From NCBI GenBank assembly GCA_958496175.1, contig OY292277.1:8742001-8806000 (forward strand): a stretch of DNA of 64,000 nt, read 5' to 3'. Positions 1 to 64,000 of the stretch are shown here, one piece after another (within the stretch, counting starts at the first letter, position 1; each line of letters starts with the position of its first letter). The translations under genes and the position numbers were made by a program. The notes below the pieces were generated by a model. That model had not been told where the DNA came from. It was given only the letters and a program-made list of their open reading frames with translations, and did not search any database. This DNA is from Sisyra terminalis. Lineage: Eukaryota; Arthropoda; Insecta; Neuroptera; Sisyridae.

Positions 1-469
1 AGTATGTATAAAATATATTTTTTTCGGTATAATCCTCAGCAGCACAGTAGCTAGATTATACCGCTCTTGGATTTGGAAAATCTCTCAAGGAAAATTCGTA
101 GTAGCCAGAAAACTCTATATTCAATGGAATAAGTGCATTCACAAAACTGCTCATAACTTTTTTTGGGTTAAAGTTAGAAACAATTTTTTTTTCGGTACAA
201 TCCTCTACGTGTCAAGGCCTATCTATGGCCGTTAATTTTTTTGTAAAAATCTAACAATGGGGGGCTGTCGATTTTTAAAAATTTAATAACTTTTTTTCGA
301 TTGAGGTACAAACGAAAATTTTTTTGGTACAATCAAGTACAAACAAAAGGTAATCTAAAAATATATTTAAAATTTTTATTTGTAAAAGTCAAGTGGTAAC
401 TTGACAGAGGCTCAAAAGATCTATATTTTCAAAGCAAATAGGAACAAAATAATATTAGACATCCCCAAA

Positions 470-711
470 ATGTTTTTTTCGTGGAACCCTTACAAAATTT
501 TTAAAGGATAATGGGAGCTTTGGAAAATTGTTTTAAACTCTATTGGTAATAATAAATATTTTAAGCATTAATAGTTTACTATATTTTGATGGAATGGAAA
601 TACTATAGTTTATCTTACGAATATTTTAGTCACTTCCCAATTTGTATAGTGGAATCATAATTTTGAATTTAGAACCCCAGGGTTCCCCGGAACCCACTTT
701 AAGAAACACTG
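470..711. mobile_element. Possible decayed hAT-type MITE
   Basis: The right end CCCACTTTAAGAAACACTG resembles hAT MITE termini, and GGAACCC motifs occur at both ends (about 483 and 690). The left boundary and duplication are not clear. Confidence 0.35.
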
Positions 712-908
712 GTCTATAACAACTTATTATAATATCTTCATATCTGTTCTTTTGCATCAATTTTCAAAAGCTACCTAAAGATTTTCTTGCTTGACATAAT
801 TGAGCAAAAAAAAATGTTATTTTTCTTATATTTCAACGGTTTTAATTTTCAAAATTGTGATAATCAAAATAATATATACTTTTGGATTTTTTTTTGCCAA
901 TTAATAAC

Positions 909-1386
909 ACCGGCACACAAAGAAAAAAAGTGCTCTGTACTTTTGACCGGACCTACATAAATCTACGTATTTTGACCCCCTGAACACGAATCCGGGGTCG
1001 GTTTGACCCGTACACCCTCAAAAATTCGAGATAACTTTAAAAAACCGAAAAAAATGGTTAAAATCGGCAGTTTTGGGGACATAAAAATTTTTTTGAACTA
1101 AGCCGAGCATGATTTTCATGTTTTTCGATCCGCTGAATACAAATTCGAAGTTTATGTAGACCATAAGCCGTTTTTATTGTAAGAAAATTGCCTCCTTTGC
1201 GAGCCTACCGTCTGTACCTGGGTTAAAGGCGTATATGCCGTCATGGCCTTTAACCCAGGTACCCAGGTTTTCGGTTTTTTAAAGTTTTCTCGAATTTTTG
1301 AGGGTGTACGGGTCAAACCGACCCCGGATTCGTGTTCAGGGGGTCAAAATACGTAGATTTATGGAGGTCCGGTCAAAAATACAGAC
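909..1386. mobile_element. MITE, internally deleted copy of the CCGGCACACAAA family
   Basis: The left terminus ACCGGCACACAAAG and about 300 bp after it match the element at 51994-53059. An inverted arm at 1265-1385 pairs with the left arm. The extreme right terminus (about 25 bp) is missing. The centre carries a separate hairpin (1215-1262). Non-autonomous; no coding. Confidence 0.8.
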
Positions 1387-2634
1387 GTAAATACTCAGTT
1401 AATTACAAAAAGTAAATGGAACATAGAAATGATTATAATAAAGCTCAAGTTAGTTCAATTGATTTGAGCTTTTAGCTTAAAAAATTTACCGATAGGTATC
1501 GCACCTGCATAAATATCAAAACAAACAAATAAAAAATAGACGGCTTTGTAAATTTGAATTTGACATTTATTTTTTAATAGTGTATGAATAAATGAAAATA
1601 AAACATACATTTAATATTTTATACAGTTTAATATTTTATTAATATACAAAAAGTAAATAAATAATAGTCCGTGTGATGTATTTTTAATGTATTTCTGTTA
1701 TTTTTCGTGTTCGTGAGTGTGCTGACCATACAGGCCCACCCCGGCATCCCTTCTATTTGTAATACCCGACATATAATTCTATTGTAAGTACATACGCAAA
1801 CTGCTATTAAATTCGATATAAAAATTTATTTAATTACATATCGCCATAAATGGCATACAATAAAGGGACTCAAATACTCACTGGATTGTTTCAAAACCAG
1901 ATTTCACCCTTTGCAAAAAAAAAAATCAATTAAAAATCGATTGAACTCCAATTGAAATCCAATTTATTATAATTAGTTCAAATTTTGATAACAAAAGCGT
2001 GGAAAATATTTTGCTTTGTGTTTATATATTTTCTATATTTGTGGAAGTGTTTAAAGAAAAACGGGGAAAATTGAAAGTTGAAATTAAAAAAAAGGCTCTA
2101 GGATAGCAGCTATAGGACAATGTGGGTAAAGGAAGAATGGGAATAAAACGTGAAGGTTGTGGTGTTGGATGAAACCACAATTATTTGTATATACTACGTA
2201 TATAATAGATATACTATGTATATAAAGGTTTTGTGATGAATGAGGTTGTGGGGGTGGAGCGGGGAATAATAATTATGAAGAGAGCATCACTAGAATACGA
2301 GATACAAAGCGCTATTATATTTTTTTTTCTTTTTTTTTCTTTTTTTTTATATACTTTTTTAGGAAAAGAACGTTCGTGTCTTTTCCGTAACTGATGGACG
2401 TTTTTATAAACGACCAACGCTTTTTCATCACTGTTATTTACATTTGGATAAAAGGACAATAAATTATATGAAACTTTGGGCTTAGAATTGTTGAATGATA
2501 TCAAAGATTTACCAACATTTGGTTAATGATTTGAGGTTGTGGTACTTTGGAATCAATAAACTTTGATTTATCTAGTTTTCTGGAATGCCTTCATTTTTAT
2601 ATGGTAAAAACAGAGCTTAGTGAAGAAGAAATTG
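1387..2634. other. No gene seen
   Basis: A+T-rich sequence with poly-T tracts (about 2310-2350). The 96-codon minus frame at 2214-2504 is low-complexity Lys/Ser sequence without support. Confidence 0.4.
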
Positions 2635-2985
2635 AGTTTGGATATAACTAAATATACAAGAGATGGCCAAATTTTGTGGCACCTACAGCTTTAAGGGCTA
2701 AAAAAATAAGCAAAATGAAAATTCAATTTCTAATGGTATTAATTTGATATTGAAAATTTTCTCAAATCAAAGAGTAAAATTTAGTAAGAGAAGGAAGAGT
2801 AGAGAGGGAAAGAAAGTTTCGGAAAGTATTCTGGAAAAGTAGAGGGGAAAAATTAGAACAAAAATTCTGCACTAAATTTCCACTCAAATAGTTCATACAA
2901 AAGCATTTTTTCCTGAACTGCGATTAGGAGCTGAATTCCGACTAGAAATTTTCAAGTGAGTCCTAGCGGGTTCTTCTTGGGTTAC
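2635..2985. repeat. Dispersed repeat, inverted copy at 45640-45975
   Basis: About 330 bp is similar to the reverse complement of 45640-45975: shared GAGCTGAAT-CCGACTAGAAATTT, TTTCCACTCAAA and GATGGCCAAATTTTGT blocks in the same order. Type unknown; non-coding. Confidence 0.7.
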
Positions 2986-2990
2986 TTTAG

Positions 2991-3388
2991 GGGCCGTTCA
3001 TAAAATACGTCACGCTAAAATAAGCTTTTTCTGATCCCCTCCCCTCATTGTCACGCTGTTTCACACTTTCTGTAACCATCTTAGAAATATTTCGTCACAA
3101 AACTAAGACCCCCCCCCTGAATATGAGAAATTTCAATTAAAAGTGCACAAATTTCTATATATTTAAAAACTCTATATATTTAATATTTACTAAACATGAA
3201 ATGAATGATTTTTTGTCATGATAAAAATTGAAAAAGAAAAATAGTCGAAAGAAATATTAATTTAAAATTTTTTGACGAACGGCGAATGTTATGTTACCGA
3301 AGACCCCCCCCCCTCCCCTGTCACATCTTGTCACACTCAGCAAGACCCCTCCCCCCCTTGTATGCGAACGTATTTTATGAACGGTCCC
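2991..3388. mobile_element. MITE with GGGCCGTTCATAAAATACGT termini
   Basis: A 20-bp terminal inverted repeat at 2991-3010 pairs with 3369-3388 (one gap). The inside has C-runs and matching TGTCAC motifs at both sides. 398 bp, non-coding. It sits at one edge of the repeat 2635-2985. Confidence 0.75.
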
Positions 3389-5435
3389 ATAGCAAAAGTT
3401 TCAGTAAATTCTGAAAAATTCTTAATTAGAACTTGTTGATCCTAAAGAATAAAATTTTGATCTATGTATTGAAATCTTGACGGAAAAGTAAGTTAAAACA
3501 AAAGAAGCATATTTCAGCTTTTGAAAAAACCGAAATCTTAAATGCATTTACCTGTAATATCTTAAAAAAAAGTACAGTCTTGAAGATTAAGCTTTAGTCT
3601 TTGATATAAATGAAGTAGAAACCTGTTTCAATTATATCAAAATGATAAATTTGATCTGTAAATTGACCAAAATTTGTAGATAATTTTCCTGTAAATATTT
3701 TTGGGTGTCAAATTTATAGATTTCTGATTCAGTTAAGTTTAAATAATATACGTAAATCTTTAGCTAATGTTTAAAAAAATCTTTCAGAATCATTGCTTAA
3801 ACATACTTTGATTGCCAAGCAACCATCTTAAGTAATTATCAAGGAAAGAACTATTTTTTTTTATTAGAAAGGCACATCTTTGACTTTGGAACATGATTTA
3901 ATTAAGTAACCAATTTCTCTGTTGATAATTGTTTGGTGTTTAATTTGGTTTATTATTTCAAAATTTGTAAGAATCTTGGTAAATATTTTCAATATTTGGC
4001 CTTCGAACGCATCGCTCATTTGACCAATAAGATGATATTATTGGATAGGTACATCAATAAACAAAATTTTCGAATTTGATGCGTTCTTATTGAAACACCC
4101 TTTATGATTGGAATTGGCATTGTTGGAAGATTGTACTTAATATATTATTGTTAATTTAGGGATCTTTTTTAATTTTTAATTGTTAACTAAGGTCTATAGC
4201 GATTATAGGGTCAAAAAAAATCTAAAGTCCAGAAATATTGAAAATTTGCTCGCTAGTTTTGAAGTGGTCACCAAGACCACTCAACCACTTGTAAGCATCA
4301 TTGGTAATCTTGAATTTTATCATATTGTTTCTTAATTTATATTACAATTTTTAACACTTTTGTCTGTCTTTTTTTGAGGTACTTTTGTTTCTACTATGAT
4401 AGTAATATAAGCACTATGATTTTTTATAGAAGCCTGATGAAGTTACGATAAGTAACGAAACGTAGCTAATTGAATAATAAAAATATTAAATAAAAAAACC
4501 GATCTTAAACAACCTGAGTTGTCTTCTTATTTAAAAAAATAAAAGCTGAGATCTGAATTTTATCATCTACTATGATTGATGTAAAAGATTTGGCAACAAT
4601 TTTTTTACATAATTATTAACAGGACTTGCATCATTTTCAAACAAAAAAACTCATTATTTAGTAAATATCTGCATTTTTCTCGAATCGATCTCTTATTTGT
4701 CATACTTCGATTTCATTAAATTTTTTTTTACGCCCCCCTCTCATCCCAAACTTTCCCATTGTTGCACCGGTGCATCCCACTTTTCCCGTCACATCATCAC
4801 TTTGCATCGGGACAATATTATGTTTCATATGCACACAAATATTATGACGATGATGATGATGAAGTTACAATAGTCGACGAGTTGAGAACATAAATGGGGG
4901 GTTGGAGGACACAATAACGATAATGTTGGGGAAGTTGATGACAATGACGATAATATACGTCTGTGTTTATATACGACCATTGTTTTAAGCGATTCTAACC
5001 TCAACAGGGGGCAAAGGAAAGAAAAAATAAAAGGAAAAATTTGGCTTTTGAGCTTTTCGATTCGTTTCAATTCTATAGCCCAAAAAAAAATTCAAACCGA
5101 ACCAAATGTAATTTTGTAAGGGGGAAAATTGTTATTTGAATGGTTTCAATAAGAAAATGCAATAATTAAAAAAAAAAAACAATGTTATGTTGAAGAAAAG
5201 AAAAGCTCAAACAAAAGCGTCTGAATGATAAAACCACGAGTGCAACGGTTGCACTTTTTTCATTGTAATGAAAATTAAATACGAAGAAAAAATGCATTTC
5301 TTTCCTATTCATTTTGTGTGTTATTATTTGATTTTGTATTTAGAAATGCAGTTAATTAAAAGCTAGCGTATGCATTTTTCTGCATAGTATTCTTGTGTGC
5401 TTTGGAAGAGCTTTTTTCCGTCATTGTTTTGTGAG
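3389..5435. other. No gene seen
   Basis: Apart from the hammerhead-like repeat, this is A+T-rich sequence with a GATGATGAT microsatellite near 4848. The frame at 4825-5070 overlaps it and is not supported. Confidence 0.4.
4400..4570 (+). repeat. Repeat with hammerhead-like core (CTGATGA...GAAA)
   Basis: Contains CTGATGA at 4434-4440, a five-base-pair hairpin GTTAC/GTAAC, then GAAACG. Similar to 34540-34866. Probably the end of a Penelope-like or similar retroelement. Confidence 0.5.
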
Positions 5436-6954
5436 AAAGGGTCTAGCAAGATCCACATGGTGAGTTGGTCCCCAAATAGGAACCTATGTTGAAACTTATG
5501 TCAAAATATCGGCTTGATATACAAACACATTTTATATACTTTTCGCGACCAAATTCCTCTTAGACCTTGAGATATGGGCAAAAATGTCCCCCCGCATGGC
5601 TATTTTTCAAAGTTATATATCTCAAAAACTAATTAAGCTAGAGAAGTGAAACCAACGCGAGGCGTTAGATTATTTTACAGAGTATATCATATATTTTTTG
5701 GAAATTTTTAAAAAAAAATTTACAAGAAAAAATCAAAAAAACAAATTAAATAAATTTTTTTTATGGGTTCTCTGAAAATGATAATCACGAAAAAAATATA
5801 TTTTATGCTTCTACATGAGCACTATAAGTCATAAAAATTGCGTGAAAAAATAGTTGGTGTAACACCTTGAAAAAAAATTAAATGTGATTTACGCCTAATA
5901 AAATATCTTGGTTTTATTTTTTTTTCGAAGTGTTTCACCAACTTTTTTTTCACAAAACTTCAATTAAAAATTAGGCCACATATAGGGACAAACATATATT
6001 ATTTTCTTAATTGTTAGTCAAAGAAAACATTAAAAAAACTAATTTTAATAGTTTTTTTGTTTTTCGATATTTACTCTTAAGATGATTACTTTTAAGATCA
6101 AAATAATTGATCCCAAAAGAAAAAAAAAACAACTAGTGTTCAATTTTAGTTAACATTTTGATTAAATTAATATAATTAATTTTAATTAAATTGTAATAGT
6201 GACGATAATTTTTTTTATTCTTATTTTAATAAAAATTGAACACAAGGGTTTTTTTTCTCTTTTTGAATCAATTATTTTGATCTTGAAAGAATTCATCTTA
6301 AGAGTAAATATAGAAAAACCAAAAAAACTAATAAAAAAAATTTTTTTTATGTTTCCTTAGACTTACAATTATGAAAATAATATATGTTTTGCTCCTATAT
6401 GTGGACTATTTTTTATTGAAGTTTTGTGAAAAAAAAGTTGGTGAAACACTTCGAAAAAAAATAAAATCGAGGTATATTAGTAGGCGTAGATCATATTTTA
6501 TTTTTTTTCAAGGTATTGCACCAACTATTATTTCACGCGATTTTTACGAGTTATAGTGCTCATGTAATATTAATCATGTAGCATAAAATATTTTTTTTTC
6601 GTGATTGTCATTTTCAGAGAACACATAAAAAAAATTATTTCATTTGTTTTTTGGATTTTTTTTGTATAATTATTTTTTCTAAAAATTTCAAAAAAATATA
6701 TGATATACTCTGCAAAATAATCTAAAGCCTCGCATTGGTTTCATTTCTCTAGCCTAATTAGTTTTTGAGGTACATAATTTTGAAAAATAGCCATGCGGGG
6801 GGACATTTTTGCCCATATCTCCAGGTCAAAGAGGAATTTGGTCGCGAAAAGTGTATAAAATGTGTTTGCATATCAAGCCGATATTTTGACATAAGTTTCG
6901 ACATAAGTTCCTATTTGGGGTCCAACTCGCCATGTGGATCCTGCTAGACCCTTT
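5436..6954. mobile_element. 1.5-kb palindromic (foldback) element
   Basis: The two halves are inverted copies along almost the full length, meeting near 6190. Termini are AAAGGGTCTAGCAAGATCCA and its complement. Blocks such as CCCCCCGCATGGCTATTTTT recur inverted. The short reading frames inside are arm sequence. No duplication was recognised and no transposase is present. Confidence 0.85.
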
Positions 6955-8600
6955 GAACTAGAAAATGGTAGCCAAACTTGCTGTTTTATTAGAATTCTGG
7001 GAATCTAAATTTGTAATTAAAATTTGCAATTAATTAATGCAACGTTTATCCAATAGTTTTCCCTATGTTTTCCCTATTTAAATCTTTTATTTATCTATAG
7101 GAGTAAAAGAATCAAATAAAGAAAAGTCAAATAAAAGATCCTCAATGGCCAGAGGTTTAATATTTAAACTTTTTCATCACATATTCCGACAAAGGTTCTT
7201 GGGGAAGCATAAAGAGAAATGATTGAGATTGTATTGATAATAATGATCAACAATAGTGTGATGCTGATTTTAAGATGAAAGACGCGATAATTGCTTCTGT
7301 CTAGCAAAAGACTATGCCAAATAGGGAAACGGGGCAGCAAAAAAAAAAAATAGTGCAGAAATAGAGGGAGCTTCGGGCAAAATTAATATAAAATCTGCAA
7401 TGAAATCTTTTGAAGTCAATGAAGAGCTTTAAGGAGTGACGAGAGGATGTGGAAATGCAATGAGTGATGGACTGAGAAATGAACAAAAATGCATCTGGAT
7501 CCAGTACTACAGAATGAAAGTTGATGTCATATAAATGCTTTTAAAGGGAAAATAGTTTTGTCTATAAGAATTGGTAGCTTTGGATTTTTTTTCTGTCTTA
7601 AGTGTTGAGGGTCCTTGATTTAATTTCGGGTAAAACTCCCATTTCCCAAACGGATGCATCATACACGAACTTTTCTTGCGCTAAATCTTTCTCTTTTGCA
7701 TTGATCCTCATTCCATTCCACCCAGCCCGGCCATCTCTCATCAAAACAGCGATTGTTCCTGCGGGATGTGAATGGGATTGGTCTGATGTATTCAAATGGA
7801 TAGATGGATGATATATATTATAGCCGGTGACACTTGTCCCTGTAAATATGTCTTTGTCTGCACTTTGCGATGACAATACTTTAACATGTGGTAAAACAGA
7901 GAAGGACACGCACAAGGAAAGCAACAATCGAGAGAGAAATGAAACTATGAGTATCTCATCTCCCGAATATGGTCCAGCAGGATGAGACTAGATCATCATT
8001 GTTATTGTTATTATCATTGTCCTAGGACTTTTCGCTATCATCATAAAAATCATTTCACAATGCAAAAATGTTAAAACCGTACGAACGACTGAAATGATGG
8101 AATCGGGGAAATATCAAAGTGGAAACGAAACGGGAAGGGGAGGAGGGGGAGGGGTGACAGAAAAAAAGTATATATGGGAAATGTATATATGAAAGGGTGG
8201 AGATTTGAACGAGTGTATAAATACAGTTTTATTCTGATTAATCGCTTCCTTTATATGCTTTACATACATTAATTTTTTTTTAAATCGATGTCGTCAGCGT
8301 CTTTTGTTTTATGGGAACGAAAAACAAAAGAAAATCATCAATGAAAAACAAGTGAATTTTGTGATTGTGTTCTGTTTGACTTTGAAAAAAAAAAAGAATT
8401 GCTAAATGAAGTAGTAGTAATGGACGTTAGTTCGAGTATAATTGATATGCATTTCAATGGGCGATTTGTTTGATTCTTTTTAAATTGTTGATTAAATCAT
8501 TTGCTAAAAGGTTTTTTCAATGATTTAATAAAGTGAACATTGAAATGCAATTTTTGGTTTGAGTAAAAAATTTGTATAGAAAAAAAGTATGTATAAATAT
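6955..8600. other. No gene supported; single-copy-looking stretch
   Basis: Non-repetitive DNA downstream of the takeout-like gene. 7598-7927 (minus) holds a 109-codon frame starting MLLSLCVSFS, with an overlapping plus-strand frame. It has no neighbouring exon, no family motif and no clear promoter, so it is not called. The part at 7580-8350 is richer in G+C than its surroundings and could be regulatory. Confidence 0.4.
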
Positions 8601-8606
8601 TTTATT
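8601..8606 (-). terminator. Poly(A) signal of the takeout-like gene
   Basis: AATAAA on the minus strand, 109 nt past the stop codon, is the first canonical signal in a plausible 3' UTR. Confidence 0.55.
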
Positions 8607-8714
8607 GAAAACTTTTAAAAATTGGCATATATTTATATCTAATATATTTGTTATACAGTAAGAGATTATTATGGGATTGTTTGATTAAATTGGTGGGAAG
8701 TATAATTAATACTT

Positions 8715-8869
8715 TCATGGCTTTGGAATGAGTTGATCATATGGAACATGGGCGAATATTCGGTTAGCAATTCGAGTCATTGAGGCGTTCCAAAATTCTT
8801 CGGCAATTGGCAAAAGTTCGCGGTAGAATAAGCGCCAATTTTCGTTCACATATGACATTGCAGCATTGT
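8715..8869 (-). CDS. takeout-like gene, coding exon 5 (C terminus and stop)
   Basis: The acceptor TTTCAG precedes the exon. It encodes NAAMSYVNENWRLFYRELLP then IAEEFWNASMTRIANRIFAH and VPYDQLIPKP with a TGA stop. The N-E-N-W motif and the V-P-x-D-x-L-x-P ending are family hallmarks. Confidence 0.95.
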
Positions 8870-11800
8870 CTGAAATTGAAATTAATTGCTTTAGTGTTTT
8901 ATGAAATAAATAAATTGTGCTTTTAAAATAAGTTTATATGTCTAGTAGGGTGATTTTTTTTTGCTCCCATGCCGAAATTTTGTTGGAAATACTTCAAAAA
9001 AAATTCCCTGAAAGTTTGAGCTCTTAATATTAATATTAAGTACTCGTTCAAAGCGTGTGAATATTTTCCATTTAAAATACACGTAAACTTTGATTTTTTT
9101 TTTAAATTTTATAGGACATTTTTTGTAGAGCACTTTTTTTTCTATAACTTATCTCTGTAAAAGTTTTTGATATTTTTCACAGGTCCTAAGTTATTTGCAT
9201 TAAACTGAAAATTCCCTGAATTATTATATTTTTAACATAATCTTTTTTTTTTATTTTAATTAAATAACTTAGGACCTGTGAAAAATATCAAAAACTTTTA
9301 TAAAGATAAATTATAGAAAAAAAAGTGCTCTACAAAAAATGTCTTATACAATTTTATCATAAAATTGATGGTTGCGTCAGAAAATTGAAAAAATATTAAA
9401 ATTTCTCTTAAGTTCAACTTTAACCTCGAATAACTTTTGAAGAAATAAATATATCAAAAACTTGTGCAAGACCTTTTTTGTAGATCGTTCAATTTTCTAC
9501 AAGAATATATCTTGGTCATTCTGAAATATTGTTCTCAACGTTAGCTATAAAATTCCAAAATGCAAGAGAATATTATTTCCATGTTATTTAAATGGAAAAT
9601 CGAAATTTGCGATGCGGCACCTCTTAATCTTAATATTAAGAGCTTAAACTTTCACAGGTTTTTTTTTGTCATTCTCAACAATATTTTCGATATAATTAAG
9701 AAAAAAGAATCATCATATTTTTTGAATCAGTCTAATATATAGTTATTAAGCGGTTCCAAAACGATATAGGTAATTATCAAAAAAAAAAATTGCACCTATT
9801 GCACTTAATATTGCATTTCTTAAGAACCTGCACTTAACAAAGTATTAAAGAGCTTTTGGAATATCAATACTAGGAAATTCAATATGAAATCAACAAATTT
9901 GAAATAAAATGATTTTTTGATATTAATAAAAAAATTGTATTATCTTTGGGTTACTAGAACTACTAAATCACCATAAATTTTTATTGCTGAGTTTTAGATC
10001 AAAAATTGGTAAATTTTATACTTGTACGTAATGGACGTGAATAGATATTGAAATAATTTCTATAAAAATTTTTTTTGTCGAAAACCAATGAAAATGTATA
10101 CATACTTAATTCTTCATTTCCTGGGAAAATACTTCCGAAATATGCCTTCATTTTTCCAACATCAGGTCGCATCGAGAAACTTTTCACTCTCATATATTGT
10201 TTGCCTTTTCTCTCCTCAATCTCTCCATAAATTTTCCAGGTAGCATTTACGTCAACTAAAAACATAAATTAAGACATTTTAATTTTATGTGATGAGATAT
10301 TAATTTTTTTATTCGTATTTTATGTATTAAGATTAATGAAACAAGTTTATCGAAGACATTTAATGTATAGTATTATACACAATACAAATGCAGAAATAAG
10401 TGTAAACCTTGAAAATGTATTCAATGTTATCTCTGAGAATATCGCTACCCTTGAGGCGAGTTTTTCCTTTTTTTTTTTTGGACAAAAAAATAAAAGTTTT
10501 CGTGAATGATAAATGAAGCAAAGATATGCATAATAATTGCAGTTAAAAAAATGTTTTTTTTTTAATTTAATTCAAGGTGAACTAGGTATCAAAAAATTAT
10601 GATTTTTATGCAAATTATTTGGTGTGTAAAACGTCACACTTACTCATTGTTAAGTTGAAATAAGTGTTGGCATTTAAGGCAATATTGCCAAGATGTCCTG
10701 TTCCTTTAAGTTTGCCTTCCATATCCAATCGTGGAAAACTCACATCCACTTCCAATTGCATGTTTTCATCGGTCAATTTCGATCGGACATCTTTTACATT
10801 TGCTGTACTGAATCCGAAAAGGCGAATATTTCGGGCAATAGCTGATGCACGAATCTGGAATTTGTAAAGGATTTATAAAAAATAAATTCTTATTTTTTTT
10901 ATGATTTTTGCTAAGTGGTGATGCTTGATGATGCTTGATGTTGCTATGATTGCTTAGAATAAATAATTTGTGGTTAATTAATTCAATGATTATTTTTTTT
11001 TTGAGAAAATTGTAATTTTTTGTTGGATATTTTTCTTGAGAGTCAACCAAGTGGAAAAGGAATTCTTAAATTTGGAAGTTATAATGATTTCCTTATTGTT
11101 ATGACAGTGTTTCATAACTTTTAATAGGTGTTATGATTGTTTAGAATAAATTATTTGTTGCTAATTGATTCAATGAAGGTTTTTTTTCCAGAAAACTGTA
11201 ATATTTAATTGGATATTTCTCTTGAGAATTAATCAAGTGGAATCCAAAGAAACTTATATAAGCTAATTAATTAATTAATGCGTAATAATGTTTAATATAT
11301 GGTGGAAAAACAGGATTGCCTTAGTATTTAGGATCAAGGATTTTATTTTATTTATTGACCTAATTTTTCAAAAATATTTCCTAACTGTGTTCTAAGCCTT
11401 TTGGAATCAAAAGTCGAAAGAATTTAAAGACAAATATTAGCTATCGTCAAAATTCTGAGCGTTTTAAGACGTGAACTTCAAAATAAAATAACTTTTGGGA
11501 TTTTTTTTGTACATGATTGAAATTTGCACCACTGGAATTAGCGTACTTTTGCTAATGCAATAAAAATGGATTTATGGTATTCGACCGAAAATTGAGTGCT
11601 CAGGATTCGATGAAATCGACGAAGGATATTTTACTATTGTCTCGTCAAGTATTAAATTGGCTTCAAATTTGTTAAGTATTTATCCAAAAAAATATATATT
11701 TTATGCCACAAAACTCTCAAGACTTTCATGAGATTCAATATTAAATTAAATTGGTAAAAATATTCAGAGGACTAGGATCAAATAATAATCAGTCAAACTA

Positions 11801-14800
11801 TTTATTACATGCGCATGTAATAAATAGTTTTGACTGATTATTATTTTATCCTAGTCCTCTGAATATTTTAATCAATTTATCATGATCGAGGATCTGAAAC
11901 TCTAAAATAATTAAATTAAATATTTTGTTCAAAAGAAGTTTAATATACATATATGACTAGTTTTGAGTCGGTGCCAAAATAACAAACTTACAATTTAATG
12001 ATAGTTAAGGCTAGGAATAATTTTTTTTTTGTTTTTTAATGTAAATTTTCATTTTAAATCAATAATCCATTGGTAAACACAGATAACGAGTGTTAGCTTA
12101 TTTTTTTTATAAAATAAAAGATTGTTTGAAATTGTTTTTTGAGATCTTATGATTTTTCCTAAAACAATGGAATCAAAGCTGGGAAAAGTAATATGTAGTA
12201 ATAATCTTGTCAAGCAGAAAATTAGCCTCAAAACGGTGTATACGTCATATTATTTGTAAAGTATTTAATTTAAAAAATGCACCAAAATTTTATGCCTCAA
12301 AACATTTAAAACTTTCATGGAACCAATATTAAATTAAATTTACTGTTAAAATGCAATACAATATACATAAATAACTTGTTTTGAGTAGGTGCCAAACTAA
12401 CAAACTTACCAATTAATGATAGTGAAGGCTATGAATGAAAAATTGTTTGTTTGTTATACAAATTTCGGTTTCAAATCATTCATATATAAGAAAACACAGA
12501 TAAAGAGTGTTAAAAGATTAATAATTTTTTTTTTTGTATAAACTACAAATTCATTCAATATTGGTTATTCAACAGGTTGCAGTTTTTTTTTTTTGGCAAT
12601 TGAATCAAAGTTGGGTAAAGTACAAATTGGCAATATCTAATAATCTTGTAAAGTAGAAAATGGGCTACAAAATGATGTAAATGATCATATAATTTGTTAA
12701 GTATTAAATCCAAAAAAATGCGCCAAAATGTTTGTACCACAAAACTTTCATAAGAACGAATAATAAATTATATCTTTATTAAAAAAGCAATGAAGTATAC
12801 ATAAATAACTAGTTTTCGAGTCGGTGCCAAACTAACAAACATACAAAATTAATGATTGTTAAGGCAATGAATAATTTTTTGGGATTTTTATGCAAACTAT
12901 AGTTTCATATCATTGATCTGGGTAAAGTAAAATTTGGTAGAAATAATTTTGTCTAGGAAAATTGACTTCAAAACTATATAACATAATATTATTTGTTAAA
13001 TATTTTGTTCGAAAAAATGCGCCAAAAAATTTGAACGACAATGAGATCAGAACTTTCTTGAAAACTATTATTTATTTAAGTCCTTATTTAAAATTAAATA
13101 ATTTTATTGTTTGTTTAAAGTCGGTGTCAAACTAATAAACTGACAAATTAAGTATAGTTAAGGCAATGAATGAGAAAATCATTTCTTTGTTATACAATTT
13201 TGTTTCAAATCATTGATCTGTTGGAAAACATAAATGAAGAGTGTTGAGTTATAACTTTTTATAAAAAAAAAATAGAATAATTGATATTATATGATCATAC
13301 CAATGCGCAGAAGGTTCTAGAGGAATTTCATTTAAAAGGATTTTTTTTCATTAACACTTAAATGATACTATAATTCATACTGTTAATTGTGTCATTGGAC
13401 ACAACTAACTCGCAGGTGTTGAATGTATGACACATTGAAATTATTGCCAAGAGGCTAATGGTTCAAAAATTTGAAAAAAAAATTACATTTAAACCACTTA
13501 TGGTTGCTAGACGAATAAATTAAATTGGTGTCTGAAAAAATTGAGCTAAAATAATTATATAGTTAATGCCACACTTGTAATTTCACAGACTATAATGGGT
13601 TGAGAAATTAAATAGTATTTTACTCAAAAAAAAATTTTAATCCATTGTTAAGTTTTGTCATCAGATTTATATGGAAAAATATTTTGTAGCAAATTTAAGT
13701 TAGGCTTAATTTATACCAATGGACAGAAGATTCCAGAGGAATTTCATTTAAAAGAATTTTTTTTCATTTACACTTATGTGATACTATAATTCAAACTGTT
13801 AATTGTGTCATTGGACACAACTAACTCACAGGTGCTGAATGTATGATACATTAAAATTATTACCAAGATGCTAATGGTGCAAAAAAATTTTAAAAAAGGA
13901 CATTTAAACCATTTATACTTATTGGAGGAATAAATAAAAATTAAATCGGTTTCTTGGATAAAAAAAATTGCCAAAAGAATTACATGGTTTATGCCACACT
14001 TGTAATTTCATAGACTATAATGGATTGAGAAATAAAATGGAATTTTTCAAAACAACAAAATTTGGATCCTTTGTTGAGTTTTGTCATCAGATTTATATGG
14101 AAAATACTTTATAGCAAAAAGTTAGACTTAATTTATACCAATGGGCAGAAGATTCCAGAGGAATTTCGTTTAAAAGAATTTTTTTTCATTTACACTTATG
14201 TGATACTATAATTCACACTGTTGATTGTATCATTGGACACAACTAACTCACAGGTATTGAATATATGATACATTGAAATTATTGCCAAGATGCTAATAGT
14301 GCAAAAATGTTGTAAAAAAGGACATTTAAAATATTTATGGTTATTGGAGGAATAAATGAAAATTAAATTGGTTTCTTGGATGAAAAAAATTTACCAATAG
14401 AATTCTATGGTTTATGCGACACTTGTAATTTCATAGACTATAATGGATTGAGAAATGAAATGAAATTTTTCAAAACAACAATAATTGGATCTTTTGTTGA
14501 GTTTTGTCATCAGATTTATATGGAAAAATTCTTTACAGATAATTCTTTGAAAATAGTTAAAAAACTTAAAAAACAACTTATTTCTGGGCTTCAAATTTTT
14601 TTGGGTTTGCTGTCAAAATTTGAGGAAAATAGGTCCCAATTTTAATCCTTTAGATCTTCATATTTTAGTTGTTTAAATCGCTGGTAAACAATTAATAAAT
14701 ATTATCAAAATTAACTACCTGTTCATTTTCATACTTGAACTGGACTTCTGGCTCCAAATATGGATCCAAAGAATCAATTTGAATACTAGGATCACCTTTG

Positions 14801-15071
14801 GCTAACTTTGGAAGCAAAACTTGAAGATCATTCTTCAAACAATCATCAAACTTGCTGTCCCTCGCACAAATTCCTATAAAACTAGCTGAAACATATAATA
14901 TAAATATTTTCATTGAATTATTCGAGAAAAATAACGCATAATTTGGTGTTAATTATTTTAGTTATTAAGAAATGCAATTGCTAACTTACGTAGTTGGCTA
15001 ACGTCTTTAAGAGTAGCTGCCCGAAGTCCACCGACTAGACACAATAATAATGGTACACTTATTGAAAACAT
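8715..15071 (-). CDS. Takeout / juvenile-hormone-binding-protein family gene (5 exons)
   Basis: Predicted secreted carrier of small hydrophobic ligands such as juvenile hormone or related lipids, acting in haemolymph or extracellular fluid. Exons in transcript order: 15071-14990, 14885-14719, 10854-10644, 10255-10106, 8869-8715. All introns are GT-AG with matching phases and the joined frame is 765 nt (254 residues plus stop), the usual length for the family. Seen: a signal peptide starting MFSISVPLLLCLVGGLRA, then LPSFIGICARDSKFDDCL, which carries the paired N-terminal cysteines of takeout proteins, then LAKGDPSIQIDSLDPYLEPE, a variant of the family G-x-P-x-L-x-P block. The middle exons give the beta-rich FGFSTANVKDVRS region and GSIFPGNEELS. 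The C terminus has YVNENWRLFYRELLP and ends in VPYDQLIPKP, the typical family ending. The ATG at 15071 is the only one giving a signal peptide. No disruption is visible. The ligand cannot be deduced. The family call is strong; the individual orthologue is not identified. Confidence 0.95.
8946..9740. mobile_element. Hybrid palindromic MITE in intron 4 of the takeout-like gene
   Basis: The left end TAGGGTGATTTTTTTT matches the hAT-like element at 16592. The right end (ATCATCATATTTTTTGAATC) matches the end of the 62308-63250 palindrome. The central arms (about 9120-9335) are a hairpin around ACTTAGGACCTGTGAAAAAT. The CTTAATATTAATATTAAG motif shared by this superfamily occurs near both ends. Confidence 0.7.
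10106..10255 (-). CDS. takeout-like gene, coding exon 4
   Basis: Encodes DVNATWKIYGEIEERKGKQY, MRVKSFSMRPDVGKMKAYFG and SIFPGNEELS. It matches the family pattern in which a weight of basic and aromatic residues leads to the F-x-G-N-x-x-L-S turn. Phase 1 at both ends; donor GTATGT. Confidence 0.95.
10644..10854 (-). CDS. takeout-like gene, coding exon 3
   Basis: The acceptor TTCCAG precedes the exon. It encodes IRASAIARNIRLFGF through GNIALNANTYFNLTM, the central amphipathic beta-strand region of JHBP folds. It ends one base into a codon at GTAAGT. The longer reading frame on this strand in another frame is a shadow. Confidence 0.95.
11748..11873. repeat. Near-perfect 125-bp palindrome
   Basis: Arms of about 60 bp, differing at only a few positions, are centred on ATGCGCAT at 11812-11819. 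Lies in intron 2 of the takeout-like gene. It would extrude as a cruciform or fold as a hairpin in the pre-mRNA. Confidence 0.85.
11930..13290. repeat. Tandem array A in the takeout-like intron (about 425-bp period)
   Basis: The block GAGTCGGTGCCAAA...AACAAACTTACA recurs near 11964, 12391, 12817 and 13120, each followed by an AATGATAGTTAAGGC-like block. Four degenerate units, non-coding. Confidence 0.75.
13290..14560. repeat. Tandem array B in the takeout-like intron (about 420-bp period)
   Basis: Three units begin with ACCAATG-GCAGAAG at 13299, 13715 and 14137 (periods 416 and 422). Each carries TTGGACACAACTAACTCACAG. The third reading frame (14376-14645) is repeat sequence, not a gene. Confidence 0.85.
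14719..14885 (-). CDS. takeout-like gene, coding exon 2 (cysteine pair)
   Basis: The acceptor TTTCAG precedes the exon. It carries both conserved N-terminal cysteines, seven residues apart, and the DPYLEPEVQFKYENEQ segment. It ends in phase 0 at a GTAGTT donor and is followed by a 3.9-kb repeat-filled intron. Confidence 0.95.
14990..15071 (-). CDS. takeout-like gene, coding exon 1 (signal peptide)
   Basis: Start codon plus signal peptide and the first mature residues (ATLKDVSQL). The exon ends one base into a codon at a GTAAGT donor (14989-14984) and is followed by a 104-bp intron. Confidence 0.93.
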
Positions 15072-15124
15072 CTTTGAAATTATTGTCAATAGTAAACTTG
15101 AGTCTTCTCAATCTGCCAATATGA

Positions 15125-15161
15125 CAATGAGTGCAATTTGAATCATGCAACTCCTTATATA
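15125..15161 (-). promoter_or_regulatory. Core promoter of the takeout-like gene
   Basis: On the minus strand a TATATAAG box lies at 15161-15154, and a TCATTG initiator-like sequence follows with its A at 15128, 33 nt downstream of the box. This gives a 57-nt 5' leader before the ATG at 15071. Spacing and match are typical of an insect TATA/Inr promoter; the start site is inferred. Confidence 0.6.
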
Positions 15162-16019
15162 TAACTTCGCACTCTACTTGTGCCTTCCATTGATGAAATT
15201 CAACTTTACACTTAATATATAAGAGCCATAACAAGCCGAGTCTATATTCGTTATAAAAACCATTCAAGGTAATTGAATGAAATGAAATTTTATTAAAATA
15301 AATACATTAAATTCAAACTATCTTTGTTGCGTTGAAAACTTAATCATAAAAACAAGTTTAAAATTATCTGATAGGTGTAATGGTGATTTCGTTTAAAGAT
15401 ATTTCATTATTCTATTATGATTTATTGTTATTTTTTTGGTAGTTAAAGTTTGTTTTTTTTTAAAGATTTATTCAATAGGATATACGTGAATACAAAATAA
15501 GCTAAATTTATTTCTAAAAAATCTAAAAAGCTAAAAAATCTTGGGTATTCTGGAAATGAAATTAGTTTTGAAAACTATTGATTTTTTTTTTGAAAGACAT
15601 CATTAAGGAGTATTTATAATAACGGTTTCATTTAAACGTAGAAAAAGTTTTCCTCAATTTTCTTGCGGTTGAAAAGTGTTTGGTATATTTTGCATTCACT
15701 ATCGAGTTCCTTGGATACTGATTAAAAATATTGATTTGTTATTCGATATAAGTTTAAGGACAGGGCTAAGCTGCTTTTACCGAATTTATTTGAGTAATAA
15801 AATCAAGATTAATTTTCCTGAGACTATTTTTTTTTAAATTTATTTTTTGTTATATTATTCAGTGTTTTCATTTGGCTAAAATTTGTTGATGTTTATGAAG
15901 TATCTATCATTGAATATTCATTGTTGGAAAATTTTCAGGAAATTTAGCTAGGATTTTAACAAAAAAAGAAATAATCATCAACAAATATTATTGTTTAGTA
16001 TGAATTTGATAAATTTACA

Positions 16020-16128
16020 ACATTGAAAGTCAATGGTAAAATTTTCTAGCTTTCGATTGCTATGGAGTAAGTCAATACGGTGAGGGACTAATAGGTACCT
16101 GAGTTTGGCAACTTCTGTAACTTTACTC
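16020..16128. repeat. Dispersed repeat, inverted at 20890-20990
   Basis: GGTGAGGGA and TATGGAGTAA-TCAATA blocks recur in reverse complement at 20890-20990. Lies directly left of the TIR element. Confidence 0.55.
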
Positions 16129-18466
16129 CTCGCGACTTCGTCTGCGTAACGTATTTTATATTATATATTATTTATTTATTTATATATTTTATATTGTATA
16201 TTTTAAGACACATTTAATTAACTGTTGCAAAGAATAAAATAGTTCTATGGAATAATACATTAATTTTCAAAACATATTTATAAATATCTAAAAAGAGTAT
16301 GTCTATTGCGTATACCTACGGTAGGTATACCAACAGTGAACCAAATAATCCGTAAATCAATCAGCATCTATACATAAATGAAAAATATCGCCAAGTTCAA
16401 TAAATTTGGTCTTAATTATGACTAAAAAATCTCGAAAGTTATCAAAATACTCGCGTCAAAATAACCCCATCTCACTGTTTCGATTCCCGAATGAACCTTT
16501 TTCCAAAAACTATTACACTATTGCACTGTACAACACAACCGCGAAATTGAAATTTGTACAATAGCACGAAACCCAGTTCTTCCGTAATCATTAGGGTGAT
16601 TTTTTTTTGACTTTTTTTGGTCCCATCGTGAAATTTTGTTAGAAATACCAAAAAAAAAAAAAATTCTCTGAAAGTTTGAGCCCTTAATATTAATTTTAAG
16701 TCCTCGACCAAGACGTGTAAAGATTTCTCATTGAAAATACACGGAAACTCTGATTTTTTTATTTTTAAATTTCTATATCTCAGCGGCATTTTATGGGATC
16801 GCTTTTACCGAAGAAGGTTTTTTCTCAGAATTAAACGCTCTACAAAAGTGCCCATTGCGACAAAGTCGTAACTCACACCGGTGAGGTAGTACGGGCCACT
16901 GAACCTGATTTTTCCATAAAATTCGCGTTTTTTTTGCATTGATCTCGTAAATAACAAGAGCTACAAAAAAATTATAAATGGAAAACTTGTAGAGAATTTG
17001 ATTTCCTACAAAAAAGTTCCAGTAGACCAAATTGCGAAGATCAATATTAAACGAGATGTTAAGCCTTGAATTTTATGGAAAAATCAGGTTCAGTGGCCCG
17101 TCTTAGCTCACCGGTGTGAGTTACGACTTGGTCGCTAGGCACTTTTGTAGAGCGTTTAATTCTGAGAAAAAACCATCTTCAGTAAAAGCGATCCCATGAA
17201 ATGCCGCTGAGATATAGAAATTTAAAAATTAAAAATCAGAGTTTCCGTGTATTTTCAATGGGAAATCTTTACACGTCTTGGTCGAGGACTTAAAATTAAT
17301 ATTAAGGGCTCAAACTTTCAGCGAATTTTTTTTTTGGTATTTCCAACAAAATTTCACGATGGGACCAAAAAAAAAAGTCAAAAAAAAAATCACCCTAATA
17401 ATCATGTATAACCACTATGTATCTATTAACTTATTATTGAAATATCTGAATTTCAACTATATAATTAAACCATATTGGATAGTCCAGAGTTCACCATACA
17501 CGATTTGGCGTATGCCTTTTGCTCTGGAAGAGGATTTTAAATTTCTTTTATCATTATGATGATATGATTATTTATTATTTATCATTATGATGATTTCTGG
17601 CTGGAATTGGGAATTTTTTTCGTGATCCCTTTCACGTTCTTGCAAATAAAAGATATTGTGCCCCCCCTAGAAAAAAATCCTGAATCCACCCTTGTCTTTT
17701 AGAGTAGGAATTTTTTTAAAAAAAATCTTATCACAGGCCTACTTCCTATAAGGAATACACCGAATATTAAAATTTCATCAGTCAGAGGAGGTATATAAAT
17801 ACACGATTTTATAATATAATATATAATAATATAATAAATAATATATTTTATAATATTTTATATATAAAAACGTATTTACTTTAAGCTTTATTATTATTAT
17901 TATTTTATCATATTACATTTTTTTCGTTAATATCTCCTTACTGAGCAACCCTAAGGATCTATTTACAACAATTTTGTAAAAAAAAAGTTTACTTTTAGAT
18001 TATTATCTATAAAAACATTTATATTTCAAAAAGGCATTTTTTTGTACTAACTTAAATTACTGTGCTTTTTATTATTATTGAATTTATTAATTTATTAATT
18101 ATATTTATTAATTTATTAATGATTATTGAACTTAATGATAGTTTTTATTTATGTATAGATGGTGATTGATTTACGGATTAATTGGTTCACGGTAGGTATA
18201 CGTAATGGAATATACTCTTTTTAGATATTTATAAATATTTTTTGAAGTTTAATTGATTATTATATACAACTTTTTTCTTCAAAGTAACAGTTTATTAAAT
18301 GTGTCTTTATAAAGTTGACAAAATAGTGTTTTTAAGTATGATTATGTTTTTCGTAAAAGAAATAAGAAAAGTAATAACTTTCATTTGCCACTACAAATAG
18401 TAAATTTAAAAAGATAATATAATCTATACCTACGTTACGCAGACGAAGTCGCGGGGATCAGCTAGT
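16129..18466. mobile_element. TIR element with ACTAGCTGATCCCCGCGAC terminus
   Basis: The right end reads GTCGCGGGGATCAGCTAGT at 18448-18466 and the left end CGCGACTTCGTCTGCGTAAC at 16131. Subterminal blocks (around 16270-16350 and 18170-18235) are inverted copies. A second partial copy is at 36747-37470. The left extreme about 15 bp is lost. It holds a nested hAT-like palindrome. No transposase was recognised. Confidence 0.75.
16592..17397. mobile_element. 806-bp palindromic hAT-like MITE with 8-bp target duplication
   Basis: Termini TAGGGTGATTTTTTTTTGA and complement. Flanks are GTAATCAT (16584-16591) and ATAATCAT (17398-17405), one mismatch. The paralogous empty site ATAATCAT at 37179-37186 confirms the insertion. 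The arms are inverted almost to the centre (about 17000). An 8-bp duplication with TAGGG ends is typical of hAT. The short reading frames are arm sequence. Confidence 0.9.
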
Positions 18467-18649
18467 ATATAATAATAATTAAAAGTAGGTACTTTGTTTT
18501 TGCGTACAAGTCAATATCGTCCTTTACGTTTTTGTTTTCCACCCTAATGACATACGATTATTTTCTTCATAAAATGTATCTTATTAATACTAAAAGACTG
18601 TTTTAAAAAATGAAAATATCACTAGCCCAAACATCCTATTTACGCAGGC

Positions 18650-18815
18650 TATTCAGGCTCCGACTTGTCGGACTACTAGTTGAATCGCCTAAATGATCCG
18701 ACTAGTCCGACTAGACATCCAACTTCCAACAACACCATTCACGGTCCGACTTTAGATTCAACTTCGAAAGTCGGGCTACAAGTTGGACTGCAAATCGGAG
18801 CGTGAATGGACTTGT
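18650..18815. repeat. Short dispersed repeat, copy 1
   Basis: Shares GGCTCCGACT, TCGCCTAAATGATCCG, CAACTTCGAAAGT and GTGAATG with 24790-24925 in the same order. Internally palindromic around ACTAGT motifs. Confidence 0.65.
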
Positions 18816-21059
18816 AGTTGATTTTGATACGCAGCCAAAACAGGGTTACCGACCCTTGCAATAGACTGTAAAAAAATCGTATGCACTTTTTGTGGAATAA
18901 AACCTGAAAAAAATGCCCTCAAAACTTGTTTGTAGTCGATCGATTTTTTCAGCACTATTCAAGATTTCAGAACAAATGTGCAATGCTGAAGACCTATTGT
19001 GCCATTAACTTTATCTTTGAATCATTACGTAAAGGATTATTACTTATAAAATTCATAAAAGCAATTAATAACTCTACTTGTGTAGATCTATAAGACCTGT
19101 AGGCGAATTCAACAACTTGAATTAATGAGATCACTAAATGCATAAATTACAGATGAATTATAAGAAAAAAAATCATGAATGATATTCAAAATTTAGGATA
19201 CAATCATCCAAGTCTACATTACTCTTTCCTTCTCGAGTATTCAATATAATTGAATTCAATCGTTGAATTCTAAACCTCGATTTTCAAGGGTAACATTTTC
19301 CATTTTTTAACATCAATTCGTATTTTTAAAAGACGCATAAATATATTACCAGTAATGAGGCATTTTTTTCCACTTTTGTCGTTGAAATATTGCAAATTAA
19401 TTGGGTAACCTTCTTGAGAAAGAGGTTTTTACAAATATTTTGTTCAAAGTTCCGTAATATTATTGTTTAAGGTCATTGCTAATTGTTTAAAAATCATCGA
19501 CAAAAAAATCCATTTTTTTCGCATAATTAATTAATTTAAACATAAAATTAGAAGGAAAATTGTAGTTTTGGATGGATTTGTTAACGATATTCTTTTAAAT
19601 ATCAATTTTTTATGTGAAATATAAGATGCAATTATGGAATTGATTTGCATTTTTTTAAATGCGAATCTTGCGTTAATTGCCTTTAAAACAACTAACAATA
19701 CAATTACGTAACAATTTTTATTGACTTAAGATTTGTTGCTTTTGTATTACGAAAAATGTTACTAATTAAAATCTGATACTTTACATTGTTCCATTACCAA
19801 ATTTATTTTATAATCTCAAATAAAAATGCTATAAGATTTATTTATTGTATTGTACAAATTGTTTTAAAGATAATCACACTTGGATATGGGAAATATTCCT
19901 TGAAAATTTTTCCAGAATTATAGAATTATCCTGAAATTTACCCTCATCCAAGTTTCACCAGTTTCATCCCATTTCACCCCCCCCACTGTATTCACAAGCT
20001 TCAACCGAAGCAGGGCAGGTATATTTTTATTTTTTTATTATCCCGTATTATTGTGCATATTGTACACAAAATGAGACTCAATGGGATGATGATGAAATAA
20101 GGGATGGAAAGTTGACTATTTAAGTCCCTTTTAAAGGGTACAAAATGGAAACGTCATAGTTGTCAGTTTTTCCTTGTTTGTGTGCTATATGGTATATTAT
20201 TTTTCTCTATGTAACATTTAATTTGAGCCAACAAAGATGGTAACAATAATGGTCATATTAATGCAAGTACCTATTTGCTCTCTCTCCTCCCCCCCACTGT
20301 TTTTGTTATGCCATTCTTTCCTGTCCTTAATAGCCCGTTTTTTTTTTATACAAACTTACGTTTTATTTGCGATAAAGACTAATGAGATGGACAATTTTTT
20401 TCCCTAAAAATTTTAGAGAATTTCAGAAGATTATAGTAAGAGATAGTGAGAATGAAGAATATTATACTTTGGTAATGTCGATAATGTTGTCGTTTGATGG
20501 GGGTTGCAAAAAAGGGTTGTAATATTCAGATTATATACCAGAAGAGTATTCAATGCTCTTAAAATAAATGCATATGACGTTAATGGAAGTTCAAAAAAAA
20601 AAATAATAGAAAGTTTATGCGGGGAATACAATTTATGCTTTAATCAGGAAAAAACTGCTTTATAAATAGTGTAATGTCATATTGCAATCCATAAAACATG
20701 CCATTTTATAAATTAATATTTATAGTGCATTTCTGAAATACCAATAATTATATACAGCAATGAACAAAAAAATTGATTTGAAATTTGGTTATTTGAAATA
20801 ATAATAAAACCATGAATGGATGGGGATATAGTACATCCCCGTTTTACTTTCTTAAATTACGTATTTTTTTTTTTTGAATTACTTCAATTTTTTCGGAATA
20901 ACTGGTTACAGAAGTTGCACTACACAGGATCCTATAGATCCCTCACCATATTGATTTACTCCATAACTATTGGAAGTTAAGAAATATTTCTATTGACTTC
21001 CATTCTTGAAAATTCTTAAATCTTCATAAGAGGCAATTTTATTTGATTGTGAAATTTTC

Positions 21060-22700
21060 TTCTTCTTTTTTTGAAATCCAAGCCTCAAACACCAACGTAG
21101 CCGATAAGACACCATACATAAATTCTTCTTCATCCGAACATCGCTGCCGATGTACTCGTATAAAGACTAATATGACTGTTACTTGGGAACTTCCAAATTT
21201 TTCGGGAACTATTATGATACCAATTTCATTCTGAGATCTCAAAAAGCTTAAAAATCAGGAACTTTTGGTATTTTGAGAGACCAGAGGGTTGGCGTAAATT
21301 AATAGTGGCATAAGGACTTTCAAACTCTCAACAATGAAACCGCTTGAAGTCAAAGTGGTGTAAGTCACATAACTGCAATTCGGAAATATAATAACTTTCT
21401 GTCTATATATCTTTCGTAGAACCTATATATAAAAAGCGCTTTATAAAGCTTTATCTTATAAAGCACCATCCATAAATTCTTCTTCATAATTCGAACATTG
21501 CCGCCGATGTACTCGTATATTGATTGATTAAAATGGCTGATGCATGGAAAATTCCAAATTTCTCAAGAACTATTTTCATACCAATCTTATTTTGTGATCC
21601 AAATGCCAATTGGCATTTGAGACGCCAGAGTGGGCTAAATTAAAAATGGTATAAGGACTTTCAAACCCTCAATAATTAAGCCGCTTGAAGTCAAAGTGGT
21701 GTAAGTCACATAACTGCAATTCGGAGATACAATAACTTTCTTTCTGTATATCTTTTAAAGAACCAATATATAAAGCGCTATGTAAAGCTTTAACTTATAT
21801 TCTTCTTCATAATCCGAACATTGCTACAGATGTACTCTTATGTTGATTGATTAATATATCTGTTACTTGGAAAATTCCAAATTTCTCCGGACTTGTTTTA
21901 CACCAATCTCATTCTGAGATCCACAAAAGCTCAATAATCAGGATCTTTTGACATTTTGTGAGACCAGAGGGTTGGGCCAAATTAAAAGTGGCATAATGGC
22001 TTTCAAACCCTCAACAATTAAACCACTTGAAGTCAAAGTGGTGTAAGTCACATAACTGAAATTTGGAGATATAATAAATTTATTTCTATATGTTTTTTGA
22101 AAAATCTTTATATAAAGCTTAATATAGAACGCTTTATAAAGCTTTAACTTATAAGGCACTATCCATAAATTCTTCTTCATAATCCGAACATTGCTACAGA
22201 TGTATTCGTATGTTGATTGATTAATTTGCCTGTTACTTGGAAAATTTCAAATTTCCCAGGATCTGATTTACACCAATCTCATTCTGAGGTTTTAAAAAGC
22301 TTAATAATGAGAAATGTTTGCAATTTTGAGAGGCCAAAGGGTTGGATTAAATTAAAAGTGGCATAAGAGCTTTCAAACCTTTAACAATTAAGCAGCTTGA
22401 AGTCAAAGATGCAAGTTAGTTGCAATTTGGAGATATAATAACTTTCTGTCTATATATCTTTTGAAAAGCCTTTATATAAAGCTTTAAATAAAGCGCTATA
22501 TAAAGCTTTAACTTATAAGGCACCATCCATGAATTCTTCTTCATAATCCCAACATTGCTACCGATATACTCGTATGTTGAATGATTAAAATGGCGGTTAC
22601 TTGGAAAATTCCAAATTTTTCAGGGCCTATTTTCATACTAATCTCATTCTGAGATCTCAAAAAGCTTGATAATCGGGAATTTTTGGCATTTTTATTTACA
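21060..22700. repeat. Five-copy tandem array (about 350-bp period)
   Basis: The block ATTCTTCTTCAT recurs at about 21121, 21474, 21800, 22168 and 22531. Each unit also has GAAGTCAAAGTGGTGTAAGTC (or similar) and a TATAAAGCTTTA palindrome. Frames open in unit 1 are broken by stops in the others, so it is not coding now. Confidence 0.85.
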
Positions 22701-23315
22701 ATAATTTATTTATAAAAATTATTTAACTGCTAAGTTTTGACAAATTACTGATTTCATTTTAGTTGTTAACAAAAACGCCAATTATTCCTGTATCTTATGT
22801 TCCTATGGTTAAAAATGATAATACTATAGGGATTGTTCTTGAAATGGACTTATTTCACTTTCAAAATAAACGGCGCATATAATAACTTTCTTTCTATATA
22901 TCTCTTGAAGAACCTATATATAAAGTGCTACATAAAGCTTTAAATTACTTTCGTTTTCCCAATAAGCTGATCATTATTCAAGAAATCATTTCGGTTAACA
23001 ACAACTAACCTCTTCGGATGACATAATATGGGGATGATCTTTAAAAAAGTTTTGACTTTTGAGTAGTTATAAGCGTTTGGTGTTTTTGATTATTAATTAT
23101 TTTCAATATACAAGAATCTTATTTTAGATCAATGAAAGCTTACTTGAAAGAAACTGAATTTTTGATGGATAAACTATATACAGACTTATAAGTTTGTACT
23201 TAATCCCATGAAGATGAAATAGAATCATGGTTTCCATCTTTTTCTTTAATTTTTATAGCATCTTAAAATTTAACTAAGATATTTTTTTCTTTGTTTTCAG
23301 TGCTGTTTTTTGGCA

Positions 23316-23393
23316 ATGTTGAGTTTACTGCAACGAAGTCTTATTTTATTCCAAACTATTTCTACAATATACTGTCTACACCACCAAACCAAG
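23316..23393 (+). CDS. Candidate signal-peptide exon of the giant gene
   Basis: An acceptor (TTGTTTTCAG) ends at 23300 and a GTAAGA donor starts at 23394. From the ATG at 23316 the exon encodes 26 residues, MLSLLQRSLILFQTISTIYC followed by LHHQTK: short N-region, hydrophobic core and a small/polar end, as in a signal peptide. It ends in phase 0, as the 43447 exon requires. The upstream acceptor implies a further 5' UTR exon. A competing frame from an earlier ATG lacks a signal-peptide pattern. RNA evidence would be needed to link it to the gene. Confidence 0.55.
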
Positions 23394-26300
23394 GTAAGAG
23401 CTTTCCCCTTTTTTTTGTTCAAACGTTAATTTCTCCCCGTTATCTTTATGTACGTAGTACTATCTTCATTTTATCCAAACATCACCCATTCGTAGGTATA
23501 TAAATATTCAAACATTGCCTTTTTTCAATACATAATTTCTGGCTGGTAATAAAATGTTAACTGATACCTGCCCTTTCGATTTGAATTATTTATCTCGACA
23601 TCTACTTTGCTAAAATGTGCATTTTGTATATTATGGGTGTTGGGAATCGTTCAAATCGTCCTGCGAGGAGCAGCAGCGCCCACGCGGCCATAAGTTTAAA
23701 CTATGGAATGGGAAAACGGGTGGGCAAACGGAGGGATGGAGGGTTGTTTAAAAGAGACGTATGTGTGGCACAAAATACGCGTTTAACGTTCCCATAAAGC
23801 TTTTTTCTCCCGTCTTGCGTTTCGTCTACGTGAAGTTCCGTTGGCTGCTTTACCTTTTGGAACAGGAGCAAGCCATCGTCGGAGTCGGTTTTTTCTTCGG
23901 CAAGCCTATATATGCCTGCCAACCGTGTGCCGTACCATTTACATCCCCTCTCATCCCTTAAAATCCACATTAGTTGTGTTCGCATTCACCTTTCTCGTTT
24001 CCCGTTTCTATCTTTCTCGCTCGCATAAGTCGTGCCGGTTTTTCCTTTTTCCTGGTGCTCCATTGAACGTCAACGATCACACTGTAATAACATTACAGTT
24101 ACAATATTAAAGTAGCTCAGAGGTAACAGCGTGGCGCCACCTCACACCAAAAAAACAGATCCGTTTCCGTTTTTTCCGCTAGGTTTTTCCTCATTTACAC
24201 AGATGGACGTCTATATATATGTATATCAGTGATATAGGCAACCCTCACTTTACTTCGCTAAAAATTTTCCTACCCCGATCTAAATATATGCACAGATGGA
24301 TTTATATATTTGTGTGAATTGAAAAAGGTTGTACAATTATGGGAAAGTAACGAAAATGAGAGTAAGAAAGAGAGGTATACTAACTTTTGGTTGATGATGA
24401 GGTGGAGGGGTGGGGGGGTGTAAACGTTTTTTTTTCCTCTGTACAAAAGTCCGTCACCATTCCGAACACGTAGTCCATTAAAACATTCCGTTAACATAAC
24501 ATTATTCCATCCAAGTTGCAACCGAGTGAATAAAATAAGATTGAGAGGGCTAGAACGGGATAGGGGGATGAGGCCAGGAAGTTGGGATGTTGGGAATTGC
24601 ACCATCGTGTAAATTTACGATTATTATTAAAACAATTTAACATAAAAAATTAATAATGGAATTGCTGGAAAAGCTGGAAAAGGTGGTGTCTAAGAATGAT
24701 GATAGTTGGGGAGAGAAAACTAGAATCAATAGAAAAGGGGTTAATTTTTAATTAGGGTGAAAAATATTAAACGGTTAGCTACTGAAGAAATTAAGCTGCA
24801 GGCTCCGACTGGCAGTCCAACTAGTTGGATCGCCTAAATGATCCGCTAGACATTCAACTTCCATTAGATCCAACTTCGAAAGTTGGACCACTAGTTGGAC
24901 TGCAAGTCCGAACGTGAATGCCCAGCTTTAGGGTTGTCTTTTTAAAATCTTAGAATTATCAATTAAAAAAAGTCCCTCAATTTTACTTATGTTCTATGAT
25001 TTCAGAAGTTTAACTTTTTTTTTGAAGTTTTGATTCATTTATTAAGGAAATATTAGCGATCCTGAAGAATTGTTGTAGAAATTTGAATAGTAATAAGTTG
25101 AGGGTGGAAAAGTGAAAACAAAGCTTTAGTGAAAGGAAATTAGGTCAAATTTTTGAAGAACTTTTCCTCAAATTTATGATTTTCTGACTGATGTCAACCG
25201 AAGAAGTTCGGCTAACTTTTGTTTGATGATTTATTCCATATGGAACCAATTAATGGGGTGCATCGTATTTTTGATTAAATAAAAAGAATTGAGAATAATC
25301 TTTGGGGTACAAGAACTGCATAATTTCTTACCGGTTCCCATCCAAAGTTCGAAATTGGTCAATTTTCTACTTGTACATAGATTATAGCTATTTTCACTAA
25401 ATTAATATTGAAATGAATATTGCATTATTTGCTAGAGCGTTACTTATATGTGCATTTTATATTATTAAACTGGGCTGGTGCCATTTGGGACAAAATAAAG
25501 ACCATCTGAATTTTGCTTAGTTATTACTAACTTTTTCGATTTTCAAATAGGTTCTGTGGTAAACTAAACGCAGAATAAGAATTGATATTTTGTATGGGTA
25601 CATTAGAAATTCTTATCCCATGAAAACATCAGCATTGCCCAAAACAAAATTAATTTGGAAAAAGCTCAACTTTGAGCCCACGAAAAGTCAAAAAAAAAAA
25701 AATTGAGATAACATAGCCCATATCTATGCAGAGTTATTGTTATCCTTATATTTCCTCCTCTTTTGAAAATAAGGTTGATTTTCATAAAGCACCATTTTTA
25801 CAAAAATCAAAGTATGGTAAAATAAATTATGTTATGTTCAAATTCACAATGGGTTTTTGATTTATTTGATTATAAAACTATTATAAAGGTTTCTTAGTAA
25901 GCTTAATACTTATATTTTTATTCCAAAAGCTTGTTTATACTTTTTTAAGTGCAGTTGCTTAATAAACTTGACTTCGACTGCAATAACTGCATTTCACTAA
26001 TGCTTTTGTTTTATTGGGAAGCAATTGAGATCCAAACATATTTTTACGTTTGAATAACTATAGTGTGCATTACTTAAATTTGGATTTAGTACAAAATTAC
26101 AAAGCTCAATTAAAAGTTTTGAAAAAAAGTTGTCTAAGAAATGAAAATGCATAATTTTGGTTGATTTTTATCAAGGTAAAAAAATTCATTTGCACATATA
26201 TTTATAGAAAATTAAATTCCCTACAAAAAATGTCTCTTTAAAAATTTTTGCCAGGCACGCCGTTTTCGAATAATTAAGCTTTAAACATTAATATAGTTTT

Positions 26301-29300
26301 TAGATTTATCTTCTTTATTTTGAAATTTTGTAACTAACGAACAAATAAATATAAAGAAATTAACAAGATAGATTCTTAAAGGGAATTTAATGTGCTATAA
26401 AAAAGGTCTCTTAACGTTTTTACATAAAACCACTTTTTCAAAAGTTATTCACAGTTACAGTTGAAGGAAAAATTAAATTATTGTTTTTTTCTTTGTTGAA
26501 GCAAAGTGATTTTATGTAAAAATTTTAAGAAACCTTTTTTGTAGAGCATTAAATTTCCTTCAAAAATCTGTATTGTGCATTTCTATATATTTATTTGTTC
26601 GTTAGTTACAAAATTCCCAAATAAAGAGGATAAATATAAAAATTATATCAATGTCTGAAGCTTGATTATTCGGAAACGGCGTTTTTGGCGAAAATTTTCA
26701 TAAAAACGTTTTTTGTAGGAAATTTAATTTTCTATAAATATATATGCAGATAATTTTTTTACTTTGATAGTTTGACAGCAGTGACGCAAAAATGAAAACA
26801 CAAATAAAAATCGAAATTAAAGATGATAGACCTCTTATTATTAATATTAAGGGCTCAAACCTTCTCGATATTTTTTTTTGGCACCTTGTACAATATTTTC
26901 GATATAGGGGAAGTTGGGACGGAACGGTGTACCTAAGTTTTAATTACAATTTACGAGAAATTTAAAGAAACAATCTAATTGTTTTGTAATTTATATATTT
27001 ATTTAATTCATTCTTTACAAATAAATAAAGGTTTTATTGGTTTAAATTAATAATTGATATTTAAAATTTAGGTTTCAAAAATAAATGGAAATTTCCCATT
27101 CTGGCCCACCTTCTGGGGCACAATGGGAAATTAGCCTAGGCCGTAATAGGATACTTATTATTGGCTTAGTTCGCAGATAAAAACACTGTCATCATCGTGT
27201 TTAGCCCAGCACATGCCAAATGTGCCCATTTTTGATAAATACTGCAGGAACACCAGCTTTCATTAGATTTGGAGTTTAAATCCTCACAGTATACGCAGAT
27301 TACCTCTGCATCTTCCAACTATTTTTATATGTTGACTGTCGGCTAGTTTTCCTTATATATGAACCCATTATCTGCTGATAAAATAAAAGACTATCTGGAT
27401 GGGAAATTCTTTCTGAATTCTATATCCCATTCCGCCCCACCCATTGTGCCCCAAAGCACCTTTCCCATAAGCACGACTTTTATGGCAGGATATATTGGTT
27501 CAGTTTGAATTATCACTAGGCTTTTAGTTAGTCAACAGTATGTTTTAACAAACATGTCATGTTAATATTCAAAAAATAGAACATAGGATAATTATCTTAG
27601 TGTTACTTTGCAAAAATTAGAATTCGGAATGGTTTATTTCGACTTTTGATAAAAATAAAAACAACTTCACTTTTTACTGGCGATAGCCACTTTTTATAAT
27701 GCAGCCCAGTTAATTGAACATTGAGTATGATTTTTATGCGTTTTTGTCACCTGTAACAAGCGCTAATTCCATTTCCCATTCCGCCATCCCGTGTTCCCAT
27801 ACTTCTCAAAAAAAAAAGTCGATTTTTTTGACCCGATCTTATATATATATATAGATTTAACATAAGATTAAATGTAGTTCGTATGAAAAATTCTACATTG
27901 GCCAAACTGGTAGATCCTTCAGAACTAGATACAAAGAGCTTACATATGAGGATCACAAATAAACACCATGGAAGAATATGAAGTATGCCAAGTTCACAAA
28001 CTTTATCCAATTAATATCCTGACAAATTATTTTCATCAATCACCTTATATGGTATTAACAATTGAAACAACAAAAATACAGCCTGAAGATGACAGCTATC
28101 CGTTATTGAAACGCATGGTGGAAAAAAATTGCATCTTAGGCACAAATAGTAGCTTTTTTTATAATTTCCCTCGGCTTTGTAAGTTTGTGCCGTTTTACAT
28201 CATATTTACAATCAATGGGAAAAAATTGGAGTGTAAATTTTTTTGGTTTAAATAAGTTTCAGAAATGTTGATTTTGGCTAATATTTACTCTTCATTTTTT
28301 ATTTCATTTGGTGACGTAAGAGAATTAATGTTGAGTTGCCAAAGATACAGGTGGAAAGTATATCAGAGCTTCATCTCTTTGTTTTGACCTTGATTTTATT
28401 TTGGATCGTCAAAGCCTTGACATTTTTAGAGGGGAAAGAGGAGATTAAAGTAATAATCAGAAATCTTGTTTATATAGATAATTTAACTTTTTATTCTAAC
28501 GACAAATCAATAAGTACAAGAAGAAAACGTCAGATATAATCATAAAGTAAACAAAACACCTTCATAAGCCTTCTTTTGTTTTAGTGTAGAAGTCATTTTT
28601 TTTCATTTTTGTTGAAACAAAACAAAAACTTTATAAAGTTTCGGAAATAAACGAATAAGATGGAACCGTAAATTTATCACACTCGTCCCATGTAATACAC
28701 ATGAATGCCAATAGCTAGATCTTCGATCGTAAAATATAGAATCGTATCGTTACGCGTATACTTAATATCGACGTTACATTACGATAGTACTAACGCTCTA
28801 AAAACCCATTGGCTTACACTTCTAACGCACGAAAAAAAAAAAAAAAAGAAAAAAAATAAGGAAAACCGAAGCACGTAGTAATGTGAATGTAACGAGAAAA
28901 GAAATACCCAACGCAACGATAAAGTACTGAGAGAAATTGAAAAAGGCATATTCCCAGATCTCAGGTACACCCACCCCCTCATTTCCCTTCTTTTTTTTCA
29001 TCCCATTTTTACAGTTCATGCTAGGGATCACATTGCGCGAATATCATCTCTTTTTTGTCACCCTTTTTTCTTTTAGTTGAAGTAAATATTAATTTAATGA
29101 AAAATTAATAAAAAAAAAATGGGATTTATTAGTCTATAAATTGTATTTTTTTTATTAAAAAAAATTAATATTGGAAATGAGGTATGGCAAAAAGAGTAAA
29201 GAGTAGAAATCTTTAAATTTTTGAGACAGGAAATTAAGATGATGTGATAAATTCGAAAGCGGATGGTTATAAATTGTGAAACTGATTTAAAAATTGATCA

Positions 29301-32300
29301 AGTGTGCTTTAGAGGTAATTATTTTTGCTTTTTGTTTTTTTCGTATTGGAAGCCATCTATTGTTGAATTCATAAAAGTACTGTTTGATGTATTGCCGTTT
29401 TTTTTATGGAATATTGAATTGTGAAAAAAAAGAGCAGAGAAAAAAGCTTTAATTACGTTTATGATTGACGAGCTTTTCTCTTTTCGTCGGTCGTTATAAT
29501 TGTTTGTCTCTTTTTCTTATTTATACGTTTTTTTTTGTTTTTTTTTTTTTGAGGAAAATTGTAAGAATTGGACTTTCAAGGGACCAATTCATTTGACAGG
29601 GTAATTTTATTTATGATGTGGGAAAAGATATGATTGTTCTTTTTTTTAAAGCTTGAGCTTTACGTGAGCTTTCATCTTTTTACAAGTTTTACTTGTTTAA
29701 AGAAGCTAAAATATTTTTTTATAAGCTTAACCCAATTTACTTAGCTAAGTTAAAAGAGGACTAATTGTGAATATTTAGAAATTTTTTCAGCAATCAAAAG
29801 TTTTCTGGTTGGTCCTAATGATCTTATTAATATTTTGCATAGCAATTGGGGTATCCAAACCAAATATAAAATAGACTTGAATAAAATAATGCTTTAGACT
29901 ACCAAAATGAAGAAGCTTTGTTGAACTTGGTTAACCAATAGAAAAATTTTCATAATTGATATTTTGCAAGCTTTACATAGCGATTGGGGTATTAAAATCA
30001 AAAATAAAATTGGATTGAATAAAATAATGCTTTAGATTACCAAAATGAAGAAGCGTGGGAAAAGATATGATTGTTCTTTTTTTTTTGAAAGCTTGAGCTT
30101 TACGTGAGCTTTCATATTTTTACAAGTTTTACTTGTTTAAAAGAGGCTAAAATATTTTTTTATAAGCTTAACCCAATAAAATTAGCTAAGTTAAAAGAGG
30201 ACTAATTGTTAATATTTAGAAATTTTTTCAGCAATCAAAAGTTTTCCGATAGGTCCTAATGATCTAATTTATATTTTGCAAGCTTTGCATAGCGATTGGG
30301 GTATTAAAATCAAATATAAAATTGGCTTGAATAAAATAATGTTTTAGATTACCAAAATAATGAAGCTTTGTAGAACTTAGTTTACCAAAAGAAAATTTTT
30401 CAATTTTACTCTTTTTTTGAGGTCTTCCGTATTGCCTAGGATATGTCTTTTCTATTATTTTCTTTCTCCCTTATTCCTACTTATTGATGGAATATATCCC
30501 ACACTTTCCTTCTTACAAGAACAAAACAGTTGAAAGTATCTAAAGTACAAGAAAAAAGAAAACCGCCAAATGATTTCCACCATACAATAATAAAACATGT
30601 CGTTGACAGCACGATAAATGATTCTTAATTACTATTTTGCTCGAATGGAGAAAATTTCATGATGCTTCTTTTTTTGAGCTTTATAAAGCTCTATTTTCCC
30701 TCACCATTTAATATTAAATATTTTATTGGATTTATTGAAGATGATAAATGATGAATGCAATGCTTTTAATTTATGCGGAGTTGGGAAAGTGGCTCTAGTG
30801 GCCACCCTGACATTTCCCATTTAGTCCGTATAGTTTGTGTCCTGTTTTATGTGGTTCGTGTATGGTAAGTGCATCATATGTGCTTACAGGAACAATGCAC
30901 TTGAGCCATTTTAGCATTAGGTTCGTTAGCCGTTTGGGTCTTTAGAGAATGTTGAATGTTGAGACAATGAGGTGAGGTGGGTTAAGCCATTATTAACGTG
31001 ATACGAGATCGGATTCTATAATATTCACGTAATGCACTCGGTTCACTTTTAGTGCATCGTTAATTGTTTCAGGGTGTTCAAGGAAATGGAAAAAAAAATG
31101 CATAAGTCGTAAAGTAGCCTAAAACTACTGCTTTTTAATTTAAAAAATTCAAATGCATGCCATTTTTTTTTTTTTGAAAATCATTACCGCTTTAAAGGTA
31201 ATTCTTTTGGAACATTTTTCCAAATCAATTTTTTCGTATAGATGGGAAAATTAACAGGTGTCATTTTTCAAACCTTAACAATAGTTGAATACGATCAAGA
31301 GCGTTGGTATTGGCAAAACAGTTAACAATCTGTGTATATAATATATATTAGAGTGGTCCAAAAAAAAAGTTTTTGCCTATCATCTTAAACGCTTTTCTAA
31401 GGTATAAAAAAAAATCCCTCTAAAGCGCAGGTTGATATCTTGATTCTCCACAAAGCTCAATGAATGTCTATTTTCCTATTTAAATAACACGTAAAAAATT
31501 GTTTTTACGTTTTTATTTGGTAAAACTACGAAAAAAATTTTTTTGAATTTTTCATCATTTATTTTTGTAGGAAATTTAATTTTCTACAAAAATGTATTGA
31601 GGTAGTTTTTTCGTAATTCTAACGGGTAAAAAGTTATCAAGCTTTAAAACCGCTACTGAGCAAATTTGACATTGATAGTTTCAAAGTAATTTTTTGAAGG
31701 AATAGACAATATTTCAAGATAATTTAATAAATTTTCATGGATTTGAAATAATTCTCAACTTTTTGAAAATTTTTTTGGTGATTGCATGTATTTAATTCAA
31801 AACTTATCAAACTCTAGACTATTTATAATATAATTAACAAATGTTTTTGGCGAAGTACGAACTGTGAACTATGAATGATTGTTTTTATTACAATTTGGAT
31901 AACTTTTTCCCCATTAGAATTACGAATAAATAACTGGAGTACTATTTTGAAGAGAATTCAATTTCCTACAAAAATATTTGATCCAAATTAAAAAAAAAAT
32001 CTTAGTTTTACCGGATAAAAACGTAAAAAAATGGGAAAATAGAAATTTTTTATGCTTCATGAAGAATTGAGATATCAAGCTGCGCTTTTAACGGATTTTT
32101 TTTTATACTTAAGAGAATCTTTTTAGACAATAGCAGTTGAAAAAAAAAATTTTTTGGACCACTCTAATATATATAGAATAAATTATAAAAGTTCAAACAA
32201 AAACAATTTTTTTTTTAATTTCTGTAGATTTTTATATATTTTTATATATTGTTATATTAAATTATACTACATAAATTGGACGACAATATATTCTATATAT

Positions 32301-35300
32301 TATATACACAGTATAACTGTTCAAAGTCAGCGAAAAAATCTTATTATAAGTTAGCAATCGTTTAATGCAAAATTCAAACTATACATTGAATAGATCAAAT
32401 CTTTCAAATCAAATTCCTGCAACTTCCGTCATCAAAGTTATGTAAAGACTAATATTATTTTTGTGGAACATTTTACGCCTCATTTCTGACCTCTACGGGT
32501 CAATTATTGATTACAAGTGACCCAATTTTGGGCAATAAAGATCTCAAGTAAGCTTTTAACTATTGGATACGATCCATATCTCAGCAGTTTTAAAACTAAA
32601 GCATCCCATTTTTAGCACATCTTAACAATAGTTTTATACGATCAAGAGCGTTGCAATTGGCAAAGCAAATGACAATCGTTTAGTAAAAAATCTAAACTAT
32701 AAATTGGATGGATCAAAACTTCCAAACCTAATTCCTCTAACCTCTGCCAGGTCATTAAAGACATGAAAAGCTTGATATTTTTACAACTTCTTCTACTCCT
32801 CAATTTTGGTCTCCACTGGTCAATTGTTGTTTACAAGTAATCCAATTTTGGACTTAAAGGGCAGAAAGAAGCTTTCAATTAATTCAAGTCTTGAAATTAA
32901 AAGGTACCCTTTTATAAGCATCTATTAACCATTGTTTTATGTGATCAAGAGCATTGGAATTAGCAAAACAAATGACAATCGTTTCAAGGAAAGTCCCAAC
33001 TAAAAATTGGATTGATTAATACCTCCCAACCAAACTCCTGCATCTTTTTCCAGGTCATCAAAGTCATGTAAAGTTTGATATATTTCTCACGGAACACAAT
33101 TTCTTCTATTGTACAAGATTGGTCTCCACTGGTTAATTAATGTCAACAAATGGTCCAATTTAAGGAAATGAAGGTTTGAAGTGGGCTTTTAACTATTGGA
33201 TACGAGCACATGGTGCACCATATCTTTCCAATCTTAAAGCTAAAAGGTTCCATTTTTGAAACATTTTTAACACTTACTTTTTATGATCAAGAGCGTTAGT
33301 ATTGACAAAACAGATGACAATCGTTTGGTGCAAACTATAGGCTGAATGTGTTAAAACCTCCAAGCCAAACTCCTACAATTTTGGCCATGTCATCAAAGTC
33401 TAGTAAAGTCTGATAGTGTTTTTGTTGAATACTTCTTCTACTGTATAGTTCTGGTCTCCACTGGCCAATTTTAGTTTAGAAGTGATCCAATTTTGGGTCA
33501 AAAAGTTTAAATTTAGTTTTTAACTCTTGAATACAAGCACATGATCTTCCGTATCTTTCCAGCGTTAAAACTAAGGTCTAATTTTTCTAGCATTTCCTTA
33601 CAGTAGTTTTATTAGATCAGGAGCGTTGGCATTAGAAAAACAGATGACAATCATTTAGTGCATTGTTTCCTAATCTGTGGTCCGCGGACCCCTGGGGGTC
33701 CGCGAGTCTGGGGGTTTGGCGGTCCGTGATCCCATTTGAAAAAAAATATTTTTGTTTTTAAACTTAATAAAAGAATACTAAAATATAATATTGTCCGAAA
33801 ATTGCACCTTTTTTCACTCAGGAGTCCTTGGCATTATGCTTGATTTCCTTGGGGGTCCGCGGCTGAAAAAGGTTAGGAACCGCTGACTTAGTGGAAAGTC
33901 TAAACTATAAATTGCATAGATCAAAACCTACAAACCGAACTCCTGCGACTTCCTGCGGTCATTAAAGTTATGTAAAGCTTAATGTTGGTTTTGTGGAACA
34001 AAACTTTTTCTATTGCCTAATTTTAGCCTCCACTGATCAATAACAGTTTGCAAGTGATCCAATTTTGGACTCAAAAGTCTGAAGTAAACATCTTACTATT
34101 GGATATGAGCACATGGTGATCCATATCATTCTAGGCTCAAAACTAAAACTTTCTATTTTTCAAGCATTTCTTTACAATGTCTTTATACGATCAAGAATGT
34201 AGACATTTGCAAAATAGATGACAATCGTTTGGTGCAAAGTTCACACTATAGGCTAAATTTATCAAAGCCTCCTCACAATACTTCTGCAACTTTAAAAGTC
34301 GTTAAAAGTTAGACAATGTTTTTGTAGAACATAACATCTTTTTCTACCTAATTTTGGTCCCCATTGATCAATTACTGTTTAAATATGATCTATTTTTGGG
34401 CGAAAAGTTCTGAAGTAAGCTTTTAGCTTTTGAGTACCAGATCTTGGTGCACCATATCTTAAGAATCTTATCTTTAATCACTTCAATAGCTTTGTATGTG
34501 ATAAACGTTAGTAGATGATAAAATTCAGATCTCTGCTTTTATTAAATAAGAAGCCAATTCAGGTTGTTTAAGATTGGTTTTTTTATTTAATATTTTTTTA
34601 ATATTCAAATTAGCTACGTTTCGTTACGTATTGTAACTTCATCAGTCCTCTTGAATCACAAAAAATATAATATTTTCAATTTAAATTCAATAAATTTATT
34701 GAATTTATTTGAATTATTGAATTTAAATTGAAAATATTATATTTTTTGTGATTCAAGAGGACTGATGAAGTTACAATACGTAACGAAACGTAGCTAATTT
34801 GAATATTAAAAAAATATTAAATAAAAAAAAAGATTTTAAACAACCTGAAGTATCTTCTTATTTAATAAACGTTAGTATTCTTTTTTTAACAAATATTCAA
34901 AAGAAAAAAGTTTCCTGAAAAGAGTATTTCTGTCTTTATTATTTATGAATGAAAAATTTAATGAAGTGTTTAATGGCGATGGAAGTTGAGAGTATTTTTT
35001 CGGGAGTTTACAGGTGGTTAGTTTAAAGTTTACGTATTTTTTGAAAGTTTTAATAACAACGTAATTACGGTAATAGAAGGAGCTGAACATTCTGTAGCTG
35101 ATGTGCTTGTGTACAAGTTATGTTTCGCTCTACACCGATATCACCCCTTTCCTAAGGGTAGATGGCAGTAATAATAGGTGGTTATGCAATCTATACACCT
35201 TATAGCCTCGGGGTGCATAGTTAGTTATATTAATACATCAAGCGGGCTATAGTATTAGAATTAAGTCTAAAATGGAATAGTTGCGAGGAAATGAGACGGG

Positions 35301-38300
35301 GAATCGAACCGAAATTATCGCGCGACCAACACGACCGGCAAGTGAGGAAAAGCGGGATGGCTATAGTAGGAAAACGGCTGCATGAATTGGGTTGTCTTCA
35401 CTAATGGAACAATGTACCTTATAATCATGAGCGAAAGGAATCTGTTGATGAGTGCGGCAAGGGTGGCTGTTTGTTGTTGGGGAAATATTATTTGGGAAAT
35501 GTATTTGGGGATGTTGTGGGGTGATGTTTTTCCTCCATGTTGGGAAGACGGCAGAAGAGTTGGCGTTCAATATGTCGTCGTTTCGCTTATGTGTTTGGTT
35601 CTCACCTTTCTTAATAGCCTCATCATTCGTTCTATTTAATATTATAGTGTGGCTGCACCCCCCTCATTAGTAATCGGGGCGTGCGGTTTTATTAGAGGGT
35701 ATAAATAACATTTCAGGAAAATCGTTTTTGAAAAGGAACCATCGATATTATTGAATTTGGGGCCAGTGAAATGAGGGATGGATAGAACGGGGATGTCACC
35801 CCAGTTATGACTTAGAAAATATTCCTCAAGTTAATTGGCGTTGGTCATAGAAAAAATGTCTTCTAAACAAACTTTGGTATCAGGAAATGTATGGCGAAGC
35901 GTATAACTAATATTTCCAATAATGCAATTTTTAAATTAGTGATTCAAACCGGAAATTTTAGGGAGACAAGGCAAGACGAGAGGAAAATGTTATTTCCTCC
36001 AAAAGTTTTCAATGGGGGGTAGGAAAATACGGAGAAATTCAAATAGAATAAGTTTCTTATTTGTCATTTATGTCTAGTGTACTTGGACCGTTCGTGTTGT
36101 TGTTGGCAAGTTTTAATAAGTCTATCTTTTCGCTATAAACATTAATATACACAAATATTTATACGACGCTCCCTCGGTCCCCCTCGGCATTACTTGCCTC
36201 ACTCCTGCACCGTGTATTATCACCGCTCGCCTTCGGGATACTTTTTATTTGAAATCCAGAAGGCTTCGTCAACCATCCCTTCATCCCCACGGTCTTCAGT
36301 CGCTCCACATACGCTCGTCTTTCGTTCCCATTCGCGATATGTACACCAATGTCCTGCATTTGGCGTCTCCCGGATTCATATTCCCGTTTCCGGCATATTG
36401 TGGATGTAATACTTTGTGTTAGTTTCGCCATATTATTCAGCATTGAGTTTATAATATGAAAATAATTTTTGAAATGGGAAAAGAAAACGAAGTAGTTTTA
36501 TAATAATCTTACGAAATTTTCTTCCTCATATTTTCCCAAAATTTTCCTTGTTAAAATCGGAAAGCTTTATAACAGTTGCACTTGTATAGAAATTATGGTA
36601 ATAATCTTTATTTTAAAGGCAGAATTCAACAAGTTAGAAGTGAAACTTTCAAAACAGTTGGGCTTCAAGATATTGAGACAAATGTAAAATTTTATAATTA
36701 GGATAATTGTAGGGTTAATTTTACGATTTATTAGCATATATATTACACTAGCTGATCCCCGCGACTTCGTCTACGTAACGTATTTTATTTTTCTTATTTC
36801 TTTTACGAACAATATAATCATACTTCAAAACACTTCACATCTCTTGAAAAAGACACATTTAATAAACTGTTGCAAGGAATAAAATAGTTCTACGCAATAA
36901 TCAATTGATTTTCAATGAATCCACGGTAGATATACCTACCGTGAACCAAATACTCCGTAAATTAATCAGCATCTATACATAAATAAAAAATATCGCCAAG
37001 TTTAATAAATTCGGTCTTAATTGGCTAAAAAAAGTCAAAAGTTATCAAAATACTTGCTCCAAAATAACCCCATCTCCCTTTTTCGATTCCCGAATGAACC
37101 TTTTTTCACAAACTATTACACTGTACAACACAACCGCGAAATTGAAATTTGTACAATGGCACGAAACCCAGTTCTTCCATAATCATGTATAACCATTATG
37201 TATCTATAAACTTATTATTAAATTATCTGAATTTCAACTATATAATTAAACCATATTGGATAGTCCAGAGTTCACCATACACGATTTGGCGTATACCTTT
37301 TGCTCTGGAAGAGGATTTTACATTTCTTTTATCATTATGATGATATGATTATTTATTATTTATCATGATGATGATTTCTGGCTGGAATTGCGAATTTTTT
37401 TCGTGATCTCTTTCACGCACTTGCAAATAGAATATATTTCCCCTACCCCCTAATAGAAAAAAATCCTAGAGGTATGAAATAAATCTAGTGGTGGTAAAGA
37501 TGCAGGTATCGTTTAATATTTGAAACTTTTATATTTGGACATTGTTCGAATTACATTTTTCTCGTTTGCTTGAAAATACGTGCAGCACAGTAAAATATTA
37601 TCATTTGCATTAGAATTTTTAATTATTATCTATAAAAAATCTTCATGTCCTGAACGTTGTGGGTTTTAAATTTCGTTGGAATCACAATCGTTCACAGAAT
37701 GATCACATATGACCGAACATTTGGTTAAAAAATTTTTTAACGAAATTGAGCAACTTTATTTCGACGAAATTATGAGTACCTAAGGAATCGGCTGTACATT
37801 CATTTGAGTAGTACCTGAAAAAACAGCTTGTAATATTATGTGATATCAGAATTAATTTTGAATTAGCTTTTATTTTATTGAAATTTCATGATTAAGAACG
37901 AAATATGTGGTTAGAAAATATTTAAATACTTGCTAGCATCATTTTCACTATTTTGCTTAATCGAATCAATATTAAAATTATAAGAACTTTTATTTTTCTT
38001 ATTTAATAATGCTTTTCGGCGTGCCCGAAATTCACGAACACGTTCTGTTGAACCTTTGGACGTCTTTACAGCCTTGTTTTCTTTACTTTTTTTGGATAAT
38101 CATGACAATAGCCCGTATTCACCTACGGCAAACTCGAAAATTAATTTTATTAAAATAATGAAATGTTTATGCTCACAATTATAATAAGCAATTTACTACG
38201 ATTGTTATTGGTTGCTATGAAAACCATTCTCAAGTAGCGTAATACGCAGGCGTGCACAACCATAAGAAATACTAATGTTTCCTATCTTATTCTTTCTAAT

Positions 38301-41300
38301 ATTAAATCTTATAGATGTATGTGTATGTTTCTTTTTTTATTGCCTCTTTTTGTTTCCGTTTCATAAAATTTCAAGTCGCAACAATCCTAAAGAAGTTTTC
38401 ACTTCAAAAATAAAGATGCTTTATTTGGAGAACAAAGTGTTTAACTTATATAAACAAATTAGGTGCAGCAATGCTGCAAAAGTCCTCTCCCCCATTTTCC
38501 CATTTCTTCCTCTTTCATTTTCTTAAATATATCCGCCACTTAACACAATATTAAGAAGCTTTCTCGACAATAACTTGAATTAATACAACATAAGTTCTCG
38601 CGTCTCAACTTTGACGAAATCCCTAAGAATCTCTAATCCAATTACAAATCTTTACCGAATTATACAAATCTTCCTCATTTACCCCGTTTACATGGTATCA
38701 GATCGTCCCACACCCGCTAGTCGTGTTGGCAGTATTAACACTCATCCCCTCGTTACTTCCAATATTGTTAACGTTAACGCCTTCACGTGTTTTACCTTAG
38801 GAGCGTATATACTTCTTATACTCAAACCGAACATCAAGCACGTTTACGAAATATTAGACAATTGTTTTTAAGGGATAATATACAGGGAATAATTCCCACT
38901 CTTGTGCTCCCGGATGTTGTCGTATACCTAATGTTCTCTTTTCGTATAGTACCTACACTGTATGTCGCTTATCATCTTGTTCACATCTCTTTTTATATGT
39001 AAGAGTATGTCGTGTCTTCTGTGTATTTGTACAGTTAATTACATTTTGCGTAAATTACTTTCCTGCTATATTTCCCTGGTTGTTTCTAAATCCTATCCTC
39101 TGCAAAACTTACACCTATACTTCTCGTCATCACCACGTTAAATGGTTAGACTCATATGCATTTAAATCTTATATTCTGAAAAAAAAAACTATTTAGTACA
39201 ATCATAGATAGATAAAATTCCAAATATGAGTTTAATCTAAAATTCCTTCCCCCATGAAATTAACTTTTCCAAAAAGAATCCTTTTTCGTTACAACTATTC
39301 GCCAGGATGACAGCCAAAAATTCTACGTTAATTCAGTTTTATATTCAGTTTGTATATAAGTCCGAGAACTTTACATAGAATTATAAAAATATATATTCTT
39401 CATAATTTTATTAGGAAGCACATTATTTGATTTTATTTCACAACCCCTTTCCAAGCACTTAATCGAAGCCTATAGTTGAAAAAAAATTCTTACAAGTAAA
39501 GTCAAGGGAAACCAACAAATTTTGATCAAGAAGCCAGGGAATAGGAGTTAAAGGAAAACATTGATTTCCTGTGGAATATTATGTGCAATACTATTAATTT
39601 ATTCAAGCTTTTTTATTGTTATAACATTATATAAAGCATATTGTGGTATTATTTAAATGTTAGAATTTATCAAAGTAAACTATAAGCATTCATTATTACA
39701 AATCTAACTAACTAATCTCAAACAAATATTTTTTTGACATATCTTCTTGACACGTATTTCGATTGTCAAGTAATCTTACTCAGTTGTCACCAAGTAGTAT
39801 TGGATCATTCCATAACAGGTATGTAATGAGTCACCAGACCAAATTTGAGCTTTTTATTGTTAAAGTTATTGTACTAAAGTTTACTAAAGTTTACTAAAAC
39901 TTGTATTTTTGACGTATCTTTCTGATACGTATTTCGATTGCCAAGAAATCTTCCTCAGTGTTTATCAAGTAGTATTGGATCGTTCCATAACTAGTATGAG
40001 ATTATTTATTGGCTATATGATTATTTGTTTAAAAAGTTTTGATTTTTCTAGCGACTAGCAAAAATATTTTCTTAATTTTCATTACTTTACATCTATTAGA
40101 AATCATTTGGGAGTATATTATCCATTTTCTCTAGAGTTTTATCATGGAAAATTGTTTATAAGAAACTAAATGGAGTTTTGTGTAAAAAAAACAGTTTTTA
40201 ATTTTTTTCAATATGGCGTACCGTTTTATTTAAATTTAAAAGACTTATAACTTTAAAGCAAATTGGATGGGAATTCGAAAAAAATTATCACGGTTAAAAA
40301 TTAAAAGAAAAAGGTCTCTGTTTTTAAGGATCTTAGCAACCAATAAAGCTCTTAATTTTTTTTCTAGAAGGTACCATCAGCCTTTATAACATATCCAAAA
40401 TTCAAATTAATCGATTTACAAGTTTCTGAGATTTTTTTTTTCTGATTTCCAGTTTTTTTCGATTTTTGAAGAAACAGTAATTCATTAGGGTCTGAAACTT
40501 TTCGAATCAATGTATCTTAATAGTACCAACATACCCTGAAATTATGAATCAAATACCCTTCTCGGGCCGATTCACTATACTTATCGTCCTATGTCCTTTC
40601 AGAACGTTACTTTTTTTCGCTGTCTGCTTCACGTGAAATGCCCCAATAATCGGAAAAGAACTGCAAAACCTAGGAATTTAAAATTCGGTTCGAATTCGGG
40701 CTTTCAGCCTGAAAGTTCCAAAGCTTGCACCCTTAACAATGGGATTACATTGTATGGTTCCTAGATTTCCCCTTGCTACTAAGACTATTTCAAAGCCTTT
40801 ACGAAAAGCTCCTGATTTTTTGGTAACAATTGTCAATTACACATAATCGAATGGTCTCAATACTCGATTATTAAAATTGGACTACTCTTTGGAAGAATTC
40901 TGCTTAGTTATAATCGTTGTAGTTTTGATCCCCGTTATAGCTTTTCATGTCTTAAGTTGCAATGTCTATACAATATATAGAATACATTGGGGTCCAATTT
41001 ATGTAATATAATTTAATATAATAATATATAAAAATCATACCATAAACATAAATTTGAACAGAAGTTCAAACAAAAATATTTGTAACGTATTGGCCAGATA
41101 CGTATTTCGATTGCCAAGCAATCTTCCTAAGTGGTCATCAAGTAGTTTGGATCATTCCATAACTGATTTGTGATGATTCACAAAATCTTATTTTGAATAT
41201 TTTTCGCATTTATTTCGTAATTATTACATATACATAATTCCCAAATGTCTTTTTTCTAAATCAATAAATATTTCAATACTTTGCTACAGAAAACCATATT

Positions 41301-44300
41301 TTATTGAACACTGAAATCTTGCACTTTTATTGAAACATCCTTTAGTAATACTTTAAACAGTACAACTTTAACTATACAACAACAGTAAAAAAGTAACATA
41401 AACAAAAAGAGGTTAAAAATGATTTAATATAGTTATTATCAAATCGAATTTTTTTTGCTACCTGTTGATAGGTATTTTTTTAAACCAGTTGACATCTGAA
41501 ATCTTTATCATTGAATCTTAATTATAGGACACTTCTTTAGTAGATGCTTAACGAAATGATTTCCTCCACATTTACGACATTTATAGTGATTCCAATTATT
41601 AGTTGAAGATGGACTAGTTTTGTACTCCCAATACAAAGTCGGTAAAAAATCATTCTGTATATTTCTTCCAGAAAAGTCACAACCTGGAATTGGCTTCTCT
41701 ACCAGCCTCCTATCTTAGTACAATTTTTGTGGTTGATTTCACCAGATTTGGTTCCAGTTGTTAATTATTGGAATTAAAAATTATTTTTCATTGGAATCCT
41801 AAGATAATGATTCCTTTTTGTGGTTCACTCATCTATTCAAGCGCTCCGACTCTAATTATTTTTCGCAGTTTATACAGAATATAGAATATATTGTGGTCCA
41901 ATTTATGTAGTATAATTTAATATAATAATATATAAAAATCATACCAGAAACAAAAATTTGAACATAAGTTCAAACAAAAATATTTGTTACGTATTGCCCA
42001 GATACGTATTTCGATTGTCAAGCAATCTTCCTCAGTGGTCATCAAGTAGTTTGAATCACTCGTAACTGCTTTGTGATGATTCACAAACATCAAATATTTA
42101 TTGATTTATAAAATAGACATTTGGGGATTATGTATATGTAATTATTACAAAATAAATGCGAAAAATAATCAAAATAAGATTTTGTGAATCATCACAAAGC
42201 AGTTACGGAATGATCCAAACTACTTGATGACCACTGAAGAAGATTGCTTGACAATCGAAATACGTATCTGGGCAATACGTCGCAAATATTTTTGTTTGAA
42301 CTTCTGTTCAAATTTATGTTTATGGTATGATTTTTATATATTATTATATTAAATTATATTATACACAGTATACCTGTTCAAAGTCAGCGAAAATATCTTA
42401 TTTTGATTAAGTTGCAATGTTAATATTGCATTTTATGCAACGGGAATATTCTTAGAATTTGAAAAGTACATGCACTACCTTTTAAGCTCAACAATTGCTC
42501 ATTTTCTCAAATGATTTTCCTAGCTTTTCTTTCCAACAGTAGTAGTCCATCTTCTTACCCTCACAGTGGTTGCACAACCTCTGCAATTATTTCCTTTTTT
42601 TAATTCGCATTTCATATTAAAATATCAACAAAAAAAAAAATATTAAAAAATGTAAGTACATTTTACATTTCTCATACCTCATTTTAGTGCTTGTATAAAA
42701 GGGAATGTTGGGACGGCGGGGGGATGAAAAACAAAAGAAAACTAAAACAAATTTCAACTACATACTTCTTTTTGTGGACACATTTCGTTTAAGCGCCACT
42801 GCGGCTGTCGTTGCCGTTGCGTATAGAATTTAAATATGAAACTATGTAATTGGTCTGCTCGTTTTTTTGTCATAAATGTTTCCTCATCATACGGTTTTTA
42901 TTTATTTTCTTTCCCAATCCCGCGACTAGAAGAGAGTTGCCGAGATTTTCGTTCGCTTTTGTATATGTACGAATTGTATGACGTATTTATATACACGAAT
43001 ACCAGCATATATACACTTAGTGTATGGTACAAGACGAATAAAATTAAAATAGAATTCATTATTATTCAGAGAAATTTTTCATTTGTTCAACAAGAGGGCG
43101 TTGGGGGGATGGGGCAAATGTGGGGAGTACAAAAAGAGTCCGGGGGATATGGAATTCGGGAATGGGATTGAATGAGGAATTTGTGCATATACCAGCTGTT
43201 ACCTCTGCTGGATGAATGAAAACGACGCTAAAGTGTTACCCTCTGGATAAACCTCCCCGTCATCCCTCCACGAAATTCACTTTTCGTTTTTAAGGACTCG
43301 TAAAATTTCCAGTCCCGAAAATCCCGTTCGCATAACGCGACGGCGTATTTAAACGAATCGTAGTTTGGTCTCGCAATGGAAAGTTGTCAAATGATTTAAT
43401 TAAGGGCCCGTTAATTTTATAAAAATTTTTTTTTTCTGTTCTTCAGAGCAAAGACGTTAAATATTCGGATAGTAAGGTTGCATTAAATAATTTCCTTGAA
43501 AACGTACGAGAAGCTAAGTCTGACTTGCGATGGATTCAACGTATGGCTAATCAACAGGAAAATTCGAGACCAAACCAAATGAGATTAGATAGGAAAAATG
43601 TAAGCTTAAAGCTTAGCAGTTAATTTATGTTAAATATAGTAATTTTTTTTGTATATAAGGGCTGAAGGCTAATGTTGGTGAAAGAAATTAAAATTCTGGA
43701 AAAAAGTATGATTTCTGGTCCTTTTTCCAAATCTAAACAATCATTTTCCTAAATAAAGCTTTCTATGATTTTTTTTTGTCTTACTTTCAAAAGCTCATAT
43801 TTTTTTAAGTAATTCTTTTGTTTTTTTGTTATTTGGTTTCCATGGCAATTTCGCATTCTATATAACCGTAAAATTCATATAAACTTCAAATTTTCAACTC
43901 TACCGTTTTATATAGGAATGCAATATGCAGTTGGAGTGAAATCTTTGAAAATTTAGAAAGAAGAAAAGCAATTAGAATCTTTATCTTTCGATATAAAAGT
44001 AAATGAAGGGAAACTTATTTAGAAAACAGGCAATATTTTGATTGAATTTCAACCCCTAAAGTTATAGTAACTAAAAAGCTAAGAAAATTAAGTGTTGAAA
44101 TCTTTTTGTTCATAAAAATTTTCATCTTTTTTATCATTACACCATTTAAAAGTTAAATTTTGCTATTTTCAAAGGGTTTTTTGGGCTAAAAATAAATCAA
44201 ACTTTTTTCTTAATGGTTTCTATTTGATTTTCATACAATTTGAATTATATTTTTAACAATATTGACTTTTAAATGATCTTAGATTGAGTACTTTATTAAG

Positions 44301-47300
44301 TTCCAAAAGGCGACGAAACGTCGTACGGAAATCAAATAGAAATCATTAAGTTGAATTCTGCAATTTTTCAATAAACAAATAATATTTAGAATTAAAAAGG
44401 CAATAGGTTTTGAAACATTAAAAATTTAAGAGCATTTTTCTTGGTGAACAAATTTAATTGCAATATTTGTGCTTTTTACTGATAAAAATTTAAAAATTTC
44501 TTTTTAACTTTATAATGTACCACATGTACCAACAAAAGCGGAAATCCCGACTAGAAATTATTTTGGGAATGTCCAAGGTATCCACCTGACTCACATTGAG
44601 CCCCATGGGGCAGGTCTAAAAAGAAAATTCCTATTTGGACCCAATATGATTCCAAATTGGAAGTTCTAATGGAAAATACAAATCATAAGTCAGTTTTTCT
44701 CGATTGGTTTCTGTATGGGACCCTAGTGAAGAAGGGCATTGTGAAATTTAAAAAAGTATTTTCAATTTTTCCCCATTTGGTCCGATGTAAGTCTACAATG
44801 GTGAATCCAAATTGGAAATTTTAATGGAAAATCAAATGTTAGTTTTTCTCGGTTGATTTCTATTTGGGACCCCAGTGAAAATGGCCATTGTGAAATTTAA
44901 AAAAATATAATCAGTTTTTCCCCATTTGGTCCGATGTAGATCTACAATGGTAAAATTCGACGAAGAAGCTTAAAAAAATTTTGCCTGTTTTTCGCCATTG
45001 GGTTCAATGTTGAACCACCAATGTTGGGAAGGTTTTGCATAAAGTACGTTTTTAATTGAACCCTCTGGAAATTTTAAAAGTTAACTTATGCAACCCGTTA
45101 GGATCTAATCCGTTATATAAGTAGCTGGATAAGTTCTGAATAGTTAGTACTAGTCTTGTATACAGGTAGTACTCAAACAACGTCGTCGTAAAAACACTCG
45201 GAATTCATCGGTGGTCCAAAATTTATGAAAGAATTTTCACTATATCAAAGTAAATTTTTCTGCTGATTTTTAACAGTTATACTGTTTATATATTAAATAA
45301 ATAAAATATTGTGGTCTTATTCATATAATATCATTCACAAAATTAAACAAAAAACATAAATTTAAATTCAAAAGTTTAAACAAATGATACGTATTTCGAC
45401 CGCCATGCAATATTCTTCATTAGTTCCTTAGTGGTAACTGAGGAATGGATCATGAAATCTGGACGTATATTGAGGAACTTCGTCAATGAGTATTGGCTGA
45501 TCCTCCAATTTCAATCATGAGACTAAAGAATTATTATAAATTTTGGGAAGAGGAAAAAATTACTTGGGAAAATTTATTGGAATAGCCCAATTTTGGCATT
45601 ATTGGGATTGCCCAATTGTAGCCCAAAATTTGGGTTACTTCCTAGAGTCCCGATAAGGTAATCCAATATGGAACCACTAGGGCTCATTTGAAAATTTCTA
45701 GTCGGGATTCAGCTCCTAATGGCAGTACAGAAAAAAAAACATGCTTTTGTATGAAATTTTTGAGTGGAAATTTAGTGCAAAATTTTACCCCTTTACCCTC
45801 TTTCCCATTTTTCCCCTGTACTTTTCAAGAATACTTTCCGAAAGTTTTTCTCCCCCGCCACTCTTTTGTCTCTTACTAAATTTTACCCTTTGATTTGAGA
45901 AAATTTAAAATATCAAATTACTACTAAGGCTGTAGGTTGCTACAAAATTTGGCCATCTTTTGTATATTTAGTTATATGCTTCTTTTTTTTCTCCTCCTTT
46001 CATCTAACATAATGGAGTAGGAAAGTTTAATTCGGAGAGAAAGTTATTTGGGAAAATGACCATTTAGGTATCGGATACGGGGAATTAATTAGAACTCCAT
46101 TAAAATACTTACACGACGTTTAATTTCAGAGGCAAAATTTCGAACTCGATATGGTTCGATCGAATTTCAACCGACGAAAACTGTATGGTTTCGATCAAAT
46201 GGACAATACCGCTCAAAAGTTCAACTACGAAAATCATCCCGTTTTGGAACGTTCAATAAAAAAAGATATGACCAAAGAGTTGAAGTCAATGCTCAAAAGT
46301 GGAACCCCCATATCGGAATCAATCGGTTCGGCCGATCAACTAAGTTTGCGAAGAAATCCCCAGCATGAAGTTCCCTTTGACGTGGGCGGCCACAATTTAC
46401 CTCTTTCCCAAAACCGACTAAATGAATACAATTCGGAGGCCAGTCTCAACCGCCATCAGAGACATCTAGTAAGTCAGGATAGTGTTAACGACTACGACAA
46501 TGGAATGACTGGAATGATTCCCGTTCGTGGAGCAGACCGAGGAAAAACTGACGAAACTTATTTTACTTATAAACGAGGAGAATCCAATCAGGAGGTTCCA
46601 CAACAAAAAATTGACAAACGTGAAAGTTCCGAAGACAATTATGATGAGGAAGACGAAAATGAGGAAAGTTATGACGAGGAAAATGAGCGTGGAGGGGTGG
46701 GAAATGAAGAAGATGAGGAAAGTGATCAGGAGTATGATAACTATGATGATTCGGAATTGGAAAATGATAGTGCTAGTGCCGTTGAAGAGGAATATGATGA
46801 TGATATGACTGATAACAGTGAAGCGGAATTGCATCGTTCATTTCGGAGTTCAGCTGACCGAAATGGTCGTAAAGTCGACAAAAAAAATAGTCACAATGCT
46901 AGTTTTGTGCCAAATAGTCCACAAAGTTTTGATAAGGATTTAATTAAGCAGATTCAAAGTGATGCCGAACTTATACTTACAAATTTTTCCAACAATATAC
47001 GAGCACTGCAGAGGAATTCTCCACATATGATTGGCAATCATCCAGGAAGTTTAATGGAGAAAAATGAAAACCATAATGCATCGAGGTTGATTGATTTGAT
47101 TCAAATGAATGAACATATAATTCATAATTTGAAGCGTTTAACGAAAAATGAGAAACCACCGTCGAAACGGCTGGAAAAGTCTCAATTTTCTCGGAATCCC
47201 GGTGATAAGAAAACCATGGTGCCTCAGGGAATTGGAAAATTAAAACGTGATTCCGATAAAGAGACACACTCTTATAATACACCTGCGTTTGCTAATACTA

Positions 47301-50300
47301 TTATGAATAAGATTCGGAATATTGATAATGAAGTGATTGTGAAGAAAAATGAAAAACCGGTCCAACTTGATGAGGATAGTGGGAAGGTAATGGTGCCTCG
47401 GACTGTTTGTAGTGATCCGATTAATAGTAATAGATCGGATCGAGAAAGGGATAATTGTGGGAAATTAAAAATCAATCATCTTCCGTGTAGGGATAGTTTT
47501 GATGATGCCGATTTAAGGGTATGGAAGTTAATAAACGAAACCCTGAAGACTCCTAGTACTTTGAATACAAAAGTTCACATTTCAGAACGTTCACCATTGG
47601 GATTGCCATGCTCTCCACCTCCGCCCATAATTACAGAATACCGGTGCAACAATAAATGCGTTCAAATTCCCAATCGAATGCTGAATCCATACGCTCAACC
47701 AACTGTACCACCGATTGTAGTAATGACCCATCAATTGAACCAAGATAATGTTGATGTTGTTAAGCGATCAAAGTTTTATAAACATGATGAACCAAATATT
47801 CCGGAAAGTTATCGAACCAAAGAGCCGCCTTCAACTCTGAAGACTGAAGATGTACCGTTGGATGATACAGCACTGGAAAAATCCATCGCCAAACTAATAA
47901 CGAAAAATTCGGAAAAAGATCTCAAGGAATCGGAAAATTTGGCGAAAGACGATAATATTGTGGAAGCCAATTCCAAAGAGTTTTGGAACACCGCGAATTT
48001 TGTCGGTGATTTTACGAACAACAATGAAATCTCCGACACGGCAATGAAAGATCCACGATTGTTTCACCTGTGGGACGCGAAAATTGAGTCGAAAGAAAGT
48101 GTCCTAAATGAACCGGTGTCCAAGTTGAATTCGTTGATTCAACTGGATAAAGTGATATCCGAAACTGCAACGATTTCCACGATGAACAACAATATGTTTG
48201 ATTCCGGGGAAAATCATTATTTTTCCGGTCAAAATCCAAATTTTCTTCCGAATCCAAATTTCGCTAACAAATATGGTCGTAAGGAGTCCATTTCGGATAT
48301 TCAACGACGCTATCCGGTCGCCGCCGCGTATCCTCCAGGTCAATCGAAATTTTTCGTGAAACATCCCAACTTATACGGAGTGTCATCTCATCCAGATTTA
48401 GATTCCAACTATAACAAATTTTTATATAATCCACAAATCAATCGATTCAAAGGACCAGCCGATGTGGTTCCAAATATGTTGCCTCAAAACACAAATTTCA
48501 ATACGAAAAATGATTTAAATTTTCAACCATCGAATTTGACAAATCAAATTTTTCATCCCGGCGAAAGCGTTCCCCAATCAATTTCACATACGATAGTAAC
48601 ACCGGGTACCGTACAATTACCGTTGGTACCATCAAAATTGAGTTCCCAAACAAATGAACTCATACAAAAGACAAATCTCAACAATCAATTTTCTTCGTCA
48701 AACAATGATGTTTCGGCCGAAAAAGCTTCGATAAAATCCTCGAATTTTGCACCGAACACCAAACTCCAAGCATTTGCCAACCTAAATCCATCACAAAGCG
48801 TTACAAAACTCAAAGAAACACCGGCGAAAAGCCAAAATTTCGAAAAACGCAACGAAGATTCCATTAAATTTCGCAAAGCTCTCGTTGAGCATGCAAAAAA
48901 AAACGCCAAAATTCTTCAAATGCAACGTGAAAACTTCAATTCCGACCCAAAACCCGAAAATTTCCATTTTCTAAAATCGGTTCCTATTTATCCATACTCA
49001 AATATACCAAAAACCAGTTATCAACTTAAGCAAAATGTGGTCTCCTTAAAAAGTAAATTGCACCATAAATTCACCGATACGGTGCAGAAGAATTCGAAAT
49101 TTGATGTGGGTGATACCAATGAGTCGGAGGCACCAGAAAATTCCGAAAACTTTGAATCGACGCTCAATCGTAATGCCAATATGGTGGAACCAAGTGGAGA
49201 GGTTCCCAACCATTTTATGGTTCTCAATGAATCGCAGGGCACATTTTATAAGCTAGGAGATATCTCAAATGGTAAATCCAGTGTGATGATAAAACAAAAT
49301 AAGGAAATGGATCCAGCTTTAATTTTAGGATATGGCAAAACTGGACTTACATCGCCTTACAATAAAAACGACATCGTAATAAATCCACCAGTTTTCTTCA
49401 GTTATCGTCATCAGGCTACTGAAGATCCAACGGTTGGTCAAGTTATCAATATAACAGATATCAAACCAATGAGTTTTGATGCTAATTTCAAAACGGTCAC
49501 CTTCCATAAACCTGATAATCCGACCAACTTTAAAATTCAGTTGATGATAACACCGGATGGAGAGAAGAAATATCGCAGAGAAACGGATTCTACGAAAGAT
49601 AAAGTTAATGATGATTCCGAATCTGAAGAGTTGGAAGATCCGGAGGATTCAGAATACCAACAAGTTTCATCTTATGACTATGAAAATAATGAAGATTATT
49701 CCAATGAGCACAATGGAGCCAATTTGGTTAGATCTCGACGATTACAATCGATTGAAAATCCTCCATCAAATTTTAGTGATACCAATGAAACGAGTACCAA
49801 CCTTACCACGTTTATCGTACCCTCGAGGAATTCCACTGCAAAAATTGATTCGTTAAATCAGACATTGTTGAGACCTAAAAGAGATTTAGGCCATTTTTTG
49901 GGAATGGATGAGGACGAAAGTTATCAAGATGAGGCCAGCAATGATTATAAACCACCCAAAAATGCATACGATGAAGAATCCTATAACAGTTTAGATGATG
50001 ATTTAAACGAAAAAAAAGAGCCGGAGAAAGTTAACATTGAAAATTCTGAGACGAAAAATTCGAAATTGCTGGCCGAAACAAATACGGATTATGATTCAGA
50101 TGTGGAAGAAAGTCATAGTCTTGAAACTCCGTCGAAACGTATTAAGCACCATAATAAGAAGCATAGAGTTTTTTATAGTGATCCTACCAAGAAAAAAATG
50201 CCTTGGAGCACAGAAAAACGAAGTTCTCCCGATCAAATCGAGGAATCTGAACCAAAAAATCGTCATAATCGGGTGTCACGACGGGATAAGGCTCAAAAAG

Positions 50301-53300
50301 ACGCCCTGAATAAAGAATTGATTGAAAGTATTATAAAAAAAACTAAGGAATTGTTAAATTCGAAAAAAATTACAGATCAAGCAGAACTTACTATTTTGCA
50401 ACATCAAGAAGAAGTCAATGAAGGACTTAATCCCTCCTCGATTGAATACAATCCTGGTTTGAAACATGCCGAGGATACCAATTTGCAAAAGAAGACCATA
50501 CCATTAAAAGGTGTGGAAAAAGTCAATCAAATGCCCGATTCTACCAATGATAATCCCTATGATTTGGGGACTCAAGTAACGGGTGTTTTAGGAAGTCAAA
50601 GTAGAACGAAAAAAAAAGTTGTGACTTCTACAAAGGAGGGGTTGAATAAGTTGGGTAGGGCTTCGAAAGAGGATCAAAAGAAAATTGAGGGAAAGTTGGC
50701 GAACGTGGAAGATTCAAAGAAAGTGTTAAGCAAACGGGATACTTCGAGCAGTCAGGGGAAGATTTTTCATGGGAAAGGATCTTTTTTTGATTTTGGTTCG
50801 GCAAATCGGCGCCGAAATGTGCCGCCGTTGCATCGGTCATTTTTTTTTAAAAGGCACCCCCACCGCATCAAGCGTCGACAACGCCAATATTTTTTAAAGC
50901 ATCGTCTGGGCCACACTCGAAACTCACTCGAAAATCGATTCAGGGAGAAAAAACGTCGAGCGCTGCGTCGTCAGCGTAAATCGCCGCGCCATCATGCCAA
51001 CATGAATTTATCGCCGAAGATGTTCGACTACAATGACGTGCAACAAAAGTATGACGACAATCAGAAAGTAGTAAGACGATCAACTAATGGTGATAAGAAA
51101 AATTCGCAGGGTGAAGTAAAACTTGAGAAGCCACATCTGGGTGATAGTTTAGCGACGGACATCAAAGTGAAATCGTACACGGAAGAGAAGCAACTCGAAG
51201 AGGCGATGACCGGACATTTGGCACATCGGATTGTCGAGTCGGTGTTTCATCATGTCGAGAAATCCAATAAGTTAAAATTTGCAATCGGAACCGGTCTTTT
51301 TCGGGAGAAGAACCACAACGAATCTTCTGTAAGTTGTCCGAGAATTAAACGCATATTTTTGCAATTGCTTTTTGTTCATTTTTTTCTCTAGGTAATGCAC
51401 ACGGATGCAACCATGAATGCTATCAAAACCAATGAAAAAATGTTGCATGACGTTTTGGTGATGTTGAACAAAGTGGTGGAAGAACAAATCAAAATTCGGA
51501 CATGTATCAAGTTAAATCACGACAAGCAGTGCTTCTTGGCATGGTTGACTTCCCATGCAAGTGCTGCATGTGTTGGTTACTCACCGTTCGGCAAAGTGGA
51601 ACAAATAAAATCGAAAGATCAAGAAATTTTTCCTAAGCCCCCAACAAATACGGAGTCTACGGCACCAGAAAATTTTAATCCTTTCATGGTCAACATTCCC
51701 AGTAAAACAGGTATGAGATCTACTTGAAAAAATACCAGCAAAAGACATGAACCTACAAGTCTATTTTACAGAGATATCCAACGAGGAGATTCGTCAAAGA
51801 ATTGAAATTATCGAAAAATTATTGAGTGAATACAATGCTTTACCATCCAAAGAAAAGTCCAAAGTTAAAAGCATACATAAAATTCTGACAAAACATCTAG
51901 AACTACTTTTGAAACTGCAAAAAAGTAAAGAAGATTCCGAACTAGAGGATATCGGCAATAATTTATCCAAAGACCATTTAGGTGTTTAAGTATACCGGCA
52001 CACAAAAAAAAAGTGCTCTGTACTTTTGACCGGACCTACATAAATCTACGTATTTTCACCCCCTGAACACGAATCCGGGGTTGGTTTGACCCGTACACCC
52101 TCAAAATTCGAGAAAACTTTAAAAAACCGAAAAAAATAGTTAAAATCGGCAGTGTTGGTGACATAAAAATTTTTTTTGAACCGAGCATGATTTTCATGTT
52201 TTTCGATCCGCTGAATACAAATTCGAAGTTTATGTAGACCATAAGCCGTTTTTATTGTAAGAAAATTGCCTGCTTTGCGAGCCTGCTTTCGCACTCTGAC
52301 CAGACGCCGACACTGGGGTTCCCAATCCCTGCATCGTAAAACACTTTTCGCTTGTGCCTGCCATGACGGCATATATGCCTTTTACCCAGGTACTCTGCCA
52401 GACGGTTCTGTTGCCCGCCGTCACCACGTGGAGGTGTCCTGGTTACAGACACAAGCGTCCAAACAAGAATTCAAAAATGCTTAAAAGCTACTCTTGCATA
52501 ACTAACTAGCCCTGTACTTAAGTCATTTAAAGATAGACGGGTTCGATATAAGCAAATGACGAATTGAAATGAAAGCAATTGGCCCATTTGTAATTTTCAG
52601 AGATTTTTTGCGGGGAATTTCAATTTTTTTAAAGATTTTGGCCAAATAATCTTCAATATCATATTCCAGAAATAGAATAATATGCAAAATATCCTTTGCA
52701 AAGATATAAAAGTTTATTTTCATCATATAATCTCAAATTTTAGAATAGCCGCAATTTTTTACAATTTTTAAGGGTTTTTTGCAATTTTCTTGCAATAAAA
52801 ACGGCTTATGGTCTACATAAACTTCGATTTTGTATTGAGCGGATCGAAAAACATAAAAATCATGCTTGGTTTAGTTTAAAAAAAATTTTATGTCCCCAAA
52901 ACTGCCGATTTTAACAATTTTTTTCGGTTTTTTAAAGTTTTCTCGAATTTTTGAGGGTGTACGGGTCAAACCGACCCCGGATTCGTGTTCAGGGGGTCAA
53001 AATACGTAGATTTATGTAGGTATGGTCAAAAGTACAGAGCATTTTTTTTGTGTGCCGGTGGTATTAATTCCTCAAGAAACATATTTCAATTTTCATTTTT
53101 TCTTTTTTTTCAGTGATGTCAAAACCATATGAATCAAGCTTGGACTCCACCTTTGTAATTCCAGGTCCGGTAAACGCAGTGACTGATAAAGAGGAGCACA
53201 ATAAATTGGTCGAAAAAAATTTGGAAATGCTCGGATTGGGACCGGAGGGTCCCAATAAACCGTATGGTTTCCCACTTTTGCCACAAATCGATAACGCCAC

Positions 53301-53607
53301 AGGTCTGCCGAGGTCAATTTCTGCGGGCAGTAATGTCGTGATGAAAAACGCTGCTGTACATAATAGTAATCTACAGTCGCCCGTCTTTGGGTCGGAAAAG
53401 TATCGAAGATTGGTGCGCACGGCTGAGTACTATCGCAAGAAGCGGGAAATTGAAAATCAACGAAATAGTCAGTTTGAACGGTATAAAAAGGAGTTGATGA
53501 AATCCAATGGAGTGGATGATGCTGGTAGTGCAGAAAAAGGGGGTAAGGGAGAGAATGGTTTGGTTGGTATTGGATTTGAGGAACCACCTGTACTTAGCGT
53601 TAATTAA
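23316..53607 (+). CDS. Giant predicted secreted low-complexity protein (6 coding exons, about 2150 aa)
   Basis: Family not recognised. Proposed coding exons: 23316-23393, 43447-43599, 46130-51328, 51392-51710, 51772-51981, 53114-53607. Every junction is GT-AG and in phase, and the total is 6453 nt. Seen: an N-terminal signal-peptide-like segment (MLSLLQRSLILFQTISTIYC), acidic runs at about residues 248-306 and 1241-1268, a strongly basic Arg/Lys/His stretch at about 1633-1700, many dibasic sites (such as RPKRDL and EKKRRALRRQRK), Asn/Ser-rich linkers and very few cysteines. The last exons are helical and charged. No enzyme motif was found. The pattern suggests an extracellular, possibly proteolytically processed or matrix-associated protein; that is inference. 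The giant exon and the three 3' exons are secure. The link to the first exon across 20 kb is supported by phase and by the missing start, but unproven. Codon use is A+T-rich like the surroundings, with no sign of transfer. Confidence 0.75.
23590..24610. other. G+C-richer, non-repetitive island just inside the first intron
   Basis: Several overlapping short frames on both strands, none with splice or family support. The base composition is clearly richer than the surrounding A+T-rich repeats. Possible intronic regulatory DNA of the giant gene; inference only. Confidence 0.3.
24790..24925. repeat. Short dispersed repeat, copy 2
   Basis: Shorter relative of 18650-18815, same orientation. Non-coding. 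Confidence 0.65.
26170..26890. mobile_element. Palindromic MITE remnant
   Basis: Arms around 26190-26300 and 26655-26760 are inverted copies (GGAAACGGCG / CGCCGTTTTCG; AATTAAATTCCCTACAAAAA and complement). The CTTATTATTAATATTAAGGG motif links it to the superfamily at 8946, 16592 and 62308. Confidence 0.7.
26900..27800. repeat. Unclassified repeat with CCCATTCYGSCCC motifs
   Basis: Motifs such as TCCCATTCTGGCCCACC, TCCCATTCCGCCCCACC and TCCCATTCCGCCATCCC recur, with a complementary GTTGGGACGGAACGG at the left edge, suggesting a decayed inverted-repeat element. Confidence 0.4.
27885..27965 (+). pseudogene. Penelope-like element GIY-YIG endonuclease relic
   Basis: The plus-strand frame from about 27890 reads FYIGQTGRSFRTRYKELTYE and then stops. 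The Y-I-G-Q-T-G-R-S-F-x-T-R-Y-K-E core is the GIY-YIG nuclease motif carried by Penelope-like retroelements. The region is too short and interrupted to work. A 95-codon frame follows (27968-28255) with no recognised relation. Confidence 0.65.
28660..29050. other. Non-repetitive, CpG-containing intronic stretch
   Basis: Contains an unusual density of TACG/CGTA steps (ATCGTAAAATATAGAATCG, TTACGCGTATAC) and a poly-A tract. Low-complexity frames are not coding. Possible regulatory DNA. Confidence 0.25.
29619..30410. repeat. Direct duplication, 436-bp period
   Basis: The block GGGAAAAGATATGATTGTTC starts at 29619 and 30055 and the following about 350 bp are near-identical, including TTGAGCTTTACGTGAGCTTTC. 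A recent two-copy duplication; non-coding. Confidence 0.9.
31349..32166. mobile_element. 818-bp palindromic hAT-like MITE
   Basis: Termini TAGAGTGGTCCAAAAAAAAA and complement (TTTTTTGGACCACTCTA). The 8-bp duplication ATATATAT is at 31341-31348 and 32167-32174. Arms are inverted for about 300 bp (AGGTTGATATCTTGATTCT / GAATTGAGATATCAAGCTG). No transposase. Confidence 0.88.
32175..32350 (-). repeat. Penelope-type terminal repeat fragment
   Basis: Matches the reverse complement of 40965-41040 and the end of 42300-42395 (TATTAAATTATACTACATAA, GTTCAAAGTCAGCGAAAA). Host of the hAT insertion at 31349; inserted in the tandem array. Confidence 0.6.
33661..33885. mobile_element. 225-bp hAT-type MITE
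   Basis: Ends CATTGTTTCCTAATCTGTGG and complement of CAGCGGTTCCTAACCTTTT. GGTCCGCGG motifs near both ends. The 8-bp flanks ATTTAGTG / ACTTAGTG differ once. Other array units show the empty site (CGTTTAGTGCA). Confidence 0.88.
34540..34866. repeat. Palindromic repeat with hammerhead-like core in both arms
   Basis: Two inverted copies meet at about 34700 (AATTTATTGAATTTATT). Each arm has CTGATGA, a GTTAC/GTAAC hairpin, then GAAACG. The plus copy's CTGATGA is at 34762-34768. Related to 4400-4570. Confidence 0.8.
35090..36460. other. Non-repetitive, G+C-richer intronic island
   Basis: Overlapping short frames on both strands (for example a minus-strand frame of 94 codons at 36159-36443, starting MLNNMAKLTQSITSTICRKR) without flanking exons. 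This is the longest island of ordinary complexity in the 20-kb intron. A missed exon or regulatory DNA is possible; neither is shown. Confidence 0.3.
36747..37470. mobile_element. Partial copy of the ACTAGCTGATCCCCGCG element
   Basis: Starts with the intact terminus and follows 16131-16591 and 17398-17675, but without the hAT-like insertion. It thus provides the pre-insertion site. The right part is missing. Confidence 0.85.
37471..39650. other. No gene or clear repeat seen
   Basis: A+T-rich intronic sequence with ordinary complexity around 38270-39170. Frames of 70-86 codons there have no support from splice sites or motifs. Confidence 0.3.
39660..40010 (-). repeat. Two degenerate Penelope-type terminal repeats
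   Basis: The block complementary to AATCGAAATACGT occurs at about 39760-39800 and 39926-39970, with stem II partners. The first core is CUGAGUA (damaged); the second is CUGAGGA (intact). Both are followed by the shared CAAGTAGTATTGGATC block. Confidence 0.6.
40965..41185 (-). repeat. Penelope-type terminal repeat with mutated hammerhead core
   Basis: The same family as 41865-42075, including GTTCAAACAAAAATATTTGT and the hammerhead region at 41092-41137, where the core reads CUUAGGA instead of CUGANGA. Confidence 0.65.
41995..42041 (-). ncRNA. Hammerhead ribozyme motif
   Basis: The transcript reads a stem I strand UGACCA, core CUGAGGA, stem II GAUUG/CAAUC with loop CUUGA, core GAAA, self-complementary stem III AUACGUAU, cleavage-site C, then the stem I partner UGGGCA. 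One extra A lies between the CUGANGA box and stem II. The loopless stem III suggests activity as a dimer, as reported for Penelope hammerheads. Confidence 0.6.
42228..42274 (+). ncRNA. Hammerhead ribozyme motif
   Basis: Stem I strands 42228-42233 and 42269-42274 (five pairs, one mismatch), CUGAAGA at 42234-42240, stem II 42242-42246 with 42252-42256, GAAA at 42257-42260, stem III 42260-42267 (AUACGUAU), predicted cleavage after C42268 (AUC triplet). An extra A at 42241. Confidence 0.6.
42690..43440. other. Non-repetitive sequence before exon 2 of the giant gene
   Basis: Richer in G+C, with CpG-containing segments (around 43200-43375). The 111-codon frame at 42836-43171 has no family or splice support. 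Possibly regulatory. Confidence 0.3.
43447..43599 (+). CDS. Coding exon 2 of the giant gene
   Basis: Acceptor GTTCTTCAG, donor GTAAGC, 51 codons open in phase 0 (SKDVKYSDSKVALNNFLENV then REAKSDLRWIQRMANQQENS). It has no in-frame ATG near its 5' end, so it must be internal. It joins in frame to the giant exon at 46130. The N-F-L-E-N-V-R-E-A-K segment looks helical. Confidence 0.8.
43600..46129. other. Intron 2 of the giant gene, with repeats
   Basis: Holds a GGCGACGAAACGTCGTACGG segment (about 44308) typical of retroelement ends, a two-copy 152-bp tandem repeat near 44695-44990 (CCCCATTTGGTCCGATGTA), a degenerate Penelope-type repeat at about 45270-45450 and the dispersed repeat at 45640-45975. 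Confidence 0.6.
45640..45975. repeat. Dispersed repeat, inverted copy of 2635-2985
   Basis: The partner of the previous repeat, lying in the intron before the giant exon. The short reading frame over it is not supported as coding. Confidence 0.7.
46130..51328 (+). CDS. Giant exon (1733 codons) of the unrecognised secreted protein
   Basis: An open frame of 5.2 kb in an otherwise stop-rich region, bounded by TTTCAG at 46129 and GTAAGT at 51329. The frame also stays open through the 63-bp intron until a TAG that is itself part of the acceptor CTCTAG, so retention of that intron would give a truncated protein. The ATG at 46151 (residue 85 of the model) could be an internal start, but the frame is open upstream to the acceptor and exon 2 fits. 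Content: an Asp/Glu run (EESYDEENERGG region), a Pro/Cys patch (GLPCSPPPP), Asn-rich stretches, a second acidic run, then a basic R/K/H block. There are no transmembrane segments. Confidence 0.95.
51392..51710 (+). CDS. Coding exon 4 of the giant gene
   Basis: Starts in phase 0 after CTCTAG and ends one base into a codon at GTATGA. It encodes a helical segment (VMHTDATMNAIKTNEKMLHD then VLVMLNKVVEEQIKIRTCIK) followed by three cysteines within about 25 residues (RTC...KQC...AAC). This is the best-ordered part of the protein and the best candidate for a folded C-terminal domain. Confidence 0.9.
51772..51981 (+). CDS. Coding exon 5 of the giant gene
   Basis: Acceptor TTTTACAG. The exon encodes a charged, probably coiled-coil stretch (EISNEEIRQRIEIIEKLLSE then KILTKHLELLLKLQKSKED). 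To reach the last exon in frame it must use the weak donor GTGTTT at 51982. The alternative donor at 51984 (GTTTAA) joins to an immediate TGA, and read-through stops at TAA 51987-51989. The C terminus is therefore splice-dependent. Confidence 0.75.
51994..53059. mobile_element. MITE filling the last intron of the giant gene
   Basis: Terminal inverted repeats begin ACCGGCACACAAAAAAAA on the left and end in TTTTTTTTGTGTGCCGGT on the right. The inverted arms extend about 260 bp each, around a G+C-richer unique centre (about 52265-52470) and an A+T-rich part. No transposase was found and the target-site duplication is not clear. It occupies 1066 of the 1132 bp of the intron. Confidence 0.88.
53114..53607 (+). 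CDS. Last coding exon of the giant gene
   Basis: Acceptor TTTTTTTTCAG at 53113. Encodes 163 further residues (MSKPYESSLDSTFVIPGPVN to FEEPPVLSVN) and a TAA stop. It includes a G/P-rich part and a basic helical stretch (KYRRLVRTAEYYRKKREIEN). The long opposite-strand frames here are shadows. Confidence 0.8.
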
Positions 53608-53668
53608 GGGATGGTTTATTTTTGTTAAGAGTTTTAAGGTTTTGTTTAATTTTATTATGCAATGTATT

Positions 53669-53674
53669 AATAAA
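53669..53674 (+). terminator. Poly(A) signal of the giant gene
   Basis: AATAAA 62 nt after the stop codon, in a T-rich context and upstream of the TTAA-flanked element at 53728. Confidence 0.6.
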
Positions 53675-53727
53675 TATATTAAATAATCTTTAATTTTTTT
53701 GCTGATATGTATTAGTTTATTAATTAA

Positions 53728-54436
53728 GGGTGGATCACCGTCAGAACTAAAAAAAAATGACTTTTTTGAAACTGCTGCCATTTTTATTAGAGATATTAAA
53801 AAACGGTCTTCGGCATGTAAAAGTTGAAGTTTTGAACTATTTTTTTTTATTTGCCCCGATATTTCCCCCTCTCGCCCTTTACAGCGCTTTGAAAAAGGGT
53901 CCTCAAAAATGAGGAGGCAAACGGAAGACAAGTTTTCTCGAAAACCGGAAGTCGGATCATGATTTTCTAAGGAATGTAGGTTTTGGTAATGCGTCTTCTT
54001 GGTACTGAACCTCGAAAATCCGAAAAAAGATGAAAATTCAACAAAATGGCATGACTTTGGAAAAAAAAGTTAAAAAAAACGACCTTTTTTTGGACCTTTC
54101 CGCCTCTCCCACTTTGAGGGGGGGAGGTTTGGCCAATTTCGGAGGTTCAGTACCAAGAAGACGTGTTGAACTATAACACTCTCCAGTTTGAAGTCAATCC
54201 GTCGGATAGTTTCTGAGAAATCTTGTCTCCCAGTTTTAAAAATTTGATTTCGAGAAAAACGCATTGAAAGTTTTTTTAAGATATTTTTTTATGTTTTTAT
54301 CAATTTATTCAATTTTTATCAGTGAAAATACATTAGTCAGCTATTCCAATCCTTTTAACATGTTATTCTTGAATGTTATAAGAAGACATTTATGGAAAAA
54401 AAAAATCGATTTTTTTTTTCTGACGGTGATCCACCC
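53728..54436. mobile_element. 709-bp inverted-repeat element flanked by TTAA
   Basis: Termini GGGTGGATCACCGTCAGA and complement, flanked by TTAA at 53724-53727 and 54437-54440. TTAA duplication points to the piggyBac or Kolobok type; the GGGTGG start does not decide between them. Arm homology is interrupted and no transposase was found. It begins just after the poly(A) signal of the giant gene. Confidence 0.8.
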
Positions 54437-54688
54437 TTAAGCATTTTTGGAACATTTTTAATATAAAATTTTAATAATTTTTAGAAATTGAATTTTTGAA
54501 GAGCCAAGGTAGCTCAAATAATAATGATCCAAAAGTCAGGAAAGTTTTTAGAAGTAAGCTTATACTCAAAGTTTGTAAATTACACAGGTTGCTCCATTAG
54601 AAAAAAAATGACGTCATACGAAGAATTTTGAAATTGAATCAGTCTGAAGTCTGATACGAATTTCTTCTGGATACGTCACGTAGCCACC

Positions 54689-56175
54689 ATGAGGTCACCT
54701 GTGTATTTTATAAACCTTGAGCTTATACTAACCCATCAGTCTAATAATCAAAGAAATCTACTGCAAATAGTCGAAGAAAAATTGGCCATTCCTGAACACC
54801 AATTTGGATTTAGACCTAATATTCAACGCTGGAACAGAATTCATAGAATTGAAGGGTTTTCTGCAAACGGGAGGTAGCTCCAATTTTCCAAGAAAAAATA
54901 AGAAAAATATATAAAATACAATAAAATACAATAAAATAAATAAATTCTTATTAAATCTTATCCACAAAACGTAAAAAGTCCTACAGAATTAATTTAAAGA
55001 AAAGCATGTTTTCAATTAACTCTTAATTTAAAAATTTTAAATGTTTTTTTTTCCTTTCTCAAAAAATTTCAAATTTGGAACTACTTCCTTTTTGTAGAAT
55101 ACCCTTCAATTGCCAATGTGCCAAATATTCTACTCAACTGCGTTCTTGAAAGTTTATCTGGCGTTCGACAAAATGTGGCATCAAGCTCTTTGATATAAAA
55201 TCATGAAGAAGTTCCCGGATTATTTGAAAATATTATCGTCTTACTTGCAGGATTGCTTTTATTAGATAAAAGTAAGAAATTGTAATGGCCAGTTAACAAC
55301 TTATTAAGGGAGTGTATTCCTGAGGGAATTGAGTTAGGCCCATTGATATACCTAATATATATGACTGGTATCCCGATGGATGACGAAATGCTAACATTGG
55401 TGGATCACATTGTAATTTAAGCGAGGGCAAAAACACTAGAAGAAGCTCCAGAATTGTTTGGGTGAAATAGTTCCAGGAGTAGGACAATGGTGAATATGAA
55501 TCCGCTTACATTACATTTACAACCCGTAAAGGTACTTGTTCCTCAGTAGTTCAAAAGAATGGCGCAGAATTGCCACAAAAAGACCACGTTAAGTACTTTA
55601 ACATGCATCAAGATATGCGGCTTACATGGGCAGTTCTTATACAAAAGAACTAGAGACCTACTAAATAAAAAATTCAAGAAATATTTTTGGTTAATGAAGA
55701 TATTATTCTTCCTGACGGTGAAAAACAAGCCCCTTATTCACAAGGTTATCAACTGGATCATTGTATCCAACTTTAGGGCACTACATCAAATTCTAACGTT
55801 AAGATATGCCAGTGATTATAATAAAACACTCCGCCTAATAATTAATGCTTGCAGATGAAAAAACAACACCAACATTTATAATGGCACTGATATACCAATA
55901 ATGAGGCAGGAAATTCAAAAATACTGCAGAAAGTATTGGAAGAAATTCAACGACTACCTCAATAACTTAGCAGTAAATCTATTAGATAATAACGAAACCA
56001 CGAAGGGACTTCAAAAATGGGATTCCACTGATCTACCTAACAGATTTCAGGATAAAATAAGCAGGATAAGAAAAAAAAGCAGGATTAGTCCATTGGGACT
56101 TCTTTCTTCCACAATAAGCCAAGAAGCCAACACAATAATAGCACTTATTGAAACATTATGCAGATTGTGTTAAAA
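54689..56175 (+). pseudogene. Jockey-type LINE reverse transcriptase, decayed
   Basis: Fragments in order: VEEKLAIPEHQFGFRPN (RT block), then an A+T-rich insertion, AFDKMWHQAL, IPEGIELGPLIYLIY, a ruined FADD box (LVDHIVI), a YFNMHQDMRLTW thumb block, and the C-terminal QKWDSTDLPNRF. Frames change and stops interrupt. Lacks the 5' part and endonuclease. Inactive. Confidence 0.85.
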
Positions 56176-59100
56176 AAATGGTAGTATTAATTTTTTTAGT
56201 ATTGAAATCGGAATATTTGACTAAAAATTTTAAAATTTTAAGTTAAGTTTTAAATTTGTACATCTTAGAAAAAATCGATCAAAATGTAAAAAAAAAATTC
56301 TTTAATTTAATCATATTCTTAACCGCGCTTTATTTGAATTCAGGATTTAAGGCCCAATATTAAAATTTTCTAATAGTATATTTTCCAAAGCCATTTAAAT
56401 TTCATCAAAACTCTTATACTATGCAATAAAGTTAATTCCTTTAATTGCTTTAAACATTTAAAAAAAAATGATTACATTTTAATTGTTTCATAGTTTTTTT
56501 TTTCAATTCTAGTAACTTTTTTTTTCCACCATTGATTGGCAATAGACACAATAGATTTTCAGAAGAAAAACAATTGAAAACCAGTGACGCGATCCAATTC
56601 ATTTGCCATGTGACGTTTTAATTTTTGCATATAAAATCAGGAAAATGGTCCAGAAAAAGATACGTTAGTGAAATTTTTTTTCTGGGAAAACTTTGCTCAA
56701 AGTATTAAGTGACTTTTGATGCACATTTTGTTTTGATTGTTAAAATTTTTGTGGAAAAATTTTGAAAGATTATTGAGGTGGACTTTCAAGCCTATCACTA
56801 TCGTTGCATACATTGCATATTCGGATATTGAATGATGCAATAACTATTAAGTGATTTAATTGATGTTCATATTGCTTATTAAACTTTTTATGTTTCTAAA
56901 CCTTAAGAAAAAACTTATTTATGGAGTGAATATTTATTTTGTTATTGAATTTAATGAAAATTCGGAAAATCATGGACTTCATAACCAAAGATCGTATTAA
57001 ATTATAAGTGAGTAATTATCATTTTACTTTTAAAACTAACTATCAAAATTAAAAATTTAAATGCTCAAAATTTTAAAATTTCTGAAAATATCAAAGACAA
57101 ATAAATACAGAGCACTCCACCTACCATTGTTTATATATATTTCTAGTAACATTTTTTCCACCATTACAGAATCAATTTTCATGGAATCTAGTGATGTCTT
57201 AATTTTCACAAATAACATCCGAAAAAAAATTATAAATATTTATTTCACGGAAAATTGGAAGTATTACGAAACTTTTAATGCACTTTAAGTAACTTTTCAT
57301 GCACTTTTGGTGTTGATTGTTTTACTCTTTATGCAATAATATTGAAGATATACTAATTGACTGATAAAGTGCAACCACTGCATACTTGGTAATTGAAAAT
57401 TGCAATTTTTAAAAAGCAAGTTGATTATTTTATTTTATTTTAGGTTTAATCTTTTGTGTGATTTATGTTTTGTGGAAAAGTTTTCTATAAACTAACTTTT
57501 GAAGAGGATAATTTTTTTTCTTATTGGAATCGAAAAAAATTTGGAAAATCGTGCATTTGGCAGCCAAGGATCATCTTTAATTGTAAGTGAATTTCAATCT
57601 TCAGTCTTTACGAAATCTTTACGAGTCTTTTACGAAAAAGATTTACAATTGATTCATTATTTTATTTAAAATCTTCTCGAAAATATGAATTGAAATCTTT
57701 TACTTATATTTATCTTTTGGGTAGAAAATTGTATCCAAGTAGCTGAAAGTTTGCTTACTTTAAACCCTAACTTTGGATAATTGCTTTGACTTCTGGTCAT
57801 TGTATATATTGTTTATCCCAAACCCATTTTTTGCATTATATTGTTTCATAAAAGGATTTAGAATGAATTAAGATGATGATGCGTAATCTATTAGGATATA
57901 TTATCACAGTGATAATTTAATATAAAGGATGTACAAATTTCAATTCGATGAATCAGTACTTCTGGGGAATAATATGCTTTAAGTAATAGTTCTCTTAAAT
58001 TCTAATTCTCTTTAACTACTCATAATTCTTGTCAGGATTTAGAGGATTGCACTATCTTGAGGATTTTTTTGGGTAAAAAAAATTGTTAATGTTTTCTTAA
58101 ATTTTTTGAAATATCATATTATCATAAGTAAACATAAAGATTATGCTTTTGAACTAAGAAAAAGCTGAAGATAAGGGAGAGCTAAGGAACCATCTAAATC
58201 TTAAGTCTTATGTCCTAATAAGTCTAAAGCTTTAAGGGTTACCACAAATATGATATAATAAGCTTTAACTTTAAATTCTCGTTTTAATTGAATTTAAAAA
58301 ACGTACCTAAGCCCCAATACATCGAAGAAATGTCTTCATCTTACCTTTTTTATTGACTATTCATCAATATTCTTTACCACGTGTATTATTATTCCTTTTT
58401 TTGAGGAAAAAGTTTCAATTTAAAAATAAATCTTGACAAAAAAGTAAATAGTGGTCACAACAAGTCGTTTTGCAAGACGGCCAATGTGATAAATGAGGAA
58501 GTCTGAGCGACGCTCGAAAGGGGTCACAACCAGGATACGAACATTGTACACCTGGTGCTCCTCTATTCCTTGTTTTCCAAAGAAAAACGTTCCCGTTGTC
58601 GACAAAAAAGAAAGAAAGATAGGAATATCTCAAGGGTATCGTACATATGTCGTCTTTCACTAATATTCCCGTTTCTCGATGGTCTCTTCTTTGCGAACGA
58701 ATGGCTCAAATGGCACGCAACAAGTCATAAATCGCATATTATGAAAATATAGAAACAAATTTATGCGTGTTATCCTTAAATTTTGTGTATGGAACACAAA
58801 AATAAAATATTATATTTGGGAAGAGTAATAAAAAAGTTTTCCGCTCGAAAATGGTCAAGGATATAAAATTTTAAATATTGTTTAAATATTTTTTTTGCGT
58901 TCAGGGGAATTCCCATTTTCTTTTGGCATCTCCCGTTCGTATTGAATCGCGTCTCATATCTCTCACTAAGTGTAGGTTTATCTACTTTGCTCCATCTTCA
59001 AAAAATAATACGAAGTGAATACCTTTATACTTGTAAAACACCTGAGTCCCGAGAATGTTCCGGGAAGAGACACTAGTTAATTCTATCGTATTCGCCTACA

Positions 59101-59939
59101 CGTGTGTATGGAGAAAACTCGACGTTCCAACTATAGCATAACATAACCGGGGGGGAGGTGAGGCAAGTCAAGTCGGGTAGGAGGCAAACCACCCCCGACA
59201 CAAACTTAAAGCCATCTTTGTCATTTTCATAAAGCGTCTTCACGAACAAGCTTGTCCGCGTTCTTGGTTAATGGAAAATTTAGCCCACTATCCGCCTTGT
59301 CTTGTGGCCACATCTAACAAGTACATAATAGCAGTCTAATAGACTTGGGGCTCTTGCTACCCAAAAAACGAAGACACCCTCTATTTTACATAACCAATTT
59401 TCGATTTTCCCTCCTGCTCGATTCTCATTCCAACATGAATGTTTTCAGTCTCGGCGTGTTTTTAGCCATTTTCTACCATGTATGGTGGAGCTTTCAAATC
59501 TTTTACAATAAACAAATTGGGATTTCTTGTGGGACTTTATATATATAAATATAGATTTTGTGGTGGTCGTGGGGATCATGTTGGGATTAAAGAATGAGGT
59601 AGAAACAATTACAGAGGCGCTTTCTTATTTTCCTATAATTTTTGCGGAAAACTAAAAAATTTAATAAGGTGATTCTTTTTTTTTTATATTCAAGACACTT
59701 GCCTGGATAAAAGCCTTGATAAAACAATTGAAAATTTGTAAATTGAAATTTTTTATCTTCGTTCTTCAGTTTTGCAGTTTGTAATTATAAGTGAACACTT
59801 TCCCTAACTAAATAACAAAAATATGACATAAGCAAAACAAGAAATCAAAACAAAACTCAAAATTTTAGTTTTAATTTGAGCAAACTACTATTTATACAAG
59901 TATAATATATGTGGTAGTCATATTTATGTAGTAAAAAGC
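56176..59939. other. No gene supported
   Basis: A+T-rich intergenic sequence. A fairly non-repetitive, G+C-richer island spans about 58390-59640; short frames on both strands there show no motif. Confidence 0.4.
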
Positions 59940-60835
59940 TTTCGACACTATTTGGCACGAAGGTCTGCTCTATAAATTAACACTGTACAAATTTCCACTC
60001 TACATCATTAAACTAATAAAATCATATCTCTCCGAAAGAACATTTCAAGTGAAAATAGGCCAAAAATTATCTGATGTGCACGCTCTGGCAGCTGGTGTCC
60101 CACAGAGTTCCGTACCAGGACCAGTTCTGTTTATAATATTCTTAAACGACATTCCAGTTAGGAAAAATATTTCAATGTCTCTCTTTGCCGACGACACAGC
60201 AATAGCAGTGTCATCATGGCGCATTGATACAATAGTCAAAAACTAAGCGAAACTTTAGAAAAGTTATTAAAGTACTTCAAGGGATGGAAAATAAAAATAA
60301 ACCTAAATAAAACCAAAGCCATAATTTTTACCAAAGGAAGACCAATAATAAATCAAAAAATCAAACTTGGAAGTATTGACATTGAATGGTCCACTTCATT
60401 AAAATACTTAGGGGTGACTTTAGACCAAAGATTAACATTTACTCTCCACATCAACAACCTAGTACAAAGTAAGGGTCTCATTGTTGCACTTTTTCCTTTG
60501 TTGAACAGGGACAGCGACTTAAGTGTGAAAAATAAACTAATTATTTATAAAGTACTTATTAGGCCAATATTAACCTATGCAGGATTAAGTTGGAGCTTCA
60601 TAAGCAACAGTAATTTTAACAAACTGGAAATAGTGCAAAATAAATTTTTGAGGTTTGCTTTGAATGCACCAAGGTACACGTGGATCCAGGAACTTCATGA
60701 CGGAAGCGAATTACAACTGGTAAAAAAATATTTAAAAGAAGTTTGCCTCAATTTTTTAAGAAATGCAAAGAAAACGAAAATGTAGCAATCAGAAATATTG
60801 AGGCTTATGATCAGAATATAGTGACAAAGCACAAA
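59940..60835 (+). pseudogene. Jockey-type LINE reverse transcriptase, 5'-truncated
   Basis: Starts inside the RT with KAFDTIWHEGLLYKL. Continues AGVPQSSVPGPVLFIIFLND and SLFADDTAIAVSS, which retains the catalytic FADD box. A frameshift at about 60240 leads to LGVTLDQRLTF and the C-terminal region, with a second shift near 60775. Less decayed than the copy at 54689, but inactive. Confidence 0.9.
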
Positions 60836-62307
60836 AAAATAAGATATATTTTATAAGAACTAGTATATTATTGCATTATTTTCTTTTTTTTTCTTCTTTT
60901 TTTTTTATCGAAACCTTGTTGGGTTTTTTAGGTTCTTTTTCCCAACATAAGAAACAGAGAATTTTTTATTTTTAGTTTTCACATATAATTTTATTTTGTA
61001 AGAGGGAAAGAGCAACTGCTCTGGTACTCAAGCTTTTAGTTTTTGTAAATAATAAATTGAACTGTTAATGGACCAATACAGAATTTTATATAATAATGTA
61101 GTAAAATTAACAAATTTAGACTGAAGACTTAAATTTGAACAAAAGCTCTAGCAAATGTATTGCCCAGAAACGTATTTTGATTGCCAAGTAATCTTCCCAG
61201 TGATCATCAAGTAATATTGGATCACTCCGTAACTGCTATGTGATAGTTTTAATTTGATTTGGAGCAAACTTCTCAAAATTTTATTTAGGACTATTCATTA
61301 ACGAATACTTAAGGCGAAAACTAAGCATTTAGACTCCATATTCCCTTTCTTCTAGGATATAAAATATGTTAAGTTTTTATGGATCTTTTCGCTACTTTTT
61401 ACGTACCTAGTTTAAAGTAACGGAAAAAAATGTGCAACTGCAATTAAAGCTCAGCTTTTTTGAGCTTTGGGATTCATGTTTTTCTTTCAATTTGGCGGCA
61501 GCTGTACAATACTTCTGTTAAGTTTAGCTATAGTATTTCGTATTATTAGTAGTAATTAATAATGTTTGTATCTCTTTGTTCCAATGCTCTTTTACTTGTA
61601 ATAGTAAATGAATATAGCAATTTAACACTTTGACGCCTACTAAAGTCTACTATAATGGTATTTTTTAACTTATTTTATAATAACCATGAAGTGGGTAGTA
61701 TATACTTACGATTTTTTTTTGAGGGAAAAAATTTCAATTTCTTAGTTAACCATTGCATTGCATTACCTCATTTTTTGTACAACGCCTTTCCCCTCAAGTA
61801 ATTTTTTGACCAACTTCAAAGACCTTTTCTTCCGGTCCCCAAAACGTTACACCTTACTAATGAAGAACTCCGTTATTAATGTGAAAAAAATTCCCAAGGG
61901 GTAGTTTTGTCAGCAGATTATTAAACACGTCTTTTGTGTGAGTACAAGTGTTTACAAAATTTTCGTCCGGTGTGGAAAAGGACAGTCACAATATCGATTC
62001 AAAGTTCCAAAAAGGACAATTTTCATGTGCAAGAAAAGTATAAAAGGGATGGTTTTTTTCGTTCCAAATCAACTGTAAGTTGTTAATTGAATCGTCCTTA
62101 ATGAATCAAAATAAAAATACAATGCATATAGTAGCTAACTCCTTGGATAAATGTAATGGAAAGTTAAGGATGAAAAAATTACATGCAGCAAATTTGCCTT
62201 CAATTTGGTCGTTTTTAAGGGGGTGAGTTTTGGGGAGATAGTGCAGGCAAAGGGGAGAAGAAGAATTGTACTATTTACTTCGTATATTCATGTCTATTAG
62301 TAACAAA
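60836..62307. other. No gene seen
   Basis: Non-coding A+T-rich sequence outside the degenerate terminal repeat at 61060-61250. Confidence 0.4.
61060..61250 (-). repeat. Degenerate Penelope-type terminal repeat
   Basis: The same family as 41865-42075, but the hammerhead core has lost a base (CUGGGA) and GAAA has become AAAA, so it should not cleave. Confidence 0.6.
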
Positions 62308-63250
62308 GTGGAAGTTTCAGCTCTTAATATTAATACTAAGAGGTGGCGTATCGCAAATTTCGATTTTCCATTTAAATGACATGGGATTCTCTTGCACTTT
62401 GGAATTTTATGGCTCACGTTGGTGACAATATTTCGGAATGACTAAAGTATATTCTTGTAGAAAATTGAACGATCTACAAAAAAGGTCTCTAAGCCAGTTT
62501 TTGATATATTTATTCCTTCAAAAGTTATTCGAAGTCAAAGTTGAAGTAAAGAGAAATTTTAATAATTTTTTCAATTTTTTGACGCAATCATCAATTTTAT
62601 GAGAAAATTTTATAGAACATTTTTTGTAGAGCACTTTTTTTTCTATTACTTATCTTTATAAAAGTTTTTGGTATTTTTTCAGGTTCAAATTAATAAAAAT
62701 AAATGTATATTGAAAATATAATAATTCAGGGAATATTGTTAATTTAAAACAATAAAATTACGAATATTTTCAGTTTAATGCAAATAACTTAGGACCTGTG
62801 AAAAATATCAAAAACTTTTATAAAGATAAGTTAGAGCAAAAAAAGTGTTCTACAAAAAATGTCCTATAAATTTTTCTCATAAAATTGATGGTTACGTCAA
62901 AAAATTTAAAAAATATTAAACTTTCTCTTTAGTTCAACTTTAGAACTCGAATAGCTTTTAAAGGAATAAATATATCAAAAACTTGTTCGTAACCAATTTT
63001 GTAGATCGTTCAATTTTTTACAAGAATATACCCTGGTCATTTCGAAATATTGTCACCAACGTGAGCTATAAAATTCCAAAGTGCAAGAGAATATTGTTCC
63101 CATGTCATTTTAATGGAAAGTCGAAATTTGCGATGCGGCACCTCTTAATATTAATATTAAGAGCTTAAACCTACACAGGTTTTTTGTTTGTCATTTCCAA
63201 CAATATTTTCGATATAATTAAGAAAAAAAAATCATCATTTTTTTTTAATC
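62308..63250. mobile_element. 0.9-kb palindromic MITE
   Basis: Near-complete inverted arms: CTCTTAATATTAATACTAAG on the left pairs with the same motif at about 63145, and CTTGCACTTTGGAATTTTAT with its complement near 63065-63085. The centre is near 62725. The 61-codon frame inside is arm sequence. Related to 8946-9740. Confidence 0.85.
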
Positions 63251-64000
63251 AGTCTAATCAATAGTATACAAGTATGAATATAAGCGCCAAAAACATTTTC
63301 ATATACTTCACAAGAGATTAATAATTTCAATAGAAAATTATTTCCTAAGCATAAGTAGAATTAAATAATAATGAATTTATGCTTTAGTAAAGGTATAAAA
63401 TTTTATGAAGTACAGGAATGTAATGTTTTCACTGCTCTAGCCTCATTTTGAATTGGGATTTTAAAAAAAAAGTTATTGATTTTTTTCATGTATTTTAAAA
63501 CTTTATTATTAATAATATTGATATTTAATGCAAAAAACCTAAAAAAAAAAAATTCAATTAATTATAAACGATTAAAAATTGATAAAATTTAAAAAAAAAA
63601 CACGTGACTATAAACGCGCCATGAGTGGTCACCATAGTTGTGACGTCATAATGTTATAGCTATTTAATAACAGTACAGCGAATAATCAATAACAATTCAG
63701 TACATTAAGTTGGTGATGTGTCTTAGCGATAATGCGCTAATAGTGGCCGAAAAAATAACTAAACCATGTTTGAATTTTTGAGGACACGTGAACTAGTAAA
63801 TTACCGATCTCATTTGTTCTCCTGTTATTTATACTCGTGGTTACTAGCCAGATTTTATAAACATTTGAAAACAAAACAAAAAAGCAAGCCTGTTGCATTT
63901 GTTTTGTAGTATATGATGCTATCAAATCAGAAACAAGTGAATTCTATACCAAACAAAGAAAAAAAAAGTTAGAGATAATGTATGTAAGCTCTTTAGTGGT
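63251..64000. other. No gene seen
   Basis: A+T-rich sequence. A 62-codon minus frame (63737-63925) lacks motif or promoter support. Confidence 0.4.

Follow-up and report, generated by a model that had tools for sequence, protein, structure and literature searches.

A candidate dimeric hammerhead ribozyme with a palindromic stem III in the pseudo-LTRs of a Penelope-like element of Sisyra terminalis

The window, by which we mean the whole stretch of 64,000 nucleotides of Sisyra terminalis DNA analysed here, contains at 40966-42406 an insertion made of two direct pseudo-LTRs (pLTRs), one inverted pLTR and a one-sided tail, bounded by 14-bp repeats. The two direct units were located by the profile on the minus strand, at 40955-41184 (copy 1, model 2-231, with the short, tail-less outer end) and at 41861-42087 (copy 2, model 2-229), and the inverted unit, which has the tailed outer end, on the plus strand at 42181-42405 (copy 3, model 2-261). 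Comparison of the letters with the two kinds of unit end places the 39-nt tail at 42368-42406 on the plus strand, at one outer end only. The flanking repeats, both TTAAGTTGCAATGT, lie at 40952-40965 and 42407-42420 and represent a target-site duplication of 11-14 bp, since the pLTR unit may contribute the last 3. Random flanks drawn from the window share at least 13 letters in 0.02% of draws, and copies 2 and 3 taken as a pair alone give a flanking match of only 7 letters. The 676-bp stretch between the direct pLTRs (41185-41860) includes an inverted repeat, 41185-41273 matching 42092-42180; no PLE protein match was found in it at E up to 1, and its longest frame has no Pfam match above cut-off. 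A frame of 68 aa on the minus strand of this stretch (41511-41714) shows a CxxC...H...C pattern; no Pfam match to it exceeded the cut-off.

Inside the pLTR of this Penelope-like element (PLE), the letters of the 64-kb window spell out a minimal type I hammerhead with a palindromic stem III, referred to here as family A. In the plus-strand copy at 42228-42274, the stem I strands UGACCA (42228-42233) and UGGGCA (42269-42274) enclose the core box CUGAAGA (42234-42240), an extra A between A9 and stem II (42241), the stem II hairpin GAUUG-CUUGA-CAAUC (42242-42256), GAAA (42257-42260), the palindrome AUACGUAU (42260-42267), whose first base is the last A of GAAA and which is the putative stem III of a dimer, and C17 (42268), the predicted cleavage-site base, with cleavage expected at 42268/42269. 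The minus-strand copy at 41995-42041 also has an intact core (CUGAGGA followed by the A) and a predicted cleavage after the C at 42001, and a further minus-strand copy, at 41092-41137, has a damaged core (CUUAGGA). The CUGANGA ... GAAA ... NUH arrangement of a hammerhead core is present in family A, both in these letters and in the genome-wide pattern described below. An earlier note on this DNA had reported two intact cores, one damaged core and an 8-nt self-complementary stem III, and the letters agree with it on all of these; its description of the stem I strands as complementary was slightly generous, as 5 of the 6 positions of 42228-42274 pair and one is an A.G mismatch.

When up to 3 mismatches were allowed, the core pattern matched the window 5 times, against a mean of 0.03 in shuffled sequence. 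The full descriptor, which adds to the core a stem II, a palindromic stem III and a stem I of at least 3 pairs, gave three matches, two of family A, which are the intact copies above, and one of a second family, B, against 0 in 60 dinucleotide shuffles. Older pLTR copies, not named in the earlier note, were recognised by the profile on the minus strand at 39616-39836 (core CUGAGUA, with G8 changed), 39894-40006 (a fragment with intact core letters), 45252-45451 and 61035-61247 (both with damaged cores), and a pLTR fragment without a hammerhead lies at 32206-32345; stem I pairing was looked for in the copies at 39616 and 39894 and none was seen. Family B regions, also absent from that note and identified by the descriptor and by a covariance model, are at 4420-4481 (plus strand, hammerhead at 4434), 34598-34659 (minus strand, the head-to-head partner) and 34748-34809 (plus strand), and the family B insertion at 34501-34877 is a head-to-head pair between 13-bp repeats ATAAACGTTAGTA at 34501 and 34865. 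Elsewhere in the window, LINE-like RT fragments are found on the plus strand at 59935-60785 (RVT_1, E 7.4e-13 for the first piece and 0.00038 for the second), and a 1,755-aa stop-to-stop frame at 46124-51391, also on the plus strand, has acidic low-complexity stretches and no Pfam match, and is perhaps an exon of a host gene.

Of the 200 matches of the pLTR-unit profile, 8 lie in the window and the other 192 are spread over 90 of the 91 loci (numbered L below), some of them doubly counted where loci overlap. Because L031-L090 had been picked by core patterns, 10 anchors of another locus and 5 duplicates were dropped from the 104 units, leaving 89. Neighbouring units no more than 600 bp apart are mostly head to head (62 of 83 after deduplication, 68 of 91 before), direct neighbours also occur in the deduplicated set (-- 12, ++ 8, some of them pieces of one split unit), and the inner junctions between paired units vary. 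Both outer ends could be seen in 42 head-to-head pairs, counted before deduplication: the ends are mixed, one short and the other tailed, in 37, both short in 4 and both tailed in 1, so that mixed pairs are far above the 21 expected for independent ends (P ~2e-7), as if both cDNAs of one insertion begin at different sites. Flanking repeats of at least 8 bp were found in 11 of these 42 pairs, compared with 1.9% in shuffled flanks; this is a lower bound because misplaced unit ends hide some repeats, the 12-letter repeat of L003 being one that was missed.

Other loci have coding sequence for a PLE protein adjacent to the unit. L011 holds an open frame of 376 aa in which YVDD and GIY-YIG motifs can be read and which stops 124 nt short of the unit; Pfam RVT_1 and GIY-YIG match it at E 0.016 each, both below the cut-offs, and a protein search gave 374 homologues, with many of the 120 listed annotated as RVT_1, some also as GIY-YIG, and those listed with an organism name coming from insects. 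In 8 of 90 loci (L009, L011, L013, L026, L029, L056, L082 and L084), the PLE protein terminates 123-130 nt ahead of the unit; two of these, L026 (E 0.001) and L013 (E 0.053), give a short and weak match, yet at the same distance. Where the RT ORF begins was not located here, and the window itself gave no PLE protein match. This RT and GIY-YIG coding sequence upstream of the unit in other loci, together with the inverted pLTRs, the one-sided tail and the target-site repeats, bears out the Penelope assignment of the earlier note. A genome search with the GIY-YIG Pfam model gave a single match, which we read as a host SLX1-like gene and set aside, the PLE enzymes scoring below the cut-off. By our reading L026 and L072 also contain another frame with GIY-YIG-like motifs, without a Pfam match in L026, and a hammerhead-like match lies on the same strand 221 nt (L026) and 241 nt (L072) past the stop of that frame.

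The exact core of family A, defined genome-wide as CTGANGA, a 16-nt spacer and GAAATACGTATC with N7 free, is found 4,766 times in the 376.6-Mb genome and 0 times as the reversed control. With a 15-nt spacer there are 140 matches, and again 0 for the reversed control; among 100 listed strings of this shorter kind, about 12 lack the A itself when judged by eye, some being ambiguous, and most of the others have their deletion elsewhere. The extra A is consequently the usual form of family A. In the 89 deduplicated units, the most variable position of the motif is N7, the free core base, which is changed in 15 of 59 (G 44, T 10, C 3, A 2). The 3' strand of stem II, GAAA and stem III are changed at 3.3-3.8%, against 6.7-9.1% in the flanks, whereas CUGA (7.3%), GA (6.8%) and the 5' strand of stem II (7.7%) do not fall below the flanks. 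Changes in stem II within family A (74 distinct rows) are one-sided, with a compensated pair in none, and one row (L032) has the first stem I pair changed on both sides.

Eight families of hammerhead, A to H, have stem II sequences that differ and yet pair: GUUAC(G)/(C)GUAAC in B (window 4434 and 34.6-34.8 kb, L007, L050), GUUGC/GCAAC in C (L057), GGUC/GACC in D (L071, L038), GUUGG/CCAAC in E (L045), GUCA/UGAC in F (L026, L072), GUCAG/CUGAC in G (L074) and GCAAUA/UAUUGC in H (L032). Families C, E, G and H are each a single locus, and stem II is not paired throughout in the second copy of F (L072). When A, B and C are taken together (12 distinct rows), 95% of stem II cells pair and 3 of the 5 pairs are changed on both sides, while a control with slid partners showed no double changes. 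The compensatory changes foreseen in the earlier note are thus absent from stem II within family A and present between families. Around the cleavage site, stem I has 2-3 inner pairs in 7 of the 8 family representatives; in that of family C, inner stem I pairs were not found.

The extra A after CUGANGA is present in 8 of 8 families, and the cores of F, G and H have one changed base each. The first finds of families B, D and E came from a descriptor in which stem II must pair and 0-2 inserted bases are allowed, and that of C from the same descriptor without stems I and III; one inserted base is present in all 8 descriptor rows that are not of family A. A covariance model that itself contains the extra A yielded F, G and H, and the pattern that tabulates the eight families demands it too, the letters themselves being shown separately. 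In the loci this covariance model, built on B and C, recovers D (2.3e-9) as well as F, G, H and E; in the window it does not recover family A up to E = 10. It also gives weak matches at window position 44280 (E 0.018), in L028 (0.01), L024 (0.42) and L026 at 1190 (0.46), and at further window positions up to E 10; the L028 match was rejected as a hammerhead as it has no GAAA, and the window match (44280-44335, plus strand) carries GAAACGUCGU with a core that is not intact. A match to the Rfam hammerhead models, proposed as a check in the earlier note, did not appear, either at the gathering threshold in the window and six loci or at E up to 10 in 40900-42500. Rfam matches to plant miRNAs were discarded, being below their cut-offs and tracking the long inverted pair, and so were four stretches of viral contigs that fit a loose pattern, three of them identical, in which stem II pairing was not seen.

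In the usual hammerhead consensus stem II follows directly on A9, and the hammerheads of families A-H deviate from it by one extra A. The earlier note had marked this A as in need of testing; it proves to be a family trait and not a defect of the window copy, given the excess of the 16-nt over the 15-nt spacer and its presence in every family. Nor do we take it to exclude membership of the hammerhead class, because an active hammerhead with the same deviation is described: according to the available text of PMC3705267, an extra, unpaired A separates A9 from stem II in the plus-strand hammerhead of chrysanthemum chlorotic mottle viroid, which is active, with a moderate drop in trans-cleavage rate. 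That hammerhead belongs to a viroid RNA, and ours to a retroelement.

Folding predictions separate the monomer from the dimer. For two strands of 42226-42276 (51 nt each), the lowest-energy fold is a double hammerhead of -16.3 kcal/mol, in which stems I and II form and the palindromic stem III has 8 pairs. For a single strand of the same piece the hammerhead is not the best fold, which has -4.5 kcal/mol, compared with -0.2 kcal/mol for a hammerhead with a 2-pair stem III. With 11 nt more (42220-42281), the single strand prefers a hairpin between ACGUAU and a second, downstream AUACGU, and in the dimer these ACGUAU and AUACGU segments pair across the strands and the AUACGUAU stem III is not formed. 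The dimer fold of the shorter piece and the compensation between families support the hammerhead reading with which the earlier note began.

By sequence and covariation, the motif is a hammerhead of a real PLE with several thousand copies. We consider that 42228-42274 is the hammerhead of a GIY-YIG PLE, located in its pseudo-LTR and putatively acting as a palindrome-joined dimer, and we give this reading a probability of about 0.8. It draws on the sequence, the PLE anatomy, the adjoining protein in other loci and the stem II compensation between families, all of them observed; self-cleavage after C17 is predicted. Since stem III would be too short within one RNA, two hammerheads would meet through the AUACGUAU palindrome, forming 8 pairs, and each core would then combine the CUGANGA/GAAA strand of one copy with the cleavage site of the other, each cutting after C17 (42268 on the plus copy). 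In a minus-strand transcript of this insertion, the damaged copy at 41092-41137 could serve as substrate for the intact one at 41995-42041. Following A9, the extra A would stay unpaired and be tolerated by the fold. The palindrome, the dimer fold and the published dimeric PLE hammerheads suggest action between two molecules, and two direct pLTRs of one transcript could also pair. The likeliest use of such a cut would be on multimeric or read-through PLE transcripts. Not one of the 89 units begins 3 nt or less from the cleavage site (before deduplication, 0 of 104), where 1-2 would be expected with 40 truncated starts evenly spread, and there is therefore no sign of cut RNA as the insertion template.

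The most serious competitor is that of a fossil, in which an ancestral hammerhead was active, family A no longer cuts owing to its weak stem I, extra A, AUC triplet and competing hairpin, and the core is kept by descent alone. The lack of units that begin at the cleavage site fits such a history, as do the preference of the slightly longer piece for the competing hairpin and the 5' half of the core, which varies no less than the flanks; moreover, the portion of PMC11167929 available reports that cleavage by the Anolis PLE hammerhead required protein, although its authors cite PLE hammerhead self-cleavage at 3-25 mM magnesium. Against a fossil stand the position of N7 as the most variable of the motif, the variability of GAAA and stem III at about half that of the flanks, the double-hammerhead fold of two strands of 42226-42276, and the recurrence of the extra-A core in eight families, although three of them (F, G and H) have one changed core base. 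We regard loss of activity as improbable, at odds of about one in seven.

Two further explanations do without a ribozyme. The motif might be conserved as coding sequence, since a frame (ATG ACC ACT GAG GAA ...) continues without a stop from the stem I ATG through the motif, for 41 codons, up to a TAA, and the hammerhead of the Anolis PLE overlaps the start of its ORF in the text available of PMC11167929. Codon positions 1, 2 and 3 are nevertheless changed at 7.5, 6.0 and 4.5% (unit positions 50-97, N7 excluded, deduplicated units), without a third-position excess, the commonest change at N7, G to T, alters the residue, and stem II is compensated between families, which together make a coding origin very unlikely. 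Even less probable is a foldback DNA transposon (MITE) with hammerhead-like letters within long terminal inverted repeats. The prevalence of head-to-head neighbours within 600 bp (62 of 83, deduplicated) is what one would expect of it, but the outer ends are of two kinds and mixed in 37 of 42 pairs, inner junctions vary, direct neighbours occur, even if pieces of one split unit account for some, and an RT-GIY-YIG coding sequence lies upstream of the unit. Metazoan retrozymes, which are direct tandem repeats, do not fit the mostly head-to-head orientation of the units.

Hammerhead motifs of PLEs were reportedly described by Cervera and de la Pena in 2014 and by Lunse, Weinberg and Breaker in 2017. 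As summarised in the accessible parts of PMC6155905 and PMC7761336, minimal type I hammerheads with a weak or missing stem III are known in PLE pLTRs and act as dimers, and the window hammerhead is accordingly of a known kind; it shares with them the minimal type I form and the pLTR location, and would share a stem III too weak to form in one molecule and action as a dimer; the extra A is a feature of the families described here. Repeat-type hammerheads, such as that of Aedes aegypti, likewise have a palindromic stem and loop III that would pair in a dimer, and are described, in the sections available of PMC3088659, without mention of PLEs or of an extra A after A9. Metazoan non-LTR retrozymes resemble our units in carrying type I hammerheads in repeats of 170-400 nt, but, from what is available of PMC7229834, these are direct tandem repeats, whereas here we find mostly inverted pairs with a PLE tail. 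The layout of the window insertion, with two direct and one inverted pLTR, one tail and a short target-site duplication, is that of the Penelope of Adineta vaga, for which the available text of PMC3846280 gives direct and inverted pLTRs, palindromic head-to-head junctions, a 31-bp one-sided tail and 8-10 bp duplications; that element has a low copy number, and the word 'hammerhead' is absent from the main text. For PAc, the Poseidon element of Anolis carolinensis, the extracts of PMC11167929 explain the tail by two RT start sites, with an AC-rich stem-loop there, and place a hammerhead at the pLTR-ORF junction that needed protein to cut; uncut RNA was the main substrate, in line with the absence of unit starts at the cleavage site here.

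A 2020 review, in its available text, calls the in vivo activity and role of PLE hammerheads still a mystery (PMC7761336). That in vivo role becomes testable in a genome such as this one, where exact copies number in the thousands, several families coexist and the insertion ends are clear. We tentatively propose, at somewhat under even odds, that the PLE hammerheads of this lineage may form a distinct dimeric class in which CUGANGA and a fixed unpaired A would be a working part, kept while stem II, and mostly stem I too, changes from family to family, with a cut that would serve something other than the insertion template. The parts we consider worth following are the extra A common to the families and the mixed-end rule, the latter being a usable constraint on PLE insertion. 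The short unit end is located in a possible hairpin, TATAC-ACA-GTATA, and in some units of L035, L036, L046 and L073 the TATATATTATTATATTAAATT segment ahead of this end forms an expanded repeat.
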